A stretch of 64,000 nucleotides of DNA, taken from positions 1 to 64,000 of the forward strand of contig CAIULL010000121.1 of assembly GCA_903899985.1 (NCBI GenBank). The letters run 5' to 3'. This stretch comes from an uncultured Schlesneria sp. Its GTDB lineage: Bacteria > Planctomycetota > Planctomycetia > Planctomycetales > Planctomycetaceae. The translations under genes were made by a program, and so were the position numbers. The notes beneath the pieces are model-generated. The model did no database searches and was not told the DNA's origin. It saw nothing but the letters and a program-made list of their open reading frames with translations. Below, piece after piece: positions 1-64,000 of this stretch (position 1 is the stretch's first letter; every line of letters starts with the position of its first letter).

Positions 1-392
1 GGGCAAGCGTTTGCAATCGTCTCGGTTCGTCTCTGGTCGTCTCCAATCTTCTGCAGCAGCACCTTTCGGTATCTGATTTTAGAAAAACTGGCAATACTGA
101 AGCTCGCCACCCAACTGTCTCGATGCCTGCAATCGGAGATGTCATGCAGAATCCTCGTTCGGCGAACCGAAATCTACATTCTTTCCTCAAGCGGTTTTTG
201 CGTAACGTGTGCAAGAAAGAATGTGTGTTAGGTCAGTGAGTTCAAGTGTATACAGAGAAACTCAAAATCGGCGGTAGGACCCGTTGACGCCACGGGGTTG
301 AAGAGATTCCCTATTAAATCTTCGCGACGTTCGCTTGTATCGCGTTCTGAGCCTCTCGCGTGACTCATTGGACATCAAACAACCCGATAGCG
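1..392. other. Left-edge stretch with no recognisable gene
   Basis: I see no convincing coding region in these bases. A minus-strand frame stays open from about 232 to the window edge, but its translation from the possible ATG at 145 is low-complexity and matches nothing I know. The first 50 bases hold a loose run of CGTCT-type pentamers that I could not relate to any feature. The stretch lies downstream of the minus-strand gene ending at 393, so a continuation of the integrated element (integrase, other attachment end) may begin just outside the window. Confidence 0.4.
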
Positions 393-662
393 TTACGCGT
401 GCGTTAGTTTCATTATCTCGAATTCGCCACAGAAGCTATCACCTTGAACAATTGGCAGCATCCAGTTGCGGTGATCCCTGTTGCCATCGTCGAGTACATT
501 CATAAACCGATGGTGTTGAATAGGTGGTTTTAAATGGCATTCGTAAAGTTCGACTGGCTTCCGATCAACTCCAACGTCATTGTGAGCGAACACTGCAAAC
601 CGGCAGATGTCACATCGGTCAGGCGTTGCATTCATTCCGCTGCCCCTTTGGTTGCTGTTCAT
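393..662 (-). CDS. Small Cys/His-containing protein of the integrated element
   Basis: An 89-residue product of unknown function. Its start codon overlaps the stop of the PrimPol-helicase gene by four bases (ATGA type), which argues for translational coupling and for this being a real gene. The N-terminal third has a CDIC motif (residues 18-21), then a single Cys in YECHLKPP and another in the C-terminal DSFCGEF segment. Together these suggest a four-Cys treble-clef or zinc-ribbon-like fold. Small Cys4 proteins of this kind sit near replication genes in many phage-like elements. No homologue is recognised by eye, so no function is assigned. Confidence 0.6.
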   Translation of the reverse strand: MNSNQRGSGMNATPDRCDICRFAVFAHNDVGVDRKPVELYECHLKPPIQHHRFMNVLDDGNRDHRNWMLPIVQGDSFCGEFEIMKLTHA

Positions 663-3157
663 GCTTTCGATCCTCCAAACATAGAATCCACTGAGTCAAA
701 GTTAACTGCGGTTTCACTAGCAACTCCTGCCACATCCACACTACCAGCACAGTGCGACACTGCGACAACCCCTTTAGGGTGGTTGTCGCAGTGTGTGGCC
801 TCCACTGTGACAGACTGATTCTGTCGCAGTGCTGTCACAGTGTTGTCACAGTCTGTCGCAGTGGTTGTGGTTACTGCTGTTACTAATCGAAATCCAGGAT
901 AGGTCTGCTTGTTCTTCTTAGTTATTTCGCAGGCTTCAACCTTACCGTCTTCCAATAGCTTTTCGTTCGCCGCTCCACAGTCCGTACCATTCAATCTGGC
1001 TTTGGTCCCGTAGAATCGTTCCGTCTCGCCTTCTGGATACTTCTGATAAGCTTTCAGCAACTTGGCGGTATCAGCTTCGAGCTTCTTAGCCGCCTTGGCT
1101 TGTGCCCGTTGTTCCTTTGCGGCTTCACCCTGTTGTATGTTCTCGGCAACGACAGCCGATGCCCCATCAACCGAAACTTCCCACCGTCGCCCGCCTTGAT
1201 CCTTTCTTGATCCCTCTTCGATGTTCACGCCACACAAAACCGAATGACCAGCAGAGCCACCGACCGACAACCACAGGCGATGTGAGCCAGCGTTTTCGGG
1301 GTTGTACGCTTCACGCCTACCCAACAAAATCCACTGGCGTGCCCACTCTTGGAAACCAGACCACGCGATAGACTCCAGCTCTGGCGGGTTGAATTGGTTT
1401 TCTTTTGGTGCTTTCCGATTGTGGTGAACGATGATGATTGTGCATCCGGTTTCGCGTCCTACCTCGGTCAGTTCGAACAGCTTCTTACCGACTGAAAACA
1501 GGTTGCCCGCATCATCGCCCAGGTCGAGACATAAATAGGCGGGGTCAACAATCAGGACTTCAAGCCGATTGTCTTTGACGAATTTCGACAAACTGGCTTT
1601 CGTCCGTGGTTGTCCAAGTCTCGGCAATGCAAACGACCAAAGAGCGTTTGAATAGTCGCCAAAGTTAATCCAGGGCTTTGACCGTGCAATCCTTCGGCAA
1701 GTCTCTTGAATAACTGCATCACCACTTTCGCCCGACATCATCGCCACGCGAACGGGTCGGGGAACATAGTACTTGTTCAGAAACTTCGCACCACTGGCGA
1801 GACTCAAAGTCAGGTCGATTGCAATCGTGGTTTTCAGACTCTTCTTTGATGCTGCGATAATGCAAGGCTGACCAGCCGCGAGGATATCATCAACCAGATA
1901 TTCCGTGTGGAGTTCTACTGCGTCGAGTTGTTCCGATGTCATCGTCTCGAATGTCTCGACTTCAGAGCCGAGAACAATCGTATTGACGTTCGAAGAAACA
2001 AAACTCAACACGTCGTTAAGGTCCCGTCCCTCGCTCAGTCTTTTCAACCCCTGCTGCAAAACCTGTCTCAAGACTTGTTCTTGTCTCGGATCGGTTTGAG
2101 CCGGTTTAACCGCTTCCGCTGAAAAGGTGGAAGAGTCTTCCACTGTTTGAACCGTTCCCAAAATCGCTTCGCCTGTCGCCTGCTCCGAATCATCAAGCGG
2201 GTCGAACCTCGGAACGTCACCTGCTGGCAACTGTTCACGGTCAGCCATCGGGACTACCTCCGATTTCATCGCCCCGTCGATCTTGTGCCACAATTCAGCA
2301 TCTGACCAGGGCGGGACGCATTTTAAATTCCAAGGTTGCAGAACGTCGAAGGTGTCTTCACGGTTCAACCTGAATCCCAAAACCTTCTTCACGACAATGA
2401 ACGTGTCCCGGCTTCCGTCCTGACCGGAAACCGCTCCTGGTATTGGTGCCAAGTATGTTGAAGCCCGTTTGATTTGACGTTCACGGTCAGGGGTCAACGG
2501 TTGCTGTGGCTGTGCTTGAACCTTGACCGGCTTCACAACCTCGGGAACCCATTTCGCGAGCGTGGTCATCAGTGCGGTTAATGGTCCCTGTCGTTCCCGT
2601 ACATCGTCTGGCGTGCCGTGTACCCTTTGTCCTGTCACCGTAAAGAAACGGCCCTTCGAATAGACTTCAACCTTTCCGTCTCCCTCAGGACGTTTGAAGC
2701 CGCTTCGACAACCTTCAGGTAGTACGCCACGAACGAAGATCTTGACGCCCGTCCCACTTGGCGAGACTTCGGTGTATGTCTTCAAAATGTCGATGAAGTC
2801 TAAAGCCCATCCCGCCAGCTTTCCCGTTGCCGGGTCTCGGCAATCGTCCAGGTCGATACCAATTAGATCATCACTTCCATCGAATACGAAACCGATTCCA
2901 AGTCCGTTCTGTTCTGCTGACGCGACGGCCGTAGAAAAATCGGTCCAGGTGTTCGCATCGGTCGAAGAGGCATTTCGTAAAGGATGGTTCGCCTGCTTTA
3001 GTGGCTTCGTCCACTTCCCCGCCTTCTTTTCCCAAGCCCAACAAACCCAACGATCTGGCGTCGTCAGTGTCTCGGGTATTCCTTCGACGTTGAAATTGTG
3101 AACAGGTTTCACGTCGGACGATAGAACCTCTTGTCGTGCTGTTTTGGTTTCCGTCAT
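659..3157 (-). CDS. PrimPol-helicase fusion replication protein of the integrated element
   Basis: Residues 30-200 resemble the archaeo-eukaryotic primase/polymerase fold of phage NrS-1-type and bifunctional primase proteins: a metal-binding DLDDC at 102-106, SPSGTGVKIF at 132-141 and EVYSKGRFFTVTG at 164-176. Residues 226-297 look like the helical primase C-terminal linker. Residues 410-620 are a RepA-like hexameric helicase (AAA_25 type), with a variant Walker A ASKKSLKT at 436-443, Walker B-like LIVDPAY near 535-541 and a sensor-like IIIVHHN at 574-580. A basic winged-helix-like segment follows. The last ~80 residues are Thr/Val/Asp-rich and appear shaped by DNA repeats (750-863). The gene overlaps its neighbours on both sides by four bases. 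It probably primes and unwinds the element's own DNA. Domain assignment is by motif, not by search. Confidence 0.85.
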   Translation of the reverse strand: MTETKTARQEVLSSDVKPVHNFNVEGIPETLTTPDRWVCWAWEKKAGKWTKPLKQANHPLRNASSTDANTWTDFSTAVASAEQNGLGIGFVFDGSDDLIGIDLDDCRDPATGKLAGWALDFIDILKTYTEVSPSGTGVKIFVRGVLPEGCRSGFKRPEGDGKVEVYSKGRFFTVTGQRVHGTPDDVRERQGPLTALMTTLAKWVPEVVKPVKVQAQPQQPLTPDRERQIKRASTYLAPIPGAVSGQDGSRDTFIVVKKVLGFRLNREDTFDVLQPWNLKCVPPWSDAELWHKIDGAMKSEVVPMADREQLPAGDVPRFDPLDDSEQATGEAILGTVQTVEDSSTFSAEAVKPAQTDPRQEQVLRQVLQQGLKRLSEGRDLNDVLSFVSSNVNTIVLGSEVETFETMTSEQLDAVELHTEYLVDDILAAGQPCIIAASKKSLKTTIAIDLTLSLASGAKFLNKYYVPRPVRVAMMSGESGDAVIQETCRRIARSKPWINFGDYSNALWSFALPRLGQPRTKASLSKFVKDNRLEVLIVDPAYLCLDLGDDAGNLFSVGKKLFELTEVGRETGCTIIIVHHNRKAPKENQFNPPELESIAWSGFQEWARQWILLGRREAYNPENAGSHRLWLSVGGSAGHSVLCGVNIEEGSRKDQGGRRWEVSVDGASAVVAENIQQGEAAKEQRAQAKAAKKLEADTAKLLKAYQKYPEGETERFYGTKARLNGTDCGAANEKLLEDGKVEACEITKKNKQTYPGFRLVTAVTTTTATDCDNTVTALRQNQSVTVEATHCDNHPKGVVAVSHCAGSVDVAGVASETAVNFDSVDSMFGGSKA
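750..863. repeat. Iteron-like array in the 3' end of the replication gene
   Basis: The decamer TGTCRCAGTG occurs at 784-793, 822-831, 833-842, 844-853 (last base C) and 854-863. The last four are direct and spaced 11, 11 and 10 bases, close to one helical turn. The inverted form CACTGYGACA lies at 758-767 and 803-812, with a diverged copy at 750-759. Phased short repeats inside or beside a rep gene are characteristic of iteron replication origins, so this is a candidate origin recognised by the PrimPol-helicase. The encoded tail, rich in Thr, Val and Cys-Asp, looks like a by-product of the repeats. Confidence 0.65.
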
Positions 3158-3696
3158 ACATTCACCGCCGTTCTAAATTCTGGAATCTCGTGAAGGAACG
3201 GCGGGCAGACTTCGGAAACCTTGTCATCCGGGGCGGTGCAACATGCCCATTGAAGGAGATGATCGAACCACGATTCAATCAACTGGCGAACGGCTTCAAT
3301 TGACGGTCGTTTGTCTCGCTCGATCAGCTTTTCAATCCCGCTTCGGGTTGTCGCTACTGACTGCATCTGCCCACGACAGAAACGGGAAAGACATTGTTCT
3401 TCTTCGGTGAATGTGGTTTGCGTTGCCTTTCGGCCCGCTCGCTTACGTGCTGCGCTCATCGCATTGTTGCCAGCTCGCCAGCGAAGTTTTTGGGCGGCGT
3501 CTTCGCGCTTGCGGAGTCCCTTCAGAAATTCCGTGAGCGTCTTCGATCCGCCAGCCAGCTTGATAGCCGCATGGGCTTCGACCAAAAAACCTTTTCGATA
3601 ATTTGCCTCGCGGTCAGGATCGTTTCCCCAATAAGGGATGGTTGTATCGTAGTCGGTTAATGCTTTGGGGTTGACTTTGTCTACTACATTTGTCAT
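3154..3696 (-). CDS. Unknown protein of the integrated element
   Basis: A 180-residue product that I do not recognise. It overlaps the start of the PrimPol-helicase by four bases and so is very likely co-transcribed and co-translated with it. The middle (about residues 60-110) is strongly basic, with KLRWRAGNN and RKRAGRKAT segments that could bind DNA. The C-terminal third is predicted helical and contains a CC pair and CPPF. It shows no signal peptide or membrane segment. A replication accessory or regulatory role is possible from context only. Confidence 0.6.
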   Translation of the reverse strand: MTNVVDKVNPKALTDYDTTIPYWGNDPDREANYRKGFLVEAHAAIKLAGGSKTLTEFLKGLRKREDAAQKLRWRAGNNAMSAARKRAGRKATQTTFTEEEQCLSRFCRGQMQSVATTRSGIEKLIERDKRPSIEAVRQLIESWFDHLLQWACCTAPDDKVSEVCPPFLHEIPEFRTAVNV

Positions 3697-3741
3697 AATT
3701 TTGGTCCGTGCAAAGTGACGGTTTGTGCGGTGTGATATTCG

Positions 3742-3779
3742 ACGCCTCGCTTGGTTTCCCTCCAGGCGAGGCGTTTTTT
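3742..3779 (+). terminator. Terminator-like hairpin pointing right
   Basis: A perfect nine-base stem (3742-3750 with 3765-3773, ACGCCTCGC) around a 14-base loop is followed by six T on the plus strand. It lies in the gap between the prohead protease gene (stop at 3790) and the next minus-strand gene. Its T-run is on the strand opposite to the genes, so it would stop transcription entering from the left. On the minus strand the hairpin is preceded by A-run and lacks a following T-run. Confidence 0.55.
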
Positions 3780-3789
3780 GTTAGACGGC

Positions 3790-4650
3790 CTACGCCTTCT
3801 GTTTCCAGGTAGACGCAACCTCTCTGGTCAGCTTCTTCATCGGATCAATCGCACTCGGATTGCTGCGTGCAAATTGGACGGAAGTTGTCGAGTCAGCCCC
3901 GTAGGGAAGAATCGCGATTCCGCTAATCGCCCATTGCCTGAAAACGGTTCCCGGTCCATCGAAGTCAATGCCGTTGACGTTGACTGCTTGCCCCTCTGGC
4001 ACCTGCTGAGTCTGAAGCGTGGATGGGTCAATTGTGACAGAGGCTTGGAATGGTACGCCCTTTGAGCCTTGGAAGATGATCTCACTGGCCTTGTCGTCAG
4101 TCGTGAACGGAATTAGTCGTCCCTGAGCCACTAATTGGCCATCGACGACAGATACCGAATCCGCAACCCCTAAAACACAGTCAGTGTGGTTGTAATCAAG
4201 GGGGATCGCGCCCGATGGTGGTATAAACCCGCTCATGTCGTTGACGACTCGGCCCCAATAACCTTGATAGGCTGTAGAGCTTGTTCGGGCAACAATCGTG
4301 ATCGGCTTTGGAGACAGTGAGCCGGTTTCGGGTGGCGATTGGGTCATCGAAACATCAGCGCCAAAATTGACCGAATTTTTCGGCAGTCTGATCGTTCCTT
4401 TTGCCTGTGCGTCTTGCATCGCTGCAAACAGCCGACCTGCAAACTTCTGGATCAGTGGTCCATCTTTGACGGCAATGTCGCCACCCGCAAAACAAGCCTT
4501 CCCAGGCTGGGGAATCAGTTTACTTAACAACTCAAAATTTGACTTGACGTCATGCGGTAGCGCGGGTGGCGAGTTGGCCAATGCGAACTGTGCGTTGCTC
4601 ATGAGGGTTGAGACTTCAGGACCAGAAAACACTTTTTGATCTTGTTGCAT
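3790..4650 (-). CDS. HK97-like phage prohead protease homologue
   Basis: A 286-residue protein whose middle (about 115-230) resembles the U35/S78-type prohead maturation proteases. It has LDYNHTD with His155, a VxDGQLVAQGRL strand pair, then GVPFQASVTID with Ser204. The 49-residue His-to-Ser spacing and the small-residue context around the serine fit the family, whose members cleave scaffold and capsid proteins inside the prohead. The ~100-residue N-terminal extension and the C-terminal tail are not recognised. No portal, major capsid or terminase gene lies nearby. The encoded protein may process a capsid made by genes outside the window, by a helper phage, or may have another role. The start codon has an A-rich leader rather than a clear Shine-Dalgarno. 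Confidence 0.65.
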   Translation of the reverse strand: MQQDQKVFSGPEVSTLMSNAQFALANSPPALPHDVKSNFELLSKLIPQPGKACFAGGDIAVKDGPLIQKFAGRLFAAMQDAQAKGTIRLPKNSVNFGADVSMTQSPPETGSLSPKPITIVARTSSTAYQGYWGRVVNDMSGFIPPSGAIPLDYNHTDCVLGVADSVSVVDGQLVAQGRLIPFTTDDKASEIIFQGSKGVPFQASVTIDPSTLQTQQVPEGQAVNVNGIDFDGPGTVFRQWAISGIAILPYGADSTTSVQFARSNPSAIDPMKKLTREVASTWKQKA

Positions 4651-4705
4651 TTATAAATCTTTCGAATTGAGTGAAAAATGAGTTAATCGCGAACGGTTGA
4701 TGTCT

Positions 4706-5263
4706 TCAGACAGACAAGAGCTTTTCCCGTGATCGTTCCATTTGAGCGTCAATTCGCTCAATAGCGGCCTCGTTCTCTTGAATCATTTTTCGACTCGCTT
4801 CCATCAGTGCCCCGTAGTCGTTAACGAGTGCGATGTTCTTCAGGTACTCAGGATGATTCAAAATCGCAGCGCGAGGCGCTGCCCCGCGTCCGCCATGCGG
4901 TAAATCAGCAAAGCCAGCCTCAATCAGAGCTTTACCAATACGAGATTCGATAGGCTCCTGATTATTCGCCGCCTCGTTGTAAAGCTTCAGGTATCCCGGA
5001 ATAACCCGGTTAGACCAGAAGTCGCCCAACTGACAGCGCAGTTCCCTTGCTCGCGTCCTGATTGTGTCAATTCCACCTCTCCAGGCGGTAGCCTCTTTGG
5101 CGATGTTTCCAGGCTTTGTTTTCAGAGCTTGGCGTTTTTCATGGCTTGCCTGAACGTCGTCCTCAATCGCGTAATTCAGGGCCGAGAATTCCTCATTGGC
5201 TTGCTGCACGTCTGGCGGCAGTCTGTTGTCAACGGGTGCGAATCGGATCGGCTCAAAATTCAT
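4706..5263 (-). CDS. Unknown helical protein of the integrated element
   Basis: The start is placed at the ATG at 5263 (MNFEPIRF), which has a GGAG nine bases upstream; a TTG 15 bases further upstream is the alternative. The 185-residue product is mostly charged and helical. Residues 20-60 and the last 50 (ending IERIDAQMERSREKL) look coiled-coil, with a glycine/alanine-rich turn (HGGRGAAPRAA) between them. No signal peptide or membrane segment is seen. It sits directly upstream of the prohead protease in the transcription unit, where phages often place scaffold-type proteins, but that role is only a guess. I do not recognise the family. Confidence 0.55.
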   Translation of the reverse strand: MNFEPIRFAPVDNRLPPDVQQANEEFSALNYAIEDDVQASHEKRQALKTKPGNIAKEATAWRGGIDTIRTRARELRCQLGDFWSNRVIPGYLKLYNEAANNQEPIESRIGKALIEAGFADLPHGGRGAAPRAAILNHPEYLKNIALVNDYGALMEASRKMIQENEAAIERIDAQMERSREKLLSV

Positions 5264-5356
5264 TTTCCAGGTCTCCAAACAAGAGTGTGTCGTTCATGCG
5301 TCTGGTCAACGTTTGACCGCGTCCGCATTGATGAGGCAGATACTACTTGCCCGGAC

Positions 5357-6166
5357 TCACGATTTTTTCACGTCGCCAAAAGATTTTTTCGTGAATTTTT
5401 TGTGAGGAAACTTCTTCAAGAACTCTCCTCTCTTTTTAAGCGACCATGTGGAATCGAGTTGACTCAAGGCTATGTTTGCCCACGTGAGATGATTTGCGAA
5501 CGCACCTGCAGTCTGATCGTCGATAGGCCCCCACATTGAATCAGACACATGGTCGATCTGAGCGGACTCACGATTCCACATATATTTGAGTAGTGCGTAA
5601 GCCATCGGCTTTACTTCAGCTGTCTTTCCATCAAGCCAGATGGTTGAAGGGTCATAGAAGCCATCTGGTTTGATCGGCGAAGGTTTTTCGATTGCTGGCG
5701 TGGCGACAACAGGCTTGGGTGTCGGCATTACCAATGAGTGCGCAAACGCCGCAACCCCTGCCGGAATTGCCCCGTATTGGCCACCGGGTAACCCATCGAA
5801 CGCAATCTGCCATTCGTCGGGGTCGGATGCCAAGAGTCTGTCGCGGTCCAGGTCAAGGCTACGCGCCAGCTTGCGAACCAGGGATTGAGTCAGTTCGACC
5901 AGTTCGGCAATTATCGCCCGGTCGGCATTGGGTAACATTGCCAGCCGCTGCAAGGCCGTGAAGCAATTTTTTGCGGTCGCCTTAGAAAGCGGGGTCGTCA
6001 GGTCGTCAACTGCTCGTGTTGATCGCTTGACCGACTCCAGGTACTTGCCCAGGCGGGTGGCTACCTCTGATTGTGGCAGCGGTTCCACCGTGTACGCCGC
6101 ATCGGGCGAATCCGATTCCGGTAAACTGGCTACGGTCCAAAGCCCGTTTTTTAATTTTATAGTCAT
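5357..6166 (-). CDS. Unknown protein of the integrated element
   Basis: The start is placed at ATG 6166 (MTIKLKNGLW), eight bases after an AGGGG; an upstream in-frame ATG at 6199 lies inside the terminator hairpin and is less likely. The ~269-residue product has a mixed N-terminal part, a helical middle, a Pro-rich linker (about PTPKPVV to PSPIKPDG) and a C-terminal segment with WLDGKTAEVKPMAYALLKYMWNR and a very basic end (KKFPHKKFTKK), which may be a winged-helix-like DNA-binding region. I recognise no family. It follows the excisionase gene after an intrinsic terminator, so it may have its own promoter. Confidence 0.55.
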   Translation of the reverse strand: MTIKLKNGLWTVASLPESDSPDAAYTVEPLPQSEVATRLGKYLESVKRSTRAVDDLTTPLSKATAKNCFTALQRLAMLPNADRAIIAELVELTQSLVRKLARSLDLDRDRLLASDPDEWQIAFDGLPGGQYGAIPAGVAAFAHSLVMPTPKPVVATPAIEKPSPIKPDGFYDPSTIWLDGKTAEVKPMAYALLKYMWNRESAQIDHVSDSMWGPIDDQTAGAFANHLTWANIALSQLDSTWSLKKRGEFLKKFPHKKFTKKSFGDVKKS

Positions 6167-6197
6167 GCTGGCTACCCCTGCCAATTGGTGACGATTC

Positions 6198-6249
6198 AAA
6201 AAAAGATCTCGCGGGAAAGCCGATTCAATTTCGGTCTAACCCGCGAGAT
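6198..6249 (-). terminator. Intrinsic terminator after the excisionase-like gene
   Basis: A perfect ten-base GC-rich stem (ATCTCGCGGG at 6206-6215 pairing with 6240-6249) is followed, on the minus strand, by seven T (6198-6204 read as A on the plus strand). It lies 12 bases past the stop of the HTH gene at 6261. It would separate that gene from the rest of the element transcript. Confidence 0.75.
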
Positions 6250-6260
6250 TTCGAGATTTT

Positions 6261-6482
6261 TCAGGCAGCGGTTCCGCTGCCATCTTGAGCCGCCAGATAT
6301 TCTTCAATGGCCCAAACAGGAACCAGACGCGATTTTCCGATCTTCAACGATTTTAATTGCCCCGATGAAATCAATCCGTAAACGAACGTCCGGCCAAGCC
6401 CCAGGTAGTGACACGCCCCGTCAACCTTCAAATTTTGCTTTTTGCGTAGCTCCGGAATGTCCAAACTCTTCTTCGCTTCCAT
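6261..6482 (-). CDS. Excisionase-family helix-turn-helix protein
   Basis: A 73-residue MerR-like/excisionase-type DNA-binding protein. The core shows the family pattern: a helix with DGACHYLGLGRTFVYGLI, then the wing SGQLKSLKIGKSRLVP and the terminal helix VWAIEEYLA. Proteins of this family bind attachment sites and direct excision by tyrosine integrases, or act as regulators. The gene is preceded by AGGGG eight bases before ATG and lies closest to the tRNA gene, the usual place for xis near an attachment site. It is separated from the rest of the cluster by a strong terminator, so it may be expressed independently. The integrase partner is not in the window. Confidence 0.8.
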   Translation of the reverse strand: MEAKKSLDIPELRKKQNLKVDGACHYLGLGRTFVYGLISSGQLKSLKIGKSRLVPVWAIEEYLAAQDGSGTAA

Positions 6483-6625
6483 GCTCCCGACCCCTAGATG
6501 ATGTGTCTGATTGCATTGTCAACCACAATAGGTTGTCATTGTTCGCCAATACTCGTATTTGATTCGAGCCGAGGCAATAGATCTTTTCCGGAATTTTTCC
6601 AGGTGGGTGGGGATACCCATGAAAA

Positions 6626-6665
6626 GCACAAAACCACGCTCCTGATTTGGAACGTGGTTTTGTGC
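6626..6665. repeat. 13-bp perfect inverted repeat between tRNA-Leu and the excisionase gene
   Basis: GCACAAAACCACG at 6626-6638 is the exact inverse of 6653-6665, around a 14-base centre. It lies between the tRNA 3' end and the HTH gene. It could be an arm-type binding site for integrase or excisionase, an operator, or a terminator for the tRNA transcript (minus strand). The following minus-strand bases are not a clean T-run, so a protein-binding role is at least as likely. Confidence 0.5.
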
Positions 6666-6739
6666 GAGAAAATAACGGCTTGTTGGTATAAGGTTGGTAT
6701 TTGACGCGAATTCAGTTTTGAAAAATCGCCATAAGTCAT

Positions 6740-6825
6740 TAGCCGAGGCGGGGCTCGAACCCGCACGTCCTGTTACGGACACAGGATTTTAAGTCCTGTG
6801 CGTCTGCCTGTTTCGCCACTCGGCC
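6740..6825 (-). tRNA. tRNA-Leu (anticodon UAA)
   Basis: The minus strand folds as a class II tRNA. The acceptor is GGCCGAG pairing with CUCGGCU (first pair G-U) with discriminator A, and the D-arm contains GGCAGACGC. The anticodon stem-loop is CAGGA-CUUAAAA-UCCUG with anticodon UAA; a variable arm and a T-arm GCGGG-UUCGAGC-CCCGC follow. The long variable arm and the anticodon identify leucine. CCA is not encoded. The 3' end points at the integrated element, a common arrangement when the tRNA end serves as attachment site. Confidence 0.95.
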
Positions 6826-6973
6826 ATTTCGAGCCACGGATTGTGGCGTGGTTGGCTTCTCACTGCAAGACTGCGAGTTGTCGGGAATCTCGGATTCCGC
6901 GGAAGTTGGTGTGGAAATTGACCGGGAGATGCCAAAAAGTTGAAGGCGTGACCCATGAATCACAGGGAAAGAT

Positions 6974-7132
6974 TTGAAACACCGAGGCACGGAGAGCACA
7001 GAGGTGGAGTCGCGAGGGAAGTATTCTGCCAGGGAGATCCTCTGTTTCCAAAAACTTCCGGTTTTCCAAATATGAATACGAATTGAGCGGCTTTTCGCAT
7101 TCCTCTGTGCCCCCTGTGCCTCTGTGTTTCAA
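6974..7132. repeat. Inverted repeat with 31-base arms (GAGGCACAGAGG type)
   Basis: The arm at 6974-7004 matches the inverse of 7102-7132 at 27 of 31 positions, with about 97 bases between them. The arms contain GAGGCAC and CACAGAGG. Similar CTCTGTG-rich palindromes are dispersed in many planctomycete and other bacterial genomes; the function is unknown. It could be a decayed miniature element or a transcript-end hairpin. Confidence 0.6.
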
Positions 7133-7249
7133 TCAATTCGAGTGTTGCGTGTTTGTTGACCGGAAAATCTGGCGCAACGAGATTGGTGGTCAAAAGTCTT
7201 TTACATTCGTCATTTCATTGTTTTCGGAATGCATTATCAGGAAATCTTC

Positions 7250-7311
7250 GAAGAGCACTGTTTCACCGAAGACGGTGTCACAGTGGCACGAAGACCGTCC
7301 CACAGTGGCAC
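7250..7311. repeat. Diverged half copy of the GTGCCACTGCTT palindrome family
   Basis: Bases 7250-7289 match the right half of the family seen at 26499-26538 (GAAGAGCACTG ... CAGTGGCAC) with compensating changes in the stem. They are followed by a partial second CACAGTGGCAC at 7301-7311. The element sits 24 bases beyond the stop of the amidohydrolase gene. Confidence 0.6.
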
Positions 7312-7334
7312 AAATTGGGGGCTCGTCTTCGTTT

Positions 7335-10300
7335 CTAGTTCTTCTTTAGCCTTGCCCGGTATTTGTCGTAGAACTTTGTCTGGCGGCTTTCAGGTTGGAA
7401 GGGTTGTCCGTGGATCAGGATTCCTTTGATCTGTGTGGTCGGCTGCAGTGGCGATCCATCCGTGATGATGATGTTGGCTCGTTTGCCGGCGGTTAATGAA
7501 CCGAGTCGATCGGAGGCGCCCAGGATTTCCGCGGAGGTCAGGGTGACCGATCTGAGGGCTTCTCGTTCGGGGAGACCGTAAGCGACCGCCATCGCCGCTT
7601 CGAACGGGGCGTTGCGGCTGTTGGAGGCGGTGTCGGAACGGAAACAGAGTTTGACACCCGCTTCGTGCAGTCGGCCTGCGTTGGCATAGGCGGCGTCGAA
7701 GGTATCGTAATCTTCGACCGGTTTACGCATGACAGGTCCGACAATGACCGGGACATTGGCGGCTTTGATTTTGTCGGCGACCTTCCAGCCGTCGGTGACA
7801 CTGCACAGCACGATTTTCAGCTTTTCTTTCTCGGCGAAGTGTAAGGCTTCGACGATTTCCTGCTTTGTATCGGCTTCGACATAGATTGGCTTTTCGCCGC
7901 GAAGGTACGGACGCAGAGCTTCGAAACGGGGATCGTTCAGGGTTTCGGCTGTCGCTGGCTTCCCGTCAGCGGCCGGTTTCGCATCGGGCTGTGGCGATCT
8001 GGATTTTTCGTACAGTCGGGCCGCTTTCAGGTGATTGGTTAATTCTTCGATGGCCTGTTTTCGATTTCCACCACCTGGCCAGAGCAGATGCAGGCCCGCT
8101 TCCATGTCGAGGACCATTTCGGGCATTGTCCAGCCGGCGAGTTGCACCAGCGAAGTCTGGCCGGGGACGGTTCCTCCGTGTGCTCTTCCATGAGACGTCA
8201 TATTGCCTCCCCCTGCAGGAAGGCAAAGGATCGTGGTGATCCCTCCCGCTCGGGCGACAGGGATCAATTCGGAGTCGGGGTTGACGGCGATACCGGCTCT
8301 TAAATCAGCTTGGAACTGACCGACTTCGCTCAGGTCACTGGTTTCGCGGACTTTAGCGATCTCGATCAGGCCGACGGATGTTCCAGCATCGATCAGGCCG
8401 GGATAGATGTGCAAACCATCCGCTTTGAGGACTGGCGTTCCTTCCGGGATGGGCAGATTGAGACCGACGGCGGCGATCTTGCCATCCTCCACGATCACAA
8501 CTCCGTTGGGAATGTCATCCGCGTCGACCGGATGGACCGTGGCACCCGTGATGGCATACTTCGTGGCCTTGGCCGCGTCGAGATCGATCCGGGTGATTCG
8601 TTGTTCTGGCTTGGGAAGAATCAGTTCCGGCGGTGTGGCGGAGCGGGCAACACCTGCGGGACTCATGCTGCTGGGCTGTTTGTCACGTGTGAAGTAGGCT
8701 TCGCCCGCAATCAAGGTCTGTTCGCAACGTGAAAAACCATTGAGTGGGTGAGCATTGAAAATGGCGATGTCTCCCTGTTTGCCGACTTCGATCGAGCCGA
8801 TCCGGTCGGAAATTTCCAGTTCTCTGGCGGGGTTCAAGGTGATTGCCTGAAGGGCGGCGTCGGGTGACATGTTTCCATATCGGACGGTCTTGGCCGCTTC
8901 AGCATACAGATGCCGGATCAATTCCCAATCGTCGCTCTTGATGACCACGTTGGCACCCGCTTCCTGGAGCAGGGCTGCGTTGTGCGGAACGGCATCGAAG
9001 GCTTCGACTTTGTAGGCCCACCAGTCGGCGAACGTGCTGCAACTGGCGCCATGTTTCGCGATTTCGGGGGCGACTTTGTATCCCTCGAGCACATGCTGAA
9101 GCGACTGGACACGGATGCCGTGATTCTCGGCGACTCGCAACAGCATCAGGATTTCGTCGGCTCGATAGCAGTGCGAGTGGATAAACTTCTGATGGTTCAG
9201 AATGTCGGTCAAGGCTTCCAGGCGAAGGTCTCGGCGAGGTTCGAGCAGTCGATCGGCGGCGCCTCCGGCCTGGCGTTTGGCCTGTTCGTATTCGAGCCAG
9301 ACTCGTCGATAGTCGAGGGCTTCCATGAAGGCTCGGTTGAGTGTCGCTTCGACACCGAGTCGCGTGTTAGGGAACCGGCCCCGTTGGAATTTGACATTTT
9401 CACCAAGGGCGAATTTCACTCCTGAATTCGAACCGGGGAAGAGATGGTCGGCAGCACTCAGGCCATGCTTTAGCTGAACGACGGCGTCTTGACCACCGAT
9501 ACAATTTGCCGAGCCATGCAGGAGTCTGGCGGTGGTGACGCCCCCTGCCAGCGCGCGATACTCACTGACATCGGCGGAATTGACGACGTCTCGAACGCGA
9601 ACTTCGCAGACGATCGACGCGGTTGCTTCGTTCACGCCACCTAAGCCGTTTGAGATCATGATGTGGCTGTGTGTATCGATGATACCTGGCATCAGATAGC
9701 GTCCGGTGGCGTCGATCACGGCGACTCCCGGTTCGGGCTGAAGGTTGGGGCTGATGGCGACGATCGTTCCCGCCTTGATCAGCACCGACGTTTTGGGGAG
9801 GGTTTGTCCGGTGGCTGTCAGCACCGTTCCGTCCTTGATGAGGACGTTACCTCCGGTGACGACTGGTCTTGCTTTACGATCGTCGATTGTTTCGATCGGT
9901 TGCTCGTTGGGGTCTGGCGGGGTGTTTTTAGGTTTTTCGGCATTCGAATTGTTTGCCGGGGTCAGTGCGTTGGCGGTACTCGCTGGCGCGGCGGCATCCT
10001 TCTTCGGTTCCGGGTCGCTGGCTTCGATCCCCGTCAGTTGGATGCCAGGATTTGAGGAAGGTGAGCCCGATGCATCTTTCGGTTCAATTCGTTTGGCAGA
10101 CCATTTTGTTGCTGCACCGAAAGGTGATTTGAGGTTTCCCTTCAGCTCGGTCGGTCGAAACGGTTCTGTTGCGGGTGGGGCGACGGTTTGAGGGTCTGAT
10201 TGCGGCTTGGCGGGAACAGTCCATCCGATCGTGTCGAACTTCAGTTGGATCGTGGAATCGCCCGCTCCGATCGAGACGACGAATTCGATTCCGTCTTTTG

Positions 10301-11900
10301 TGGCGGTTCCTGAGGTGATCCGTCCGTCTCCCTGTTCGCAGACGAATCGACCGGAAAGAGTTCGATCCGTCTGAGTCAGTTCCAGATCTCCTCGGACTTT
10401 GGCGTCGGCAGAATCAATTTCGACATTCCATTTTCCTGCGACTTGAAGTGGCGCTGGTTCGCCAGGCTTGGAGGGTTCAACCGGTTTGGCCTCCTTGTGA
10501 TATTCGTATCTCTGGCTGCCAATGACGACGTGCCGGACTTTTGATTGTTCATTGTCAAACTGTCCGGTCATGGCGACGAAGTAAGCGGGTCGACCGACTG
10601 CAATCGTGCCAAGTTCCCGTTCGAGGCCGAGGATCGTGGCGGCCTGACTGGTCAGTGCTCCAAGTGCCGCTTCTTTTGTCAGGCCATTGGCGATCGCTTG
10701 TCGGATTCCCTTCAGGACATCGGCAGGTGATTTCCCGTCGCGGGATGAGACCGCAAAGCGGACTCCTGCTTTTTGCAATTCTGCCAACCCTGCGACGCGG
10801 CGTTTCCATTGCAGCAGCTTTTGCTCGCGGACCCGCTGCGGTTCAGGGATGTCGGGATATTCGTCGGTACCTGGTTTGGCGGGTTCGACTTTTGGTTCGT
10901 CTCCGAAATCGACATGCACGATGACATCGGTTTCGGTCGACTTCAGCCGCTCGGTGATCCGATAGGCTTCGTGGCCTCCCCAGATTGTGGTTCGCAATTG
11001 GTGTTCGGCCGCAAAGTTCAGTGCGCGGTCGTGATCGTCGCGTGAACTGGCTAGAAACAGGGTCCGTAAGCGACCGGCCCGAATGGCACTGAAAGCGTCG
11101 AGAGTCGTGTCAGTCGCAGGCCGATCGACGCCGGAAACACCTTCGGCGAACAGGCGAAGATGTTTTTCGTGTCGTATGGCGTCCAGAAATGTCTGTCTTA
11201 AGTGAGCATGAACCCCCATGTTGGTGGAGGGGTACTCATCTCCACCTCGCTCGGAAAGTTGAAGCGTGGCGAAAGTTGTGGGGGAGAGCAGGGATTCACG
11301 GATGGGGAGGGATGCCAGGTTGATGACGGCTCCTTGTCCGCTGGAGATGCGGCCACCGGGAAGCACATGCACGGCGACGAAACCCGCTTGTCGATACTTT
11401 TCGAGGTCCTGCGGGGATGCCTTCAGATGTTTTGCGGCGGCGAATTCGGGGGTGAGTCCGGCATGGTTATCGCTTCGCAGGCCTGCCAGGGCGTATTTCG
11501 AGACGTCGACGTTTCGCCCTTCGACTGGGGCCGGTTTTGAATCGTCCAGCAAAGCCACGGCTCCGGCATCGACAAAGCCGGGGTAAATCGTCAAGCCGTC
11601 TCCTTCGATGATCTCGGCATCAGCGGGGATGTCGATCTTCGGGCCGACGGCCGCGATCCGACCCGCTCGGACGATCAACGTACCGGCATCGATCTGCTGA
11701 CCGGGCGCAGTGACAATTTTCGCGTTTCGGATGGCGAAAGTTCGGATGTGGAAGCCGGGTTCTTCGTCTGCCTGTAAGTTCTGGCTGAACGAACTGAGGC
11801 AAACAAAAAGGGAGATGAAGAAGGGGACGAATCGGTTCAAGGAACCGTGGATGATCGGTAACAACGCAATATTCCTGACAAAAAGGGCCAATGAGACCAT
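7335..11900 (-). CDS. Exported protein with three tandem amidohydrolase units
   Basis: A 1521-residue protein with a hydrophobic signal-like N-terminus (about residues 22-44). Three imidazolonepropionase-like amidohydrolase units follow, at about 52-470, 690-1105 and 1125-1510. A beta-rich insert lies at about 480-600 (with KWNVEIDS and GDLELTQTD motifs) and a Pro/Ala-rich linker at 600-690. The middle unit has the metal-binding THSHIM signature (near residue 744) and later HSHCYR and KSDDW, so it can bind metal. The first and third units have DAGAV and DAGTS where the His-x-His should be, so they look catalytically dead. Exported amidohydrolases of this type act on cyclic amide or peptide-like compounds; the substrate here is unknown. 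The gene stands alone; the start is uncertain because no clear Shine-Dalgarno precedes it. Confidence 0.85.
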   Translation of the reverse strand: MVSLALFVRNIALLPIIHGSLNRFVPFFISLFVCLSSFSQNLQADEEPGFHIRTFAIRNAKIVTAPGQQIDAGTLIVRAGRIAAVGPKIDIPADAEIIEGDGLTIYPGFVDAGAVALLDDSKPAPVEGRNVDVSKYALAGLRSDNHAGLTPEFAAAKHLKASPQDLEKYRQAGFVAVHVLPGGRISSGQGAVINLASLPIRESLLSPTTFATLQLSERGGDEYPSTNMGVHAHLRQTFLDAIRHEKHLRLFAEGVSGVDRPATDTTLDAFSAIRAGRLRTLFLASSRDDHDRALNFAAEHQLRTTIWGGHEAYRITERLKSTETDVIVHVDFGDEPKVEPAKPGTDEYPDIPEPQRVREQKLLQWKRRVAGLAELQKAGVRFAVSSRDGKSPADVLKGIRQAIANGLTKEAALGALTSQAATILGLERELGTIAVGRPAYFVAMTGQFDNEQSKVRHVVIGSQRYEYHKEAKPVEPSKPGEPAPLQVAGKWNVEIDSADAKVRGDLELTQTDRTLSGRFVCEQGDGRITSGTATKDGIEFVVSIGAGDSTIQLKFDTIGWTVPAKPQSDPQTVAPPATEPFRPTELKGNLKSPFGAATKWSAKRIEPKDASGSPSSNPGIQLTGIEASDPEPKKDAAAPASTANALTPANNSNAEKPKNTPPDPNEQPIETIDDRKARPVVTGGNVLIKDGTVLTATGQTLPKTSVLIKAGTIVAISPNLQPEPGVAVIDATGRYLMPGIIDTHSHIMISNGLGGVNEATASIVCEVRVRDVVNSADVSEYRALAGGVTTARLLHGSANCIGGQDAVVQLKHGLSAADHLFPGSNSGVKFALGENVKFQRGRFPNTRLGVEATLNRAFMEALDYRRVWLEYEQAKRQAGGAADRLLEPRRDLRLEALTDILNHQKFIHSHCYRADEILMLLRVAENHGIRVQSLQHVLEGYKVAPEIAKHGASCSTFADWWAYKVEAFDAVPHNAALLQEAGANVVIKSDDWELIRHLYAEAAKTVRYGNMSPDAALQAITLNPARELEISDRIGSIEVGKQGDIAIFNAHPLNGFSRCEQTLIAGEAYFTRDKQPSSMSPAGVARSATPPELILPKPEQRITRIDLDAAKATKYAITGATVHPVDADDIPNGVVIVEDGKIAAVGLNLPIPEGTPVLKADGLHIYPGLIDAGTSVGLIEIAKVRETSDLSEVGQFQADLRAGIAVNPDSELIPVARAGGITTILCLPAGGGNMTSHGRAHGGTVPGQTSLVQLAGWTMPEMVLDMEAGLHLLWPGGGNRKQAIEELTNHLKAARLYEKSRSPQPDAKPAADGKPATAETLNDPRFEALRPYLRGEKPIYVEADTKQEIVEALHFAEKEKLKIVLCSVTDGWKVADKIKAANVPVIVGPVMRKPVEDYDTFDAAYANAGRLHEAGVKLCFRSDTASNSRNAPFEAAMAVAYGLPEREALRSVTLTSAEILGASDRLGSLTAGKRANIIITDGSPLQPTTQIKGILIHGQPFQPESRQTKFYDKYRARLKKN

Positions 11901-12058
11901 TGCAGCCTAATCGCTGGACCAGACCGTTCGCCAGTGGGTTTTTGTAGATGTGGGCGATTTGTTTCGGCAGGCCGAATAGTTTGATGGTGGTCGGGAGTTG
12001 ATTTCGCTGTCTCCGCGAAAAAGAAAACGTCCGGAAATTCGCATTCCGAAGAAATCCT

Positions 12059-12167
12059 GTGCCACTGCTTGGCCGTCATCGGCCAAGCAGTGCTCTTAGA
12101 TGCGAAAAAATTTGACGTTGAAAAGGAAAAGACACTGCTTTTCCGAAGACTCCAAAGCAGTGGCACG
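12059..12167. repeat. Composite GTGCCACTGCTT palindromic element
   Basis: Two hairpins in opposite orientation: 12059-12097 (GTGCCACTGCTTGG ... AAGCAGTGCTCTT) and 12129-12167 (AAGACACTGC ... AAAGCAGTGGCAC). The outer ends are inverted copies of GTGCCACTGCTT, so the whole 109 bases has the architecture of the other complete copies at 26446 and 39700. It lies between the promoter region of the amidohydrolase gene and the stop of the next minus-strand gene, and could act as terminator or mRNA-end structure. Confidence 0.75.
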
Positions 12168-12205
12168 GCTGGTAGATATCGTTTTGACAAAACATTCTGG
12201 CTGAT

Positions 12206-13609
12206 TCAGTTTTTCGGCATTGCCGGTGCGAGTGCCGGGTCGTCCAGATCGAGTCGATAGAGGATCTGGTTGTAATCGTAGCGCGGGGTCGGCTGGGGAC
12301 GGTCGGCGAATTGTTGGGTATACGTCCCCTCAAAGAGCAGCACTGACGAATCTCCGGAAGTCAATTCGGGGTGTAAGCGAGGATTGTAAAAGGTGTAGTT
12401 GTCGTGAGTCAGGATCTTGATGGCAGGTCCCCATGGACCGGTGGGCGAGTTTGCTTCGGCGTACCAGAGTTCTCCAAAGACCGATGGTTTGCCGAATGAT
12501 TGCATAAAGACGGTGACCCAGCGTTTTCGGTAATCGTTGAATGCGATCGAACCGGTGTGGGGCACGACGGGTTTTCCGTCATTCGCGGAGGAGATTTCTT
12601 TTTGCGGCTCGAGAAACTGCCATTGGGACGGGTCTTGCCAGGCTTCGAAAGTGGCAGGGCAACGGAGTTTTGGCAGCGGGTTACCGAATAAGACCCATTC
12701 CTTGCCATTTTCGTCTTTCCAGAATGCCGGGTGTCCATCCGGGACTACGGGCTGTTTTGGGGTCTCTTTTGATTTCGTCCAGACTGTCTTCAGCGGGGTG
12801 AATTCTGATTTTTCGTCGTCCCAGACGCATAATCCGGTTTCGTAAGCTTCGAGCGGCGGTTTGACCTTCATATAGGTGCAAACGAGTTTTGGTGTGTTGG
12901 TTTTATCTGGCAGACTGACGTATCCATTCACCCATGTTGGCCCTGTTCCCGGCATTTTTGCCACGGCACGTGGTTCGCCCTGGTTGTTTGTGAAGTATTT
13001 GAACGAGGGGCGAAGAGGAGGTTCGAACGATTTAAACGGCGTGAGGCTGGTTGTTGCGCTGCTGGTGTCGAAGATTCCTAGCGGGTATCTGGCCAGTGTC
13101 GTGTCACCCCAGGCCCAGAACAGCTTGCCGCGATGAATTGCGGTTTGGACGCTGTCGCAGCCGACGATGGGGGCATCTCGCCAGTCTGTTTCGAGTCCGA
13201 GTTGCTGGCTTTCGCTGAAGAGTCCTGTGCCGGTGAGTCGTCCAATCCGTTTGGCGATGATTTTGCGTTCGACTTCTAATTTCAGAGTCTGGCCTGGTCG
13301 GGGCGTAAGCCTGACACCACGGTAGCCAAATCCGTCGGCTGGAACTTCGTAACCGTGTCCCAAGACGTCGAACCAGACTTCCTGCCCCATCATTTCTGGG
13401 ACGTTGAAGGCAATGATTCCGGCGTTGTCGGTCACGTATCGGACAAGATTTGTGGTTCGCAATTCGACCAGCGGGACGGGCCAGCCGGTTCCCTTTTCGG
13501 TCACGACAATTTTGCAAAGCGGCGGCAAATCCGCTGAAATCGCCGGGTGGCCAAGCGAAATCACCGCCAGAATCGCGAGAAACCCGCGCCGAAAATGGGA
13601 AGTCCGCAT
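12206..13609 (-). CDS. Exported beta-propeller-like protein (DUF4185/GH43-like)
   Basis: The start is placed at ATG 13609 (MRTSHFRRG), with GAGGG ten bases upstream and a clear signal peptide ending near AISA-DLPP. The ~467-residue product has a short beta-sandwich carboxypeptidase-regulatory-like N-terminal domain (about residues 25-110, with DNAGIIAFNVP) and then a five-bladed-propeller-like region. The latter carries repeated motifs such as KLFWAWGDTT, GHPAFWKDENGKEWVLFGNP and WYAEANSPTGPWGP that resemble DUF4185 and family 43 glycoside hydrolase-like proteins. A role in binding or cleaving an extracellular carbohydrate is suggested by family resemblance only. The gene is monocistronic and reads away from rho. 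Confidence 0.7.
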   Translation of the reverse strand: MRTSHFRRGFLAILAVISLGHPAISADLPPLCKIVVTEKGTGWPVPLVELRTTNLVRYVTDNAGIIAFNVPEMMGQEVWFDVLGHGYEVPADGFGYRGVRLTPRPGQTLKLEVERKIIAKRIGRLTGTGLFSESQQLGLETDWRDAPIVGCDSVQTAIHRGKLFWAWGDTTLARYPLGIFDTSSATTSLTPFKSFEPPLRPSFKYFTNNQGEPRAVAKMPGTGPTWVNGYVSLPDKTNTPKLVCTYMKVKPPLEAYETGLCVWDDEKSEFTPLKTVWTKSKETPKQPVVPDGHPAFWKDENGKEWVLFGNPLPKLRCPATFEAWQDPSQWQFLEPQKEISSANDGKPVVPHTGSIAFNDYRKRWVTVFMQSFGKPSVFGELWYAEANSPTGPWGPAIKILTHDNYTFYNPRLHPELTSGDSSVLLFEGTYTQQFADRPQPTPRYDYNQILYRLDLDDPALAPAMPKN

Positions 13610-14035
13610 TGAATTGTCGCCCTCAAAAACTTGCAAAAACTTGAAGAAGAGCCCGGTTTCATGACGTTTGTCATTTTTCAGCAAAGGTCTTTGGACGGCT
13701 GAGACTCGGAGTCGATCCCTTGAAGTACGGGTTCGCCGAAGCTCGCGACTGGAAATCATGCCGTAAAGTGCTGTTTCCCAACAGCGTGAGAGCGAATGAG
13801 GTTGTTCGATTGGGAGGACGACGATTTATCGCGAGTATGCATGACGATTTGTCGCAATCAGGACCAGAGCATGGCAGCGACCAGTCCATGCCGGGACATT
13901 TATTGGAGATTGGCAGAGCGGATCGTGTCTCGCGATGGGGGGAGATACAACGTCTATGCGGGGGGAATCAGTGACGATTCCGCAATTTTTTTTGAAACTC
14001 GTGTGGAATTTGTAGGTTTGTGTAAAAGACTTGAA

Positions 14036-14063
14036 TTGACAGAACTCGTAAGCTCGATATGAT
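14036..14063 (+). promoter_or_regulatory. Near-consensus sigma-70 promoter
   Basis: TTGACA at 14036-14041 and TATGAT at 14058-14063 are separated by 16 bases. This is a perfect -35 and a five-of-six -10 box on the plus strand. The predicted start is near 14070, at the beginning of a hairpin. The next plus-strand gene is rho, about 670 bases downstream. Confidence 0.7.
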
Positions 14064-14067
14064 CCCA

Positions 14068-14300
14068 CTGTCGATATGTGCTTTCCGACAGGCACAGATT
14101 TAAAAGTTCTGCTTTTAAATCGCCTCGCTTCGCAAGATGTCCAAGGTTTCTTGACGGCTGCCCTAGACCTGCTAATAGTACGTTGTTCGTAACGTTAGAC
14201 GGTTCAAGATAGTGAGGGTGGCTGTGGCATCTTGAGTCCTTCGTCCTCAGGCTCATCAGTTTGAAACGCTTTCTATTTGCTTTCCAACGTGGGTTTTCGA
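14068..14300 (+). ncRNA. Candidate structured small RNA or rho leader RNA
   Basis: Directly after the promoter there are several stem-loops in succession: CTGTCG/CGACAG (14068-14091), a perfect ten-base GATTTAAAAG stem with five-base loop (14097-14121), ACGTT/AACGT (14080s in the 14180-14195 segment) and TCAAGAT/ATCTTGA (14204-14235). No open reading frame explains this structure. I do not recognise it as 6S, SRP, RNase P or tmRNA. No intrinsic terminator follows, so it may continue into the rho mRNA and serve as an autoregulatory leader. The end coordinate is a guess. Confidence 0.35.
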
Positions 14301-14741
14301 CGATCACTCAACTTGCTGTTACATTGGTAGTTCTCTGGCATTCGCTCGTTGTCGTCTAAAACGCTCCTTTGAGGCGGAAATATATTCGCCTTGGCGTGCG
14401 TTTACTGGCGAGAATTGTGGTTGCCAAGTTCGCTGGGATCGCGTTCGTGGTTTTCGGGCGTTTCGTCGTTCGGACGAAGTAGGGTTTGTTGTGAGTGTCG
14501 GCTGAACGTTATCGGCAGAGATTTTCTATCGTTGGCAGTGTCTTGATCGAAGATTTTGCATTCTGTTTTGTCGTTAAATTTTAATCTTGGATCCCGTGTG
14601 ACGGGATCAGACTATTTGAGCGGAACCCGCCTGGATGTGCTGGGGATTCCAATCTGGACCGATTTGTTCTCCGCCGGGTGGTGCATGCCATCCGACAGCG
14701 TTGAGGTTTTCTTGCCCGCTCGCGCTGAGTGTGTTTAGCCA

Positions 14742-16814
14742 ATGGAAATGTTTATGACCGCCGATCAAAGTTCCGGTTCCCCGAAACGCGTAGTCCGTCG
14801 CCGTACGAAGAAGGTGGATGCGACCGAATCCAGCGAAATGCGAGAAACCGGTCTGTCGGATTCCCAATCGGTAAAGCCGTTGATTGAGGATGTTCTCGAC
14901 GAAATCGCCGCCGTGCGAAGAGAGTCTGAAGGATATCCAACGGAAAAGGATATGGATTTTGAGGCGTTAGACGCAGAGCCGGCCCCGAGGCGGACTCGAG
15001 CACGACGTGCAGATTCGGCGCCGCCGGCCGTTCCGGCAGCGGATCGTCCCCGTCGCGGCCGTCCTCCTCGTGCCGCCGCCGCTCCTGCTGAGGCCGCCAG
15101 TTCAGATATTGCTCCTGTCGAGCGTGCTGAGCCTGAATCTTTTCCCGCACCTGTCCGCGAACCACGGGAGCCGCGAGATCTGCGGGAGCGAAGAGAATCA
15201 CGCGAACCGAGAGTACAACGGGAGTCGACTGAGTCATTGGGTGACAGCCGCAGCAGCGATAGCCGTAACAGCGACAGCAGGTCCAGCGGCGAAAGCAGCG
15301 AATTTGTGACCGACGAACCTGGGGACGCTTCGGCAGGTCCCGGTCCGTTTCCCACAGGCGCTGAAGGATATCCGACCGGACCCGAAGGATTTCAGGACGG
15401 TGGTCCAAACCGCCGCCGTCGCCGCCGTCGTGGGCGTGGTCGCGGACCCGCCGGACAAGCGGAAGGGGGCGGTGGAAACTACGGCGGACCCCCAAACCAG
15501 CAGCAGCAACAGCGACCGCCTCAGGGGCGTTATAACCAGCCGCAAGGGCAAGGTGGATACGGTCAGCAGCCGGGTCGTGGTCAGCGTCGTCCTCAGCAGG
15601 ACAATCGGCGTGGACAATACAACGGCCACTCGAATTCAGGCGGAAATGGTCGCCCGTATTCCGAACCGCGCGGTAATCAGGAACGGGATCGCAGTACTTC
15701 CGACGCCGTTACGCTGGTGCAGGGGATTCTCGAGTTGCATCCGAAAGGATACGGCTTCTTGCGAGATCCCAAAGCGGGATATATCTCACAGGAAACCGAT
15801 TCCTTCGTTTCAGGCTCGTTGCTGGAAAAGTATGGCATTCGTGAAGGGGTGCTGATTACCGGCGAAAGTATCCCCGGTGGACGTGGGCAAGGACCCCGGT
15901 TGAGGTCGATTCAATCGATTGAAGGCCGGCTTCCTGAGCAGTATGCCGAGATCAAGAATTTTGATGCCCTGACCCCGATCAATCCGCATGTTCAAATCAA
16001 GCTCGAAACGGGTTCAACTCCCATCACAATGCGAGTGATGGACCTGCTGACCCCGATCGGTAAAGGTCAGCGAGCGTTAATCGTCGCACCGCCTCGAACC
16101 GGTAAAACGATGCTGCTGCAAGAAATTGCCGATTCGGTGAGTACGAATTATCCGGAAATCTACTTGATCGTGCTGCTGATCGACGAACGGCCCGAGGAAG
16201 TGACGGAAATGCGTCGACGGGTGAAGGGCGAAGTGGTCGCTTCGTCACTCGATCGTGAAGTCGAAAATCATATTCGAGTCAGCCAGCTGGTGTTTGAGCG
16301 AGCCAAGCGGATGGCCGAAGCAGGACGAGATGTGTTTGTGCTGCTCGACAGCATCACTCGAACCGCCCGGGCGTTCAACAAATGGACGAATACCGGTCGA
16401 ACGGGGACAGGTGGTCTCGATGTGAAGGCGATGGACTTGCCGAAAAAGATGTTCGGTATGGCGCGTCAGTTCGACGAAGGGGGCTCAATGACCGTTGTCG
16501 GAACGGCTCTGATCGAAACCGGCAGCCGGATGGACGAAGCGATCTTCCTGGAATTCAAGGGGACGGGCAACATGGAAATGGTGCTCAGCCGCGATCTGGC
16601 CGAACGACGGATCTGGCCAGCGATCGATATTTCCAAGTCAGGAACCCGACGCGAAGAAAAGATCCTGCCTCCTGAAGTTCTCGAAGGGGTGACACTTCTG
16701 CGTCGCAGCCTTGTGTCACTCAGCCCTGTCGAAGCGATGGAACAGTTGACCCGGATTCTGCAGAAGTATCCGACGAATGCCGATTTCCTCGCGAAAGTCA
16801 GATCGATTCTTTAA
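14742..16814 (+). CDS. rho: Transcription termination factor Rho with long disordered N-terminus
   Basis: Residues from about 325 to the end are a complete Rho: cold-shock-type RNA-binding domain (GILELHPKGYGFLRDP), Walker A APPRTGKT at about 449-456, Walker B VFVLLDSITR near 529, and the conserved Q/R loops (KWTNTGRTGTGG, GTGNMEMVLSRDLAERR). Rho is a hexameric RNA-dependent ATPase that ends transcription. The first ~320 residues are unusual: acidic, then Arg/Ser-Asp repeats, then a stretch very rich in Arg, Gly, Gln and Asn (about 225-315). Insertions at the N-terminus are known in high-GC Gram-positives and others, where they bind RNA. In-frame ATGs at 14748 and 14754 are alternative starts, as no clear ribosome site precedes 14742. 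A terminator follows directly. Confidence 0.97.
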   Translation: MEMFMTADQSSGSPKRVVRRRTKKVDATESSEMRETGLSDSQSVKPLIEDVLDEIAAVRRESEGYPTEKDMDFEALDAEPAPRRTRARRADSAPPAVPAADRPRRGRPPRAAAAPAEAASSDIAPVERAEPESFPAPVREPREPRDLRERRESREPRVQRESTESLGDSRSSDSRNSDSRSSGESSEFVTDEPGDASAGPGPFPTGAEGYPTGPEGFQDGGPNRRRRRRRGRGRGPAGQAEGGGGNYGGPPNQQQQQRPPQGRYNQPQGQGGYGQQPGRGQRRPQQDNRRGQYNGHSNSGGNGRPYSEPRGNQERDRSTSDAVTLVQGILELHPKGYGFLRDPKAGYISQETDSFVSGSLLEKYGIREGVLITGESIPGGRGQGPRLRSIQSIEGRLPEQYAEIKNFDALTPINPHVQIKLETGSTPITMRVMDLLTPIGKGQRALIVAPPRTGKTMLLQEIADSVSTNYPEIYLIVLLIDERPEEVTEMRRRVKGEVVASSLDREVENHIRVSQLVFERAKRMAEAGRDVFVLLDSITRTARAFNKWTNTGRTGTGGLDVKAMDLPKKMFGMARQFDEGGSMTVVGTALIETGSRMDEAIFLEFKGTGNMEMVLSRDLAERRIWPAIDISKSGTRREEKILPPEVLEGVTLLRRSLVSLSPVEAMEQLTRILQKYPTNADFLAKVRSIL

Positions 16815-16856
16815 GACGCGTGAAGCGTTCTTCATGCCTTTGATTTTTAAAACAGA

Positions 16857-16893
16857 AGCCCGGAATTGCATTCATTGCGATCCGGGCTTTTTT
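16857..16893 (+). terminator. Intrinsic terminator of rho
   Basis: AGCCCGGA at 16857-16864 pairs with TCCGGGCT at 16881-16888 and is followed by a T-run to 16893. It lies 43 bases past the rho stop codon and is a classic rho-independent terminator. Confidence 0.85.
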
Positions 16894-17035
16894 GTCGCTT
16901 CATGGTGGTGATTTCCCATGCAATTTGAGGGGGGGCATCGATTGAGATTGCTTCCTGCTGTTGCGAACAATCCGACATCGATATCATTTTGTTACTTTTC
17001 TTCCTGTGTCAAAAAACTCATTGGAGGCGCTCCCA

Positions 17036-18385
17036 GTGTCAAAAGTCATTTTTTCTGCAGATGGATTTAACCGTCGATCGTTATTGAAAACAGCTGCAGC
17101 GGCGAGTGTCGCCTTTGCCGCGCCAGCACTGCTTCGCGGCCAGGACCCGACAAAGGGTGGAAAGCGTTACAAAACGGCATTGATTGGTTGCGGATGGTGG
17201 GGCGGCAATATCGTCCGTGAGGCGATTGCTTCCGGCCAATGCGAAATCGTGGCGCTCTGCGACGTCGATCTGAAGCAGGTCGAGCGTTTGAAGGGTGAGC
17301 AAAAAGAATTGACGGCGGATTCTCCGAAGGTCTATCAGGATTTTCGTGATCTGATCGACAAAGAGAAGCCCGAAATCGTGATCAATGCCACGCCGGACCA
17401 CTGGCATCCGTTGATTACGATTGCGGCTGTGAAGGCCGGAGCCGACGTCTACGTGGAAAAGCCGGTGGGACACACGATTCTGGAAGGCCGGGCCATGGTT
17501 AATGCGGCTCGCGATACCAGCCGCATCGTTCAGGTGGGGACTCATCGCCGGGTTTCGCCGCACAACATTTCCGGGCGTGAGTTCATTCAATCGGGAAAAG
17601 CGGGCAAGATCGGCATGGTCCGCGCGTTCGTGCACTACGGCGGTGACAAGGAACAGCCAACGAAGAATCAGGAGCCTCACAAAGAACTTGACTGGAACAT
17701 GTGGTGCGGTCCCGCTCCTTTGCGTCCCTATTGTCCGATCATCCACCCGAAAGGTTTCCGGAATTTTCTGGACTATGCCAATGGAACATTAGGGGACTGG
17801 GGAATCCACTGGATGGACCAGATTCTGTGGGTCATGGACGAAAAGGCTCCGAAGAAAGTCTTCTCGACAGGAGGGCGATCAATTCGCGGTCCTGTGGTGA
17901 ACACCAGCACCGAGCAGACAACCGATGCACCGGATCATCAGGTGGCGAGTTTCGAATTCGAGCGGTTTACGGCTGTCTGGGAGCACCGTCAGTTTGCTGG
18001 CAATAGCGCCGAGAAGGGTGAAACGGTCGGTTGTTACTTTTACGGCACCAAGGGGACGTTCCACATGGGGTGGCAGAAGGGCTGGACCTTCTATCCGACA
18101 TGGGGTGAACCAATCCACGAAGATCCGAAGTTGGGCATGCCGGATGAACAGAACATCAAGGAGTTGTGGGCCGACTTCATGAGTTCGGTCAAATCTCGCA
18201 AGCTGCCGATCAGCGACATTGAGATTGGCCATCGTTCGACGACGATGAGTTTGCTGGGGATGCTTTCACTGAAGCTAGGCCGCAGTCTCGAATGGGACGC
18301 AACGAAAGAGCTGGTCGTTAACGATGACGGTGCAAACAAGCTGCTGAAGCGAAACTATCGCGGGGAATGGATTTATCCAATGTGA
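17036..18385 (+). CDS. Tat-exported Gfo/Idh/MocA family oxidoreductase
   Basis: The start is placed at GTG 17036, eight bases after GGAGG. The ~449-residue product begins with a twin-arginine signal (FNRRSLLKTAAAASVAFAAP). An NAD(P)-binding Rossmann fold follows (TALIGCGWWGGNIVREA), then the family motifs VINATPDHWHP and DVYVEKPVGH and a C-terminal alpha/beta domain with GDWGIHWMDQ. Members oxidise or isomerise sugars and sugar-like substrates. Planctomycetes carry very many exported paralogues, often near DUF1553/DUF1501 pairs, as here. The substrate cannot be told from sequence. A second paralogue lies at 56736-58082. Confidence 0.93.
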   Translation: MSKVIFSADGFNRRSLLKTAAAASVAFAAPALLRGQDPTKGGKRYKTALIGCGWWGGNIVREAIASGQCEIVALCDVDLKQVERLKGEQKELTADSPKVYQDFRDLIDKEKPEIVINATPDHWHPLITIAAVKAGADVYVEKPVGHTILEGRAMVNAARDTSRIVQVGTHRRVSPHNISGREFIQSGKAGKIGMVRAFVHYGGDKEQPTKNQEPHKELDWNMWCGPAPLRPYCPIIHPKGFRNFLDYANGTLGDWGIHWMDQILWVMDEKAPKKVFSTGGRSIRGPVVNTSTEQTTDAPDHQVASFEFERFTAVWEHRQFAGNSAEKGETVGCYFYGTKGTFHMGWQKGWTFYPTWGEPIHEDPKLGMPDEQNIKELWADFMSSVKSRKLPISDIEIGHRSTTMSLLGMLSLKLGRSLEWDATKELVVNDDGANKLLKRNYRGEWIYPM

Positions 18386-18436
18386 CGTTTTCTGTGATGA
18401 AATCACAAGAGAAGAAAAAGTCAGAAAGCAAATACG

Positions 18437-18551
18437 GGAACACTAATTGGCACTAATTTACGCTAATAAGAAAGATAAGAATCGGTTGAGTTTAGAATCG
18501 AAATTCTTGTATTCGAATTTATTAGTGCAGATTAGCGGAGATTAGTGTTCC
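18437..18551. repeat. Inverted repeat made of CRCTAAT heptamers at 10-base spacing
   Basis: The left arm 18437-18467 and the right arm 18521-18551 are each 31 bases and begin (inverted) with GGAACACTAAT. Each arm contains three CRCTAAT heptamers exactly ten bases apart, while the three-base spacers between them differ between arms. The element lies between the oxidoreductase and the cytochrome/DUF1553 gene. It may be a dispersed palindrome, a transcript-end hairpin, or a phased protein-binding site. Confidence 0.6.
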
Positions 18552-18630
18552 AAAAATCTTTTGCCTTTCTTTTCTTAAATCGCACGAATATGCGGGCAAG
18601 TTTTGCCGGAATGAATTGTCGGATGTGTTT

Positions 18631-21600
18631 ATGAAGTCAAAATGGCTCGTAATCTGCTGGATTGGATTGGTTTCGCCAATCTTGGCGGATGAGCCTGTTG
18701 ATTACCTGCGCCGGATCAAGCCGGTGTTACAGGCGCGGTGTTATGCCTGTCACGGGGTCTTAAAGCAGGAGGCAGGACTTCGACTGGATACGGCTGTATT
18801 GGCCTTGAAGGGTGGTGATGCGGGGTCCGTGATCAAGCCTGGGGATATCGAATCCAGTTCGATCTTGCGGCGAGTTTCCTCGGCGGATGAAGCGGAACGA
18901 ATGCCGCCGGAAGGCGAACCACTCAAGGCGGAAGAGATTGCTGCGCTGCGCGGCTGGATCCTGGCCGGTGCTGCCGCACCTGCCGATGAGGTACCAGAGC
19001 GTGATCCCCGTGATCACTGGGCGTTTAAGTCGCCGGTTCGACCCCGTGTGCCAGAGGTTGAGTGGGGTTTGTTACCTGGGGAGGCGGTTGATGGATTGAA
19101 GACACTGCTTGACCCAAAGCGGTCAAGCAGTGGCACGCGTAAGAATCCAATCGATTCATTTATTGCTGCGACTCATCAAAAGCTTGGTCTGCGGCCACAG
19201 CCTGCGGTCGACAAACGGACCTGGCTGCGACGCGTCACGCTGGATTTGATCGGATTGCCTCCGACACGGGAAGAACTTGATTCGTTTCTCGCTGACGATT
19301 CGGCGGAAGCGGTCGATAAGGTCGTGACTCGATTGCTCGACAGTCCGCAGTATGGCGAGCGATGGGGTCGGCACTGGATGGATATCTGGCGCTATAGTGA
19401 CTGGTGGGGTCTGGGTGAAGATGCTCGCAATTCGCAGAAACACATCTGGCATTGGCGCGACTGGATAGTCGAATCATTGAACTCAGATAAGGGATACGAC
19501 CAGATGCTGCGGGAGATGCTGGCCGCAGATGAACTGTATCCAGACAATCTCGATACGCTTCGGGCAGGCGGGTTTCTTGCCAGGCAGTATTTTAAATTCA
19601 ATCGGACAAGCTGGCTGGATGAAACGATTGAACATACGGGCAAAGCGATGCTCGGTTTGACGTTCAATTGTGCGAAATGCCACGATCATAAGTACGACCC
19701 GTTTTCGCAAGCCGATTACTATCGATTTCGGGCCGTTTTTGAGCCGTACCAGATTCGGCTCGACTCTGTTGGGGGCCAAATTGATTTTGAAAAGGACGGA
19801 ATCCCCAGGCCGTTTGATTGTAATCTGGATATCAAAACGTACGTCCACATTCGAGGCGATGATCGGAATCCGGATACCAACCGGATCATGGAGCCGTCGT
19901 TCCCCGCTTTTCTTTCCCGTATTCCGGTCATGATCGAGCCCGTTGTGCTGCCTTCAGTCGCTGTTCATCCGGGACTACGTTCCGAGGTTGTTGAAGCGTA
20001 TCTCAGGCAGTCAGAGCAGAAGATCACGGAGAAGCGGGCAGAGCTGGAAGCAGCCCAAAAACGTTTGGCGGAAGCGGAACGTTTGGAGATTCTGGCGGCT
20101 TCGACGTCACCCGAGGATGCACTGCGTCATTCCGGCGAAACAATTGTTAAAGACGATTTTTCGGCAGCGAAACCAGATCTCTGGGAAATGCTCGATGGCG
20201 CATGGAATTATGCTGATGGCAAGCTGAGTCAGTCAAAGGATGGTTCCGTGCGAGGGGTACTTAAGTTAAAGCAGCTTCCTCCTTCCGACTTTGAGGTGAA
20301 GTTGAAATTCGTTCCGACCGGTGGACAGGTCTGGAAGTCGGTTGGGATCACCTTCGACGGCACGGAATCAAACGAATTACTGGCGTATCTCAGTGCTTAT
20401 GCCCAGGGATCGAAAGCTCAGTTTGCCTACAAAAAAGGTGACTATGTTTATCCCGGCGAGGCGACCAAGTCTCGTCCAGTACTTTTGGGGATGCCTTACG
20501 AATTAATGCTTCGCGTGCGAGGGACGCTGATTAATATTTCAGTCAATGGCGAGCATTCAATTGCGTATCGGTTGCCGCTGTCTCGACAACGTGGTCCGTT
20601 GCAATTGATCACATACGATGCCAAAGCTGAGTTTCAATCGTTTGAATTGAAGTCGCTTGCTGCCTCGACAATTCTGGTGGAGGCCACCACGGGGAATCGG
20701 CCTGTCGATTCGTTGTTACCGGTCGACCAGTCGAAGCTGGCGATTGTCATCGCACAAAAATCGCTTGATTGGGCGATGAAGCAGCCGGATGCGATTCGAG
20801 CACGGGCCTTAGCCGATCAGGCTCGATTTCAAAAACCTCCGTCTGAACAGGCGATGGAGCTCGCACGAGCTGCCGCTCGTTGCGAGCGAATTGTGGCAGC
20901 CGCCAAGGCGGAAGAGGATGTCGCGCGCGGGGAACTGGATGTCGTTCGGGCCGCGATGGACAAGAAGGCCGAACTGGAAACGAAACTGACGGCAGCTCGT
21001 ATGTCTTTGGAAAATGCTCGCAAAGCGATCGATGAACCGAGCGAATCGTTTACCTCGTTACGAGGGGCGTCAAAGGCGTTGGAATCGAATCTGGAGACAG
21101 AAGATTCGCGTCTAAAGCCCTTTCCGGCAACCAGTACGGGTCGACGGTCTGCTCTCGCAAAGTGGATGACCGATCCTCAAAATCCGCTGACGGCTCGTGT
21201 GGCTGTGAATCATATCTGGTCTCGTCATTTTGGTCGGCCGATTGTACCAACCGTTTTTGATTTCGGTCGGAAGGGGACCCCGCCGACTCACCCTGAGTTA
21301 CTCGACTGGCTGGCGATGGAATTGATGGAGGGTGGTGGCGGCGATTCCAGCCGCCGAGGTTCTGGCTGGAGCATGAAGCCGATCCACCGTCTGATCGTCA
21401 CTTCAAATGCATACCGCATGACTTCATCGAGCGTCGGTGCTGCCAGTGAAAATCTCGCCAGGGATCAGGACAACCGATTCTTGTGGCGGATGAACCCGAT
21501 TCGAATGGAATCGCAAATTGTACGAGATTCGTTGTTATCGCTGGCGGGCGAGTTGGATCTGACAATGGGAGGTCCATCGATTCCGATCGGCAATGAAGCT

Positions 21601-22011
21601 TCTCGTCGTCGCAGCATTTACTTCGTGCATTCGAACATCGAGCATCAGAAGTTCCTGTCGATGTTTGATGATGCGAGTGTGCTGGATTGTTATCGACGAG
21701 CCGAAAGCATTGTTCCTCAACAGGCCCTGGCACTTGAAAACAGTCCTCTGGCAACGGACATGTCGCGCAAAATCACCGACAAGATTCTGATCACGAATAG
21801 CGAACTTAATCAGGCGCAGTTCATTCGCCAGGCATTTTTGACCGTGCTTTGTGTGGAACCGACGGAGTCTGAGCAACAAGTGGTCGCCGAAGCGATGGCC
21901 TCCTTAATCGCGGCTTCGAAACAGGGTGACGATCGTGAACGGGAACTGCATGCACGAATCAAAGTGGTCCAGGCATTGATCAACCACAATGATTTCGTGA
22001 CTGTCCGATAG
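18631..22011 (+). CDS. Planctomycete cytochrome c/DUF1549/DUF1553 protein
   Basis: The start is placed at ATG 18631 because a signal peptide ([10 protein letters not shown] ... ILADE) begins there; an upstream TTG at 18616 would add five residues. The 1126-residue product has an N-terminal PSCyt1 region with CYACH haem motif (37-41) and a DUF1549 domain ([33 protein letters not shown]). A second CAKCH motif follows (347-351), then a LamG/DUF1080-like insert (about 500-690), a coiled-coil segment (about 710-830) and the C-terminal DUF1553 domain ([25 protein letters not shown]). The family is specific to planctomycetes and relatives and is found with DUF1501 partners; a role in extracellular polysaccharide use is proposed, not proven. 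An in-frame copy of a dispersed palindrome encodes residues around 157-169. Confidence 0.93.
19098..19136 (+). repeat. In-frame palindromic repeat inside the DUF1549/DUF1553 gene
   Basis: These 39 bases match the right half of the dispersed GTGCCACTGCTT family (GAAGACACTGCTTGACC ... GGTCAAGCAGTGGCAC). They are translated as part of the gene, giving [13 protein letters not shown]. Most other right halves are 40 bases; this one lacks one base, which keeps the frame. It lies in the linker just before the conserved NPIDSFIA motif of DUF1549. Confidence 0.85.
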
Positions 22012-22043
22012 TGTATTCCCGTCAATGGAATTGGGAGAGAAGA

Positions 22044-23549
22044 TTGAAGAACAAATCGTCTAAATCTCGGGAATTGTTTTCAGTCGCAAGCGATTGCTGT
22101 CAGTCTTGCGGCGTTCATCGACGTACCTTCCTGTCAGACATGGGAATGGGTTTTACCGGATTAGCGCTGGGGGCGATGCTGAGCCGGGATGGGGTTGCTC
22201 GTGCGGAGTCGTCTGCGATCTGGCAGCCGCCGACGGGCGATCCGCATTTTTCTCCAAAAGCGAAAAGTGTGATCTGGTTATTCATGAATGGCGGCATGTC
22301 ACAGGCCGAGAGCTTTGATCCCAAACCCGAGCTCACCAGATATGCCGGGATGTCGATCAACGAGACCCCCTATAAAGAAGTCCAGAACCCCGAGAAATTG
22401 AAACTGGCACGGGTGACGGTCGTGAATGACGCTAACGGCCAGCAGAGGAATAAGCTTTATCCGTTGCAGGTCGGCTTTCGAAAGTATGGTCAAAGCGGCA
22501 TTGAATTGAGTGACTGGGTGCCGGAAGTGGGCGCGTGTGTTGATGACATCGCTGTCATCCGATCGATGTACACGACCGACGATAATCATGGGGCGCAGAC
22601 CCAGTTTCATTCCGGTCGGCATATGCTGGATGGTGAATATCCGACGCTGGGGGCGTGGGTTCATTATGGTCTGGGATCGCTCAACGACAATTTGCCACAG
22701 TTCATTTCGATGGGCAAACGCGAATACTGGAATGCGAAGGACGGTCACTATCTGGGGCCCGCTCACGACGCCATCCCGATTCGGGTCGATCCCGCGAATC
22801 CGCTGGATTTTGGTAAACCCGCCAGCGGACAAAGTCTCGACGAACAAAAAATTGGATTTGATCTTGTCGGGAAATTGAATCGACTGAAGGGGATCGAATA
22901 TCCCGATGATCCTGCGTTAAACGCCCGGATCAAAGCGTATGAATTGGCGTTTCGGATGCAGACGTCGGTCCCTGACATCATGAACCTGAATGCCGAGACG
23001 AAAGAGACGCAGCAGCTTTACGGACTGGACGATCCCGCGACACGAGATTTTGGAATGCAGATGCTGGCGACGCGGCGGTTTGTCGAACAGGGTGTTCGCT
23101 TTATTCAAGTTCAACACGGAGCGGGTGGAGCAGGGGCCTGGGATGCTCATTCGGCGCTCAAAGCGAATCATTCAGGGAATTTCAAAGCGGTCGACAAGCC
23201 CGTGGCCGGTCTTCTTAAAGATCTGAAACAGCGAGGGTTACTCGATTCAACAATCGTCGTGTTCGCCAGCGAATTCGGCAGGACTCCTGGAACGCAGGGA
23301 GCCGATGGTCGGGACCACCATATCTACGGGTTTTCGGTCTGGATGGCGGGGGGCGGAATCAAGGGAGGTCTGGTTCACGGAGCGACTGACGAGATTGGCT
23401 TCCACGCTGTTGAGCACCGTCATTACGTCACGGATATTCATGCCACGATCCTGCAGCAGTTGGGACTCGATTCGAGGAGGCTCGAAGTCCCGGGGCGAAA
23501 ACGACTGGACATCGACCACGGCAAGCCAATACTCGAAATTCTGAGCTGA
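22044..23549 (+). CDS. DUF1501 family exported protein
   Basis: The start is placed at TTG 22044, preceded by GGGAGA at good distance; a GTG at 22011 overlaps the previous stop by one base and is the alternative. The product has a twin-arginine-like N-terminal segment ([19 protein letters not shown]). The DUF1501 features follow: [60 protein letters not shown] and the sulfatase/alkaline-phosphatase-like [13 protein letters not shown] with DHH. The family is distantly related to the alkaline phosphatase superfamily and nearly always lies downstream of a DUF1549/DUF1553 cytochrome gene, as here. The two genes surely form an operon. The biochemical activity is not established. Confidence 0.92.
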
Positions 23550-23724
23550 CCTGATCGAAAACAGATCTTCAGCTTTTTCCCTTTGTCGCTGCTGCAACCG
23601 TTACAACCATTACGGTCGCAGGTGATCAGAAAACTTTCGTCAACCAATAAAGTCTTCGCTGATTACGTGGCTTATCTCTGGACGATCAAGTTCAGAGTGC
23701 CCAAAAAAGATGCGGAGAATGGCG

Positions 23725-24705
23725 ATGTTGTATGACCTGCTGGTCATTGGTGATGAACGTGAAGGTGTCGCGCGAGCAGTTGCGGCTGCCCAGCTGGGAC
23801 GTCGCGTCGCTGTCATCAGTGATCCAGAAACGGCACCTTCACTCGCATTGCTCATGCGGTCGGTCGAGAATCTGACGGTAAACTGGCGGACTTTAACTGG
23901 ACTCGAAGATCCCTCGCTTGCGCGTCGGGCTGGCGTGAGACCTGCACGGCTAAAGCAGTCGCGGACTTCGACGATGGCTGCATGGCGAAGTGAGGTTGCT
24001 CGGCTCAGGAGTTACCAGATCGCAACAGATCATTCATTATTCGAATCTCTGGCGATTGATCGAATTTCTGGCAAAGCCCGATTTGTCTCTGAGAGCTCGG
24101 TAAGGCTCATTGACGATTTCAAAGCGGAAGAGATTTCGGGAACAGAGATTGTCATCTCGTGTGGGACAAAATCTCGACAGCCTGCTTCGTTTCGTTGTGA
24201 CGGGCAGCGAGTTCTGGTCGTTGAGTCCTTGCTGGAACTGACATCCATCCCGAGGTCAACAATCGTTGTTGGAGCTGGCGAGACTGGCTTTGCGGCTGCG
24301 GTGTTGCTGGCCCGGCTGGGGGCTGAAGTCACCGTTATTGATGACCATGTCAGCCTGTTTGAAATCTGCCGGATGTTCGGTGATTCGTTCGACGTCATTC
24401 AAGAACTGCAGATTGCATTCAGGCTCGGCGACGAAGCGATTGGAGTCGAACAGCGAGCTGGCAGTCAGACCATCGTCCGACTTGCGAGCGGCAGTGAGAT
24501 GGCAGCGGATGTCGTCATCGCGTGCGTGGGGCGTGAAGGGAAAACGGATGGACTGAATCTCGCCTCAGCGGGGGTCGGTGTGGATGAGCGAAGCCGCGTC
24601 TGGTGCGATGTGAACGGAAAAACGTGGTCCTCGCGAATTATGGCGGTCGGCAGCGTCGTTGGTTTTTCCGGGTACGCCGAAAGGTTGCCCGTTTTTGCCA
24701 ATTGA
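23725..24705 (+). CDS. Shortened pyridine nucleotide-disulfide reductase-like flavoprotein
   Basis: The start is placed at ATG 23725, seven bases after GGAG; two in-frame ATGs lie just upstream. The 326-residue product resembles soluble transhydrogenase and dihydrolipoamide dehydrogenase-like enzymes. It has an N-terminal FAD-type strand (YDLLVIGDEREGVARAVAAAQLG), a central NAD(P)-binding GAGETGFAAAVLLARLG and VIACVGREGKTDGLNL. Two oddities are plain. The first dinucleotide fingerprint reads GDEREG instead of GxGxxG. The protein also stops about 130 residues early, lacking the C-terminal dimerisation domain, and shows no redox CxxxxC pair. It may be a non-enzymatic or sensory derivative, or a decaying gene. 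The frame is intact throughout. Confidence 0.75.
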   Translation: MLYDLLVIGDEREGVARAVAAAQLGRRVAVISDPETAPSLALLMRSVENLTVNWRTLTGLEDPSLARRAGVRPARLKQSRTSTMAAWRSEVARLRSYQIATDHSLFESLAIDRISGKARFVSESSVRLIDDFKAEEISGTEIVISCGTKSRQPASFRCDGQRVLVVESLLELTSIPRSTIVVGAGETGFAAAVLLARLGAEVTVIDDHVSLFEICRMFGDSFDVIQELQIAFRLGDEAIGVEQRAGSQTIVRLASGSEMAADVVIACVGREGKTDGLNLASAGVGVDERSRVWCDVNGKTWSSRIMAVGSVVGFSGYAERLPVFAN

Positions 24706-25149
24706 TTATCGCGAGCGGCACGCCGCAGCATAAACTTCACAACTTGAGATAAAACCTTTCGTGCAGGCCAAATGCCGACACGACAAAACAGACGGCAGTC
24801 AGGCAGCCGCCTGTTTCATTCACTGGTGCTCAAGCTGCCGCTGTCTGCGTGGTGCCGAAATGGTTTCGTAAGAACATTCGGCAATCTTTAGATTTTCTTT
24901 CAATAAATTGGTCAGATTTAACCGATATTCCGATTGCGTAGATTGTATTGACTGGTGCGAGACGTGTTCTCGCCGTCGCTCGTACTACGCAAAAACATTG
25001 AGAAATCAGGTAATCGACCCTTTGGTAATCGCAAGTGGCCGTACGAAATTGCACTTGTGTTAATCGAAATCCGGTCAGAACGAGCTGATCTCTGCGGTCG
25101 TGACGAAACTTGACGCGATCGACGAAATATCAAATTGGAAGGTCTGAAA
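24706..25149. other. Intergenic stretch with a weak hairpin
   Basis: No gene is seen. A ten-base stem with one mismatch (24786-24795 with 24807-24816) follows the flavoprotein gene, but the downstream sequence is TTTCATT, a poor T-run, so termination is only possible. The remainder presumably contains the promoter of the next gene, with no box I can support. Confidence 0.4.
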
Positions 25150-26424
25150 ATGGCGGGTTCCCGTAAGACATGGTCGCTTCTCGTTGCAGATCCCTCGTTG
25201 ATTTTTGGTTTAATCAGCACTGGAATTTTTTATTCAATCATCCTTCAACCCGGGATGAGTGAGACACAGCTGGCCCGATTTACCTCGGAACATGCTGTTG
25301 AGTATGTCATTGTGACCCTGTTCTTCTGGGGCATGGTCGACATCATTATGAAGTTGTCGTCGCTCCCCTGGGCGTACATTGCCGCATGTCATGAATGGCT
25401 ACCTGCGCGCACAGGCCGCGAGCCAGCCTCGAAAGCTCGGGAACTGCTGGATCACATTCGTCAGAACCCAGCCTGGATGCTGGCATCCTGTACGGGGCGA
25501 AGGCTTGTGCATGCTTTGAGTCTGGTCGCTGAGAAGGGGACCTCAGACGACTATCGCGAGCAATTACAGCATCTTGCCGACATGGACGATCAGGAACTGC
25601 ACGCGAAGTATACCGTACTTCGCTTTGTGATTTCGGTAACGCCGATCCTGGGATTCCTTGGAACGGTCGTTCACTTCGGCTCTGCGATTGGTAGCTTCTC
25701 GTTCGAGAACATGGACGAAAAGCTACCGGAAATCGTGGCGGGTATGGGAACAGCGTTCAATACGACGAGCGTTGCTCTTGCGACGGCGATGACAATGATG
25801 TTTGCGATGTTCCTCTGCGAACGACTCGATCAAAGTATCGTTGCGACAACCGATCGTCTGATTGATCGGGAACTGCTTCATCGGTTTGAAACTCAGGATG
25901 CGAATTTCGGCCCGTTCTTGTCAGTCATTCAAGACGCAAACCGCGCGACGTTAGATCAGATCGCCCAGACGCTGCACGAGCAGGTCAGAACGTGGGCACA
26001 AAGTCTCGACCTTCTGTTCGGGCATTTCCAGGAACGGCAGCAACTCGAATCCGCTCGGGATCGTGCTGCCTTGGATGCATTACAACAGCGGCACGAAGCA
26101 TACGAGGCTGCTCGGGAAGAACAGTTCCAACAACTGGTCTCGCTCGTCGAGGCTCGTCAGGAACAAAGCTGGAAACAGCTTCAGACGACACTTGAACGAG
26201 CATCGCTGTTCCGTGAAGAAATCGGCGAATTGACCAAGGCACTCAATGCGATTGCTCATGGTGAGGGACGTCTGATTGAATTGCAGGCGACTCTTTCGGA
26301 TAACCTGAGAGTGCTGCATGAATCGAGTCAGATGGATTCAGCGATGCATGGTCTGACCGCAGCAATCCACCTGATGACCACACGGAACCGACAGATCAAC
26401 TTGTCAGACGCGGCCGCCGCGTAA
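25150..26424 (+). CDS. MotA/TolQ/ExbB-type proton channel family protein with C-terminal coiled coil
   Basis: The start is placed at ATG 25150, with GGAAGG seven bases upstream. The 424-residue product has hydrophobic segments near residues 15-35, 50-75, 155-180 and 205-230. The family signature is around the last two: VISVTPILGFLGTVVHFG and GMGTAFNTTSVALATAM. These are the pore helices of ExbB/TolQ/MotA-type stators that convert proton flow into work on the envelope. The C-terminal ~190 residues are a long Gln/Glu-rich coiled coil, longer than in classic ExbB. No ExbD partner is adjacent; a separate ExbB-ExbD-ExbD set lies at 62-64 kb. Two palindromic repeats follow the stop codon. Confidence 0.85.
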   Translation: MAGSRKTWSLLVADPSLIFGLISTGIFYSIILQPGMSETQLARFTSEHAVEYVIVTLFFWGMVDIIMKLSSLPWAYIAACHEWLPARTGREPASKARELLDHIRQNPAWMLASCTGRRLVHALSLVAEKGTSDDYREQLQHLADMDDQELHAKYTVLRFVISVTPILGFLGTVVHFGSAIGSFSFENMDEKLPEIVAGMGTAFNTTSVALATAMTMMFAMFLCERLDQSIVATTDRLIDRELLHRFETQDANFGPFLSVIQDANRATLDQIAQTLHEQVRTWAQSLDLLFGHFQERQQLESARDRAALDALQQRHEAYEAAREEQFQQLVSLVEARQEQSWKQLQTTLERASLFREEIGELTKALNAIAHGEGRLIELQATLSDNLRVLHESSQMDSAMHGLTAAIHLMTTRNRQINLSDAAAA

Positions 26425-26445
26425 GAGATTGATGAGCAGAATGAT

Positions 26446-26538
26446 GTGCCACTGCTTAGAAGTCGTCGGAGAAGCAGTGTCTTCTATCTCTAACGATTGA
26501 AGAGCACTGCTTGACCGAAGACGGTCAAGCAGTGGCAC
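26446..26538. repeat. Complete composite GTGCCACTGCTT element, copy 1
   Basis: The left hairpin half is 26446-26484 (GTGCCACTGCTTAG ... GAAGCAGTGTCTTC) and the right half 26499-26538 (GAAGAGCACTGCTTGACC ... GGTCAAGCAGTGGCAC), 14 bases apart. The outer ends are perfect inverted copies of at least 12 bases. The whole 93 bases resembles a miniature inverted-repeat element made of two stem-loops. It lies between two convergent genes. Confidence 0.85.
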
Positions 26539-26563
26539 TCGAATTCAGACGATTCACGATTTT

Positions 26564-26656
26564 GTGCCACTGCATCGGAGTCTTCGGAGAAGCAGTGTCT
26601 TCACCTTCGTTCGGTTAAAGAGCACTGCTTGACGGAAGACCGTCAAGCAGTGGCAC
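26564..26656. repeat. Complete composite GTGCCACTGCTT element, copy 2
   Basis: This is a second 93-base copy, 25 bases after the first and in the same orientation: left half 26564-26602, right half 26618-26656. The right-half stem keeps pairing despite sequence change (TTGACGG with CCGTCAA versus TTGACC with GGTCAA in copy 1), showing that structure is conserved. It ends 26 bases before the stop of the aminotransferase gene on the other strand. Confidence 0.85.
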
Positions 26657-26681
26657 TTGAATTGAGAAGATGGACGAGGCT

Positions 26682-27887
26682 CTAGCCAAGAAACGATTCG
26701 ATTGCGTCCAGGCCTGCTTTCAGCAGTTCGAGGCTCGTCGCAAACGACAGCCGTACATAGCCAGGTGCTCCGAACGCATCACCGGTGACTAAAGCGACGT
26801 GTCCCTGTTCGAGAAGAGCCGTGCAGAAATCGGTCGCATTGTCGACTTTGATCCCGCCGCGTAACGGCTTGCCAAAGCAGGAACTGACGTTGAAAAATGC
26901 GTAGAACGCCCCACCAGGTTCGGCGAACGTGATTCCATATTTCGCACGCCAGGGCCGCATGCGTTCCATGACGTAGTTGCGTCGCTTTTCGAACTCGACG
27001 CGCATCGCTTCCACGCTTTCCTGCGGTCCGTTCAGCGCTTCGACAGCGGCGTACTGGCTGATACTGCAAGGGTTCGATGTTTCCTGGCTTTGAAGATTGT
27101 CCATCGCCTTGATGACATCGACTGGCCCGATCGTCCAGCCGATTCGCCATCCGGTCATGGCGTAGGCCTTGCTGACCCCGCTGACAATGATTGTCCTCGC
27201 GGCGACTTCCGGGCCGAAGCTCGCAAAACAACGGAACTCGGCGGGTGGATAGATTAGCTTCTCGTAGATTTCATCGGACAGAACCAGCAGGTTCTTTTCG
27301 ACAGCAACTCGTGCCAGTGCTTCCAGTTGAGCGACCGGATACGTTGAGCCAGTCGGGTTCGATGGATTGTTCAGCATCAGCAAGCGTGTTTTCGGAGTGA
27401 TTGCATTCTTAAACTGCTCGGCCGACATGCAGAAGCCACTGGCTTCCGTGGTATTCACCAGTACCGGAACGGCACCGGCCAGTTCAACGAGAGCGCTGTA
27501 GCTGACCCAATACGGTGCAGGGATAATGACCTCGTCGCCAGGCCCGCAAAGTGACGCGATCACGTTGTGAATCGAGTGCTTGGCTCCGTTAGAGATCAGA
27601 ACCTGATTCGGCTTGAATTGAAGGCCGTAGTCCCGCACATAGGCGTTACAGACCGCTTGCTTCAATTCGGGGATTCCCCCTGAGGGTGTGTAATGAGTAT
27701 GCCCGGCGTTCATAGCCGCGATCGCCGCTTCACGAACGTTGGCAGGAGTGATGAAGTCTGGTTCCCCCAAGGTGAAGTCGAGTACGTTGACCCCTTTCGA
27801 CTTAAGTTCTTTCGCCTTGGCGGCTGCCGCAAGGGTGGCCGATGGCTTCAGTTTTTGCAGGGCAGGGGACAGGGCAATAGGACTCAT
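26682..27887 (-). CDS. Class I pyridoxal-phosphate aminotransferase (aspartate aminotransferase type)
   Basis: The start is placed at ATG 27887 (MSPIALSPALQKL); the ATG 36 bases upstream is less typical of the family. The 401-residue product has the full set of aspartate aminotransferase Ib motifs: LGEPDFITP, THYTPSGGIPELKQAV, NGAKHSIHN, the NNPSNPTG loop, DEIYEKLIY and the PLP lysine in SGVSKAYAMTGWRIGW. The last part carries PGGAFYAFFNVS and VRLSFATS. It transfers amino groups between aspartate or related amino acids and 2-oxoglutarate in the cytoplasm; prephenate specificity cannot be excluded. It is a single gene facing the repeat cluster. Confidence 0.95.
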   Translation of the reverse strand: MSPIALSPALQKLKPSATLAAAAKAKELKSKGVNVLDFTLGEPDFITPANVREAAIAAMNAGHTHYTPSGGIPELKQAVCNAYVRDYGLQFKPNQVLISNGAKHSIHNVIASLCGPGDEVIIPAPYWVSYSALVELAGAVPVLVNTTEASGFCMSAEQFKNAITPKTRLLMLNNPSNPTGSTYPVAQLEALARVAVEKNLLVLSDEIYEKLIYPPAEFRCFASFGPEVAARTIIVSGVSKAYAMTGWRIGWTIGPVDVIKAMDNLQSQETSNPCSISQYAAVEALNGPQESVEAMRVEFEKRRNYVMERMRPWRAKYGITFAEPGGAFYAFFNVSSCFGKPLRGGIKVDNATDFCTALLEQGHVALVTGDAFGAPGYVRLSFATSLELLKAGLDAIESFLG

Positions 27888-28358
27888 GAATGACAATTTC
27901 CGGGAACAATTCTTGGCAATCAATCAACTCGAACCGGCATGATTGTTCTGGCAGTAAGCACTTGCGTCAAGGCATCGGGCATTGCATAGCAATCGACTGC
28001 CAGCGAAAGACCCCGGAATGTCCGTTCGCGTTTTCAAGGATGATTTTAACGGTAAAACCGGCGATCGAATCAAGCCGACTATCGAAATCACCAAAAAGTT
28101 GGCCAACTTCGCAACGAATAGCCAAATTCCCGTTCCTTCGATCCATCGGACGTGCGGACGCCACAAAGATGGCGCATATGCGATCCGGTCGAACCCTTTC
28201 ATCCTAGGGCAATGCAGACACGCACCGTTGCGTTACGCAGCGACGAAGTTCCGCCAAGTCTGGAATTATCGCGGCCGCCACAAGTTGTTTCGATATTATT
28301 GCCACACGACCGGCCACGAAGGAATCGAATTCCGGCAGATGTTTCAGATAATACGCGA

Positions 28359-28490
28359 TCACTTGTTGTAGAAGTCAACGAGATGTTCCAGCGCAATGTA
28401 TTGCGCGTTGAGACGCGCGGAACCAGATGCCAGATGGTTGTTCGGTAAGAAATACCGGAAGTTGGGTCGATTCAACTCCGCGATTTTCAT
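28359..28490 (-). pseudogene. Possible small gene or remnant of a larger gene
   Basis: A 43-codon frame from ATG 28490; the same frame stays open to 28541 without a stop. The translation (starting MKIAELNRPNFRYFLPNN and ending in HLVDFYNK) looks like the C-terminal part of a globular protein rather than random sequence. I do not recognise the family. It has no strong ribosome site. It could be a decayed gene or a genuine small protein. Confidence 0.25.
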
Positions 28491-28667
28491 TTTGGTATCC
28501 AGAATCGTTTCAATGATCTGACCGATCAGACATGTGCGAACTCAGGGATGACGTTTCCGTGTTGGCTTTACGAGCTACACAGCCCTGATCAAAAAGGAGC
28601 GAGAAGCCGTATAAGCCTCTATCGTCCGAGGAGGCGCCCTCGGTTCGAAGTTATAGCGATGGGCAAC

Positions 28668-28755
28668 CGCCAAACAACACGGACTCGAATCCACATTTTG
28701 CCCGCGAGGACGCCAAAAAAATTGTTGACGGCAAATCATAATTTATCGGACATAA
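28668..28755. repeat. Diverged duplicate of the segment at 34818-34905
   Basis: Aligned blocks include the AAACAAC...CGGACT, GCCAAAAAAAT and GACGACAAAT/GACGGCAAAT stretches, in the same order and spacing on the plus strand. The two copies flank the 5-kb kinase gene. They may be remnants of a duplicated regulatory or coding segment. Confidence 0.4.
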
Positions 28756-28956
28756 CCGAACTTCTTCGACGTATTGATCGAATTCACGACAAGGTTACTG
28801 ACATGCAAAGTCACAGGGTGATGTGCCGAAGTTACAACGACATCATTGCATTCCGTCCGTTCACTTGTTGAATTTGAAAGAAGGCGATAGATACCTTGAT
28901 GATAGCTCCAAACTCACTGCGCAAAGTGTACGACGAAGGTCGATAAGGGCTTTTGA

Positions 28957-31900
28957 TTATTTTGATTCTTTACTTGGCGACCAGTGTATTTGACAGTCAG
29001 GCCTTGCTTTCCGAAATGCTTCGACCGCAGGCTTTGTTACTTGGCTGCTTTCGATGGCCAATTGCTTTAGGTGCGGTACCTCTTGCAACATTTGGAGAAC
29101 GCGATCATCAGCATTGGTTTTACGAAAATCTATGTATGTGACCGCTGTGCGTTTCAGCATATTCGTTAGTCGGACGATGGATTCTGCGGAAGCTGGAATC
29201 CCGGCTACACCGAATTCAACAAGCGATTCTCCCAACGGTAAGCGACTCAAACACGCATCTGTCAAATAGAGATCATTTCGATCCAGCCTGAGGGTTTTGA
29301 GTTTGTTAGATGGTTGCCAACGAGCCAGGTCGGCGTCGGTGATCTTAAGCCCAAAAAGACCCAGGTACTCTAAATTGGGCAATCGATTCAGTTGATCGAT
29401 GAGTTCCGCGTCGGAATTAAAAACTGAAGACGGATTTATGTTGATTGTGAGTCGCTTCAGATTACGTAGTTCCGTCAGATGTCGCAAACCACGGCCGAAG
29501 ACGGACGTCGACTGGAGATTGAGTTCTTCCAGGTCTTTAGAATCAGCCAGAGGTGCCAATCCCTCATCCGTCAATTTCTCGCCATGAAGAACGAGTCGTT
29601 TCAAGCCTTTCAGTTCCGCGACGAGTGGAATCATCCGGTCCGATAACTCCCCCTCAAAACCAATCAGTTCGAAATCGCCGTAGTCAGGCCAAAGATCTGG
29701 ACGTTCACTGAAGGTAAGCGATTGTTCGCGGTTACCCATGCGAACAGAGATTCCTCCGCCTTCATCGAGCAACTGCGTAATGGCTTCTCGTTCCACAGGC
29801 GTGAGCGGTTCGAGGTCCTTGGGACGTTTTACGCCAGACTCACGCGGGGTCAGCGTCCACGATTCGATCGACCAATTTCCAGGGTTGAACCGGACGGTGG
29901 GGATTGGTTGACCTTGTACTGTCGGACGTTCAATCGACAATCGTTTCGGATCACCCTTCCATTCCAGTGCTTGTTCTCCGTTAACGGTGATAACCACGCT
30001 CGAATTGCGAACCTGGCAGAGCAATTCATTTTTTTTGCCCGGCAGAAGCGCGCGCCCACCGACTAACGTTTCGTTTTCCCAGGCAGTCTTCCCATCAATC
30101 AGCGTCAAACCCACGGCATTCTCGCCTAAAATCAATTCGAAAGGATGACCGCAGAACACCAATCCGACCGCCAGAAATTCCGGCTTCTTTGGAGCCGTTA
30201 CCACGAGAGCAATGTCATACTCTCCATCAATAAATCGCGGAACGGCAACCATTGTCCGGTCCGGCTCGGCGGGTTTGGTCAACGACAGCAAGTCGATCGG
30301 TTCGTTGACTGGATAAGAAGCGGACGCGGGAGGTGCGCGTCTGGCTGCGGCCTCAACCCTGCTTTTGAATTCCGATGGCCTGACAATCTCGATTTTTCCG
30401 GCAGTTTCTTCTACGAGATAGGCTAGTTGTTCATCAAGGGACTCATAGTTCGGCGGTTCGTTCGCGGAGAATCTGTGTACGGTCTCGCCCAACGGGACAG
30501 CAGGCGAAAGGTGAAGTAACTTGCCAGCCTCACTGAATACGACGGTCCCTCCACGTCGTTCAATCTTTCTGTTCTTCCCGTCCACTGGCGGCAGATGTCG
30601 AGCAATCCATTTTGTCTTTTCGGCAAAAACGTCTCGCAGCATCACACGGTGATCTTCCAAACCAAGAGCAAGAAAACGACTGTCCGGGCTCCACGAAATT
30701 GAGTAGATACGGCCGGCTGGTGCAGCGAAGACGATTCCTTGCCCGCCATCAACCGGCTCGACGGTGACTCGTCCTCCGGCGACGCAATATGCCAACCAAC
30801 GTCCGTCGGGGCTGAATGAGACGCGCGAACAATCACCCGCTTGGGGCGAAACGGTCCTCAACCATTTGCCGGTTGTTTCTCCGATCCGAATTTCGTTTCC
30901 GCCAGCAGCAAAGATCGGTCTCGTGGGATGCCATGATACTGAGCGAACTTCGTTAAGACGATCATCGAGCAAATCCGGCCCGGGGGTTCCATCCGTTTTC
31001 CAAAGTCGCACTCCATCATCGTAGCCGGAAAGTATCCAATCACCACTTGGACACGCTTCGGCAACTCGTATGAAATGACCCGCCGGTGTATCCCAACTTC
31101 GAACGACCTTTGCTGCTTTCGTAATCTCCACAAAATGGTGCGGGTTGTAGGAAATCAAACTTTCGTTGTCTCGCATCCAAGTCGCGCCCAATGGTAACTG
31201 TCCCCAGTAGAGATCACCGACTGGTTGACCAATCGCATTCCAGATTCGCAATCCTTCAGGATTGACGCGGCTTGTCGCCAGAGAGTTGCCATCGTGACTC
31301 CAGACAAGTTCTTCGCCGATCGAATCGTGTTGCCAGATTTCGCGAATAAGCGGTTCGGTTCGAGATTCCGATTTTTCTGGATCGCTCCACAATCGCACAA
31401 CCTTATCGGAATCACTCGTCGCCAGTTGCCCTTTCGAACTCCATGCGACCAAGTGTTGCAGCCGATTACCGGCATGTAGTGAATTCAATGAACGCATTAA
31501 GCGTCCATCTTCGCGCCACACATGCAGCCCGTCAAATCCCACCGAAACCAACTCGTGTCCATTGGGGCTCCACGCCACAGAGAGGTTCCTCGAACTGGCA
31601 GGAATCATTTGTGCCACGGACTTCGCTGATGTGTCGAACACTTCCACGTCATTGACCATACAGACTGCCAGCCGCTTCCCGTCAGGATGCCATGCAATGC
31701 CTTCGGTCTGACCTGGAATGACCGCACCCGGGGTGACCGTCATTGAAGGCTTACTCGGTTCCTGCGAAGCTTCGACATTCCAAAACCTGGCGCCGTCCGT
31801 TCCTGCAGTCGCAATCCAGTTACCTGCCGAATTCCAGGCAAAATCACCGACGCCTTCCGAATGTAGTGTGTCCCAAGTGACCCCCTCTGAACCGTCAAGA

Positions 31901-34032
31901 TTAAATATTCGAAGCGTTTTTCGATCTGGTTCGAGCAAACAGACGCGAAGACTATCGGGGCTCCACTCACAGCTCTTCCCAAGGGTGTGCGTGCCGCCGA
32001 CGATTTCGCCTTGTGACAGCACGGTCTTTCCATTCTTCAGAGAAATGATCTTCAGTTTTCGGCGTCCATTTTCAAATGTCCAACCGGCTGCAAGTTCGCC
32101 GTTAGGACTAAATTCCGCACACATTATTTCCCCGGAGATCGATGTCGTGTCGCCATTTAAACCTTGGATCTGATCATCGTAACTCAATAATCGTCCGTCA
32201 CGAGACACGTCCGATAGTCCGCTGCTGTTACCGTTCTGCCATTTCCGCCACCCGCGCAATTGTAGTGAGGTCGCATCATACGTTCGGAGCGTTGGTCCAT
32301 CTTGAACATAGATCAGCCCCGACGAAATCCGAATCACACGACTGCCTAGCATTGGAGAGACCGTCGTCACTTGCCAACGACGCAAACCAGGAAGTCGAGC
32401 CGGTCGAGGTATCAACCCAGGTAGAACGTCAAAAATCGGCCCAGGCTTAAGATCGCTTAAAACCAGATTACCACTTTCGCTCAGTTTGTTTTCATCGTTC
32501 GAATTTCTTTCGACGCTTATTTCAGGTCGAACTGCTTTCGACGCATCGGACACGTCCAGGCGTGGGATTTCTCGTACTTCATTATTTTTATTTTCAGATT
32601 TCGTCGAAGGAGCGACGTGTATTCCGTCATCATTTCCCGTCGCGGAAACGATGACGACGCCCTCGTCTGGAACGTTAATTTTCGCGATCTCTTCACCCTT
32701 TTTATTTTTGACGATGACCCAGATACCACACAAAAGAACAGTCACCACGAAACCAGCCATCAAACTTCGATTACGTGGTGTTGAGGGAGCCGGTTTGCGC
32801 GGTTGAGTATTAGTCTTTCGTTCGGAAATCGCCGCTTCGACTGCGGCCAATTTCTTAGCGACTTCCACCGCAGTGGCAGGGCGACGTTCCCTGTCTTTCG
32901 CCAACAGCTGATCAATTAATCCTGACAACATTGGTGGAATATCAGAATTGATGGAACTGGGCGAAGCTGGTGTCACAGTCGCGAGCGCCTGTAATATCTC
33001 CATCGTTCGTGTGCCGGGAAACGGAAATCTGCCAGTCGTCATGCGATAGAGGACGACACCCAAGCTGAACAGATCGGCACGCACGTCGACAATCTCGCAG
33101 CTTGCCTGTTCCGGTGCCATATAAGACGGGGTTCCCAGTATCATCCCGGTTGACGTCAAATCTGAGTCCCCATTAACCGATCGGGCCAAGCCAAAGTCGA
33201 GCAGTTTCACTCGATCTGGCAAAGTCGCTCGATTCTCAAGCCAGACATTAGCAGGCTTGATGTCGCGATGTATCAATCCCTTTTCATGAGCGGCGATCAA
33301 CCCCTCGGCGATCTCACGACCGATTCGCAGCACATCACTTGTTGGTAACGGCGAGTTCCGCCTTAGTCGATCTTCGAGCGATTCACCTTCTAAATACTCT
33401 GCCGCGAGATACGGTACTTTGGCAGTTTCTCCGACCTGATAGATTGTCAGAATATGATCGTGCCGAATTGCGGCCGCGGCGCGAGCTTCTCGCAAAAATC
33501 GCTCTGCCGAATCGGGGCGCGCAGCGACACGCGGTCTCATCAATTTCAACGCCACTAATCGATGCAACTTCGAGTCTTCCGCGAGAAAGACAGCACCCAT
33601 TCCTCCAGAACCAAGCAACTTCAGGATGCGGTACTCACCCATGCGGCCGATCTCGTCATCCATTTGAGAAGGTTGCCACAAATCGCTCAATTCGCGAACG
33701 TCATCGTCACGATTCGATTGAATGATGTTGTGTTTCGGGACTGGGTCGGGAAGAGTTACGTCGGCCTGCTCCGTTCTTAAATCGCGAACAGATTCGATCA
33801 GTCGGTCAATCCGAGATTCCTCTTGGGGCGATTGGGACTGCCGGAATGTCCCCACTTGCTTCATCACGGCAACAAGGGTGTCCTCCTTTTGTATCCGAGC
33901 AGTCTGCTGGGTGCATGATTCGCATCCCAGCAGATGCTCTTCAAGCATACTGGCCTCCGCTTTTGGGAGTCGGCCAACATTCAGCAACTCAAGCTGTTCA
34001 ATCGAGGGACATTTAGGTGAATCGGACATCAT
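28957..34032 (-). CDS. Ser/Thr protein kinase with N-terminal zinc anti-sigma motif, WD40 and LRR sensor parts
   Basis: The 1691-residue product starts with AGGAG just upstream of tandem ATGs. Residues 33-40 read HLLGCESC, the Hx3Cx2C pattern of zinc-binding anti-sigma (ZAS) proteins. A complete Hanks-type kinase follows (about 134-400): GSGGMGAVFLAE loop, Lys163, HRDIKPAN at 255-262, DFG at 279-281 and GTPSYMAPEQ. One membrane helix lies near 425-445. The outside part has WD40-like repeats (about 560-1190), a LamG-like region (about 1220-1400) with PQR-type VAVPRFIDGEYDIAL, and leucine-rich repeats (about 1430-1690). An ECF sigma factor gene lies upstream on the same strand, and sigma-kinase pairs are reported in planctomycetes. 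The likely role is a membrane sensor that controls the sigma factor. Confidence 0.9.
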   Translation of the reverse strand: MMSDSPKCPSIEQLELLNVGRLPKAEASMLEEHLLGCESCTQQTARIQKEDTLVAVMKQVGTFRQSQSPQEESRIDRLIESVRDLRTEQADVTLPDPVPKHNIIQSNRDDDVRELSDLWQPSQMDDEIGRMGEYRILKLLGSGGMGAVFLAEDSKLHRLVALKLMRPRVAARPDSAERFLREARAAAAIRHDHILTIYQVGETAKVPYLAAEYLEGESLEDRLRRNSPLPTSDVLRIGREIAEGLIAAHEKGLIHRDIKPANVWLENRATLPDRVKLLDFGLARSVNGDSDLTSTGMILGTPSYMAPEQASCEIVDVRADLFSLGVVLYRMTTGRFPFPGTRTMEILQALATVTPASPSSINSDIPPMLSGLIDQLLAKDRERRPATAVEVAKKLAAVEAAISERKTNTQPRKPAPSTPRNRSLMAGFVVTVLLCGIWVIVKNKKGEEIAKINVPDEGVVIVSATGNDDGIHVAPSTKSENKNNEVREIPRLDVSDASKAVRPEISVERNSNDENKLSESGNLVLSDLKPGPIFDVLPGLIPRPARLPGLRRWQVTTVSPMLGSRVIRISSGLIYVQDGPTLRTYDATSLQLRGWRKWQNGNSSGLSDVSRDGRLLSYDDQIQGLNGDTTSISGEIMCAEFSPNGELAAGWTFENGRRKLKIISLKNGKTVLSQGEIVGGTHTLGKSCEWSPDSLRVCLLEPDRKTLRIFNLDGSEGVTWDTLHSEGVGDFAWNSAGNWIATAGTDGARFWNVEASQEPSKPSMTVTPGAVIPGQTEGIAWHPDGKRLAVCMVNDVEVFDTSAKSVAQMIPASSRNLSVAWSPNGHELVSVGFDGLHVWREDGRLMRSLNSLHAGNRLQHLVAWSSKGQLATSDSDKVVRLWSDPEKSESRTEPLIREIWQHDSIGEELVWSHDGNSLATSRVNPEGLRIWNAIGQPVGDLYWGQLPLGATWMRDNESLISYNPHHFVEITKAAKVVRSWDTPAGHFIRVAEACPSGDWILSGYDDGVRLWKTDGTPGPDLLDDRLNEVRSVSWHPTRPIFAAGGNEIRIGETTGKWLRTVSPQAGDCSRVSFSPDGRWLAYCVAGGRVTVEPVDGGQGIVFAAPAGRIYSISWSPDSRFLALGLEDHRVMLRDVFAEKTKWIARHLPPVDGKNRKIERRGGTVVFSEAGKLLHLSPAVPLGETVHRFSANEPPNYESLDEQLAYLVEETAGKIEIVRPSEFKSRVEAAARRAPPASASYPVNEPIDLLSLTKPAEPDRTMVAVPRFIDGEYDIALVVTAPKKPEFLAVGLVFCGHPFELILGENAVGLTLIDGKTAWENETLVGGRALLPGKKNELLCQVRNSSVVITVNGEQALEWKGDPKRLSIERPTVQGQPIPTVRFNPGNWSIESWTLTPRESGVKRPKDLEPLTPVEREAITQLLDEGGGISVRMGNREQSLTFSERPDLWPDYGDFELIGFEGELSDRMIPLVAELKGLKRLVLHGEKLTDEGLAPLADSKDLEELNLQSTSVFGRGLRHLTELRNLKRLTININPSSVFNSDAELIDQLNRLPNLEYLGLFGLKITDADLARWQPSNKLKTLRLDRNDLYLTDACLSRLPLGESLVEFGVAGIPASAESIVRLTNMLKRTAVTYIDFRKTNADDRVLQMLQEVPHLKQLAIESSQVTKPAVEAFRKARPDCQIHWSPSKESK

Positions 34033-34533
34033 AATGCTCCTTTCGGTCGTGATCTTAACCCTGTGGTGGATTCGAAACCAATCTACTTCACGTCAGAGGA
34101 TTTGGGACTCAGACGCTGTCGAATCGAACTTCAACAACCGCAAAAGGTCACCAATTTCTTCTAGTTATTCTTCAATATGCGCCGACGGTAAAAAACCTGT
34201 CTTTGTTTTCTGAGGAATTCCATAAGTCATCCGGAAAAAAGATTTGGATTTCTGAAGCTCTGGGAGGGAAGCCGAAACTGGAACGCAGGCGGCGATTCCA
34301 ATCGCCTGAATCCGCCATGGTCAGGTTTGAATAACGACGTCGGCCCAATACCAGTTTTAGAACCTCGCCCGAAATCAAAATCTGTTTTCAGATTTCCCTG
34401 ACAGGTTTTTTTGTCTTGCTAATACGGATGAGATTGGCATTCCAAATCACAAAGGCAGCGGTGGGAAATCAGAAACAAAACTGTTGCCAATCAGGATCAT
34501 CAGTCAAAGAAATGGGGATGACGCCAAACAATA

Positions 34534-34722
34534 GTTGGAAAGCCGCATTTTCTTGAGAGATTCGCATTGGCATCTCACGAACGGCACGCCGACCAACCGG
34601 GGAGCGATCCTTCACTTTTTCAATCGCGGAAATGGCAGGAATCGGATTTTCGCCGTTGGAACTGACGATTCAGCGTTTGAATTTTATGTCCATTACGAAT
34701 ACCGCGTCCTGACGATTGAATC
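34534..34722. repeat. Diverged direct repeat flanking the ECF sigma gene, left copy
   Basis: It aligns with 35757-35955 in the same orientation. Exact shared blocks include TTTTCTTGAG and ACGAACGGCACGCC, with matching stretches ending in GTTTGAATTTTATG versus TTCGAGTTTTATG and GACGATTGAA versus GACGATTAAG. The two copies bracket the sigma factor gene. Confidence 0.6.
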
Positions 34723-34817
34723 ACGCGAGTGAATCGAGCGAAGAAAAAAAGAATAGAAAGCCGCGCAACCAACCGTCGTTCGCGGCCAATCTAGTGGATC
34801 AGCGTCACGGCTAGACG

Positions 34818-34905
34818 CAGCCGCTAAACAACTCGGACTTTAATCCAAATTTCGCCCCATGAAGCCGGCCAAAAAAATCGGTGACGACAAATACGAAATT
34901 AGTGG
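34818..34905. repeat. Duplicate of the segment at 28668-28755
   Basis: This is the partner of the segment beyond the other end of the kinase gene. The similarity is seen by eye over about 88 bases in the same strand orientation, with several exact 9-11 base blocks. Function is unknown. Confidence 0.4.
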
Positions 34906-34967
34906 ACTTATCCCGTGGTCCAAATTCTGCGCATTGTTTCACAGCCGCGCGATGGTCAATAAAACTG

Positions 34968-35537
34968 TCAAAACTCCACGAGATCGCCCAGTTCTTCCCG
35001 CAAACGGCGAAGCACTCGTGAGCGGGCGACGAAGACTGCATTGATAGTGATACCTAAATCGGCGGCGACATCTTTTGTCGGCCGGTCTTTGACCGTTGTC
35101 TCCCAGCACGCTTTCCATGTCGTCGTTTCAAATTCGGATTGCATAAATGCCAACGCCCGGGCGACGAGATACTGTCGGTACTCGGTATCCCAAAGTGCAT
35201 CCGTATTATTGGCCTGGATTTGATCCATTCCAGTCAAGTCGGAACCGCCAATGGCGACTTCCTGTCGCTTGCGAAACCGTTCACGGCATTTGTTCACGGT
35301 TACTGTTCGCAGCCACGCCCGAAACGACCCGTCCTTGGCATATTGGAAATCTGGCAGTTTCTCAAGCAGCAACACAAACACATCCTGCACCGCATCAGCG
35401 GCATCGGAGTCAGCGAGTCCCAGCGTGCGTGCACAGTGATAAAGAAACGGCGTATAAAGCGCTGCGAATTGATTCCACGCGGCGCGATCCGTTCGCTGGC
35501 GGACGCGTTCAAGAAGGGTAGCAGAGGTTGGATACAT
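34968..35537 (-). CDS. ECF RNA polymerase sigma factor
   Basis: The start is placed at ATG 35537 (MYPTSATLLERVR), the usual beginning of the planctomycete group; an upstream ATG in the open frame is less likely. The 189-residue product has sigma region 2 (ADAVQDVFVLLLEKLPDFQYAKDGSFRAWLRTVTVNKCRERFRK) and region 4 (TKDVAADLGITINAVFVARSRVLRRLREELG). It directs RNA polymerase to specific promoters, and is probably held in check by the ZAS-motif kinase encoded downstream on the same strand. The 935-base gap between the two genes and the flanking direct repeats are unusual for a sigma/anti-sigma pair. The sialidase gene, reading divergently, is a possible target. Confidence 0.93.
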   Translation of the reverse strand: MYPTSATLLERVRQRTDRAAWNQFAALYTPFLYHCARTLGLADSDAADAVQDVFVLLLEKLPDFQYAKDGSFRAWLRTVTVNKCRERFRKRQEVAIGGSDLTGMDQIQANNTDALWDTEYRQYLVARALAFMQSEFETTTWKACWETTVKDRPTKDVAADLGITINAVFVARSRVLRRLREELGDLVEF

Positions 35538-35756
35538 GTGTTCCACACGGTTAGACAATTGGCAAGAAATGAATATCGCAATGTTGGTGTGTAGACGCAA
35601 CCAAAAGGGCCGAACCTCAGGCACGATATCCATTTCAAAACGAGGGTCATCGATTCTTGCGCCGGGGTTTGCAAAAGAAAAGTCCTGACACCAATCAGAG
35701 CTGTACGCGATAGGCCTCACTAAGTCAGGCGAAGAAAAGGCGATAAGCCCGATAAA

Positions 35757-35955
35757 TAGTCCAAAAATGGTGTTTTCTTGAGTTCTTCTCGTTGGCCTGA
35801 GACGAACGGCACGCCAGCCGCCGAGGGGAATGCTCTTTCACGTTCCCAATCGTGGAAATCCCCGGGATTCGGTTCTCGGCAATGACGCTGACAATGTAGC
35901 ATTCGAGTTTTATGCCACTTGCTAATCCCACGACGAATCTTTGACGATTAAGCCA
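35757..35955. repeat. Diverged direct repeat flanking the ECF sigma gene, right copy
   Basis: This copy of the segment at 34534-34722 ends just before the ribosome site of the sialidase gene, so it forms that gene's upstream region. If the duplicated segment contains an operator or promoter, the sialidase and whatever follows the left copy would share it. Shared blocks are described under the left copy. Confidence 0.6.
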
Positions 35956-35969
35956 ATCGGAGGAACAAC

Positions 35970-37241
35970 ATGACACGAAACGTTTCCGCTGCGCTCGTTG
36001 TGGCGTTTGTCGCCACGATCATTTATAGCGCAACTGCGAATCGCCACTTGTTCGGACGTGACGATGGGGTACCGTCCGTGCCGAAGGCCGTTGAGCCGAA
36101 CCGAGATGCCTCAGGCGGCTTGAAGCAGTCCGAAAAGCAACTGGGCAGACGAGGGATCAGTCCGCTCTCGGAAACCGATGTCTTTACAAAGAAGTCGGAG
36201 GGGTATCCCGTCTTTCGTATCCCTGCGGTCATCGCCACCACCAAAGGGACTCTCCTCGCGTTTTGCGAAGGCCGGACGGGGGGCGACAGCGGTGATATTG
36301 ACCTCGTCTGCAAGCGTTCCACCGACGACGGCAAAACCTGGGGGGATCTTCAGGTGGTCTGGAACGATGGCAAAAACACCTGCGGTAATCCCGCGCCGGT
36401 CGTCGATCGTGAGACCGGAAAAGTCTGGCTCTTCATGACATGGAATCTCGGATCGGACGACGAAAAAGCCATCATGGAAGGTAAAAGCAAAGACGTGCGT
36501 CACGTTTATGTCACGTCATCCGTCGATGATGGTGTGACTTGGGCTGTACCCGAAAAACTTAGCGACGTGCGTCACGAGAAGTGGCGGTGGTATGCCACAG
36601 GTCCCGGCAATGGAATCCAGTTGATCGCTCGCAAACATCAAGGACGCCTGGTCATCCCGTGCAACCACTCCGATCATTCGGGCTCGGGACATCCCTATCG
36701 CAGCCACATCGTGTACTCCGACGATCACGGCACGACTTGGAAACTCGGAGGCATTGAGGAAGACCGGACCAACGAATCTGCCGTGGTCGAACTGGCCGAC
36801 GGACGAATACTTCACACAATGCGCTCTTACCACGGAAAGAACTGCCGCGCGATGGCGGTCAGTCACGATGGGGGTGAGTCCTGGGGGAAAGTCTATCTCG
36901 ACGAGGCGCTTGAGACTCCCGTATGTCAGGCAAGCGTGCTGCGATACTCGTGGCACGAGGAGAAGAATGCTGGCAGTAAAAGCCGCCTGCTTTTCTGCAG
37001 CCCCGCCGGGAAGACTCGCGACCACTTGACCATCTGGATCAGCCACGACGAAGGTCAGTCCTGGCCGCTTCGGAAAGAGATCTACCAGGGGGGCTCGGGT
37101 TACTCCTGTCTGGTTCTCCTTTCGAACCGTGACATCGGTGTCTTCTTCGAAAAGGACGGCTCAAAATCGTTGACGTTCACGACGGTTTCTCTCGCCTGGC
37201 TGGAGGGGAAGGTGGTGGAGTCCAAACCGAAAGCGCCTTAA
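35970..37241 (+). CDS. Exported sialidase-family (BNR repeat) protein
   Basis: The 423-residue product has a signal/anchor segment (AALVVAFVATIIYSATAN) and GGAGG seven bases before the ATG. It shows the bacterial sialidase layout: the FRIPA motif with its arginine (near residue 83), AFCEGRTGGDSGDIDL, and five Asp-boxes (TDDGKTW, VDDGVTW, DDHGTTW, HDGGESW, HDEGQSW). A late arginine and glutamate region (TNESAVVEL, LHTMRSYHG) completes the six-bladed propeller. Family 33 sialidases release terminal sialic acids from glycans; some planctomycete members may act on other sugars. Signal and context indicate periplasmic or surface action. It reads divergently from the ECF sigma gene, so sigma control is an inference. 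Confidence 0.9.
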   Translation: MTRNVSAALVVAFVATIIYSATANRHLFGRDDGVPSVPKAVEPNRDASGGLKQSEKQLGRRGISPLSETDVFTKKSEGYPVFRIPAVIATTKGTLLAFCEGRTGGDSGDIDLVCKRSTDDGKTWGDLQVVWNDGKNTCGNPAPVVDRETGKVWLFMTWNLGSDDEKAIMEGKSKDVRHVYVTSSVDDGVTWAVPEKLSDVRHEKWRWYATGPGNGIQLIARKHQGRLVIPCNHSDHSGSGHPYRSHIVYSDDHGTTWKLGGIEEDRTNESAVVELADGRILHTMRSYHGKNCRAMAVSHDGGESWGKVYLDEALETPVCQASVLRYSWHEEKNAGSKSRLLFCSPAGKTRDHLTIWISHDEGQSWPLRKEIYQGGSGYSCLVLLSNRDIGVFFEKDGSKSLTFTTVSLAWLEGKVVESKPKAP

Positions 37242-38027
37242 AAGATTACCGCAAACGGAAGACAGTATCGTGAAGGGATGTGACGGGTATGAGAGGAGAT
37301 TTCATTTCGGCTCAGAGGCATACTCGGCGGCTTGTCATGAGACAACGCGACTGAGTGATCTGGTGACCTCAAGTGGCTTCCATCCATACAACGTCGACCG
37401 TGAGCTTGGTGACTGTTCTTAGCCCACTTCACCCCCGCAACAACTTCGATTCGATAAAAATCTCGAAATAATCGTTGTAAACGGAGAATTTTACCAAATC
37501 GATCAGGCTTCACTTGCCGATGATTCTGGTGCCGAAACATGAGGCGTGAACCGCCGGAGCAATTCGGAGGTGACGTTCTGCTGTCGGCGAAAGTTGCAGT
37601 CTTAAGACTGGTTTCTGTTTCTTATTTCGGAATGTTAATCGATGCGGTATTTGCGAATTGACGCTCGATTTTGCCAATCTGGTCGTTCTGAGATGCGTTT
37701 CAAAACGCAATATCAAGCTTCTTTTTCTGATGACTCGATGTCACCAGGTGTCGCGGGGAGTTACGTCGCTGAGACAGTTTCAGGCGTATTCCAGTTGCGG
37801 AATGGTCAGTTTGGACAACGTCTTGTGGTTCAACAGATTCCGCTTGACGTAATTTTCGAACAGACCTACCATCCGACCCAGTTGGTGAGCACTAAGTTTC
37901 AAGGACGAAATATCACTCTTCAATGAGTGTCGCGATTTCGAGTTGTCTTTCTTGCATGGGTGCCAAAGAGAGACAGCAAGTTTTCCGATCAGGTGCCCGA
38001 AGTTCTTCCCCAAAGGAGCCACGGATT
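37242..38027. other. Intergenic stretch between sialidase and H1-like gene
   Basis: I see no convincing gene. A 94-codon plus-strand frame (37642-37926) lacks a ribosome site and recognisable motifs and is not called. No strong promoter or terminator stands out. Confidence 0.4.
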
Positions 38028-38159
38028 ATGGCCACGAAAAAAGCTGCCCCAGCCAAGACAACCGCTAAGGCCACCACCAAGGCTGCTAAGCCAGCCAAGT
38101 CGCCAAAGGCTAAGCCAGCGACCAAGTCGCCAAAGGCCAAGCCAGCTGCTAAGAAGTAA
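38028..38159 (+). CDS. Histone H1-like Lys/Ala/Pro-rich mini-protein
   Basis: The start at ATG 38028 follows AAGGAG by nine bases, which decides it against the longer upstream frame. The product is 43 residues, almost only Lys, Ala, Pro, Thr and Ser, with repeats of the type KPAKSPKAKPATKSPKAK. This is the composition of eukaryotic H1 tails and of bacterial H1-like proteins (HC1/HctB type), which bind and compact DNA without a fixed fold. A strong terminator hairpin follows 31 bases after the stop, so it is a single-gene transcript. The protein is very short for this class. DNA compaction is inferred from composition. Confidence 0.8.
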   Translation: MATKKAAPAKTTAKATTKAAKPAKSPKAKPATKSPKAKPAAKK

Positions 38160-38190
38160 GCAGCCTTTGCTTGACATGCTACAACAATCC

Positions 38191-38221
38191 CAACAGGCCG
38201 GAACATTGTTCCGGCCTGTTG
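38191..38221 (+). terminator. Terminator hairpin after the H1-like gene
   Basis: A perfect 14-base stem (38191-38204 with 38208-38221, CAACAGGCCGGAAC) with a three-base loop is followed by TGTTCTTT. The stem is very strong; the T-run is interrupted. It probably ends the mini-gene transcript and may stabilise it. Confidence 0.7.
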
Positions 38222-38435
38222 TGTTCTTTGGCAGCCGGACATCAATGTCTCGGCGGAAATTCCGGCAGGGTCTCCGCTTCAGATTGATTTTGATATCATC
38301 AGGTTCCAATCATCGCATCGCGGATTCAGATACTTCGGATGTTCGCAGTCTCAGGTTGATCATCTGTTCGGCAACATTTCGCTTAATTCTTTTGTCCCTG
38401 CGAAAGCAGGGCCAGCTTCGTTGGAGCTAAAAATT

Positions 38436-39671
38436 TTGAACAATTCTGGTAAGCCAGGTCTTGCCGATCGATTTGCCAGCGGCGCTCCCACCGTTGTCCC
38501 CTCTGATCCGAAATACGTGACAGAGATTGTGGCCTATGTTTTGAAATCTGGCTTCGAAGCGGGGGCGAGTGACATCCACTTCGCCGTCGACGCTGCCGAA
38601 ATGAAGGTTTTGTGGCGAATCGACGGGGTGTTGCAATCGGTTGCCGCATATCCACGGGCAATTGCACCGAACATTATTGCGCGGCTGAAAGTCCTGGCCG
38701 AATTGCTGACCTATCGGACCGATGTCCCTCAAGAGGGAAGGCTCCGTGAATCCTCGGCGGAAGTGGAGATGCGGCTTAGTACCTTTCCCACTCTCTACGG
38801 GGAAAAGGGTGTTGTGCGGTTGTTTGCCACTTCAGAGCAATTTCGCTGGCCCGCAGACTTGGGGTTATCAGACGATTTGTTACCTGAACTGCTGGGCTTG
38901 CTGCACGAGACAGGCGGGGCGATCCTGATTACGGGACCTGCTGGAAGCGGAAAGACCACCACGGCGTATGCCTGCCTGCGTGAACTTCAGCGTGATTCGG
39001 GAGTGGGAAAAAGCCTTGTCACGTTGGAAGACCCGATCGAATCCGTTTTGCCGGGGGTTTCGCAATCACCGGTTAATCGAACCGCTGGTTTCGACTATGC
39101 CACAGGATTGCGATCGTTGATGCGCCAGGACCCCGATGTGATTCTTGTTGGTGAGATCCGGGACCGAGAAACCGCTGAAACCGTGTTTCAAGCCTGTCTG
39201 ACCGGACATCTTGTGCTGTCGACGTTTCATGCGGGAAGTTCTGCAGAAGCGATCAGCCGTCTGGGGGACATGGGGATCGAGCCCTATTTGATTCGGACGG
39301 GACTGCGAGCGATCATTTGTCAGCGATTGTTCCGCCGCTTGTGCGACTGTGCTGTTTGGACAGAGGACGAGACGTCCAAATATGGATTTGCAATATCACG
39401 AGCACGCGTTCCCGTGGGATGTGAGCGGTGTTCAGGAACCGGCTATCGGGGCAGAGTCTTACTCGCGGAATTATTACGTCCAGATTCAAAAGACGTCGGC
39501 CGGGCGATCATCGAGCGAGACGATGCTGCGGAAATTGAAACGATCGCACGCAAAAGTGGGTTTCTGAGTCTCGGTCAACGAGCGATCGCTGCGATGATCG
39601 AGGGTCGAACAAGTCCGGTGGAAATTCGGCGAGTGATTGGCTTTCGATCGGACAATTCTGGTATCGGGTGA
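38436..39671 (+). CDS. Type II/IV secretion GspE/PilB-type ATPase, short form
   Basis: The start is placed at TTG 38436, nine bases after a GGAG; a TTG at 38421 overlaps that ribosome site. The 411-residue product covers the N2 and ATPase domains: ASDIHFAVDAAEMKVLWRIDG, Walker A GPAGSGKT (about 167-174), VTLEDPIE Asp box, Walker B with RQDPDVILVGEIRD, the TGHLVLSTFHAG His box, and Cys pairs (CDC and CERC) of a zinc module. It lacks the N-terminal GspE/MshEN domain of pilus or secretion motors. These ATPases drive pseudopilus or pilus assembly from the inner membrane. No other secretion gene is adjacent, so the partner platform is elsewhere or the protein has been repurposed. Confidence 0.92.
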   Translation: MNNSGKPGLADRFASGAPTVVPSDPKYVTEIVAYVLKSGFEAGASDIHFAVDAAEMKVLWRIDGVLQSVAAYPRAIAPNIIARLKVLAELLTYRTDVPQEGRLRESSAEVEMRLSTFPTLYGEKGVVRLFATSEQFRWPADLGLSDDLLPELLGLLHETGGAILITGPAGSGKTTTAYACLRELQRDSGVGKSLVTLEDPIESVLPGVSQSPVNRTAGFDYATGLRSLMRQDPDVILVGEIRDRETAETVFQACLTGHLVLSTFHAGSSAEAISRLGDMGIEPYLIRTGLRAIICQRLFRRLCDCAVWTEDETSKYGFAISRARVPVGCERCSGTGYRGRVLLAELLRPDSKDVGRAIIERDDAAEIETIARKSGFLSLGQRAIAAMIEGRTSPVEIRRVIGFRSDNSGIG

Positions 39672-39699
39672 GTCCTTATCAAACGCACATTAAGGGGCT

Positions 39700-39791
39700 G
39701 TGCCACTGCTCAGGAGTCTTCAGAGAAGCCGTGCCTTCTCTTTTTTCTGTCGAAGAGCACTGCTTGACCGAAGACGGGCAAGCAGTGGCAC
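39700..39791. repeat. Complete composite GTGCCACTGCTT element, copy 3
   Basis: The left half is 39700-39738 (GTGCCACTGCTCAG ... GTGCCTTC) and the right half 39752-39791 (GAAGAGCACTGCTTGACC ... GGGCAAGCAGTGGCAC). It is 92 bases long, with the same architecture as the copies at 26446 and 26564. It lies between the stops of two convergent genes, 28 bases after one and 31 before the other. Confidence 0.85.
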
Positions 39792-39822
39792 ATTCAGTCC
39801 GCAGCTTGTGTAAAGCACGAGA

Positions 39823-40950
39823 TTATTCCCAGGCTGCCGCGACGGCGTTTGAGAGTCTTGCCAGATACTTACCTGATGGCTCTTGAGGCAGGGTTGTCAG
39901 GATCAACGCGAAAACGCCTGCATCCGGATCGATCCAAAGCACGGTTCCTGTTGCGCCCCAGTGACCGTACGTGCGGGGACCAAGCAGGTCACCGAAGTTG
40001 GCACTATGTGCGGGCCAGTTCAATCGCCAACCGAGACCCCAGGGGCGACATCGCCTTTCTTCGTCAGGAACGTCACGCATGTACTCAAGCTGGTTTCGAG
40101 TGGCTGCATCGATTGCTGCGGGTGACAATAGCCGGCTTGCGTCGAGAGTTGTTCCCCTGCGCAGCATGAACTGAGCGTACCTCGCCAGGTCCTTTCCTGT
40201 GGTCAACAGACCGCCCCAAGGGGCACCGAGTTGTCGCCAGTAACGACTGTTCCAATTCCAATCAGTGCCACTCGCATGCGCTTCCGGAACAATCGCGTGG
40301 GGAATCCGCGACGCACGAGGTGTCGGGCCGACGAACCAATCGTCGGTTGCGCCCAAGGACGTGTCATTCATGCCGAGCGGCTGAAAGAATTCGTCATGAA
40401 GATATTGAGCGCAGGTTTTGCCCGTCACCAGTGCAATGATTTCTCCTAGAACGGCAAAACCCATACTCTGGTATTGAACACTTCGGCCGGGCGGAAAGGC
40501 CAGTGCTTCCTGGCAAGTCCGTTCGACGAACCGGCCAAGTGTTGCGTGGGATTGTCTCAGTTCAAGATTGTCGCTCAGCATGTCAGGCAGCCCGGACGTA
40601 TGCGTCAGCAAATGCCTGATTTCGATCCCATATTTCCCTTCGCGACCGAAAGCGGGAATGAAATCGACAACTCGATCCGCCAGTGTGAGATGACCTTTCT
40701 CGATCAGTTTCAATGCGGCCATCGCGACGATCGGCTTCGTAATAGAGGCGATCAAAAAAATGGCATCTTCACTCAATGGTGCGGGTTGATCAGCGAGCTG
40801 TCGACCGACATGCAACTGCGCTGAGATCGTCTGGGCTGTTCCCGTCACGATCGCCACACAGGGAAGGATGTTCGATTCACACCAGCCTGTGGCAACTTCG
40901 ACAACATTCTGCCACCGCTGATGATGAAGGGTTCGAGTTGCCTTGGTCAT
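39823..40950 (-). CDS. Serine hydrolase of the beta-lactamase (class C)/penicillin-binding fold
   Basis: The 375-residue product has the SxxK motif SITK at 69-72 (FLIASITKPIVAMAALKL), a Y-x-S at 160-162 (VQYQSMGF) in place of YxN, and HTSGLPD. The C-terminal ATGTVLWIDP is consistent with the third active-site strand. Such proteins include esterases, D-aminopeptidases and beta-lactamases; the exact activity cannot be told. No signal peptide is evident, so it is probably cytoplasmic. Its start lies 102 bases from the start of a divergent metallopeptidase-like gene, so the two may share a promoter region. Confidence 0.9.
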   Translation of the reverse strand: MTKATRTLHHQRWQNVVEVATGWCESNILPCVAIVTGTAQTISAQLHVGRQLADQPAPLSEDAIFLIASITKPIVAMAALKLIEKGHLTLADRVVDFIPAFGREGKYGIEIRHLLTHTSGLPDMLSDNLELRQSHATLGRFVERTCQEALAFPPGRSVQYQSMGFAVLGEIIALVTGKTCAQYLHDEFFQPLGMNDTSLGATDDWFVGPTPRASRIPHAIVPEAHASGTDWNWNSRYWRQLGAPWGGLLTTGKDLARYAQFMLRRGTTLDASRLLSPAAIDAATRNQLEYMRDVPDEERRCRPWGLGWRLNWPAHSANFGDLLGPRTYGHWGATGTVLWIDPDAGVFALILTTLPQEPSGKYLARLSNAVAAAWE

Positions 40951-41052
40951 GTCTGGTCCCGTATGGAATTGTTGGCCGCGCCTCCATGCTCGCTACGAAT
41001 GTTTGTAACATATGGCGAGTTTGTTCCGTTCAGCAACTCACGGATTTTCCGC

Positions 41053-42804
41053 ATGCGCTTTTATCTGCTTTCCTCGTCCCTGGTTTTTCTGCTGATTCCT
41101 GCGATCGCACGGTCGCAATCGCCGACCGAAAGCTTGCACAAGCTGTTTGAAACAGAATGGCAAGCTCAGCTGAAAGAATATCCGACAATGGCATCGTACC
41201 TGGGGGATCAGAGGTACAATGACCGTTGGACAGATCTGAGTTTGCAGGCGATCTCACGTCGAAACGAACACCAGCGAGTATTGCTCGGTCAGTTGTCCGA
41301 GATCGATTCGACGAAGCTTTCGCTGGCCGATCAGCTGAATCTGGATCTGTTCCGTCGGCAGCTGGAAGTGGATCTTGAAGAGTTCCTGTTCCAGTGGCAT
41401 CTGGTCCCGCTGAATCAACGTGAGGGGATTCAGGATGAGAATTCACTCGCCGACGCCATCGCGTTTCATTCCGTCAAAGACTATGAAGACTGGCTCACGC
41501 GATTAAAAGCATTTCCTGTTTACATGGACCAGACGATCGCTTTGATGCGAGCGGGTGTCGAAGCAAAGATGGTCCAGCCACAGATTGTCATGAAGCGAGT
41601 TCCGGCTCAGATCAAGCGTCAGATCGTCGAGGAACCGAGCACAAGCCTGTTTTACAAGCCATTCAAGTCATTTCCACAAGAGATTGAGCCGGCAGACCGA
41701 GACCGATTGCAGCGTGAGGCCCAGGCCGCGATTCGCGAGAAGATCGTCCCCGCTTACCGGAAGTTTTTAGGATTCTTCGAACGCGAATATTTTCCTGCAT
41801 GTCTCAAGGACGTTGGAGCCTCGCGATTGCCGCGCGGTCAAGACTTTTACTCATTCCTCGCTCGAAAACATACGACCACAAAACTTTCGCCGCATGAGAT
41901 CCATGAAATTGGGCTGTCTGAAGTAAAACGCATTCGGAATGAAATGGAACAAATCAAACAGCAAGTTGGTTTCACCGGTTCACTCACCGAATTTTTCGAA
42001 CACTTACGGACGGCACCTCAGTTTTATTTCACTGATCCAGGCGATCTGATGAATGCTTACGTTGCGTTCGGCAAACGGGCTGATCCGGAATTGCCCAAGA
42101 TTTTTAAGAAATTGCCCCGTATTCGTTATGGGATTGAAGCGATTCCAGCTCACATGGCGCCTGACACGACCACGGCGTATTATCGACCGCCGTCTGCCGA
42201 TGGATCGCGTCCAGGCACGTATTTCGTCAATCTCTATCGACCGGAAACGCGACCCAAATATGAAATCGCGGCCTTGTCGCTTCACGAAGCGATGCCAGGT
42301 CATCACCTGCAAATTGCTTTGGCGACAGAGCTGAATGAGTTCCCGGAGTTTCGGAAACACACTCATTTCACAGCATTTATCGAAGGTTGGGGACTTTATA
42401 GTGAAAGTCTTGGCCATGAAATGGGGCTATACGACGACCCCTATTCGAAGTTTGGCCAGCTTACTTATGAAATGTGGCGGGCGGTTCGCCTGGTCGTTGA
42501 CACGGGGATGCATTCAAAAGAATGGTCGCGCGTACAAGCGATTGATTATTTCAAAGCAAATGCGGCGAAGAGTGAACTTGATATCACAAACGAAATTGAC
42601 CGATATATCGCCTGGCCGGGACAGGCATTGGCCTACAAAATCGGCGAACTGAAAATCAAAGAACTTCGTCAACGGGCTGAAAAGAAACTCGGAGCAAAAT
42701 TTGACCTGCGTGATTTTCACGATGTCGTGCTTCGAAACGGTGCCGTACCGCTGGATGTCCTTGAGCGATTAGTGGATGACTGGCTGAAGCGAGATGGAAA
42801 CTGA
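41053..42804 (+). CDS. DUF885 family exported metallopeptidase-like protein
   Basis: The start is placed at ATG 41053 (MRFYLLSSSLVFLLIPAIARSQS), because a signal peptide begins there; the open frame extends upstream into the divergent gene. The 583-residue product has the DUF885 layout with a gluzincin-like LHEAMPGHHLQ motif near residue 411 and a downstream glutamate in FIEGWGLYSE. These are the likely zinc ligands and catalytic residue. The C-terminal IDRYIAWPGQALAYKIGELKI is typical of the family. Members are thought to be periplasmic or secreted peptidases acting on unknown substrates. It reads divergently from the serine hydrolase gene. Confidence 0.9.
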   Translation: MRFYLLSSSLVFLLIPAIARSQSPTESLHKLFETEWQAQLKEYPTMASYLGDQRYNDRWTDLSLQAISRRNEHQRVLLGQLSEIDSTKLSLADQLNLDLFRRQLEVDLEEFLFQWHLVPLNQREGIQDENSLADAIAFHSVKDYEDWLTRLKAFPVYMDQTIALMRAGVEAKMVQPQIVMKRVPAQIKRQIVEEPSTSLFYKPFKSFPQEIEPADRDRLQREAQAAIREKIVPAYRKFLGFFEREYFPACLKDVGASRLPRGQDFYSFLARKHTTTKLSPHEIHEIGLSEVKRIRNEMEQIKQQVGFTGSLTEFFEHLRTAPQFYFTDPGDLMNAYVAFGKRADPELPKIFKKLPRIRYGIEAIPAHMAPDTTTAYYRPPSADGSRPGTYFVNLYRPETRPKYEIAALSLHEAMPGHHLQIALATELNEFPEFRKHTHFTAFIEGWGLYSESLGHEMGLYDDPYSKFGQLTYEMWRAVRLVVDTGMHSKEWSRVQAIDYFKANAAKSELDITNEIDRYIAWPGQALAYKIGELKIKELRQRAEKKLGAKFDLRDFHDVVLRNGAVPLDVLERLVDDWLKRDGN

Positions 42805-42852
42805 CCGCGAGCTTCGTCCGATTTTTTGAATTCATCATGGCTGTAACGCAGC

Positions 42853-42929
42853 GTCGGACTGCTTCGGAGACGCCTACTTCTGTGCCCAGATAAAAGCCCA
42901 CCCTGGCCGAAGACGGGCAGGCTGGGGCA
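42853..42929. repeat. C-rich variant of the composite palindrome
   Basis: The segment has the same layout as the GTGCCACTGCTT elements, with a left half containing GACTGCTTCGGAGACGCC. The right half hairpin (42896-42929) reads GCCCACCCTGGCC ... GGGCAGGCTGGGGCA around the same GAAGAC centre. It lies between convergent genes. I take it as a diverged relative. Confidence 0.5.
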
Positions 42930-42942
42930 TAAGAATTCAGGA

Positions 42943-45900
42943 CTAAAAGCCGACGTTCTTTTTCCCGCCGACGGTCGGGGACGCAGATGGTCTCGTTGGT
43001 TGGCCGTTTGCCGGCTGTTTGTCGCTGGAAGCCCTTTTGGCAACGATGGATTCTTCGACCGAGCGTATGTCAGCTCCGATCGGACGCCCCCCTTCGGCCC
43101 AGGTTGCGCTGGGTGAATGAAGGTCAAGAAGAAAGGAATAGGGCTTCAATAGAGTCCATTTATTCGGCAAGGCTTTACTGAGCAGCACACCTTTAGAACC
43201 TGTCAGTAGCCTGACGTCATTTGGTTCGCCCCAGGTGTTTGACCAACCTGCTGCCGTTGTGACAGGCTCTTTACCGGATTGAACCACGAACGATTTCAGC
43301 TCTTTAGAAAATCCATTTGATGTTCCCCACCATGCGACCTGCGTTTGCTCAAGGACAGGGCCGGCGCATTCAATGATTGTGGATTCGGATGCCTCGCCGG
43401 GTTTGAATTCGAGAGGAGCCACCATTGCGCACGAGTCCGCAAAAATCCGCATGGGGGTTGTGATGGGATCGCTGCCCGGTGACGCTTCGATGCGAATCGC
43501 GGCTTTCGTTGTGGAAAACGTTGTATGTTCCAGGTCGACAACCGGTAAAAGGATTGTTCCGGTCCGAATTGGTTGAAGATCAATCCCATAACCGCGGATC
43601 GCCACAATGCTATTACGTATAAAGAGGCGTCCCGTTGCCGACTGCAAACGAATTCCCACGCCGGTACTCATTAACAACGAATCGTTGACCGACAAAAAAT
43701 TTGGTTCAACGCCCGTGACTGGTGTGTTTACATTGGTCGTGGACCATTCGATCAGTCCCAGATGTTGATCCAGATCCTGCAGTGCGGGACCACTCAGCTG
43801 GCATCCACGCAAGATCACATTCGCGTTTCTCGCATAAATCAGCCACGGGGTTGCAGCGCCACCTTTCGGGGTTTGAGGTGCTTCAAGGAAGGCCGATTGC
43901 AGTTCAAGAGTTCCTTTCTCAATCGTAAATAACCCGGCATTTTCTGTTCTTGATTTTGCATCTGGAACTTTGGGCAGAATCTTCAGTGGCTGTCCATCTG
44001 CCTGTCTGAAGACGACTTTCAGTGATTTGCCGATAATTCTCGCAGGCTGCATCGTATGCACACCAGCGCCGATCGCTTCAAACACGGTGTCGTTTTGCCA
44101 ATCGTTCTTGTTGAGGATGACCCCGAGATCCTCTTTCAGCAGATTGACTTTTCTCGTTGGTGGATTGTCTGCTGGTTTCAAGACGGCTGTGGGAAGCTTC
44201 GGTCGAAGGCCCAGTGCGGTAATTCGCGGCTGAGAAATAATGCCAGGAACGGTCAGTTGACTGGTCATGCATCCGGGCATGTGACCCTTGGAAGTCTTCA
44301 TTTCTCGAAAGGTGAGTTTTGCCGTGTCGAAGTCTTGTGGTTGAACGGAACTGACATCGGAAATGACCGATTCCTGCCAGGTAAATTTTTGAAATTGGGC
44401 TGGTTCGTAGTTATGCCAAACGCGTTGCCACTGTTCCTGCGTGCGAACTTCGTATGAGGATTTGACCAGGTCCAGAAGTCGTTCAAATCCGATGTAGAGC
44501 GAAGATTTTGATGACCAGTTTAAATTGGTCAGCCATCCCGCTGTTGTGGATGTGACAATCGGCCAATGAACAGCTGACACAATCACAGCACTGTTGCCGG
44601 TCCCTTCGGCTGTGCAAATCGAATCCTGAAGAAAAATTGATGTCGAAGGGGGCTTTAACGTGTTCTCCGCTGAAAGCTCAAAAACCTGCTTTCGACCGCA
44701 CAGAGTCGATCTGATGACCCGAATCGCTCGCCGAGGCTTGGAGTCGACCATCTCGGCAAGACCGGCAAGTAGCTTGCCTGCGACGCTGATCGCAGGAGCT
44801 GTCCCTGTGACGAACAGCGAATCCTGAACAACGACGTCTGCCATCGTTCGATTGATTTGTAGTCCGGTTAAACCGTTTCCCCGTATGGTGACATGGTCCA
44901 TAAGCAAATGGGGTTCAATCACAGGAATATTCTGTGAATCTTGTTTGCTGGTAAATTCGATCGCGATGGCATCGGTGACGTCGTTTCCATTTGCCGTAAA
45001 TGAACACCTTCTCACGAACAACTGACCATCCGCTACAGAAATGATCTTTGTTTGCGTTGAGTCATTCGATGTCGAGCGATCGAGAGCAAAATGAAGACCA
45101 CGTAACTCCAGCATTCCATTATTGACCGCGAATCCCTGCAAGGAGCCTGCTTCACCAGATCGGACAATGACAAGCGGTTGATCCTGAGGCGTTGCCCCGG
45201 TCACAACAATTTTTTTGGCATTTGAGATCTCAACTCGACTCAGAACAAACGGTCCGTTGCCGATTAACCTGACGATTCCACCGGCACGTTCGGTGGCAAG
45301 CAGGGCCTCATCCAAAGTTGTGAAATGAGTTGCAGAAGGAACGCCAGGACCAGCTGTGAAGACAGGCAGATCAGCCGGATCAGTTGACGCAGAAGTGGCC
45401 CAACCAGGCAACGGTTGTTTTGTGATATCGTATTCGCTGGTGCCGACTCGATCCGTAACCGATGGTCCTTGTTTCGCGGGTTCAACGACGGTCACCGAAA
45501 CAGCGGCGTCTGCGTCTTTATCTTTATTATCCGGTGGCTTGATCACCGGCGGTGTGACGACCACGGGTTCTTGCGACGGCACGGTTTGGTGGGCGAACGG
45601 ATTATTGGCGGTTTCAACCTGGCCACTCCATTGAACAATCAGCCATCCGAGTCCTGCGATGGCCCCGAGGACTCCTGCTGCGATTCCAATAAACTTCAGT
45701 GGTTCAAGATTGAATCTGATCCGATTGTCATTCGAAGAGTCGACCGGCTCTCGCTTGGGGGGAAGAGGTTTAGGAGCATGTTTCGCGGCGTTGCTTTCAC
45801 GTCCTTCAGCGCTTGATCCCCCTTTTACGGATTTTGATCTCGGAGCAGTCTCTTCTTCGGGGACGCTCGAGCTACGTTTGCGTTTTGCAGGCGACGGTTC

Positions 45901-47199
45901 ATCCGCTTCCTCATCGTCGGTCGCTGATGTTATTCGTTTTGGTGAACTTCGCGGCTGATCGTCATCATCTTCGTCGTCATCATAACGAGGCTTGGGTGAT
46001 GGCTTGAGTCGAGACTTGATCGGTTGAGTCTCATCATCAGGATTGGTGTCCGGAGTCGTGCTGCGGTTTTTTCGGCGAGGCGAAGCGTCCGATGCTTCTT
46101 CGGAATCTTCATCCTGCTCGACGCGTGAACGGGTTTTTCGTCGATTCTTCGCCGTTGGCGATTCGTCGCGTCCTTCGTCATCAGCGGCGCGAGACTTTCG
46201 TCGTTTCGGGCGTTCTTCCTCTGCCGGATCGACGTCGTCGCTTTCGTCGAGTTCCTGCTCAACCGACTGCAGGGCATCGACATCATAGTCACTGAGGTCG
46301 CTGAAGATTTCGTTTGAGAACGCCGCTTTTGTCAATTTGGAATTCGCGAGATCGTCCAGTAATTCCGCAGGTGTCTGATAGCGATCAGCCGGTTTTTTTG
46401 CGGTCATCCGTTGTAAAACTGCGATCAGACCTTCCGGAATATTTTCATTCTTTTCACGGGGGTCGGGCAGGGGTTTGATCGCGTGTGCCTGAAGTTTGTT
46501 CGTCAAACTCCCTTCTGCGAACGGTGGCTCGCCTGTCAGCATCTGATACCAAGTGCATCCGAGCGAATAGATGTCGCTTCGCACGTCTGCCGATTTGCTG
46601 CTACGCGCCTGCTCGGGTGCCATGTAGTCGACCGTTCCGACCGTCGTTCCTGCCCGAGTGATATTGGTTTCGAGCGTATCATCGATTGATCGGGCTAAAC
46701 CCAGGTCTGTGACTTTCACGACACCATCGTGTCGCAGCAGAAGATTCGACGGTTTGATGTCGCGGTGAACAATGTTATGTTCGAAAGCGTGTTGCAGTGC
46801 AGACGCCACTTGTTTAATGATCTCGATCGAGCGCTTGACCGGAATAACCCCTCGGCGTTTCACCTGCTCGAAAAGGTCGATCCCTTCCACGTATTCCATC
46901 GCGATATAAAGGAAGCCGTCCGCTTCACCGGTATCGTAGACCGAAACAATATTCGGATGTTCGAGTTGTCCTGCCGCTTGAGCTTCTGCCTTAAATCGCC
47001 TTACGAGAATTGGATTCTTGGCTTTGTCCCGGGGCAAGACCTTGAGTGCCACCAGCTTCTTCAGATCGGTATTTCGCGCAAGATAAACGGTTCCCATGCC
47101 ACCTTGACCAAGCTTCCGCTCAATCTGGTATTTCCCGAGCGTACTCATTGGCTGGTTGATATCGATGGCTTTGGTCGGGGCATCAGATTCGGCGCTCAT
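42943..47199 (-). CDS. Ser/Thr protein kinase with disordered linker and beta-helix ectodomain
   Basis: The 1418-residue product has an N-terminal Hanks-type kinase (about 24-290): GQGGMGTVYLA loop, Lys53, HRDIKPSN at 145-152, DLG in place of DFG, and GTVDYMAPEQ. A highly charged low-complexity linker follows (about 310-490, Asp/Glu/Arg/Lys/Ser). One membrane helix lies near 495-525 (IGIAAGVLGAIAGLGWLIV). A long extracytoplasmic region (about 590-1380) has repeated short strands such as VVQDSLFV and LFIRNSIVAIRG, typical of right-handed parallel beta-helices that bind polysaccharide. It is probably a membrane sensor kinase. uvrB lies 215 bases upstream on the same strand but is not functionally related. 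Confidence 0.9.
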   Translation of the reverse strand: MSAESDAPTKAIDINQPMSTLGKYQIERKLGQGGMGTVYLARNTDLKKLVALKVLPRDKAKNPILVRRFKAEAQAAGQLEHPNIVSVYDTGEADGFLYIAMEYVEGIDLFEQVKRRGVIPVKRSIEIIKQVASALQHAFEHNIVHRDIKPSNLLLRHDGVVKVTDLGLARSIDDTLETNITRAGTTVGTVDYMAPEQARSSKSADVRSDIYSLGCTWYQMLTGEPPFAEGSLTNKLQAHAIKPLPDPREKNENIPEGLIAVLQRMTAKKPADRYQTPAELLDDLANSKLTKAAFSNEIFSDLSDYDVDALQSVEQELDESDDVDPAEEERPKRRKSRAADDEGRDESPTAKNRRKTRSRVEQDEDSEEASDASPRRKNRSTTPDTNPDDETQPIKSRLKPSPKPRYDDDEDDDDQPRSSPKRITSATDDEEADEPSPAKRKRSSSVPEEETAPRSKSVKGGSSAEGRESNAAKHAPKPLPPKREPVDSSNDNRIRFNLEPLKFIGIAAGVLGAIAGLGWLIVQWSGQVETANNPFAHQTVPSQEPVVVTPPVIKPPDNKDKDADAAVSVTVVEPAKQGPSVTDRVGTSEYDITKQPLPGWATSASTDPADLPVFTAGPGVPSATHFTTLDEALLATERAGGIVRLIGNGPFVLSRVEISNAKKIVVTGATPQDQPLVIVRSGEAGSLQGFAVNNGMLELRGLHFALDRSTSNDSTQTKIISVADGQLFVRRCSFTANGNDVTDAIAIEFTSKQDSQNIPVIEPHLLMDHVTIRGNGLTGLQINRTMADVVVQDSLFVTGTAPAISVAGKLLAGLAEMVDSKPRRAIRVIRSTLCGRKQVFELSAENTLKPPSTSIFLQDSICTAEGTGNSAVIVSAVHWPIVTSTTAGWLTNLNWSSKSSLYIGFERLLDLVKSSYEVRTQEQWQRVWHNYEPAQFQKFTWQESVISDVSSVQPQDFDTAKLTFREMKTSKGHMPGCMTSQLTVPGIISQPRITALGLRPKLPTAVLKPADNPPTRKVNLLKEDLGVILNKNDWQNDTVFEAIGAGVHTMQPARIIGKSLKVVFRQADGQPLKILPKVPDAKSRTENAGLFTIEKGTLELQSAFLEAPQTPKGGAATPWLIYARNANVILRGCQLSGPALQDLDQHLGLIEWSTTNVNTPVTGVEPNFLSVNDSLLMSTGVGIRLQSATGRLFIRNSIVAIRGYGIDLQPIRTGTILLPVVDLEHTTFSTTKAAIRIEASPGSDPITTPMRIFADSCAMVAPLEFKPGEASESTIIECAGPVLEQTQVAWWGTSNGFSKELKSFVVQSGKEPVTTAAGWSNTWGEPNDVRLLTGSKGVLLSKALPNKWTLLKPYSFLLDLHSPSATWAEGGRPIGADIRSVEESIVAKRASSDKQPANGQPTRPSASPTVGGKKNVGF

Positions 47200-47414
47200 T
47201 GCGATCCTCCCGTCTTACCCCTCAAATCTTGCGCGATCGTATTTGCGCAATACCGAGGGAGATGCTGGCGATTCGATTCGATATACATGGGAGCTTTCCA
47301 CAGATCAATCGGCCGTCGAAAGGATTTTGTGGGATGTGTAATTGTTCAGCCAGTGTAACAAACCAATGAAACGCCCGTCAAAAGCTTTGTGGTAAGTTCT
47401 GGTCGAGTAAATTG

Positions 47415-49481
47415 TTATCGGTGTGGGTTTGGCTTTCTTTGACTCCTTTTGCGCCCACGTCCTCCCTTCAATTTCGAATTTGACGATTCGTCATCCGATG
47501 GTACGGGTTTTCCGACTTGTTGCTTCAATTGAACAATTCGATCACGCAGTTTCGCGGCTCGTTCGAATTCGAGCGACTCGGCGGCGGCAAGCATTTCCGC
47601 TTCAAGTTCACTGAGGTATTCCTGCGTGACGTACTGGCTTTCGCTTTCGACGCCAATCACTTTCTGGCTGATGCGTTTCGCTTCAATTTCTTCTTCAATC
47701 CCTCGGCGAATCGCTTTTTTGATTGTTTCCGGTGTAATTCCATGTTGCTGATTGTATTCCGTCTGCAGGATACGGCGTCGGCCAGTTTCATCGAGCGCCT
47801 GCTGCATGCTGTCGGTGACCCGGTCTGCGTACAGCACGACTTCGGCATTCACATTACGTGCAGATCTGCCAATTGTTTGAATGAGACTTGTGGCACTCCG
47901 CAAAAACCCTTCTTTATCCGCATCGAGAATCGCAACAAGCGAGACTTCCGGGACGTCGATCCCTTCCCGCAGCAGGTTCACGCCCACGACGACATCAAAT
48001 TTCCCTTCCCGCAAACTTCTCAAAACTTCGACTCGCTCGAATGCATCGAGTTCCGAATGAAGCCAGGCACATTTGATCCCTTCTTCGGTCAAATATTTCG
48101 TCAGGTCTTCGGAGAGTCTCTTTGTCAGCGTTGTGACCAGCGTTCGTTGGCCCTTAGCCGTCCGCTGTTTGATTTGCTCCAGCAAATGCGGAACTTGCCC
48201 TCGTGCGGGATGAATCGAGATCGTCGGGTCGAGCAGGCCAGTTGGTCGAATCACCTGTTCCACAACTTCGCCCCCTGTCTGTTCGATTTCCCAGTCCGAT
48301 GGGGTGGCGGAGACGAAAACGGTTTGTTTTCGTCTTGTGTTCCATTCTTCGAATTTCAGCGGCCGATTGTCGAGTGCCATCGGTAGGCGGAACCCATGTT
48401 CTACAAGAGTTGTCTTGCGGGCGTGATCGCCATTGAACATGGCCCGGATCTGAGGGACGCTGACGTGCGATTCATCCACAAACAGCAGGAAATCTTCCGG
48501 GAAAAAGTCCAGCAATGTAAATGGGGGTTCGCCCGGTTTTCGACCGGACAATGCTCGACTGTAATTTTCGATTCCGGGGCAGAAGCCAATCTCGCGCAAT
48601 AATTCCAGATCGTGCCGGGTTCGCGCATTCAGTCGTTGTCGTTCAATCAGCTTCCCTTCATTCTGAAATTTTTCCAGTTGTGAATTGAGTTCGCTTTCAA
48701 TTTCACGAGTGGCATCCGTAATCCGATCTTCCGGCAAAACATAGTGTTTGGCAGGGTAGATGTAGATGTCGTTCAGTCGTTGAGCTTCCTCGCCGGTCAA
48801 CGGATTGATGATCGATAGCTTTTCGATCTCGTCACCCCAAAGTTCGATCCGATAGGCGAATTCTTCGTATGCGGGCCAGACTTCGACGACGTCGCCGCGA
48901 ACGCGGAAATTACTTCGAGCGGGTGCGATGTCGTTTCGCGAGTACTGGATATCGCAAAGTCTTCGAAGTAGATCGTCCCTGTCGATTGATCCCCCCACCG
49001 TGAGTGGCACCATCATTTCGAGGTAATCCTTAGGCGAGCCTAATCCGTAGATACAGCTGACGCTGGCCACAACGATCACATCACGGCGGCTCACCAGCGC
49101 GCTAGTGGCGAGGAGTCGCAGTCGGTCGATCTCTTCGTTGATCGACGAGTCCTTTTCGATGTAGATGTCTCGCTGGGGGATATATGCCTCGGGCTGGTAA
49201 TAGTCGTAGTAGCTGACGAAATAGGCGACAGCGTTGTTGGGAAAGAATTCACGGAACTCACCGTATAACTGCGCCGCAAGCGTCTTGTTATGCGAAAGAA
49301 TCAACGCCGGACGCTGCATCTGCTGAATGACGTTGGCCATCGTAAAAGTCTTGCCCGAACCCGTAACTCCCAGCAGGACCTGGTCTCTTTTACCCTCACG
49401 CAGGCCTCGCACGAGCGATTCGATCGCCTTCGGCTGATCGCCTGCGGGTTGAAATGGATTGGCCAGTTGAAATTCAGGCAT
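47415..49481 (-). CDS. uvrB: Excinuclease ABC subunit B (UvrB)
   Basis: The 688-residue protein is slightly longer than the usual ~670. It is complete: start [20 protein letters not shown], Walker A GVTGSGKT (about 38-45), the beta-hairpin [30 protein letters not shown], helicase motifs [12 protein letters not shown] and TIGRSARN, and the C-terminal UVR domain ([25 protein letters not shown]) that binds UvrC. It verifies and holds damaged DNA in nucleotide-excision repair. The extra C-terminal ~20 residues are basic ([14 protein letters not shown]). No upstream uvr genes are adjacent, as is common. Confidence 0.98.
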
Positions 49482-50024
49482 AAGGCGAAGCTTTCAACGG
49501 AGGATGAATACCAACACAAAGTCTATCCGATTGCCGTGCATTTTCAGCAGTCTCAGGTCACTCACGAGATTTATTCGTTAAAAGATTCCCGTGAGCGAAG
49601 CGTTGAGCTGACGAAGAAGAAGCAGCAGAAGAAGAGACCTTCGGTCGGGCATGTGTGTACGATCTCGGCAGACAGGCTCATCACCGTTAACACTCGCTCA
49701 CATTCGCTGATGGAAAGTTGCACAATGTATTGGCAAATAACGCTCTTCTCGTTCGCTGACCTCACGTGGTATTATTGACCGACGTGGCCATCAAGAATAT
49801 CGATTTGCAGAAATGTGAAATACGCAGCCACTAATTGCCGGATCGGTCGTCGGGTGACAGTGCAATATCCTCTTGAATCATAGAAAGGGGTTTCACACCA
49901 ACCTGATTGAATTCGCAAAAAACGAGGATCGTTTTTTATTTCTCATCTGATTCGATGAAATTTCGCCAAGGATTTGTTCGAACCAACCCGACGCCAGTCA
50001 TGGATGCTGGAGAAAGGAATTTTG
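49482..50024. other. Intergenic stretch between uvrB and the PEP-CTERM gene
   Basis: No gene is seen; an apparent plus-strand frame here is antisense to the uvrB start and non-coding in character. An AT-rich perfect nine-base stem (AAAAAACGA at 49917-49925 with 49929-49937) ends in six T on both strands and could act as a weak bidirectional terminator. The promoter of the following operon must lie here, but I cannot support specific boxes. Confidence 0.4.
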
Positions 50025-50609
50025 ATGCTACGCCAAATTCGTTTAATGGCAATCGTCTTCGCCGCCATTGCCTCTCTGGGGATGAGTACCGTCCACGGAG
50101 ATTTGATTACCAATGGTGGATTCGAGACGGGCGACTTTTCCGGCTGGACGCTTTCCGGCAATACATCTGATCCAACGACTTATGGAATCGATAGCAGTTT
50201 TCCTTACGCAGGAACGTACAACGCCTATTTTGGCCCGCAGAACAGCCAGGCATTTCTTTCACAGACGATCGCGACAATTCCTGGGCAGACCTACGAACTC
50301 GATTTTTTCTTGAAGAACGAAGACGGGGCGTCGCCGAATCATTTCAGCGTCAGTTTCGGTTCGACAACTCTGTACGATGCCACAAGTCTTCCCGCTTTTG
50401 ATTACCAGGAATATGTTTACGATGTGACTGCGACGTCAACGACGACGGTCGTAACACTCGGATTCCAAAACGATTTCAGTTACTTTGACATTGATAATGT
50501 CAGCGTATCATCCGTACCGGAGCCAGCCAGCATCATTTGTTTCGCGATCGGCGTGATCCTTCTCGCATGTCATGCACGGCGACATCAACTGTCGAGACGG
50601 AATACCTGA
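50025..50609 (+). CDS. PEP-CTERM sorted exported protein
   Basis: The start at ATG 50025 (MLRQIRLMAIVF) is chosen for its AAAGGA six bases upstream and for the signal peptide ending STVHG-DL. The ~194-residue product has a DUF642-like beta-sandwich (LITNGGFETGDFSGWTLSG, PGQTYELDFFLKNE, DNVSVSS). It ends with the sorting tag VPEPAS, a hydrophobic helix and a basic tail (HARRHQLSRR). In PEP-CTERM systems an exosortase removes this tail and the protein is exported, often with exopolysaccharide. No exosortase gene is in the window. It precedes two further exported proteins on the same strand and may be in one operon. Confidence 0.92.
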   Translation: MLRQIRLMAIVFAAIASLGMSTVHGDLITNGGFETGDFSGWTLSGNTSDPTTYGIDSSFPYAGTYNAYFGPQNSQAFLSQTIATIPGQTYELDFFLKNEDGASPNHFSVSFGSTTLYDATSLPAFDYQEYVYDVTATSTTTVVTLGFQNDFSYFDIDNVSVSSVPEPASIICFAIGVILLACHARRHQLSRRNT

Positions 50610-50661
50610 GTTTGCGCGTGATCGGTCATTCGCGTCTTTCTAAAAAGGGGAGTTGCAGGCG

Positions 50662-52221
50662 ATGAGACAATTCAAACGGCAGACGTTAATTTTCGGACGG
50701 GGCCAGGCATGGTTACTCGTGACGATGTTCGTTTCCGGTGTCGTCTCTGAAAAGGCGAACGCACAGTATTGGGGCGGTTACGGCGCCGACCCGCAACATA
50801 CCTGCCAGGCTCATGTCGCGTCTCAACTTCCGCAGAAAGTACTTTGGTCGATGCCGGTCGACCTGAACCCGCCATTCACCGGGGCCGACCTCTATGTCCA
50901 CTACGCCAGTCCTGTCATCACAGCCAAGAACACCGTCATTGTGACTGTGCGAGGGACAACATCCGATCCGAACGTCTTTCAATTGAAAGCGGTCAAGGGG
51001 CAAGACGGCTCGACGGCATGGACCAGCCCATTGACGACCGACTACATCTTACCCGCCCACAATTGGATTCCAGTGTGTGGCCCGACTTTGGTCTCCGGCG
51101 GGCTGCGATTGGCTGTCCCAGGAGCGGGGGGAACGGTCTATCTAAGGGCAAACCCTGACCGTGCAACGGGGGCCGTAACCCAGATCCCTTTCTACACTAG
51201 CCTGACTAACTATAAATCGAATCAAACCAGTTTTAATAAAAGCGTCTTCATTTCGACTCCAATCACTGCCGATGCGGATGGGAATTTGTACTTCGGTTAC
51301 ACCATACAAGCCGCCGCGGCCGGCGCACCGGCAAACAGTGGACTGGCCCGAATCTCGAGCGCCGGTGTCGGAAGCTATGTCACGGCTGCTACTGCAGCCG
51401 GGGACACGTCGATGCAAAAAGTTATTTACAATTGTGCACCTGCGGTCAGCGTCGATGGCACGACGGTCTACGTGGCTGTCAACAGCGGTGACTTCGGTGC
51501 CGGCTACCTTGTGGCACTCGATAGCAAGACGCTTGCCACAAAGGCAAAAGTGCGATTGAAGGATCCCAAAACCGGCAACGACGCGAGCCTTCCCGATGAC
51601 GGCTCTGCCACACCGACGGTGGGTCCCGACGGTGACGTTTATTTTGGTGTGCTGGAAAACCCGTTTCCATCCCGGATCGACCGGGGATGGCTACTTCATT
51701 TCAGCGGCGATTTAACAACGTTGAAGACGCCAGGTTCGTTCGGCTGGGATAACACCGCTTCGATCGTTCCGGCAAGTGCGGTCCCTCAGTATCAAGGAGC
51801 TTCAAAGTATCTTGTCCTGACGAAGTACAACAACTACGCCGATTTTGGTCCCCCCGGAGACGGCCTTAACCGAATGGCAGTACTCGACCCAAACGATACT
51901 CAGGTCGATCCAATTTCTGGCGTATTCACAATGAAAGAAGTGATTACGGTCCTCGGCCCGACAACAGACCCCAGATTTGGTGCGCGGGCTGTTCACGAAT
52001 GGTGTGTGAACTCCGCTGCGATTGACACGATTAACAAATGTGCGATTGTTAATTCTGAGGATGGAAACGTCTATCGTTGGGATTTCACAACAAACACGCT
52101 CAGTCCAGCACTTCCACTGGCGGCGGCGACCGGTGAGGCGTACACACCCACTGTCATCGGGCCAGACGGTGCGGTCTATGCGATCAATCGAGCAGTCCTG
52201 AACTGTTGCGTCAAGAAATAA
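50662..52221 (+). CDS. Exported beta-propeller (PQQ-like) protein
   Basis: The start is placed at ATG 50662, nine bases after AGGGGAG; a TTG at 50653 is inside that ribosome site. The 519-residue product has a signal peptide ending near KANA-QYWGGYG. Repeated propeller blades of the PQQ/quinoprotein type follow, for example GGTVYLRANPDRATG, DADGNLYFGY, SVDGTTVYVAVNSGD, PDGDVYFGV and EDGNVYRWD. There is no recognisable haem motif, and the PQQ ligands cannot be judged by eye. It probably binds a ligand or scaffold outside the cytoplasm. It is followed after 28 bases by the G8-domain gene, so these two are almost surely co-transcribed. Confidence 0.75.
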   Translation: MRQFKRQTLIFGRGQAWLLVTMFVSGVVSEKANAQYWGGYGADPQHTCQAHVASQLPQKVLWSMPVDLNPPFTGADLYVHYASPVITAKNTVIVTVRGTTSDPNVFQLKAVKGQDGSTAWTSPLTTDYILPAHNWIPVCGPTLVSGGLRLAVPGAGGTVYLRANPDRATGAVTQIPFYTSLTNYKSNQTSFNKSVFISTPITADADGNLYFGYTIQAAAAGAPANSGLARISSAGVGSYVTAATAAGDTSMQKVIYNCAPAVSVDGTTVYVAVNSGDFGAGYLVALDSKTLATKAKVRLKDPKTGNDASLPDDGSATPTVGPDGDVYFGVLENPFPSRIDRGWLLHFSGDLTTLKTPGSFGWDNTASIVPASAVPQYQGASKYLVLTKYNNYADFGPPGDGLNRMAVLDPNDTQVDPISGVFTMKEVITVLGPTTDPRFGARAVHEWCVNSAAIDTINKCAIVNSEDGNVYRWDFTTNTLSPALPLAAATGEAYTPTVIGPDGAVYAINRAVLNCCVKK

Positions 52222-52249
52222 GGCAGGGCGTTATTTTGTAGGAGCGACT

Positions 52250-54226
52250 GTGGTCGCAAGCAAACTTCGAGTCTCCCTTCTTGCCTGGCTCAGCCTCGTC
52301 GCACCTTTGTTAGCAGACGACTCTGGTTTAATTCGCTCTCGACAGAGTGGGTCGTGGTCAGCTGCGTCAACCTGGGAAAACGGCGTCGTACCTGCGGCCG
52401 AGGCCCGTGTGCAGGTTCGGTCTGAACATGTGGTTTCGTATGACCTGCAATCTGACAAGCCGATCCGTTCAATTCACGTCTCTGGAACGCTCAGATTCGT
52501 GACGGACCAGGATACGCGCCTTGATGTCGGACTGATCAAAATTCAGCCCGGCGATGACGCCAGCGAGAACGGCTTTGACTGCGACGATCACCCGAGAATG
52601 CCGCTGCCCAATCAGCCGGTTCCGGCTTTGGAGGTCGGCTCCGCCGAGCAGCCCATTCAGGCGGGAAAAACCGCACTGATTCGGTTGGTCGCTATAAAGG
52701 GAATGAACCCCGAATCGTGCCCGGCGATTGTCTGTTGTGGGGGCCGAATGGACTTCCACGGTGCGGAGATGAGCCGTACATGGGTCAAGCTCGGCGACGA
52801 CCCAAAGCCTGGAAGCACCGTGGTACAACTCGCCGAACACGTGACGGGTTGGCGTGAAGGGGATCGTGTGCTGGTAACTGCCGCAACGAACCGAGTCCGC
52901 AAACAAGGAGAGACTCTTCGGCCGGGAGTCGGGTCAATTCCCCGTTTCACTGAAGAGAGGTTCATACGGTCGATTGATGGGACCGAGTTAACTCTCGACC
53001 GCCCGCTTTCGGAAGTTCATTCAATGCCGGAAGGGCTGAGAGGCGAAATTGCCAACCTCAGCCGAAACGTCATTATCGAATCGGCAGACGCTTCTCAGGG
53101 ACGGGGCCACACGATGTACCACCGACACTCGAGTGGCTCGATTGGCTATGCCGAGTTTCGCCACCTGGGTAAGGAGGGTGTCAAAGGTCGATACCCGATC
53201 CATTTCCATCTGGTTGGACAGACGATGCGAGGCAGTTCAGTTGTGGGCGCTTCGATCTGGGATAGTGGAAATCGTTGGATCACGATTCACGGGACCAACG
53301 AACTTGTCGTTCGCGACTGTGTCGGTTACCAATCGGTCGGCCACGGATTCTTCCTGGAAGACGGTACAGAGACGCTGAACGTTCTGGACCGAAACCTGGC
53401 CGTTCAATCGTACGCCGGGAAACGTTTACCCGATCAAGCACTGGCATTCGATGACAATTCCGGCGCTGGCTTCTGGTGGGCGAACAGTCTCAACACTTTA
53501 ACACGGAACGTAGCTGTCGAATGCGATCGCTACGGCTTCCGTTACGAAGCGGTCGTTTCCCCGGCCGACGACCTCCGCAAACAAGTGCTGCTGACAGGCG
53601 GACATCGCGAGACCATCGATATCCGCAAGCTTCCCTTCGTCCGATTTCAGGACAATGAAGCCCACTCCCAGCTTTACGGAATTGACTTGGGCGAAGGATC
53701 TAACGGTGTTGGTCCCGATCGCGATCATCCGTTCGTGTTACTGAACATACGGATTTGGGATTGTTCCTGGGCGTTCCGGACGGACGTCCCCAATCTATTG
53801 GTCGACGGTCTATCGATTGATCGCTGTCGTTACGGTGTGTCCCACACTCGTGAAAGTTTCCGCGCCTATCGCAACACGACGATCCGGCGCTGCTATCTTG
53901 CCGGCGCAGTCCCACCGCCGGCCGCCGGTGCTGATGAAACGCAACACGTACGCGACGATTCCTCACCGAACACAATCATTACATTCGTGGCCTCGCCTAA
54001 GAACGGCCAGCGCCTGGTCCGTGGGACATCGACGGATAACGGCGAAATCCGTCGAGTCGTGGTCAACGGATGCGAGGCTCGTCCCATCGCCCCCGGGTTC
54101 ACAGAATGGGAAATCACAATCGAAGAGCCTGAGAACGGGATCATTTCGGCCGGGGCCGAAGACGTGACAGGAAACATCGAGACCGATCTGCATCGGGTAC
54201 GCATCGGTATTCCATCGATCAAATAA
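52250..54226 (+). CDS. Exported G8-domain/parallel beta-helix protein resembling animal CEMIP/TMEM2
   Basis: The start is GTG 52250, five bases after GGAG. The 658-residue product has a signal peptide (LAWLSLVAPLLA). A G8 domain covers about 30-150 (SGSWSAASTWENGVVP, VVSYDLQ, IHVSGTLRFV), with the characteristic continuation GWREGDRVLV, RSIDGTELTLDRPL and NLSRNVIIES. The stretch GYAEFRHLGKEGVKGRYPIHFHL is strikingly like the core of the animal hyaluronan-processing proteins CEMIP and TMEM2 and of fibrocystin-like proteins. Beta-helix repeats run to about 570. The function in bacteria is unknown; binding or cleavage of an extracellular glycan is the obvious hypothesis. It is co-transcribed with the preceding propeller protein. 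Confidence 0.85.
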   Translation: MVASKLRVSLLAWLSLVAPLLADDSGLIRSRQSGSWSAASTWENGVVPAAEARVQVRSEHVVSYDLQSDKPIRSIHVSGTLRFVTDQDTRLDVGLIKIQPGDDASENGFDCDDHPRMPLPNQPVPALEVGSAEQPIQAGKTALIRLVAIKGMNPESCPAIVCCGGRMDFHGAEMSRTWVKLGDDPKPGSTVVQLAEHVTGWREGDRVLVTAATNRVRKQGETLRPGVGSIPRFTEERFIRSIDGTELTLDRPLSEVHSMPEGLRGEIANLSRNVIIESADASQGRGHTMYHRHSSGSIGYAEFRHLGKEGVKGRYPIHFHLVGQTMRGSSVVGASIWDSGNRWITIHGTNELVVRDCVGYQSVGHGFFLEDGTETLNVLDRNLAVQSYAGKRLPDQALAFDDNSGAGFWWANSLNTLTRNVAVECDRYGFRYEAVVSPADDLRKQVLLTGGHRETIDIRKLPFVRFQDNEAHSQLYGIDLGEGSNGVGPDRDHPFVLLNIRIWDCSWAFRTDVPNLLVDGLSIDRCRYGVSHTRESFRAYRNTTIRRCYLAGAVPPPAAGADETQHVRDDSSPNTIITFVASPKNGQRLVRGTSTDNGEIRRVVVNGCEARPIAPGFTEWEITIEEPENGIISAGAEDVTGNIETDLHRVRIGIPSIK

Positions 54227-54354
54227 TCGGTGGAACCGATGCGAGATTGCGCCGATGGAATAGTGCTGTCGGCTTTGAATCTTGCGTTGTCCTTGTACGT
54301 CGTGCGTGGCTGTGAGAATATGCAGCAGGCCAGTTACAGAATTCAGGAGGACTC

Positions 54355-55872
54355 ATGTCTCGCATGGATGAACTTTATACCGAATTGACCCGACTGCTTC
54401 GTGAAGCGGCTTTGCTGAGTTCTTGCGGCAGCGTGCTCAGTTGGGACGAGCAAACTTACATGCCCAAACTTGGCTCAGCTCATCGTGCTGAGCAATTGGG
54501 ATTTCTGGCCGGGCTGGCTCATGAGCGGTCTACTTCTCCGCGTATTGGGGAATTGCTTTCTGAATTAGAGCGAAGCGGTGAATTGGGTGACGCCGATGGT
54601 GATCTGGCTGTCAACGTTCGCGAGGCGCGTCGAACCTATGATCGTCAGACCAAGTTGCCAAGGCGTCTGGTTGAAGAGATTTCTCGAACTACGACGTTAT
54701 CGCAACAGGCCTGGGTTGCGGCTCGCGAAGATTCGAATTTCAACGATTTTCTTCCGTGGTTAGACAAGATGATTGGTCTGAAGCGAGAAGAAGCTCAGGC
54801 CGTTGGTTTTGGAGACGGAGTTCCGTACGACGCTTTGCTCGATGATTACGAACCAGGGATGACGGCTGCAGAGGTCCATCGCGTCTTTTCGCCGTTACGT
54901 GATGAGCTTGTGAAACTTGTTGCGGCCATTCAGCATTCGTCGCGTCGACCGCACATTGAAATTCTGTCACGACATTATCCCAAAACGCCTCAGATCGTAT
55001 TGGCGGAAGGGGCTTCGAAAGCGATCGGGTTTAACTTTGAGGCCGGTCGAATTGATGAGTCGGCTCATCCGTTTTGCACCGGAATCGGACCAGGCGATTG
55101 TCGGCTGACCACACGCTATAGCGATCATCATTTCAATTCTGCGTTTTTCGGAGTGTTGCACGAATCTGGCCATGGAATTTATGACCAGGGCTTGCCCGTA
55201 GAAAGTTTTGGTTTAGGGATTGGGCAGGCAACATCGCTGGGTATTCATGAATCGCAATCGCGTCTGTGGGAAAACTTTGTCGGTCGCAGCCGATCTTTCT
55301 GGCAATATCTGTTTCCCACCGCTCAAACTGCTTTTCCGAAAGCTCTCGGCGACGTCTCGCTGGATGAATTCTATTTCGCCATCAATGATGTTCGTCCGTC
55401 GCTGATTCGGGTTGAGGCAGACGAAGTGACCTACAACCTGCACATCATGCTTCGGTTTGAAATCGAGCAGCAACTCGTTTCGGGCGATTTGAAACCGGCC
55501 GATGTTCCCGGTGTGTGGAATGAGAAGGTTCACAAATACTTTGGACTGACGGTCCCGAACGATTCAAACGGCTGTTTGCAGGATATCCACTGGAGTGCCG
55601 GTTTGCTGGGTTACTTTCCCACCTACGCACTCGGCAACATGTATGCCGCGCAGTTATTCGTGGCCGCAGGACGGGACCTGGGAAATCTGGATGAAGCGTT
55701 TTCACGAGGCCATTTTAAGCCCTTAAAGGGGTGGTTGAATGAAAAGATTCATCGCCATGGAAAACGATTCCGGGCAAAGCGACTTGTCGAAGTCGTCACG
55801 GGAGAATCTCTTTCTCACGAACCATTGATCGCTCATTTGCGATCAAAATATTCCGCACTCTATGGCTTATAA
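54355..55872 (+). CDS. M32 family metallocarboxypeptidase
   Basis: The 505-residue protein is complete for the family. AGGAGG stands four bases before the ATG. It has the zinc motif HESGH at 269-273 (FGVLHESGHGIYDQGLP), the downstream glutamate in GIHESQSRLWENFVGRS and the family block DVRPSLIRVEADEVTYNLHIMLRFE. M32 enzymes are cytoplasmic thermostable-carboxypeptidase-1-type exopeptidases that remove C-terminal residues. The next gene begins five bases after its stop, so the two form an operon. Confidence 0.96.
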   Translation: MSRMDELYTELTRLLREAALLSSCGSVLSWDEQTYMPKLGSAHRAEQLGFLAGLAHERSTSPRIGELLSELERSGELGDADGDLAVNVREARRTYDRQTKLPRRLVEEISRTTTLSQQAWVAAREDSNFNDFLPWLDKMIGLKREEAQAVGFGDGVPYDALLDDYEPGMTAAEVHRVFSPLRDELVKLVAAIQHSSRRPHIEILSRHYPKTPQIVLAEGASKAIGFNFEAGRIDESAHPFCTGIGPGDCRLTTRYSDHHFNSAFFGVLHESGHGIYDQGLPVESFGLGIGQATSLGIHESQSRLWENFVGRSRSFWQYLFPTAQTAFPKALGDVSLDEFYFAINDVRPSLIRVEADEVTYNLHIMLRFEIEQQLVSGDLKPADVPGVWNEKVHKYFGLTVPNDSNGCLQDIHWSAGLLGYFPTYALGNMYAAQLFVAAGRDLGNLDEAFSRGHFKPLKGWLNEKIHRHGKRFRAKRLVEVVTGESLSHEPLIAHLRSKYSALYGL

Positions 55873-55877
55873 TCCTC

Positions 55878-56450
55878 ATGCAAGACGAGCTTCCTCCTCC
55901 CGGTGGTCCTGGTGGATTTCTGATCGCGATCAGTGTTGTTGGTCTTTTGACAATTGGTTTTGCCTGGCTGCTTCGATCCGCGATGGTTCCCTCGGTCTCG
56001 CCCCAAATTGGCCGTCAGTTTCCTCGCATCGAAGCGGCTGGCTGGATTAATGGTCCAGGGCCGACAACCGACGGTCAGGTCGTCGTGGTGGATGCCTGGG
56101 CCTTCTGGTGTGGGCCGTGCCGCGCGGTCACGCCTTATGTCATCGAGTTACACAACAAATACCAGGACCAGGGAGTCGTCTTCATCGGACTGACTTCTGA
56201 AGGACTTGATTCCAGGTCGATCGACATGAGTCGCAAGTTCGTATCTTCGCTGAAAATACCGTGGCCGAATGGCTACGGTGCGACGAAGACGCTTTCAGAA
56301 CTGGAGGTTGACACAATTCCGCAACTATGGGTAATCGACCGTCACAATCAGATCGTGTTTCACGAAGTCGGGTTCGGAGAAAATTCCATAAACGAAATGG
56401 AATCGGCCATCAAGAAGGCCTTGGCTGAATCGTCCGCTGGAAAAAATTGA
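55878..56450 (+). CDS. TlpA/ResA-type membrane-anchored thioredoxin-like protein
   Basis: The 190-residue product has a Pro/Gly-rich N-terminus, one membrane helix (about 13-35, FLIAISVVGLLTIGFAWLL) and a periplasm-facing thioredoxin fold. The redox motif reads WAFWCGPCR (CGPC), and the cis-proline region TIPQLWVID is intact. Such proteins reduce disulfides for cytochrome c maturation or other envelope proteins. It starts five bases after the M32 gene, so it is co-translated, although the two activities are not obviously linked. Confidence 0.92.
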   Translation: MQDELPPPGGPGGFLIAISVVGLLTIGFAWLLRSAMVPSVSPQIGRQFPRIEAAGWINGPGPTTDGQVVVVDAWAFWCGPCRAVTPYVIELHNKYQDQGVVFIGLTSEGLDSRSIDMSRKFVSSLKIPWPNGYGATKTLSELEVDTIPQLWVIDRHNQIVFHEVGFGENSINEMESAIKKALAESSAGKN

Positions 56451-56570
56451 CGCGGGAAGTTCGGGGTCGCACTTCTCGGCTATTTGAACGAATGGCACTT
56501 TGGGTTGGACGAAGTCAGCTTGCATGCTACCGTTGACTGAATGAATTCAGCGGTAGACCTCTGACAGTTG

Positions 56571-56634
56571 CGAAGCAGAGCTTCGAAGAGTTGCGTTCCC
56601 AAGCTGGAGCTTGGGAACGAGGGAAAGCGCAACT
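56571..56634. repeat. Nested palindromes (GTTCCCAAGC type)
   Basis: GTTCCCAAGC at 56595-56604 pairs with 56609-56618, nested inside AGTTGCG (56589-56595) pairing with CGCAACT (56628-56634). A smaller CGAAG/CTTCG palindrome lies at 56571-56585. Similar GGAGCTTGGGAACGAG repeats are dispersed in many bacterial genomes. It lies between convergent genes. Confidence 0.6.
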
Positions 56635-56663
56635 TCAAAGGCGGGAGCTTGGACGAGGGAATG

Positions 56664-56695
56664 AAAAGGCCCTATCAAACTGCTTTGATAGGGCC
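56664..56695 (-). terminator. Intrinsic terminator of the oxidoreductase gene
   Basis: A perfect 12-base stem (GGCCCTATCAAA at 56668-56679 with 56684-56695) and four-base loop is followed on the minus strand by TTTTC. It lies about 40 bases past the stop of the minus-strand gene at 56736. Confidence 0.75.
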
Positions 56696-56735
56696 CTCGT
56701 CTTAGATCATACACCGCTCGAAATACCGAGATCGA

Positions 56736-58082
56736 TTAGAGAACTCGTGTGAGACCGGGAACTGCAATCGGATAGACACCGTCAGCGTTGGCTTTGACTG
56801 GCGGCTCGGCATCCCATGCATAGCTCTTGGGGGCCAGACTCACATTTGAGTTGAGGGCATCAGTCCACTTGATTTCTTTCCCTGAGTAAGTGCACAAACG
56901 GCCGAGGATCGCGGTCATCGAACTGTAGGCGCCGTTGTCACCTTCGTTGTATTCCGTTCCCTTGCGAATGGCGGCGAAAAGGTCATCGTGTTCGACCTGG
57001 TACGGGTCTTTCTGCTTTTCGCTGAATTTCCAGTCGATGCCAGGGCCTTGAATGCTTCCCGCTGGGTTTGAATTCCCTTTGGTGCCGTGCACGAATTCTG
57101 AAACACTGTCCCAGCAGCCACGAATATGGCGGCATTGGCTATACATGCGGCTGCCATCATCGTATTCGTACTCGACATAGTGATGGTCGAAGATTTCTCC
57201 GTATTTCTTGTCGATACGAACCTGTCGACCACCCATGCCGTTCGCTTTGACGGGGTAAGCCGCTTCCTTGTCTTTACCACCCTTGATCCAGTTAATGACG
57301 TCAAGGTTATGGATGTGCTGTTCGCAGATGTGGTCGCCGCTCAGCCAGTTGTAGTAGTACCAGTTCAGAACTTGGTATTCCATTTCGGTTCTGCATTGTT
57401 CGCGGGTCTTGCGAGGATCCCAAACGCCGCCGCCATTCCAGTAGGCTCGCATGGCGATGACATCACCGATCGCACCATCTTTGATTCGCTTGATGGTTTC
57501 GAGGTAGCCGGCTTGATGGTGTCGTTGCAGACCAACACCAACTTTCAGCTTCTTTTCTTTCGCGATCTTGTTCGCTTCGATCACTTGTCGTACGCCAGGG
57601 GCATCAACCGCGACCGGCTTTTCCATGAAGACGTGCTTGCCTGCTTTGACCGCATATTCAAAATGAATCGGGCGGAAACCGGGAGGAGTTGCCAGGATGA
57701 CAAGGTCGACACCGCTGTCAATCACTTTTTGATAAGCGTCCAAGCCGTCGAAGATGTTCTCGGGCTTGACCTGAACGCGATCACCCTTGGAACCGAGCCC
57801 GTTCTTGACCGCGTCAACGACTCCACGAGCATTTTCGGGAAATGCGTCGCCGACGGCGGTGAGCTTCACGTTACCATTTGTGGAAAGAGCCTGACCTGCA
57901 GCACCTGTTCCGCGACCGCCACAACCAACAAGTCCAACCTTGACTGTATCGTCGCCGCTGGCGAACAGGCTGCTGCTAAAGCCGGTTGGCACGACCAATG
58001 CCGCACCAGCGCCGACTAACGCCGACGTCTTCAAAAAGTCACGACGCGATGCGCTGTCATGGGGTTGATCGGATGAACTCAT
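56736..58082 (-). CDS. Tat-exported Gfo/Idh/MocA family oxidoreductase
   Basis: The start is placed at ATG 58082 (MSSSDQPHD), six bases after AAGGAG. The 448-residue product has a twin-arginine signal (SRRDFLKTSALVGAGAALVVP). A Rossmann fold follows (VKVGLVGCGGRGTGAAGQA), then LVILATPPGFRPIHFE, HVFMEKPVAVD and a substrate domain with the conserved YYNWLSGDHICEQHIHNLDVINW. This is the planctomycete exported subfamily. The substrate is probably a sugar derivative but is not known. It is upstream of its own terminator and follows the formylglycine-enzyme-like gene on the same strand at 87 bases. Confidence 0.94.
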   Translation of the reverse strand: MSSSDQPHDSASRRDFLKTSALVGAGAALVVPTGFSSSLFASGDDTVKVGLVGCGGRGTGAAGQALSTNGNVKLTAVGDAFPENARGVVDAVKNGLGSKGDRVQVKPENIFDGLDAYQKVIDSGVDLVILATPPGFRPIHFEYAVKAGKHVFMEKPVAVDAPGVRQVIEANKIAKEKKLKVGVGLQRHHQAGYLETIKRIKDGAIGDVIAMRAYWNGGGVWDPRKTREQCRTEMEYQVLNWYYYNWLSGDHICEQHIHNLDVINWIKGGKDKEAAYPVKANGMGGRQVRIDKKYGEIFDHHYVEYEYDDGSRMYSQCRHIRGCWDSVSEFVHGTKGNSNPAGSIQGPGIDWKFSEKQKDPYQVEHDDLFAAIRKGTEYNEGDNGAYSSMTAILGRLCTYSGKEIKWTDALNSNVSLAPKSYAWDAEPPVKANADGVYPIAVPGLTRVL

Positions 58083-58169
58083 GCTCGACTCCTTGGTTGT
58101 TAGGTTCACGGATAAAAGTGGGCGTTGAATCATGTCGATTCAACGCCCGGCAGAAAACGGAGCAAAAAA

Positions 58170-59259
<1,090 letters not shown>

Positions 59260-59270
<11 letters not shown>

Positions 59271-60294
59271 GGCAACTCAAAAGTGGAGACGGTTAGGGAG
59301 CCTGATCGTTATCCTGATCTGGACGTCAACTCCAGCGCCTGCTCGGTCGCAGGAACGCTTTCAATTTGCCGAACCACATCTCGGAACGATTGTTGAAATC
59401 ACACTATACGCTTCCGAAGAAACCGTCGCAAATGATGCGGCCAAAGCTGCGTTTGCGAGAATAAAAGAACTGGATCAGATTTTCAGCGATTACAAATCGG
59501 ACAGCGAAACAATGCGGCTGTGCGAAACGGCTGGGTCAGGTCAGGCTGTCAAAGTCAGCCCGGAACTCTTTTACGTGATTCGGCGATCATTAGAGATTTC
59601 TGAAAAATCAAACGGTGCGTTCGACGTCACCGTCGGGCCACTGGTGCAGATATGGCGTCGTGCTCGAAAACAGAAAATTCTTCCGACTGACGACGAGATC
59701 AAGATTGCTAAGGCAAGTGTCGGCTGGAAGCTTGTCAAAATCGACGAGGCGACGCAATCGGTCGAATTAAAGCAAACGGGAATGCGACTTGATTTCGGCG
59801 GGATCGCAAAGGGATTCATTGCCCAGAACGTAAGTCAGTTTCTTCGCGAAAAGGGACACCGGCAAACGCTGGTTGTTGTGGCAGGGGATATCGTCGCCGG
59901 CGATGCACCTCCAAACACGGCAGGATGGAAAGTCGGCGTTGCGCCACTTGATCGGCCCAATGGGGCCGTCAGCCGTTTATTGCTGCTGAAAAACATCGCA
60001 ATTTCCACATCCGGGGATGCATTTCAGTTTGCGGAAATCAAGGGGGTGAGGTACTCGCACATCGTGGATCCTCAAACGGGAATCGGTCTGACTCAACGAA
60101 GCAGCGTGACTGTTGTTGCGGAGGACGGAACGACAGCCGATGCGCTGGCGACGGCAATTTGTGTTCTCGGGCCTGAACAAGGACTTAAGCTGATCGAAGG
60201 ACGTGATCGCATCGAAGCCTTGATTGTCCTGGCAACAGACGACGGCCCGCGCGTCGTCGAATCAAAATCGTTTCGGTCGTACGAACGGAATTGA
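59260..60294 (+). CDS. apbE: ApbE family FAD:protein FMN transferase
   Basis: The 344-residue product has a signal-like N-terminus (LGSLIVILIWTSTPAPARS). ApbE motifs follow: LGTIVEITLYA, SNGAFDVTVGPLV, LDFGGIAKGFIAQ, HIVDPQTG and the metal-binding DGTTADALATAICVLG. The SGD segment reads STSGDAFQF. ApbE enzymes attach FMN through a phosphoester to Thr of periplasmic redox subunits such as those of Rnf or Nqr. ATGs at 59260 and 59269 are both possible starts; neither has a clear ribosome site. The second overlaps the divergent start codon through a shared CATG. It converges with guaA, with 12 bases between stops. Confidence 0.93.
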
Positions 60295-60306
60295 GTTTTG
60301 AAACCC

Positions 60307-61884
60307 CTATTCCCATTCGATCGTACTTGGTGGTTTTGAGCTGATATCGTAAACGACCCGGTTGACTCCACGAACCTCGTTGATGATCCGAGTTGAGATC
60401 CGTTGCAAGACATCGTGCGGCATCGGGAACCAGTCCGCCGTCATGAAGTCATCCGTTGAAACGGCTCGAACAGCGACAACTTCTTCATAGGTGCGTCCGT
60501 CTCCCATGACTCCGACCGTGTGGACCGGCAACAGGACGGCAAACGCCTGTTGAATTTGCCGGTAAAGTCCAGCTGTTCGCAACTCTTCCATGACAATTGC
60601 GTCGGCTTCTCGCAACTTCGCCAGCCGTGGGGCACTCAATTCACCAAGACATCGCACACCCAGGCCAGGGCCAGGGAATGGATGCCTCCAGACGAGTTCG
60701 TCTGTTAATCCAAGCTCCAGTCCCATGCGACGGACTTCGTCCTTAAACAAGTCGCGTAATGGTTCGATCAGCTCAAATCCCAGTTGCTCAGGCAGGCCTC
60801 CGACGTTGTGGTGGGCCTTGATCGTTGCGGCGGGACCATCCGCAGCAGCACCCGATTCAATCACGTCGGGGTACAAAGTTCCTTGAGCCAGAAAATGTGC
60901 GTCGGGGATCGACTCGGCCTCTTTTCGAAAGACTTCGATAAACACTCGCCCGATGATCTTCCGCTTCAACTGAGGATCAGTGACCCCTTTTAATTCATCG
61001 AGAAAGCGATCCTTTGCATCGACAACATGCAGGTCCGTCTTGAAATGATTCTGAAAGCGATCACGGACCTTGTCAGATTCCCCTTTTCGCAGAAGTCCGT
61101 TGTCGACGAAGATGCACGAAAGCTGCGATCCAATGGCTTTATACAAAATCGCTGCGACGACAGACGAGTCGACGCCTCCGGATAGCCCGCAGATCACTCG
61201 CTTGTTACCGACACGTGATCGAATGGAGGCCACTTCACGATCGATCAGCGAGCTGATTCTCCATGTGCCATGGCACCCGCATACCGACTTAACGAAGTTG
61301 GCAAGTAACAGGCTGCCGTATTCCGAATGTGTCACTTCCGGATGAAACTGCAGTCCATAGATTGGCTTTTCGCGGTGTTTGACTGCCGCGAATGCACATG
61401 TTGACGTGTCCATTAACCGAACGAAGGAAGTCTCGGCATTTTCGACGTGGTCGCCGTGACTCATCCAGACCGTACTCGACTGAGGGAGTCCGGCTAACAA
61501 AGGATCAGGCTGCAATATCCGGCACTCGGTTCTACCAAACTCACGTTTGGATCCCGGCGTGACGTGTCCACCGAGCAGCTGGCAGGTGAGATGCAGCCCG
61601 TAGCAGATTCCCAGGACAGGAATTCCCAATTCAAAAAGTCGAGGATCGACCTTTGGTGAGTTTGTTTCGTAGACACTGGCAGGGCCACCGGAAAGGATCA
61701 AGCCCTTCGGATTCAATTCGCGGATCCTTTCCAGAGAAAGATCATGTCTGACCAACTGGCAGAATACGTTCTGATCACGGATGCGCCGTGCGATCAGCTG
61801 GGCGGTTTGTCCACCAAAATCGAGTACGAGAATCAATTCTTCTGTCGTCGCGCTGACATTGCGAGAATCGGCCAAAGCTGTCAT
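60307..61884 (-). CDS. guaA: GMP synthase (glutamine-hydrolysing)
   Basis: The start is placed at ATG 61884 (MTALADSRN), giving 525 residues, the usual family length; longer in-frame starts at 61920 and 61962 lack a ribosome site too. Glutamine amidotransferase class I domain: [10 protein letters not shown], the nucleophile in GICYG, and [12 protein letters not shown]-pyrophosphatase domain: [10 protein letters not shown] loop and [12 protein letters not shown]-terminal dimerisation domain: [20 protein letters not shown] and the final PSTIEWE. It converts XMP to GMP in purine synthesis. The first motif reads DFGGQ rather than DFGSQ. Confidence 0.98.
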
Positions 61885-61999
61885 TAGGAAAAACCATTGT
61901 GTGTGTTGCGCTCCCTGCATATGATCAGGGGGAAGGGGCCAATTATACCGCCATGACGTCACGTGGCAAACGGTTCCCCTGTCTCTTCAGCGGCAAACA

Positions 62000-62503
62000 T
62001 CACGCCTTAGGTTTGTGCGGTGGTGCGAACTTGATTTTTTCGACGTATCTTGCGACCTGTTTGGAAACTGGGTCAAGTCTGCCCGTGCAGCTGGAAATTG
62101 CTTTAACTACATACTTGTATTGGGTTTCGTAATCGGCATCGATCTCAACTTGAATATCCCTCGCCAATGGGTTTCCCGGTCGGCCAATGATTTTCAGGAT
62201 CTCTTTGTTCAGCCGATCGAACGCTTCGTCGTCGTTTCCAAGATTCCTGGAACCCAAGGTTAACTGCATCAAATTTCCCTGACGATCCGAAATCATACCG
62301 ACTTTGATTTCCGACTGGGTGATTTCAGCCGCTGCAGCAGTCGGAGCACTGATGGGCAAATTGATATTAAAGCTTCCTTCAGGGGAAACAATTTTCAGAT
62401 TCAGCATGAAGAAAATCAGCAGCAGAAAGGCGACGTCGATCAACGGAGCCATCGGGATTTCGACTTTTGTCGGCCCGCTAAAGCGATTTTGCAGCTTCAT
62501 CAT
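62000..62503 (-). CDS. ExbD/TolR family biopolymer transport protein (second copy)
   Basis: The start at 62503 overlaps the stop of the preceding gene (TGATGATG), with GAGGAGG just upstream, so it is translationally coupled. The ~167-residue product has the ExbD signature: one N-terminal membrane helix with the proton-carrying aspartate (PMAPLIDVAFLLLIFFML), then an extracytoplasmic domain with VEIDADYETQYKYVVKAI. ExbD works with ExbB as a proton-driven stator that energises outer-membrane processes. It is the last of three coupled genes, followed by a gap before guaA. Confidence 0.93.
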   Translation of the reverse strand: MMKLQNRFSGPTKVEIPMAPLIDVAFLLLIFFMLNLKIVSPEGSFNINLPISAPTAAAAEITQSEIKVGMISDRQGNLMQLTLGSRNLGNDDEAFDRLNKEILKIIGRPGNPLARDIQVEIDADYETQYKYVVKAISSCTGRLDPVSKQVARYVEKIKFAPPHKPKA

Positions 62504-62979
62504 CAGGCCTCCTCTGAAGAAGTACGCAGCGAGAATTTGCTGAAGCCTGCTTCCTGACACTTTCGGATCAGTTCTTGAACAAGCCCCATCGGAATTTCTG
62601 AGTCGGCCTTGATCAGAACGGTCACGTCGTTGATCACATGATGTCCATGGACACGCTCGATGACCCGCTTTTCCTGTTCGAGGTCTGGCAAAATCTCATA
62701 AACATCGACGTAACGTTCGTTATAGAAAACTTCGGGCCTCGATTGTCTGCGCTCGCCTGAGGCGTGCCGAGGATATCCAAAAGTTAAGACCAGTTCGTGT
62801 TCGGGTTTGATCACCGGTGGTTTAGCGAGTGTGTCCTTGGGAAGCTTAATCCGTTCGTCCGCTTTCGTATTTTCAAAACTGATGGCAATCATGAAAAACA
62901 TGAGCAGTTGAAAGACAATGTCGATCACCGGAGTCATTTCAGGCTCCGTGACCTCCATTTCGATTTTACGCATTTTCAT
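62503..62979 (-). CDS. ExbD/TolR family biopolymer transport protein (first copy)
   Basis: A 158-residue product; GGAG stands seven bases before the ATG. The N-terminal helix carries the family aspartate (TEPEMTPVIDIVFQLLMFFMI), and the periplasmic domain ends with VTVLIKADSEIPMGLVQELIRKCQEAG. It differs from the next copy mainly by a Pro/Arg-rich middle (PRHASGERRQSRPEVFYN). Two ExbD paralogues behind one ExbB are common in planctomycetes and in gliding or TonB-rich bacteria. It lies 106 bases downstream of the ExbB-type gene. Confidence 0.93.
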   Translation of the reverse strand: MKMRKIEMEVTEPEMTPVIDIVFQLLMFFMIAISFENTKADERIKLPKDTLAKPPVIKPEHELVLTFGYPRHASGERRQSRPEVFYNERYVDVYEILPDLEQEKRVIERVHGHHVINDVTVLIKADSEIPMGLVQELIRKCQEAGFSKFSLRTSSEEA

Positions 62980-63085
62980 GTCAACGCTCCGTCGTTGTCA
63001 GCATGTTTCCCGAAGACAGTCGCCTGTTTAAGCGGCTGTGCGGCAAGGGATAAAGCCCATGCGAGATCACAAAGCCCAGTTCAGA

Positions 63086-63961
63086 TCAATGAAAATGCGG
63101 GGCCGCTGGAACCGTGACAGGTGAGCCACCACCCGTTCGACTGACCGAGGCAGGTGCCGCTGGCTTTCCGATATTTTGAAAATTCTTCATCAGATTTTCG
63201 GCGACGAATCCGCATTCCATGAGAAACCGGGCGAGACGATTCTTATATAACGAGTAAAAAACAATTGCCGGGATTGCCACGACCAGGCCTTCGAGTGTTG
63301 TAAACAATGCGGTCGCGATTCCATCTGCCAGTTCCGTGGGTTTCGGTGACGTTGACGAATTTGCGATCACTTGAAAAGCCATCACCATTCCTTGAACCGT
63401 GCCAAGCAGTCCGAGCATCGGAGCGACCGAGCCGATCAATGCCAGATAGCCAATCTTGTGTTCCATCGACATCGTTTCGTCTTCACCCACCTGCTGCATC
63501 TGCTCGACAGCCTCGTCATATCCACGCGACAGCCGTCCCATTCCGGCGGCGAGAATTCGGCCAATAAATGAATCACTCGCTTTCGCGGATTCATAGGCTC
63601 CCTGATAGTTCTTCGCCTGAAGCTGCTGTTCAAATTCTTCAATGAACGAGGCAGGAAGATAGTTGTCGCGGCGCAGTTGCAGGGCGATGATCGTGATGAT
63701 CGCAACCATCGTGAACGCGACCAGCATAATCAGAAAACCAAAGATGCCTGACGCCCGAATCATCCATCCCAGTGAATCTCGTTGTTTTCTCACTTCCGAG
63801 GGAGTGCCATCAACGCCTGATCGGCCGATGTCGTCCCGGATGACTGGCCGTCCATCGTCCTGAGCGCACGAGACCGACTGTGTGATTCCCAGTGACATCC
63901 ATCCCACCAGCACGGCGAGAACCAAACGCCAAAATTGGCGACGAACACCAGTCTGGTTCAT
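63086..63961 (-). CDS. MotA/TolQ/ExbB proton channel family protein
   Basis: The start is placed at ATG 63961, six bases after AAGGGA; a GTG and an ATG slightly upstream are alternatives. The ~291-residue product has a signal peptide-like first helix (VLAVLVGWMSLGITQSVSCAQ), a membrane helix near 70-95 (IFGFLIMLVAFTMVAIITIIALQL) and the two pore helices. The pore helices bear YLALIGSVAPMLGLLGTVQGM and LADGIATALFTTLEGLVVAIPAIVFYSLY. It forms the pore of an ExbB-ExbD proton-motive complex with the two genes that follow. Additional operon genes probably lie beyond the right edge. Confidence 0.94.
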   Translation of the reverse strand: MNQTGVRRQFWRLVLAVLVGWMSLGITQSVSCAQDDGRPVIRDDIGRSGVDGTPSEVRKQRDSLGWMIRASGIFGFLIMLVAFTMVAIITIIALQLRRDNYLPASFIEEFEQQLQAKNYQGAYESAKASDSFIGRILAAGMGRLSRGYDEAVEQMQQVGEDETMSMEHKIGYLALIGSVAPMLGLLGTVQGMVMAFQVIANSSTSPKPTELADGIATALFTTLEGLVVAIPAIVFYSLYKNRLARFLMECGFVAENLMKNFQNIGKPAAPASVSRTGGGSPVTVPAAPHFH

Positions 63962-64000
63962 TATCATTCCCTTCACTTGAAACACTCCTTCGTCTCAGCG

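Follow-up and report, generated by a model that had tools for sequence, protein, structure and literature searches.

A tRNA-Leu-integrated element in an uncultured Schlesneria carries a lone capsid maturation protease and may be a phage satellite

What kind of mobile element copies itself with its own replication protein and yet keeps, of all the genes for a phage shell, only the one for a maturation protease? The question is raised by the first kilobases of the window, the 64,000-nucleotide stretch of contig C121 analysed here from an uncultured Schlesneria sp. A sequence-only reading had placed a compact element between position 393 and a tRNA-Leu and had proposed a phage satellite or an integrative plasmid. 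The seven open reading frames have the coordinates which that reading gave. All are encoded on the minus strand with little space between them, and ATGA-type overlaps occur at 659-662 and 3154-3157; the tRNA-Leu was located beside them (Table 1).

Table 1. Features of the element and its border in the window.
Feature	Position	Strand	Remark
End of contig C121; element continues on C293:1-7876 (integrase, GNAT gene, cargo)	1-392		
89-aa cysteine-containing small protein	393-662	-	putative
NrS-1-type primase-polymerase fused to AAA_25 (RepA-like) helicase, 832 aa	659-3157	-	
180-aa protein	3154-3696	-	92% identical counterpart in sister element E2
HK97/herpes-type capsid maturation protease, 286 aa	3790-4650	-	phrog_3244 match, 2e-8
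190-aa, mostly helical protein	4706-5278	-	low-confidence structure model
280-aa protein, C-terminus winged-helix-like (by eye)	5357-6199	-	no family match
Excisionase/AlpA-type helix-turn-helix protein, 73 aa	6261-6482	-	HTH_17, 1.5e-10; TIGR01764 (excise), 1.1e-9
Hairpin resembling a terminator (17-bp inverted repeat around a 6-nt loop), located between tRNA and excisionase gene	6626-6665		putative function
Attachment-site direct repeat (attL/attR copy): tRNA-Leu 3' half plus 11 bp	6728-6794	-	67 bp, 100% identical
tRNA-Leu (anticodon taa), the integration target, whose 3' end the element restores	6739-6826	-	

The left edge of the element had been set at position 393, and this was not borne out: contig C121 ends at window base 1, and the opposite end of the element was found on another contig of the genome, C293. 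There, the second copy of the 67-bp repeat (C293:7810-7876) adjoins a tyrosine integrase (C293:6484-7680), so that both an integrase and a repeat of the tRNA 3' end, which the earlier reading had proposed to look for on the left, were found. The length of the repeat, its exact identity, its reach of 11 bp beyond the tRNA 3' end and the fact that the copy on C293 is not an intact tRNA put the match far beyond chance. The cargo on C293 includes the GNAT gene and membrane-like ORFs. An overlap of C293:1 with window base 1 was sought in the sequence and none was found; the join is unassembled and a gap may lie within it.

The earlier reading had also proposed a comparison with related strains. In one genome of the same genus (G144, locus L163), the chromosomal sequences that border the element on C293 and in the window lie next to each other around an intact tRNA-Leu, and the element is absent. 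The flank genes there (91-99% protein identity) are followed by some 1.9 kb of different DNA, then by the intact tRNA and its identical copy of the 67 bp (L163:8527-8593), then by an amidohydrolase; the site is thus free of the element, though not of all other DNA. Nine further loci of the same genus were compared, and none offered a cleaner empty site. Another genome of the genus (G142, locus L164) has ParA and a giant helicase/methylase-like ORF on the flanks of the same tRNA-Leu. Given the repeat beside the integrase on C293 and the neighbouring flanks in the element-free relative, the integrated element measures 14.7 kb or more (C293:1-7876 and window 1-6794 together). By sequence, this is an integrated mobile element with its own integrase and attachment repeat and with an element-free site in a genome of the same genus.

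The replication protein is of the kind that had been proposed, an NrS-1-type N-terminus joined to an AAA_25 helicase. Its N-terminus matched the structures of NrS-1 polymerase (PDB 6a9w and 7rr4) at 1e-20 to 1e-21, indicating a homologous AEP/PrimPol domain; the metal motif IDLD is present, and SGTGVK stands at the motif-II position where NrS-1 has SGDGLH. In the annotated collections searched, the best matches of the N-terminus were haloarchaeal plasmid proteins (47-48% identity), with phages at about 40%, and a viral scan with a two-row alignment found no relatives. About 350 N-terminal residues are nearly identical to those of a sister element, E2, which is integrated at a tRNA-Arg, whereas the helicase part differs and is related to a phage ORF in locus L145. 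E2 has this replication module in common with the window element and lacks the protease. It carries a 675-aa tape-measure-like ORF, near which no tail genes were recognised.

The 73-aa protein does match excisionase profiles, as had been claimed. The 89-aa protein, possibly a zinc ribbon, corresponds in position to a 114-aa Cys-rich ORF in E2. Beyond E2, the 180-aa protein had no clear relative among 170 genomes of the family, nor any in a single-sequence viral scan. For the 190-aa protein, a distant homologue (28%) was found in E2 (C170:21380-21982) and none in the two-row viral scan, and its structure model is too poor for interpretation. No phage matches were found for the 280-aa protein; its weak similarity (E = 0.002 in a two-sequence test) to a 307-aa protein of an element in a second planctomycete (L035) is only suggestive of kinship.

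The assignment of the 286-aa protein as a prohead protease homologue was confirmed by its profile match. It consists of a new N-terminus of 85 aa and a core at about residues 115-262, and it lacks the scaffold-like C-terminal tail that its phage relatives and the L035 protease possess. His155, Ser204 and Asp253 are the same in all 35 sequences compared, the window protease among them, although the latter departs at positions that hardly vary among phages (H129 to Q, H137 to N, C248 to L). In the structure model, the core has a pLDDT above 90, and Foldseek related it to herpesvirus maturation proteases with a probability of 1.00 but low TM-scores. By its predicted fold and catalytic residues, the 286-aa protein is a genuine maturation protease of the HK97/herpes type. 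Matches of the single sequence to pteridine reductases were judged to be chance. A single-sequence viral scan found no relatives of the protease; a profile (A4) afterwards found 79. In nearly all of these IMG/VR contigs, the related gene adjoins a portal gene, a capsid gene or both, and the contigs, together with six planctomycete phage loci (L032-L034, L036-L038), make up the source group, planctomycete phages with a terminase-portal-protease-MCP cassette. The window protease is 30-45% identical to the proteases of this group and has no close orthologue. The L035 element, 12.7 kb between 55-bp tRNA-Leu repeats, also has its own integrase and a lone protease, which sits on another branch of the protease tree and thus seems to have been acquired independently.

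The earlier statement that portal, capsid and terminase genes are missing holds across the whole host genome (rated 99.97% complete) for the phage group of the protease, the profiles of which were those searched; these would not pick up capsid genes of an unrelated kind. A complete prophage of this group elsewhere in the genome was rejected on the same result, and the genome retains no fragments of the head genes that would neighbour the protease (portal, MCP). Neither a helper phage nor a packaging gene (TerS) nor a cos/pac site could be recognised. Among the element's proteins, Pfam and PHROGs recognised no relaxase, partition or transfer genes and gave no match to Psu-, Delta- or Sid-type genes in those scanned, which sets the element apart from P4-like satellites, and PADLOC found no known defence genes.

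cf-PICIs are satellites that carry phage-derived head genes, protease included. They possess a whole head module, whereas the element, scored for capsid, portal, connector and protease genes of its own, has the protease without portal or MCP. By definition, satellites are of 7-20 kb and carry an integrase and regulatory and replication genes but no structural genes (PMC13376191). The element has all three kinds of genes in at least 14.7 kb, counted across the assembly gap between two contigs, and lacks a complete virion structural module, as judged by the genome-wide absence of TerL, portal and MCP homologues and the gap aside. It resembles PICI and StCI satellites in its integrase, excisionase-type regulator, primase-helicase module, att repeats, size range and missing complete structural module (PMC13376191), and differs in its planctomycete host, its single maturation protease gene and the lack of a recognised capsid redirector or TerS. 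AH14b, the satellite of Pseudomonas phage AH14a, is 16.8 kb long, has an integrase, an AlpA-like regulator and a primase of a different type, relies on its helper for terminase and lysis functions and is packed into the helper capsid; no maturation protease appears among its genes in the portion of the account available (PMC4936722). Planctomycete phages with a related protease have head modules, unlike the element, and our literature search gave no paper describing a planctomycete satellite.

A life by parasitising a virus is suggested by the element's own integrase, tRNA site and replication protein, set against shell genes reduced to the protease. Judged by sequence, the satellite-like parts are in place, namely the integrase, excisionase-like HTH, tRNA-Leu att site, NrS-1-type primase-polymerase with helicase, and captured protease; the helper, the packaging and the function of the protease are what we infer. 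We give about an even chance to a phage-satellite-like island that uses its captured protease on the procapsid of a helper phage. When a planctomycete tailed phage with a related portal-protease-capsid cassette infects the host or is induced, the island would excise and copy its own DNA. The tail-less protease might then enter or compete in the helper procapsid and alter scaffold removal, and the resulting change in capsid size or timing would favour the shorter genome of the island and disfavour the helper. Points against this reading are the lack of an identified helper, TerS or cos/pac site, the PrimPol N-terminus, for which the best match in the annotated collections was to haloarchaeal plasmid proteins (48%), the changed near-invariant protease residues and the stretch between C293 and C121, which could hold more genes.

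The satellite-or-plasmid pair of the earlier reading was the right short list; integration is established, and satellite status is the conjectural part. An integrative, unpackaged plasmid-like element, replicated by its PrimPol and bearing the protease as anti-phage cargo that disturbs procapsid maturation of any infecting phage, is unlikely. The closer kinship of the PrimPol N-terminus to haloarchaeal plasmid proteins than to phages speaks for it, as do the GNAT and membrane-like cargo and the ParA beside the same tRNA-Leu in G142, by which plasmid-type elements may use the site; it is countered by the lack of recognised plasmid and defence genes and by a size and layout that fit satellites.

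Also unlikely, and slightly more so, is a decayed prophage, in which the protease here, like the tape-measure-like gene in E2, would be the last structural gene left. Structural-looking genes do remain singly, the E2 ORF without recognised tail genes near it, and the protease has lost its tail and some nearly invariant residues; yet every gene is intact, overlapping and co-directional, the attachment repeat, integrase and excisionase are whole, the replication module recurs in a second element at another tRNA, no portal or MCP remnants persist, and the protease retains its three catalytic positions and has a new N-terminus. That the island is a complete unusual phage, with other structural genes, unrelated to the protease's phage group, in the unassembled C293-C121 stretch, is very improbable. 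The join without detected overlap leaves room for it, but the near-complete genome, the unmatched terminase, portal and MCP profiles and a protease that, at 33-45% identity to the group, is expected to act on capsid proteins of that same group all weigh against it.

Returning to the satellite reading, single satellite proteins that act on helper capsid assembly are known: SaPI Ccm, CpmAB and Rcm, P4 Sid and PLE TcaP. CpmB and Rcm mimic the helper scaffold (PMC12409344), and Sid and TcaP serve as external scaffolds (PMC10945586). These redirectors are scaffold or capsid-protein mimics, whereas the candidate here is a protease, for which no such role was found in the literature searched. It is a doubtful extension that there is a family of planctomycete satellites hijacking helpers by a captured tail-less protease, through capsid redirection or interference, and that it arose at least twice, in the window element and in L035. 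If a satellite keeps only a maturation protease, proteolytic control of procapsid maturation may serve it as a strategy of hijacking or defence, which would be a way for satellites to act that the literature searched does not describe. With two elements whose proteases seem to be of separate origin, the idea would be directly testable on procapsids of the related phage group.

Searching the host genome (8.0 Mb in 296 contigs) with window bases 3001-6850 returned a 67-bp exact repeat on a second contig, C293; the window itself begins at base 1 of contig C121 (74,982 bases). The repeat spans the 3' half of tRNA-Leu(taa) plus 11 bp. The C293 copy holds no intact tRNA by ARAGORN and is directly adjoined by a 398-aa tyrosine integrase gene (phrog_1, 7.8e-78; Phage_integrase, 5e-21), so that both the integrase and the tRNA 3'-end repeat, which the sequence-only reading had proposed to look for left of the window, were recovered. 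In window orientation, C293 runs from the repeat through the integrase to base 1, and the window-side part of the element terminates in the intact tRNA-Leu. The pieces sum to 14,670 bases (7,876 + 6,794); no sequence overlap joins the C293 and C121 ends, and there may therefore be a gap between them. Next to the excisionase gene lie a pair of inverted repeats, a possible terminator and operator.

Coordinates of the tRNA-Leu element and of related features
Feature	Location	Remark
67-bp repeat, window copy	window 6728-6794
67-bp repeat, C293 copy	C293:7810-7876	opposite strand
tRNA-Leu(taa)	window 6739-6826
Integrase gene	C293:6484-7680
Inverted repeat	window 6626-6665	17-bp arms
Inverted repeat	window 6206-6249	10-bp arms, ATCTCGCGGG/CCCGCGAGAT
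Repeated ORF fragments	C293:14389-16449	66-89% similar; chromosomal end of C293, outside the element
Sister element(s) at tRNA-Arg(cct), same genome	C170:18066-28822 (L004/L005); C93:1-4635 (L144)
Second lone-protease element, 12.7 kb, at tRNA-Leu(gag)	L035:3932-16728	G008:C45 = JAKFUG010000051.1, Planctomycetaceae MAG
Second integrase ORF beside that element	L035:2442-4082	crosses left repeat

In a same-genus genome, G144, three genes flanking the C293 repeat (91-99% protein identity) lie on one contig with the amidohydrolase gene that sits right of tRNA-Leu in the window; C293 and C121 are therefore the two sides of one insertion. Between these flanks, G144 has an intact tRNA-Leu holding the identical 67 bp and about 1.9 kb of other DNA. 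As judged from sequence, the flanks are thus neighbours and the element is absent, although this is no clean empty site. In two further same-genus genomes, tRNA-Leu(taa) is flanked by ParA and a 1,954-aa helicase/methylase-like ORF (G142, L164) or lies beside a DnaB-like helicase/replication region (G148, L168), with functions assigned by eye. Given that these gene sets are unrelated to those of the element, integration in this genus seems to favour this tRNA gene as a hotspot.

The element is transcribed on the minus strand in the order excisionase-type HTH, p280, p190, protease, p180, primase-polymerase/helicase and p89, where the p-numbers give the lengths in aa of proteins without assigned function; its C293 part adds a GNAT acetyltransferase and ORFs without a family. 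The excisionase and PrimPol-helicase named from the sequence alone were both borne out. The primase-polymerase N-terminus matched solved structures of the NrS-1 phage polymerase (1e-20 to 1e-21) and carries the IDLD motif, with Lys at the motif-II position where NrS-1 has His. The helicase part is AAA_25; over its C-terminal stretch it shares 51% identity with an ORF from IMG/VR contig L145. Since NrS-1 polymerase is described in PMC8718748 and PMC7102993 as having both primase and polymerase activity, it is a fair inference by analogy that the element's replication protein is self-priming.

At tRNA-Arg(cct) of the same genome, C170 carries an adjoining integrase, p180 at 92% identity, a p190 homologue (28%) and a chimeric primase-polymerase, which shares the same ~350 N-terminal residues and differs in its helicase part. 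The replication module, being common to the tRNA-Leu and tRNA-Arg elements, is therefore mobile between elements. C170 terminates inside a 675-aa ORF, labelled tape-measure-like by eye only, for which neither a family nor a phage match was found; the start of C93 bears a second copy, 89% identical at the protein level. C93 also has a 39-bp exact repeat of the tRNA-Arg(cct) 5' half, which places the other boundary of a tRNA-Arg element there; possibly C170 and C93 carry a tandem pair of elements. No protease match was found in the C170 element, in contrast to the window element, to which the protease is, on sequence comparison, specific.

The 286-aa protease homologue was upheld by its match to phrog_3244 (head maturation protease) and by its catalytic residues: H155, S204 and D253 (window protein numbering) are invariant in 35 aligned sequences, and in the 74-sequence tree alignment S204, N226 and D253 are invariant and H155 is kept in 72. 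In its AlphaFold model, most of residues 111-250 form a core predicted with confidence (pLDDT >90); Foldseek matches of the model at E <0.001 were the pseudorabies virus maturation protease and then other herpesvirus proteases, with probability 1.00 but low TM-scores. Compared with its relatives, the window protease has an 85-aa N-terminal extension of low model confidence, has substitutions at three sites that hardly vary among the others (Q129, N137, L248) and lacks the scaffold-like tail kept in L035 and in phages.

Among the 170 family genomes searched, 34 encode relatives. Those of 330-470 aa sit in terminase-portal-protease-major capsid protein (MCP) cassettes, and those above 600 aa look, from their length, like protease-capsid fusions. 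Judging from L044-L052 and further relatives, protease and capsid protein seem to be joined in one ORF of ~550-760 aa in many phages or prophages of planctomycetes. Scanning IMG/VR with a protease profile gave 79 contigs, in nearly all of which portal and/or MCP directly adjoin it; in the remote exceptions, L130 and L132, none of the three profiles (terminase, portal, MCP) matched. A group-typical protease without any such match was found in the window and L035 only. Profiles for these head genes, built from the protease's phage group, gave nothing significant across the whole host genome (completeness 99.97%); the same alignments, as Python-built profiles, served as a positive control and match their targets in most of the IMG/VR contigs. 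The reported absence of portal, capsid and terminase thus extends genome-wide for this phage group and is limited to that type; unrelated head-gene types may remain.

The L035 element, likewise without a terminase, portal or MCP profile match, is bounded by two exact 55-bp copies of the tRNA-Leu(gag) 3' end. It has an integrase of its own, encoded next to the tRNA, as well as an M78 peptidase gene and the lone protease. The second integrase ORF there may belong to a neighbouring element. In the protease tree, the closest branch to the window sequence is that of phage contig L059 (support 0.955), whereas L035 falls with L036/L110 (0.65); from these separate branches, two independent captures of the protease are likely.

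Taken together, the sequence shows genes for integration, excision and replication, along with a protease that has kept its catalytic residues and stands apart from its usual genomic setting. It was considered under the satellite definition of PMC13376191. Known capsid redirectors are described in PMC10945586 and PMC12409344, and the AH14b satellite in PMC4936722. Within the open-access literature searched, no description turned up of a satellite that carries a maturation protease of prohead or capsid type, and, as far as titles and abstracts show, none of the papers deals with satellites of planctomycetes. That the primase-polymerase matches haloarchaeal plasmid proteins speaks for an integrative plasmid, a reading we consider rather unlikely; the isolation of the one structural gene would suit a decayed prophage, which we judge about equally unlikely.

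On the favoured reading, a phage-satellite-like island, the element would depend on a helper phage and excise upon its entry, and the protease would act on the helper procapsid. Because the protease lacks the scaffold-like tail, it could conceivably, and speculatively in either case, compete there or supply an additional protease.

Follow-up and report, generated by a model that had tools for sequence, protein, structure and literature searches.

What are ten-base DNA repeats doing inside the 3' end of a gene for a primase-helicase, where they are read through as protein? The question comes from an earlier note on a 64,000-nucleotide stretch of planctomycete DNA (hereafter the window), which suggested that the repeats form a replication origin within the gene of their own initiator. 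This is the best-supported reading: the array is probably an iteron origin that lies within the last part of the gene for its initiator, carried by a phage-like, integrated element. The argument is drawn from sequence comparison and builds on a family-wide position, a shared layout, an association between the winged-helix (wHTH) domain and the repeats, and DNA-level constraint in a related pair of genes. Lambda O, SaPI Rep and pRN1 already provide examples of an origin that lies in the initiator gene or shortly past its end.

A decamer array at the end of the gene

A motif scan of the window located exact copies of TGTCRCAGTG at 784, 822, 833 and 854 on the plus strand and at 758 and 803 on the minus strand, with one-mismatch copies at 844 (plus) and 750 (minus), which makes an array of six exact and two one-mismatch decamers within 114 bp (750-863). 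Exact copies are expected 0.22 times by chance in 64 kb, and at most two turned up in 100 shuffles; against this expectation the array is real. The 8.0-Mb genome holds 40 exact matches overall, 6 of them inside 106 bp of the array. Five decamers had been described, four of them direct at spacings of 10-11; five copies do lie on the plus strand and the spacing holds, but not all copies are exact, the one at 844 agreeing in 9 of 10 positions. The two inverted copies are indeed exact on the minus strand and are joined by one further 9/10 copy (750).

854-863, plus strand: decamer TGTCGCAGTG, exact, the first direct copy on the coding strand
844-853, plus strand: decamer TGTCACAGTC, one mismatch
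833-842, plus strand: decamer TGTCACAGTG, exact
822-831, plus strand: decamer TGTCGCAGTG, exact
803-812, minus strand: inverted decamer TGTCACAGTG, exact
757-794, no strand: palindrome, with decamers 758-767 and 784-793 in perfect 14-bp arms around a CCC-TTTA-GGG type centre
750-759, minus strand: outer inverted decamer TGTCGCACTG, one mismatch

Read along the coding strand, four direct decamers are followed by an inverted one, by the palindrome, whose facing copies flank the CCCTAAAGGGG centre, and by a degenerate copy. The direct run (822, 833, 844 and 854, plus strand) has spacings of 11, 11 and 10 bp, and thereby shows the arrangement by which iteron origins are recognised, at least three direct repeats about one helical turn apart, which recurs across the family. 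The palindrome, absent from the earlier note, is a perfect 14-bp inverted repeat (757-770 and 781-794) with a 10-nt centre. The decamers fall in all three reading frames of the coding strand, which argues for a tail moulded by the DNA sequence and against a repeat at the protein level, and bears out the earlier view of the protein tail as shaped by the repeats. An AT-rich region beside the repeats is a feature of many iteron origins; here no clear AT-rich flank was seen, the GC content of 100-bp steps across positions 1-1000 being 44-56%, and the sole T/A-type stretch at the array is the palindrome centre. A single GC-skew profile gave nothing firm.

As single-stranded DNA, the 114 nt of the array fold at -35 kcal/mol (z -6.5). 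A strong stem at a gene end could belong to a transcription terminator or an mRNA structure, a reading we hold to be highly improbable: a scan of 300-1300 finds no terminator at the array, there is no Rfam family match there, and a T-run of at least four beside the stem occurs in 1 of 50 targets, compared with 44 of 352 controls. Such a stem would also leave the direct copies outside it unexplained, and the arrays sit inside genes.

Domains of the initiator

The array lies within the gene of a predicted winged-helix initiator (659-3157), a location expected of an iteron origin.

659-3157, minus strand: primase-helicase initiator gene, 832 aa
2522-3091, minus strand: primase domain of the archaeo-eukaryotic, Prim-Pol type, roughly residues 23-212 (PHROG 13901, E 4e-38; PDB primases 7rr4 and 6a9w, E about 1e-20)
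1409-1936, minus strand: RecA-like helicase core (AAA_25), residues 408-583 (Pfam, E 7.7e-17)
878-1090, minus strand: predicted winged helix, the proposed iteron reader (model pLDDT 92.6; profile E 5.6e-26, the profile including the window sequence)
662-880, minus strand: C-terminal tail past the winged helix, carrying the array (pLDDT below 50 in the last 64 residues)

The protein thus runs from primase through AAA_25 helicase and predicted winged helix to a predicted disordered tail, in a structure model with a mean pLDDT of 86.7, and the decamers sit in the tail-coding part of the gene, past the winged-helix domain. The primase part matches NrS-1-type primases. For the helicase, the best VIA structural match is RSF1010 RepA (1g8y; Z 23.0, rmsd 3.0, 229 aligned), with a profile match to the RSF1010 RepA family at E 5e-4. 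Candidates for a named relative of the winged helix were rejected, the matches being generic: Foldseek reached E 4e-3 at best, and the VIA matches tied at a Z near 10.

The earlier note had placed the array in the last part of a PrimPol-helicase gene. The location is right, but the stress on the PrimPol is not: what precedes the array is the helicase with its winged helix, and the priming module at the N-terminus is variable. In relatives, AAA_25 is preceded by a Prim-Pol in L043, by a Zn-ribbon and Toprim in L133, by a Zn-ribbon in L134, and by a DnaB N-terminal domain in L012, L074, L132 and L135.

Repeat arrays at the gene ends of relatives

Of 392 genomes chosen from the whole phylum, 77 encode a similar protein, as do, with the helicase-to-tail part as query, 63 of 170 genomes of the family; a winged-helix profile matched in 18 of the 392 at E 1e-5. 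A scan of 84,980 species genomes yielded 46 loci, planctomycete-labelled except for one Acidobacteria MAG (L096, on a cut contig), and viral contigs yielded 5. The 56 homologue copies included 6 duplicates, leaving 50 distinct; many loci represent the same genome under two names (e.g. L012/L060), and recognised pairs were removed.

At the 3' ends of these relatives, a repeat cluster and a T/A-centred palindrome recur near the gene end, the repeat word differing in most elements. For 45 of the 50 distinct copies (5 were dropped for a contig end or N), an interval of constant length, 500 bp with the stop codon in the middle, was compared with 40 dinucleotide shuffles. Repeated 8-mers exceeded all 40 shuffles in 36 of 45 homologues, the best inverted repeat did so in 24 of 45, and either measure in 38 of 45, with 7 of 45 exceeding the shuffles on neither. 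Stop intervals also stood apart from 765 other intervals of the same loci (Mann-Whitney p 6e-34 for 8-mers and 5e-20 for inverted repeats, the intervals not being fully independent). Among palindromes, which were chosen by complementarity, a central TWWA occurs in 18 of 50 targets versus 8 of 352 control hairpins. A second set, composed of 13 new loci found with the winged-helix profile and 7 read earlier, had an array or palindrome above shuffles in 16 of 20 loci (9 of 13 among the new ones) and neither in the remaining 4 of 20.

The decamer itself is not what has been kept: exact CACTGYGACA occurs in 0 of 45 other homologues and was rejected as a family signature. Position, layout and a loosely related word (e.g. 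CACTCGGACA, ACTCCGACA) are kept across relatives. The looser CACTSSGACA averages 0.82 copies per interval versus 0.11 in controls, with at least two copies in 9 of 45, and carries no weight as proof, having been picked post hoc after seeing the data.

GenBank phage records gave 251 matches with L040 as query and 180 with the window, none covering more than 80% of the query and, among the matches listed, all within the helicase part; hence, at the sensitivity of this search, no characterised phage combining helicase and winged helix turned up. Plasmids gave 107 partial matches to a query from L012, none above 80%. The literature searched, at the level of titles and the opening lines of abstracts, yielded no paper on these planctomycete elements and no RepA-like helicase-wHTH origin.

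Two peculiar gene ends were seen along the way. In L162 and L164, from one genome (G339), near-identical stems of 28-30 bp stand at the ends of two different gene copies; they look unrelated, and are possibly a dispersed repeat of that host. The tail of L045 carries in-frame DPVLSN repeats built from 18-bp tandem DNA units.

DNA and protein in the tail

Of the 40 loci, 31 have clear repeats (score 4 or more): 8 of these have every site within the gene, 12 have sites before and after the stop codon, and 11 have every site downstream. The layout of at least two direct copies followed by inverted, direct and inverted copies is found in 17 of 33 loci versus 8.5 after strand shuffling (p 0.0006; 33 of 40 loci, seven weak ones having been left out by hand). 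A like layout recurs in all three placement groups, an argument for the importance of the DNA over that of the protein tail it encodes, which would not matter.

The most direct comparison comes from L133 and L134, a related gene pair from two genomes of the window's own genus with alignable tails. Of the 196 aligned codons of the core, before the tail, 81 differ synonymously and 52 with a change of amino acid, versus 2 and 25 of the 56 codons of the tail (2 and 23 in a slightly different alignment, Fisher p 1e-6). DNA identity is 0.70 in the tail versus 0.66 before it, and the repeats are nearly unchanged in the alignment. L011/L064 point in the same direction (tail DNA 0.72 versus 0.65, tail protein 0.47 versus 0.64), and L056/L082 show no shift between tail and core. 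Only 2 of the 16 pairs examined have a tail that clearly surpasses the core in DNA similarity and falls behind it in protein similarity; in most other pairs the repeats have been replaced outright, and the tail has diverged in DNA as well as in protein. Repeat DNA kept where amino acids change is accordingly seen in L133/L134, with L011/L064 behaving the same way, but the prediction that the decamer itself is kept elsewhere fails. The counterexample that the earlier note had named, a conserved protein tail without DNA repeats, was not seen; the tails are unconserved as protein, and arrays also lie wholly outside the gene.

These observations bear on whether the DNA repeats merely reflect a repetitive, functional protein tail, or chance. 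The in-frame DPVLSN tail of L045 is the kind of case such a reading would predict, but copies lie in three frames and on both strands, the tail is predicted disordered and is unconserved, arrays stand outside the gene in 11 of 31 loci, and synonymous changes are suppressed in the L133/L134 tail; we assign it a negligible probability.

The repeat word follows the winged helix

Across 39 of 40 loci, the repeat word tracks the winged helix once helicase identity is controlled for (partial Mantel r 0.30, p 0.0005 under a label permutation that ignores the tree), and shows no such relation to the helicase once winged-helix identity is controlled for (partial r 0.02, p 0.37). The result holds at three score cut-offs. 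The association supports, and does not prove, the winged helix as the putative reader of the repeats. The window's closest winged helix is that of L015 (49%), whose repeat shares TGCGACA, and L052 and L053, with helicases far closer to the window (75%), have different repeats; by repeat alone, L071, L067, L074 and L043 score as close as or closer than L015.

A second integrated element of the same genome, L040, offers an internal comparison. It is 90% identical in DNA over 1,682 bp to about codon 349, and past this codon the similarity is lost at once in the helicase, the winged helix and the repeats. L040 thus shares the primase-side DNA and differs in the repeats, which indicates that the repeats do not go with the primase. 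The common block (window 3157-2112, minus strand; L040 5530-6576) runs from the gene before the initiator, and the recombination point lies between primase and helicase.

The array could alternatively be an operator, at which the initiator or another regulator represses or times downstream genes or limits copy number, and would then not be a start site. Immediately downstream of it comes a small gene, with a start codon that overlaps the initiator stop, and the iterons of known replicons often also serve control. Against an operator, the array follows a helicase-wHTH gene and not a promoter, and no sigma-70-like promoter was found at 300-1300. The repeat word follows the initiator's own wHTH, which fits self-binding and alone does not separate operator from origin. 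We consider the operator reading unlikely; an operator or copy-control role may coexist with an origin.

Returning to the origin reading, a tentative generalisation is that planctomycete phage-like elements might share a transferable cassette, in which a helicase of the RSF1010-RepA type is joined to a winged helix and followed, at the gene end, by an iteron-palindrome origin that matches it. Such a cassette could accept varied N-terminal priming modules (Prim-Pol, Zn-ribbon/Toprim or DnaB-N) and switch specificity by co-swapping winged helix and repeats. It would amount to a one-gene RSF1010-like replicon, the palindrome loading two facing helicases and maybe priming both strands. If the origin reading is true, dozens of natural initiator-origin pairs would exist in which recognition domain and DNA word have changed together, and the recognition code of a winged-helix initiator could be read and tested directly. 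They would also show plainly how an origin can overwrite a coding sequence, since relatives have the same origin outside the gene, and offer compact one-gene replicons as planctomycete genetic tools.

A proposed mechanism

For binding, opening, priming, origin activity and coupling, we infer the following sequence of events. The C-terminal winged helix of the initiator would bind the decamers. The direct run and the facing palindrome copies would seat RSF1010-RepA-type helicase subunits on both sides of the T/A centre, two helicases facing each other around it, and the duplex would open at this small centre. The fused N-terminal primase would then lay primers and start synthesis. NrS-1 primase needs only short template motifs, according to excerpts of PMC8718748, and priming sites therefore cannot be named from sequence. 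Translation would run on across the origin and yield a disordered tail, probably so as to stay coupled to that of the next small gene.

393-662, minus strand: small CxxC protein gene, 89 aa, whose ATG overlaps the initiator stop (ATGA, 659-662)

The same ATGA overlap of initiator stop and small-gene start occurs in L040, L133, L134 and L135, which makes translational coupling a likely reason for the read-through. A start at the stop codon is found for 16 of 20 arrays inside the gene versus 6 of 13 downstream (p 0.065, not significant; 53 genes, 10 of them weak), a comparison that is only suggestive. The small CxxC (zinc-ribbon-like) gene itself often begins at the initiator stop, as in the window, L040, L012, L053 and L134.

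Comparison with known replication systems

Archaeo-eukaryotic primase (AEP)-helicase families: Known families were compared as far as the excerpts of PMC5862659 describe them. The pRN1 protein ORF904 combines an archaeo-eukaryotic primase, a helicase and a C-terminal winged helix, with a stem-loop origin just 3' of its gene; the helicase is of SF3 type, there are no iterons and the stem-loop is not in the gene, as described in parts of PMC4234260. The predicted domains here resemble ORF904 in AEP primase, helicase, C-terminal winged helix and palindrome, the palindrome lying inside the gene end, and differ in that the helicase is not SF3.

SaPI Rep and SCCmec Cch2: These initiator helicases bind, through a C-terminal domain, short repeats directly after their own gene, according to parts of PMC7581432. 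Among the relatives the repeats lie downstream in 11 of 31 and across the stop in 12 of 31, and in the window inside the gene, with a C-terminal domain, the winged helix, as their proposed reader. Here, by contrast, an RSF1010-RepA-like (AAA_25) helicase is fused to a primase, and the array includes a palindrome and in many cases extends into the coding sequence. The helicase class of SaPI Rep and Cch2 is SF3 (D5-like); the helicase here is AAA_25 by Pfam and nearest RSF1010 RepA by structure, not SF3.

Lambda O: The lambda origin has its iterons inside the O gene, where extra iterons add residues to O, and the array is mid-gene beside an AT-rich region, by the sections available of PMC7466680. 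An array inside the initiator gene is the point of likeness, its function as an origin being inferred here, whereas the array here lies at the 3' end, may fall outside the gene and has no clear AT-rich flank. To our knowledge, lambda O is neither a helicase nor a primase. No homology to O protein was detected, Pfam finding only AAA_25.

RSF1010: The RepA-RepB'-RepC/oriV system has iterons and a hairpin and supplies primase, helicase and iteron-binding functions, according to parts of PMC4234260. RepA is the nearest solved helicase, and the fold of this family of hexameric helicases is predicted here. Three separate proteins in RSF1010 correspond to one here, where the units are near 10 bp and the primase part is NrS-1-type. 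A separate RepC-like gene was not found among the window proteins scanned, in an element cut by the contig end; the winged helix is here fused to the helicase.

Further precedents: Phage P1 RepL/oriL and plasmid RA3 oriV (3' end of repB) are described as lying within an initiator gene or at its end, and as far as the abstracts show their initiators are unrelated to this one. The N15 repA origin was considered as a precedent and set aside; the literature search found no paper on it.

The integrated element

The window begins at the first base of its contig, and the element is therefore cut on the left. Upstream of the initiator gene the following features were found.

3154-3696, minus strand: 180-aa gene before the initiator, in the 90%-identical block common to the second element
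3790-4650, minus strand: weak match to a phage head maturation protease (PHROG 3244, E 2e-8)
6261-6482, minus strand: HTH_17 small DNA-binding gene, excisionase-like (Pfam, E 1.5e-10; PHROG 66, E 0.0035)
6739-6826, minus strand: tRNA-Leu, the likely edge of the integrated element (putative att site)

A phage-like gene in the element invites the reading of the array as a packaging (pac/cos-like), recombination or other cis site, since such sites can hold repeats. Yet the array accompanies the helicase-wHTH gene whichever N-terminal part is joined to it, its repeat word follows that gene's own wHTH, and the window has no adjoining match to a packaging gene, only the protease 3 kb away. A site of this kind is very unlikely, and an iteron origin remains the preferred reading.

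The protease-like gene (3790-4650, minus strand) stands between the excisionase-like gene and the primase, an order unusual for a prophage or satellite. Downstream of the small CxxC gene, an 18-nt overlapping palindrome (window 237-264) is possibly an operator.
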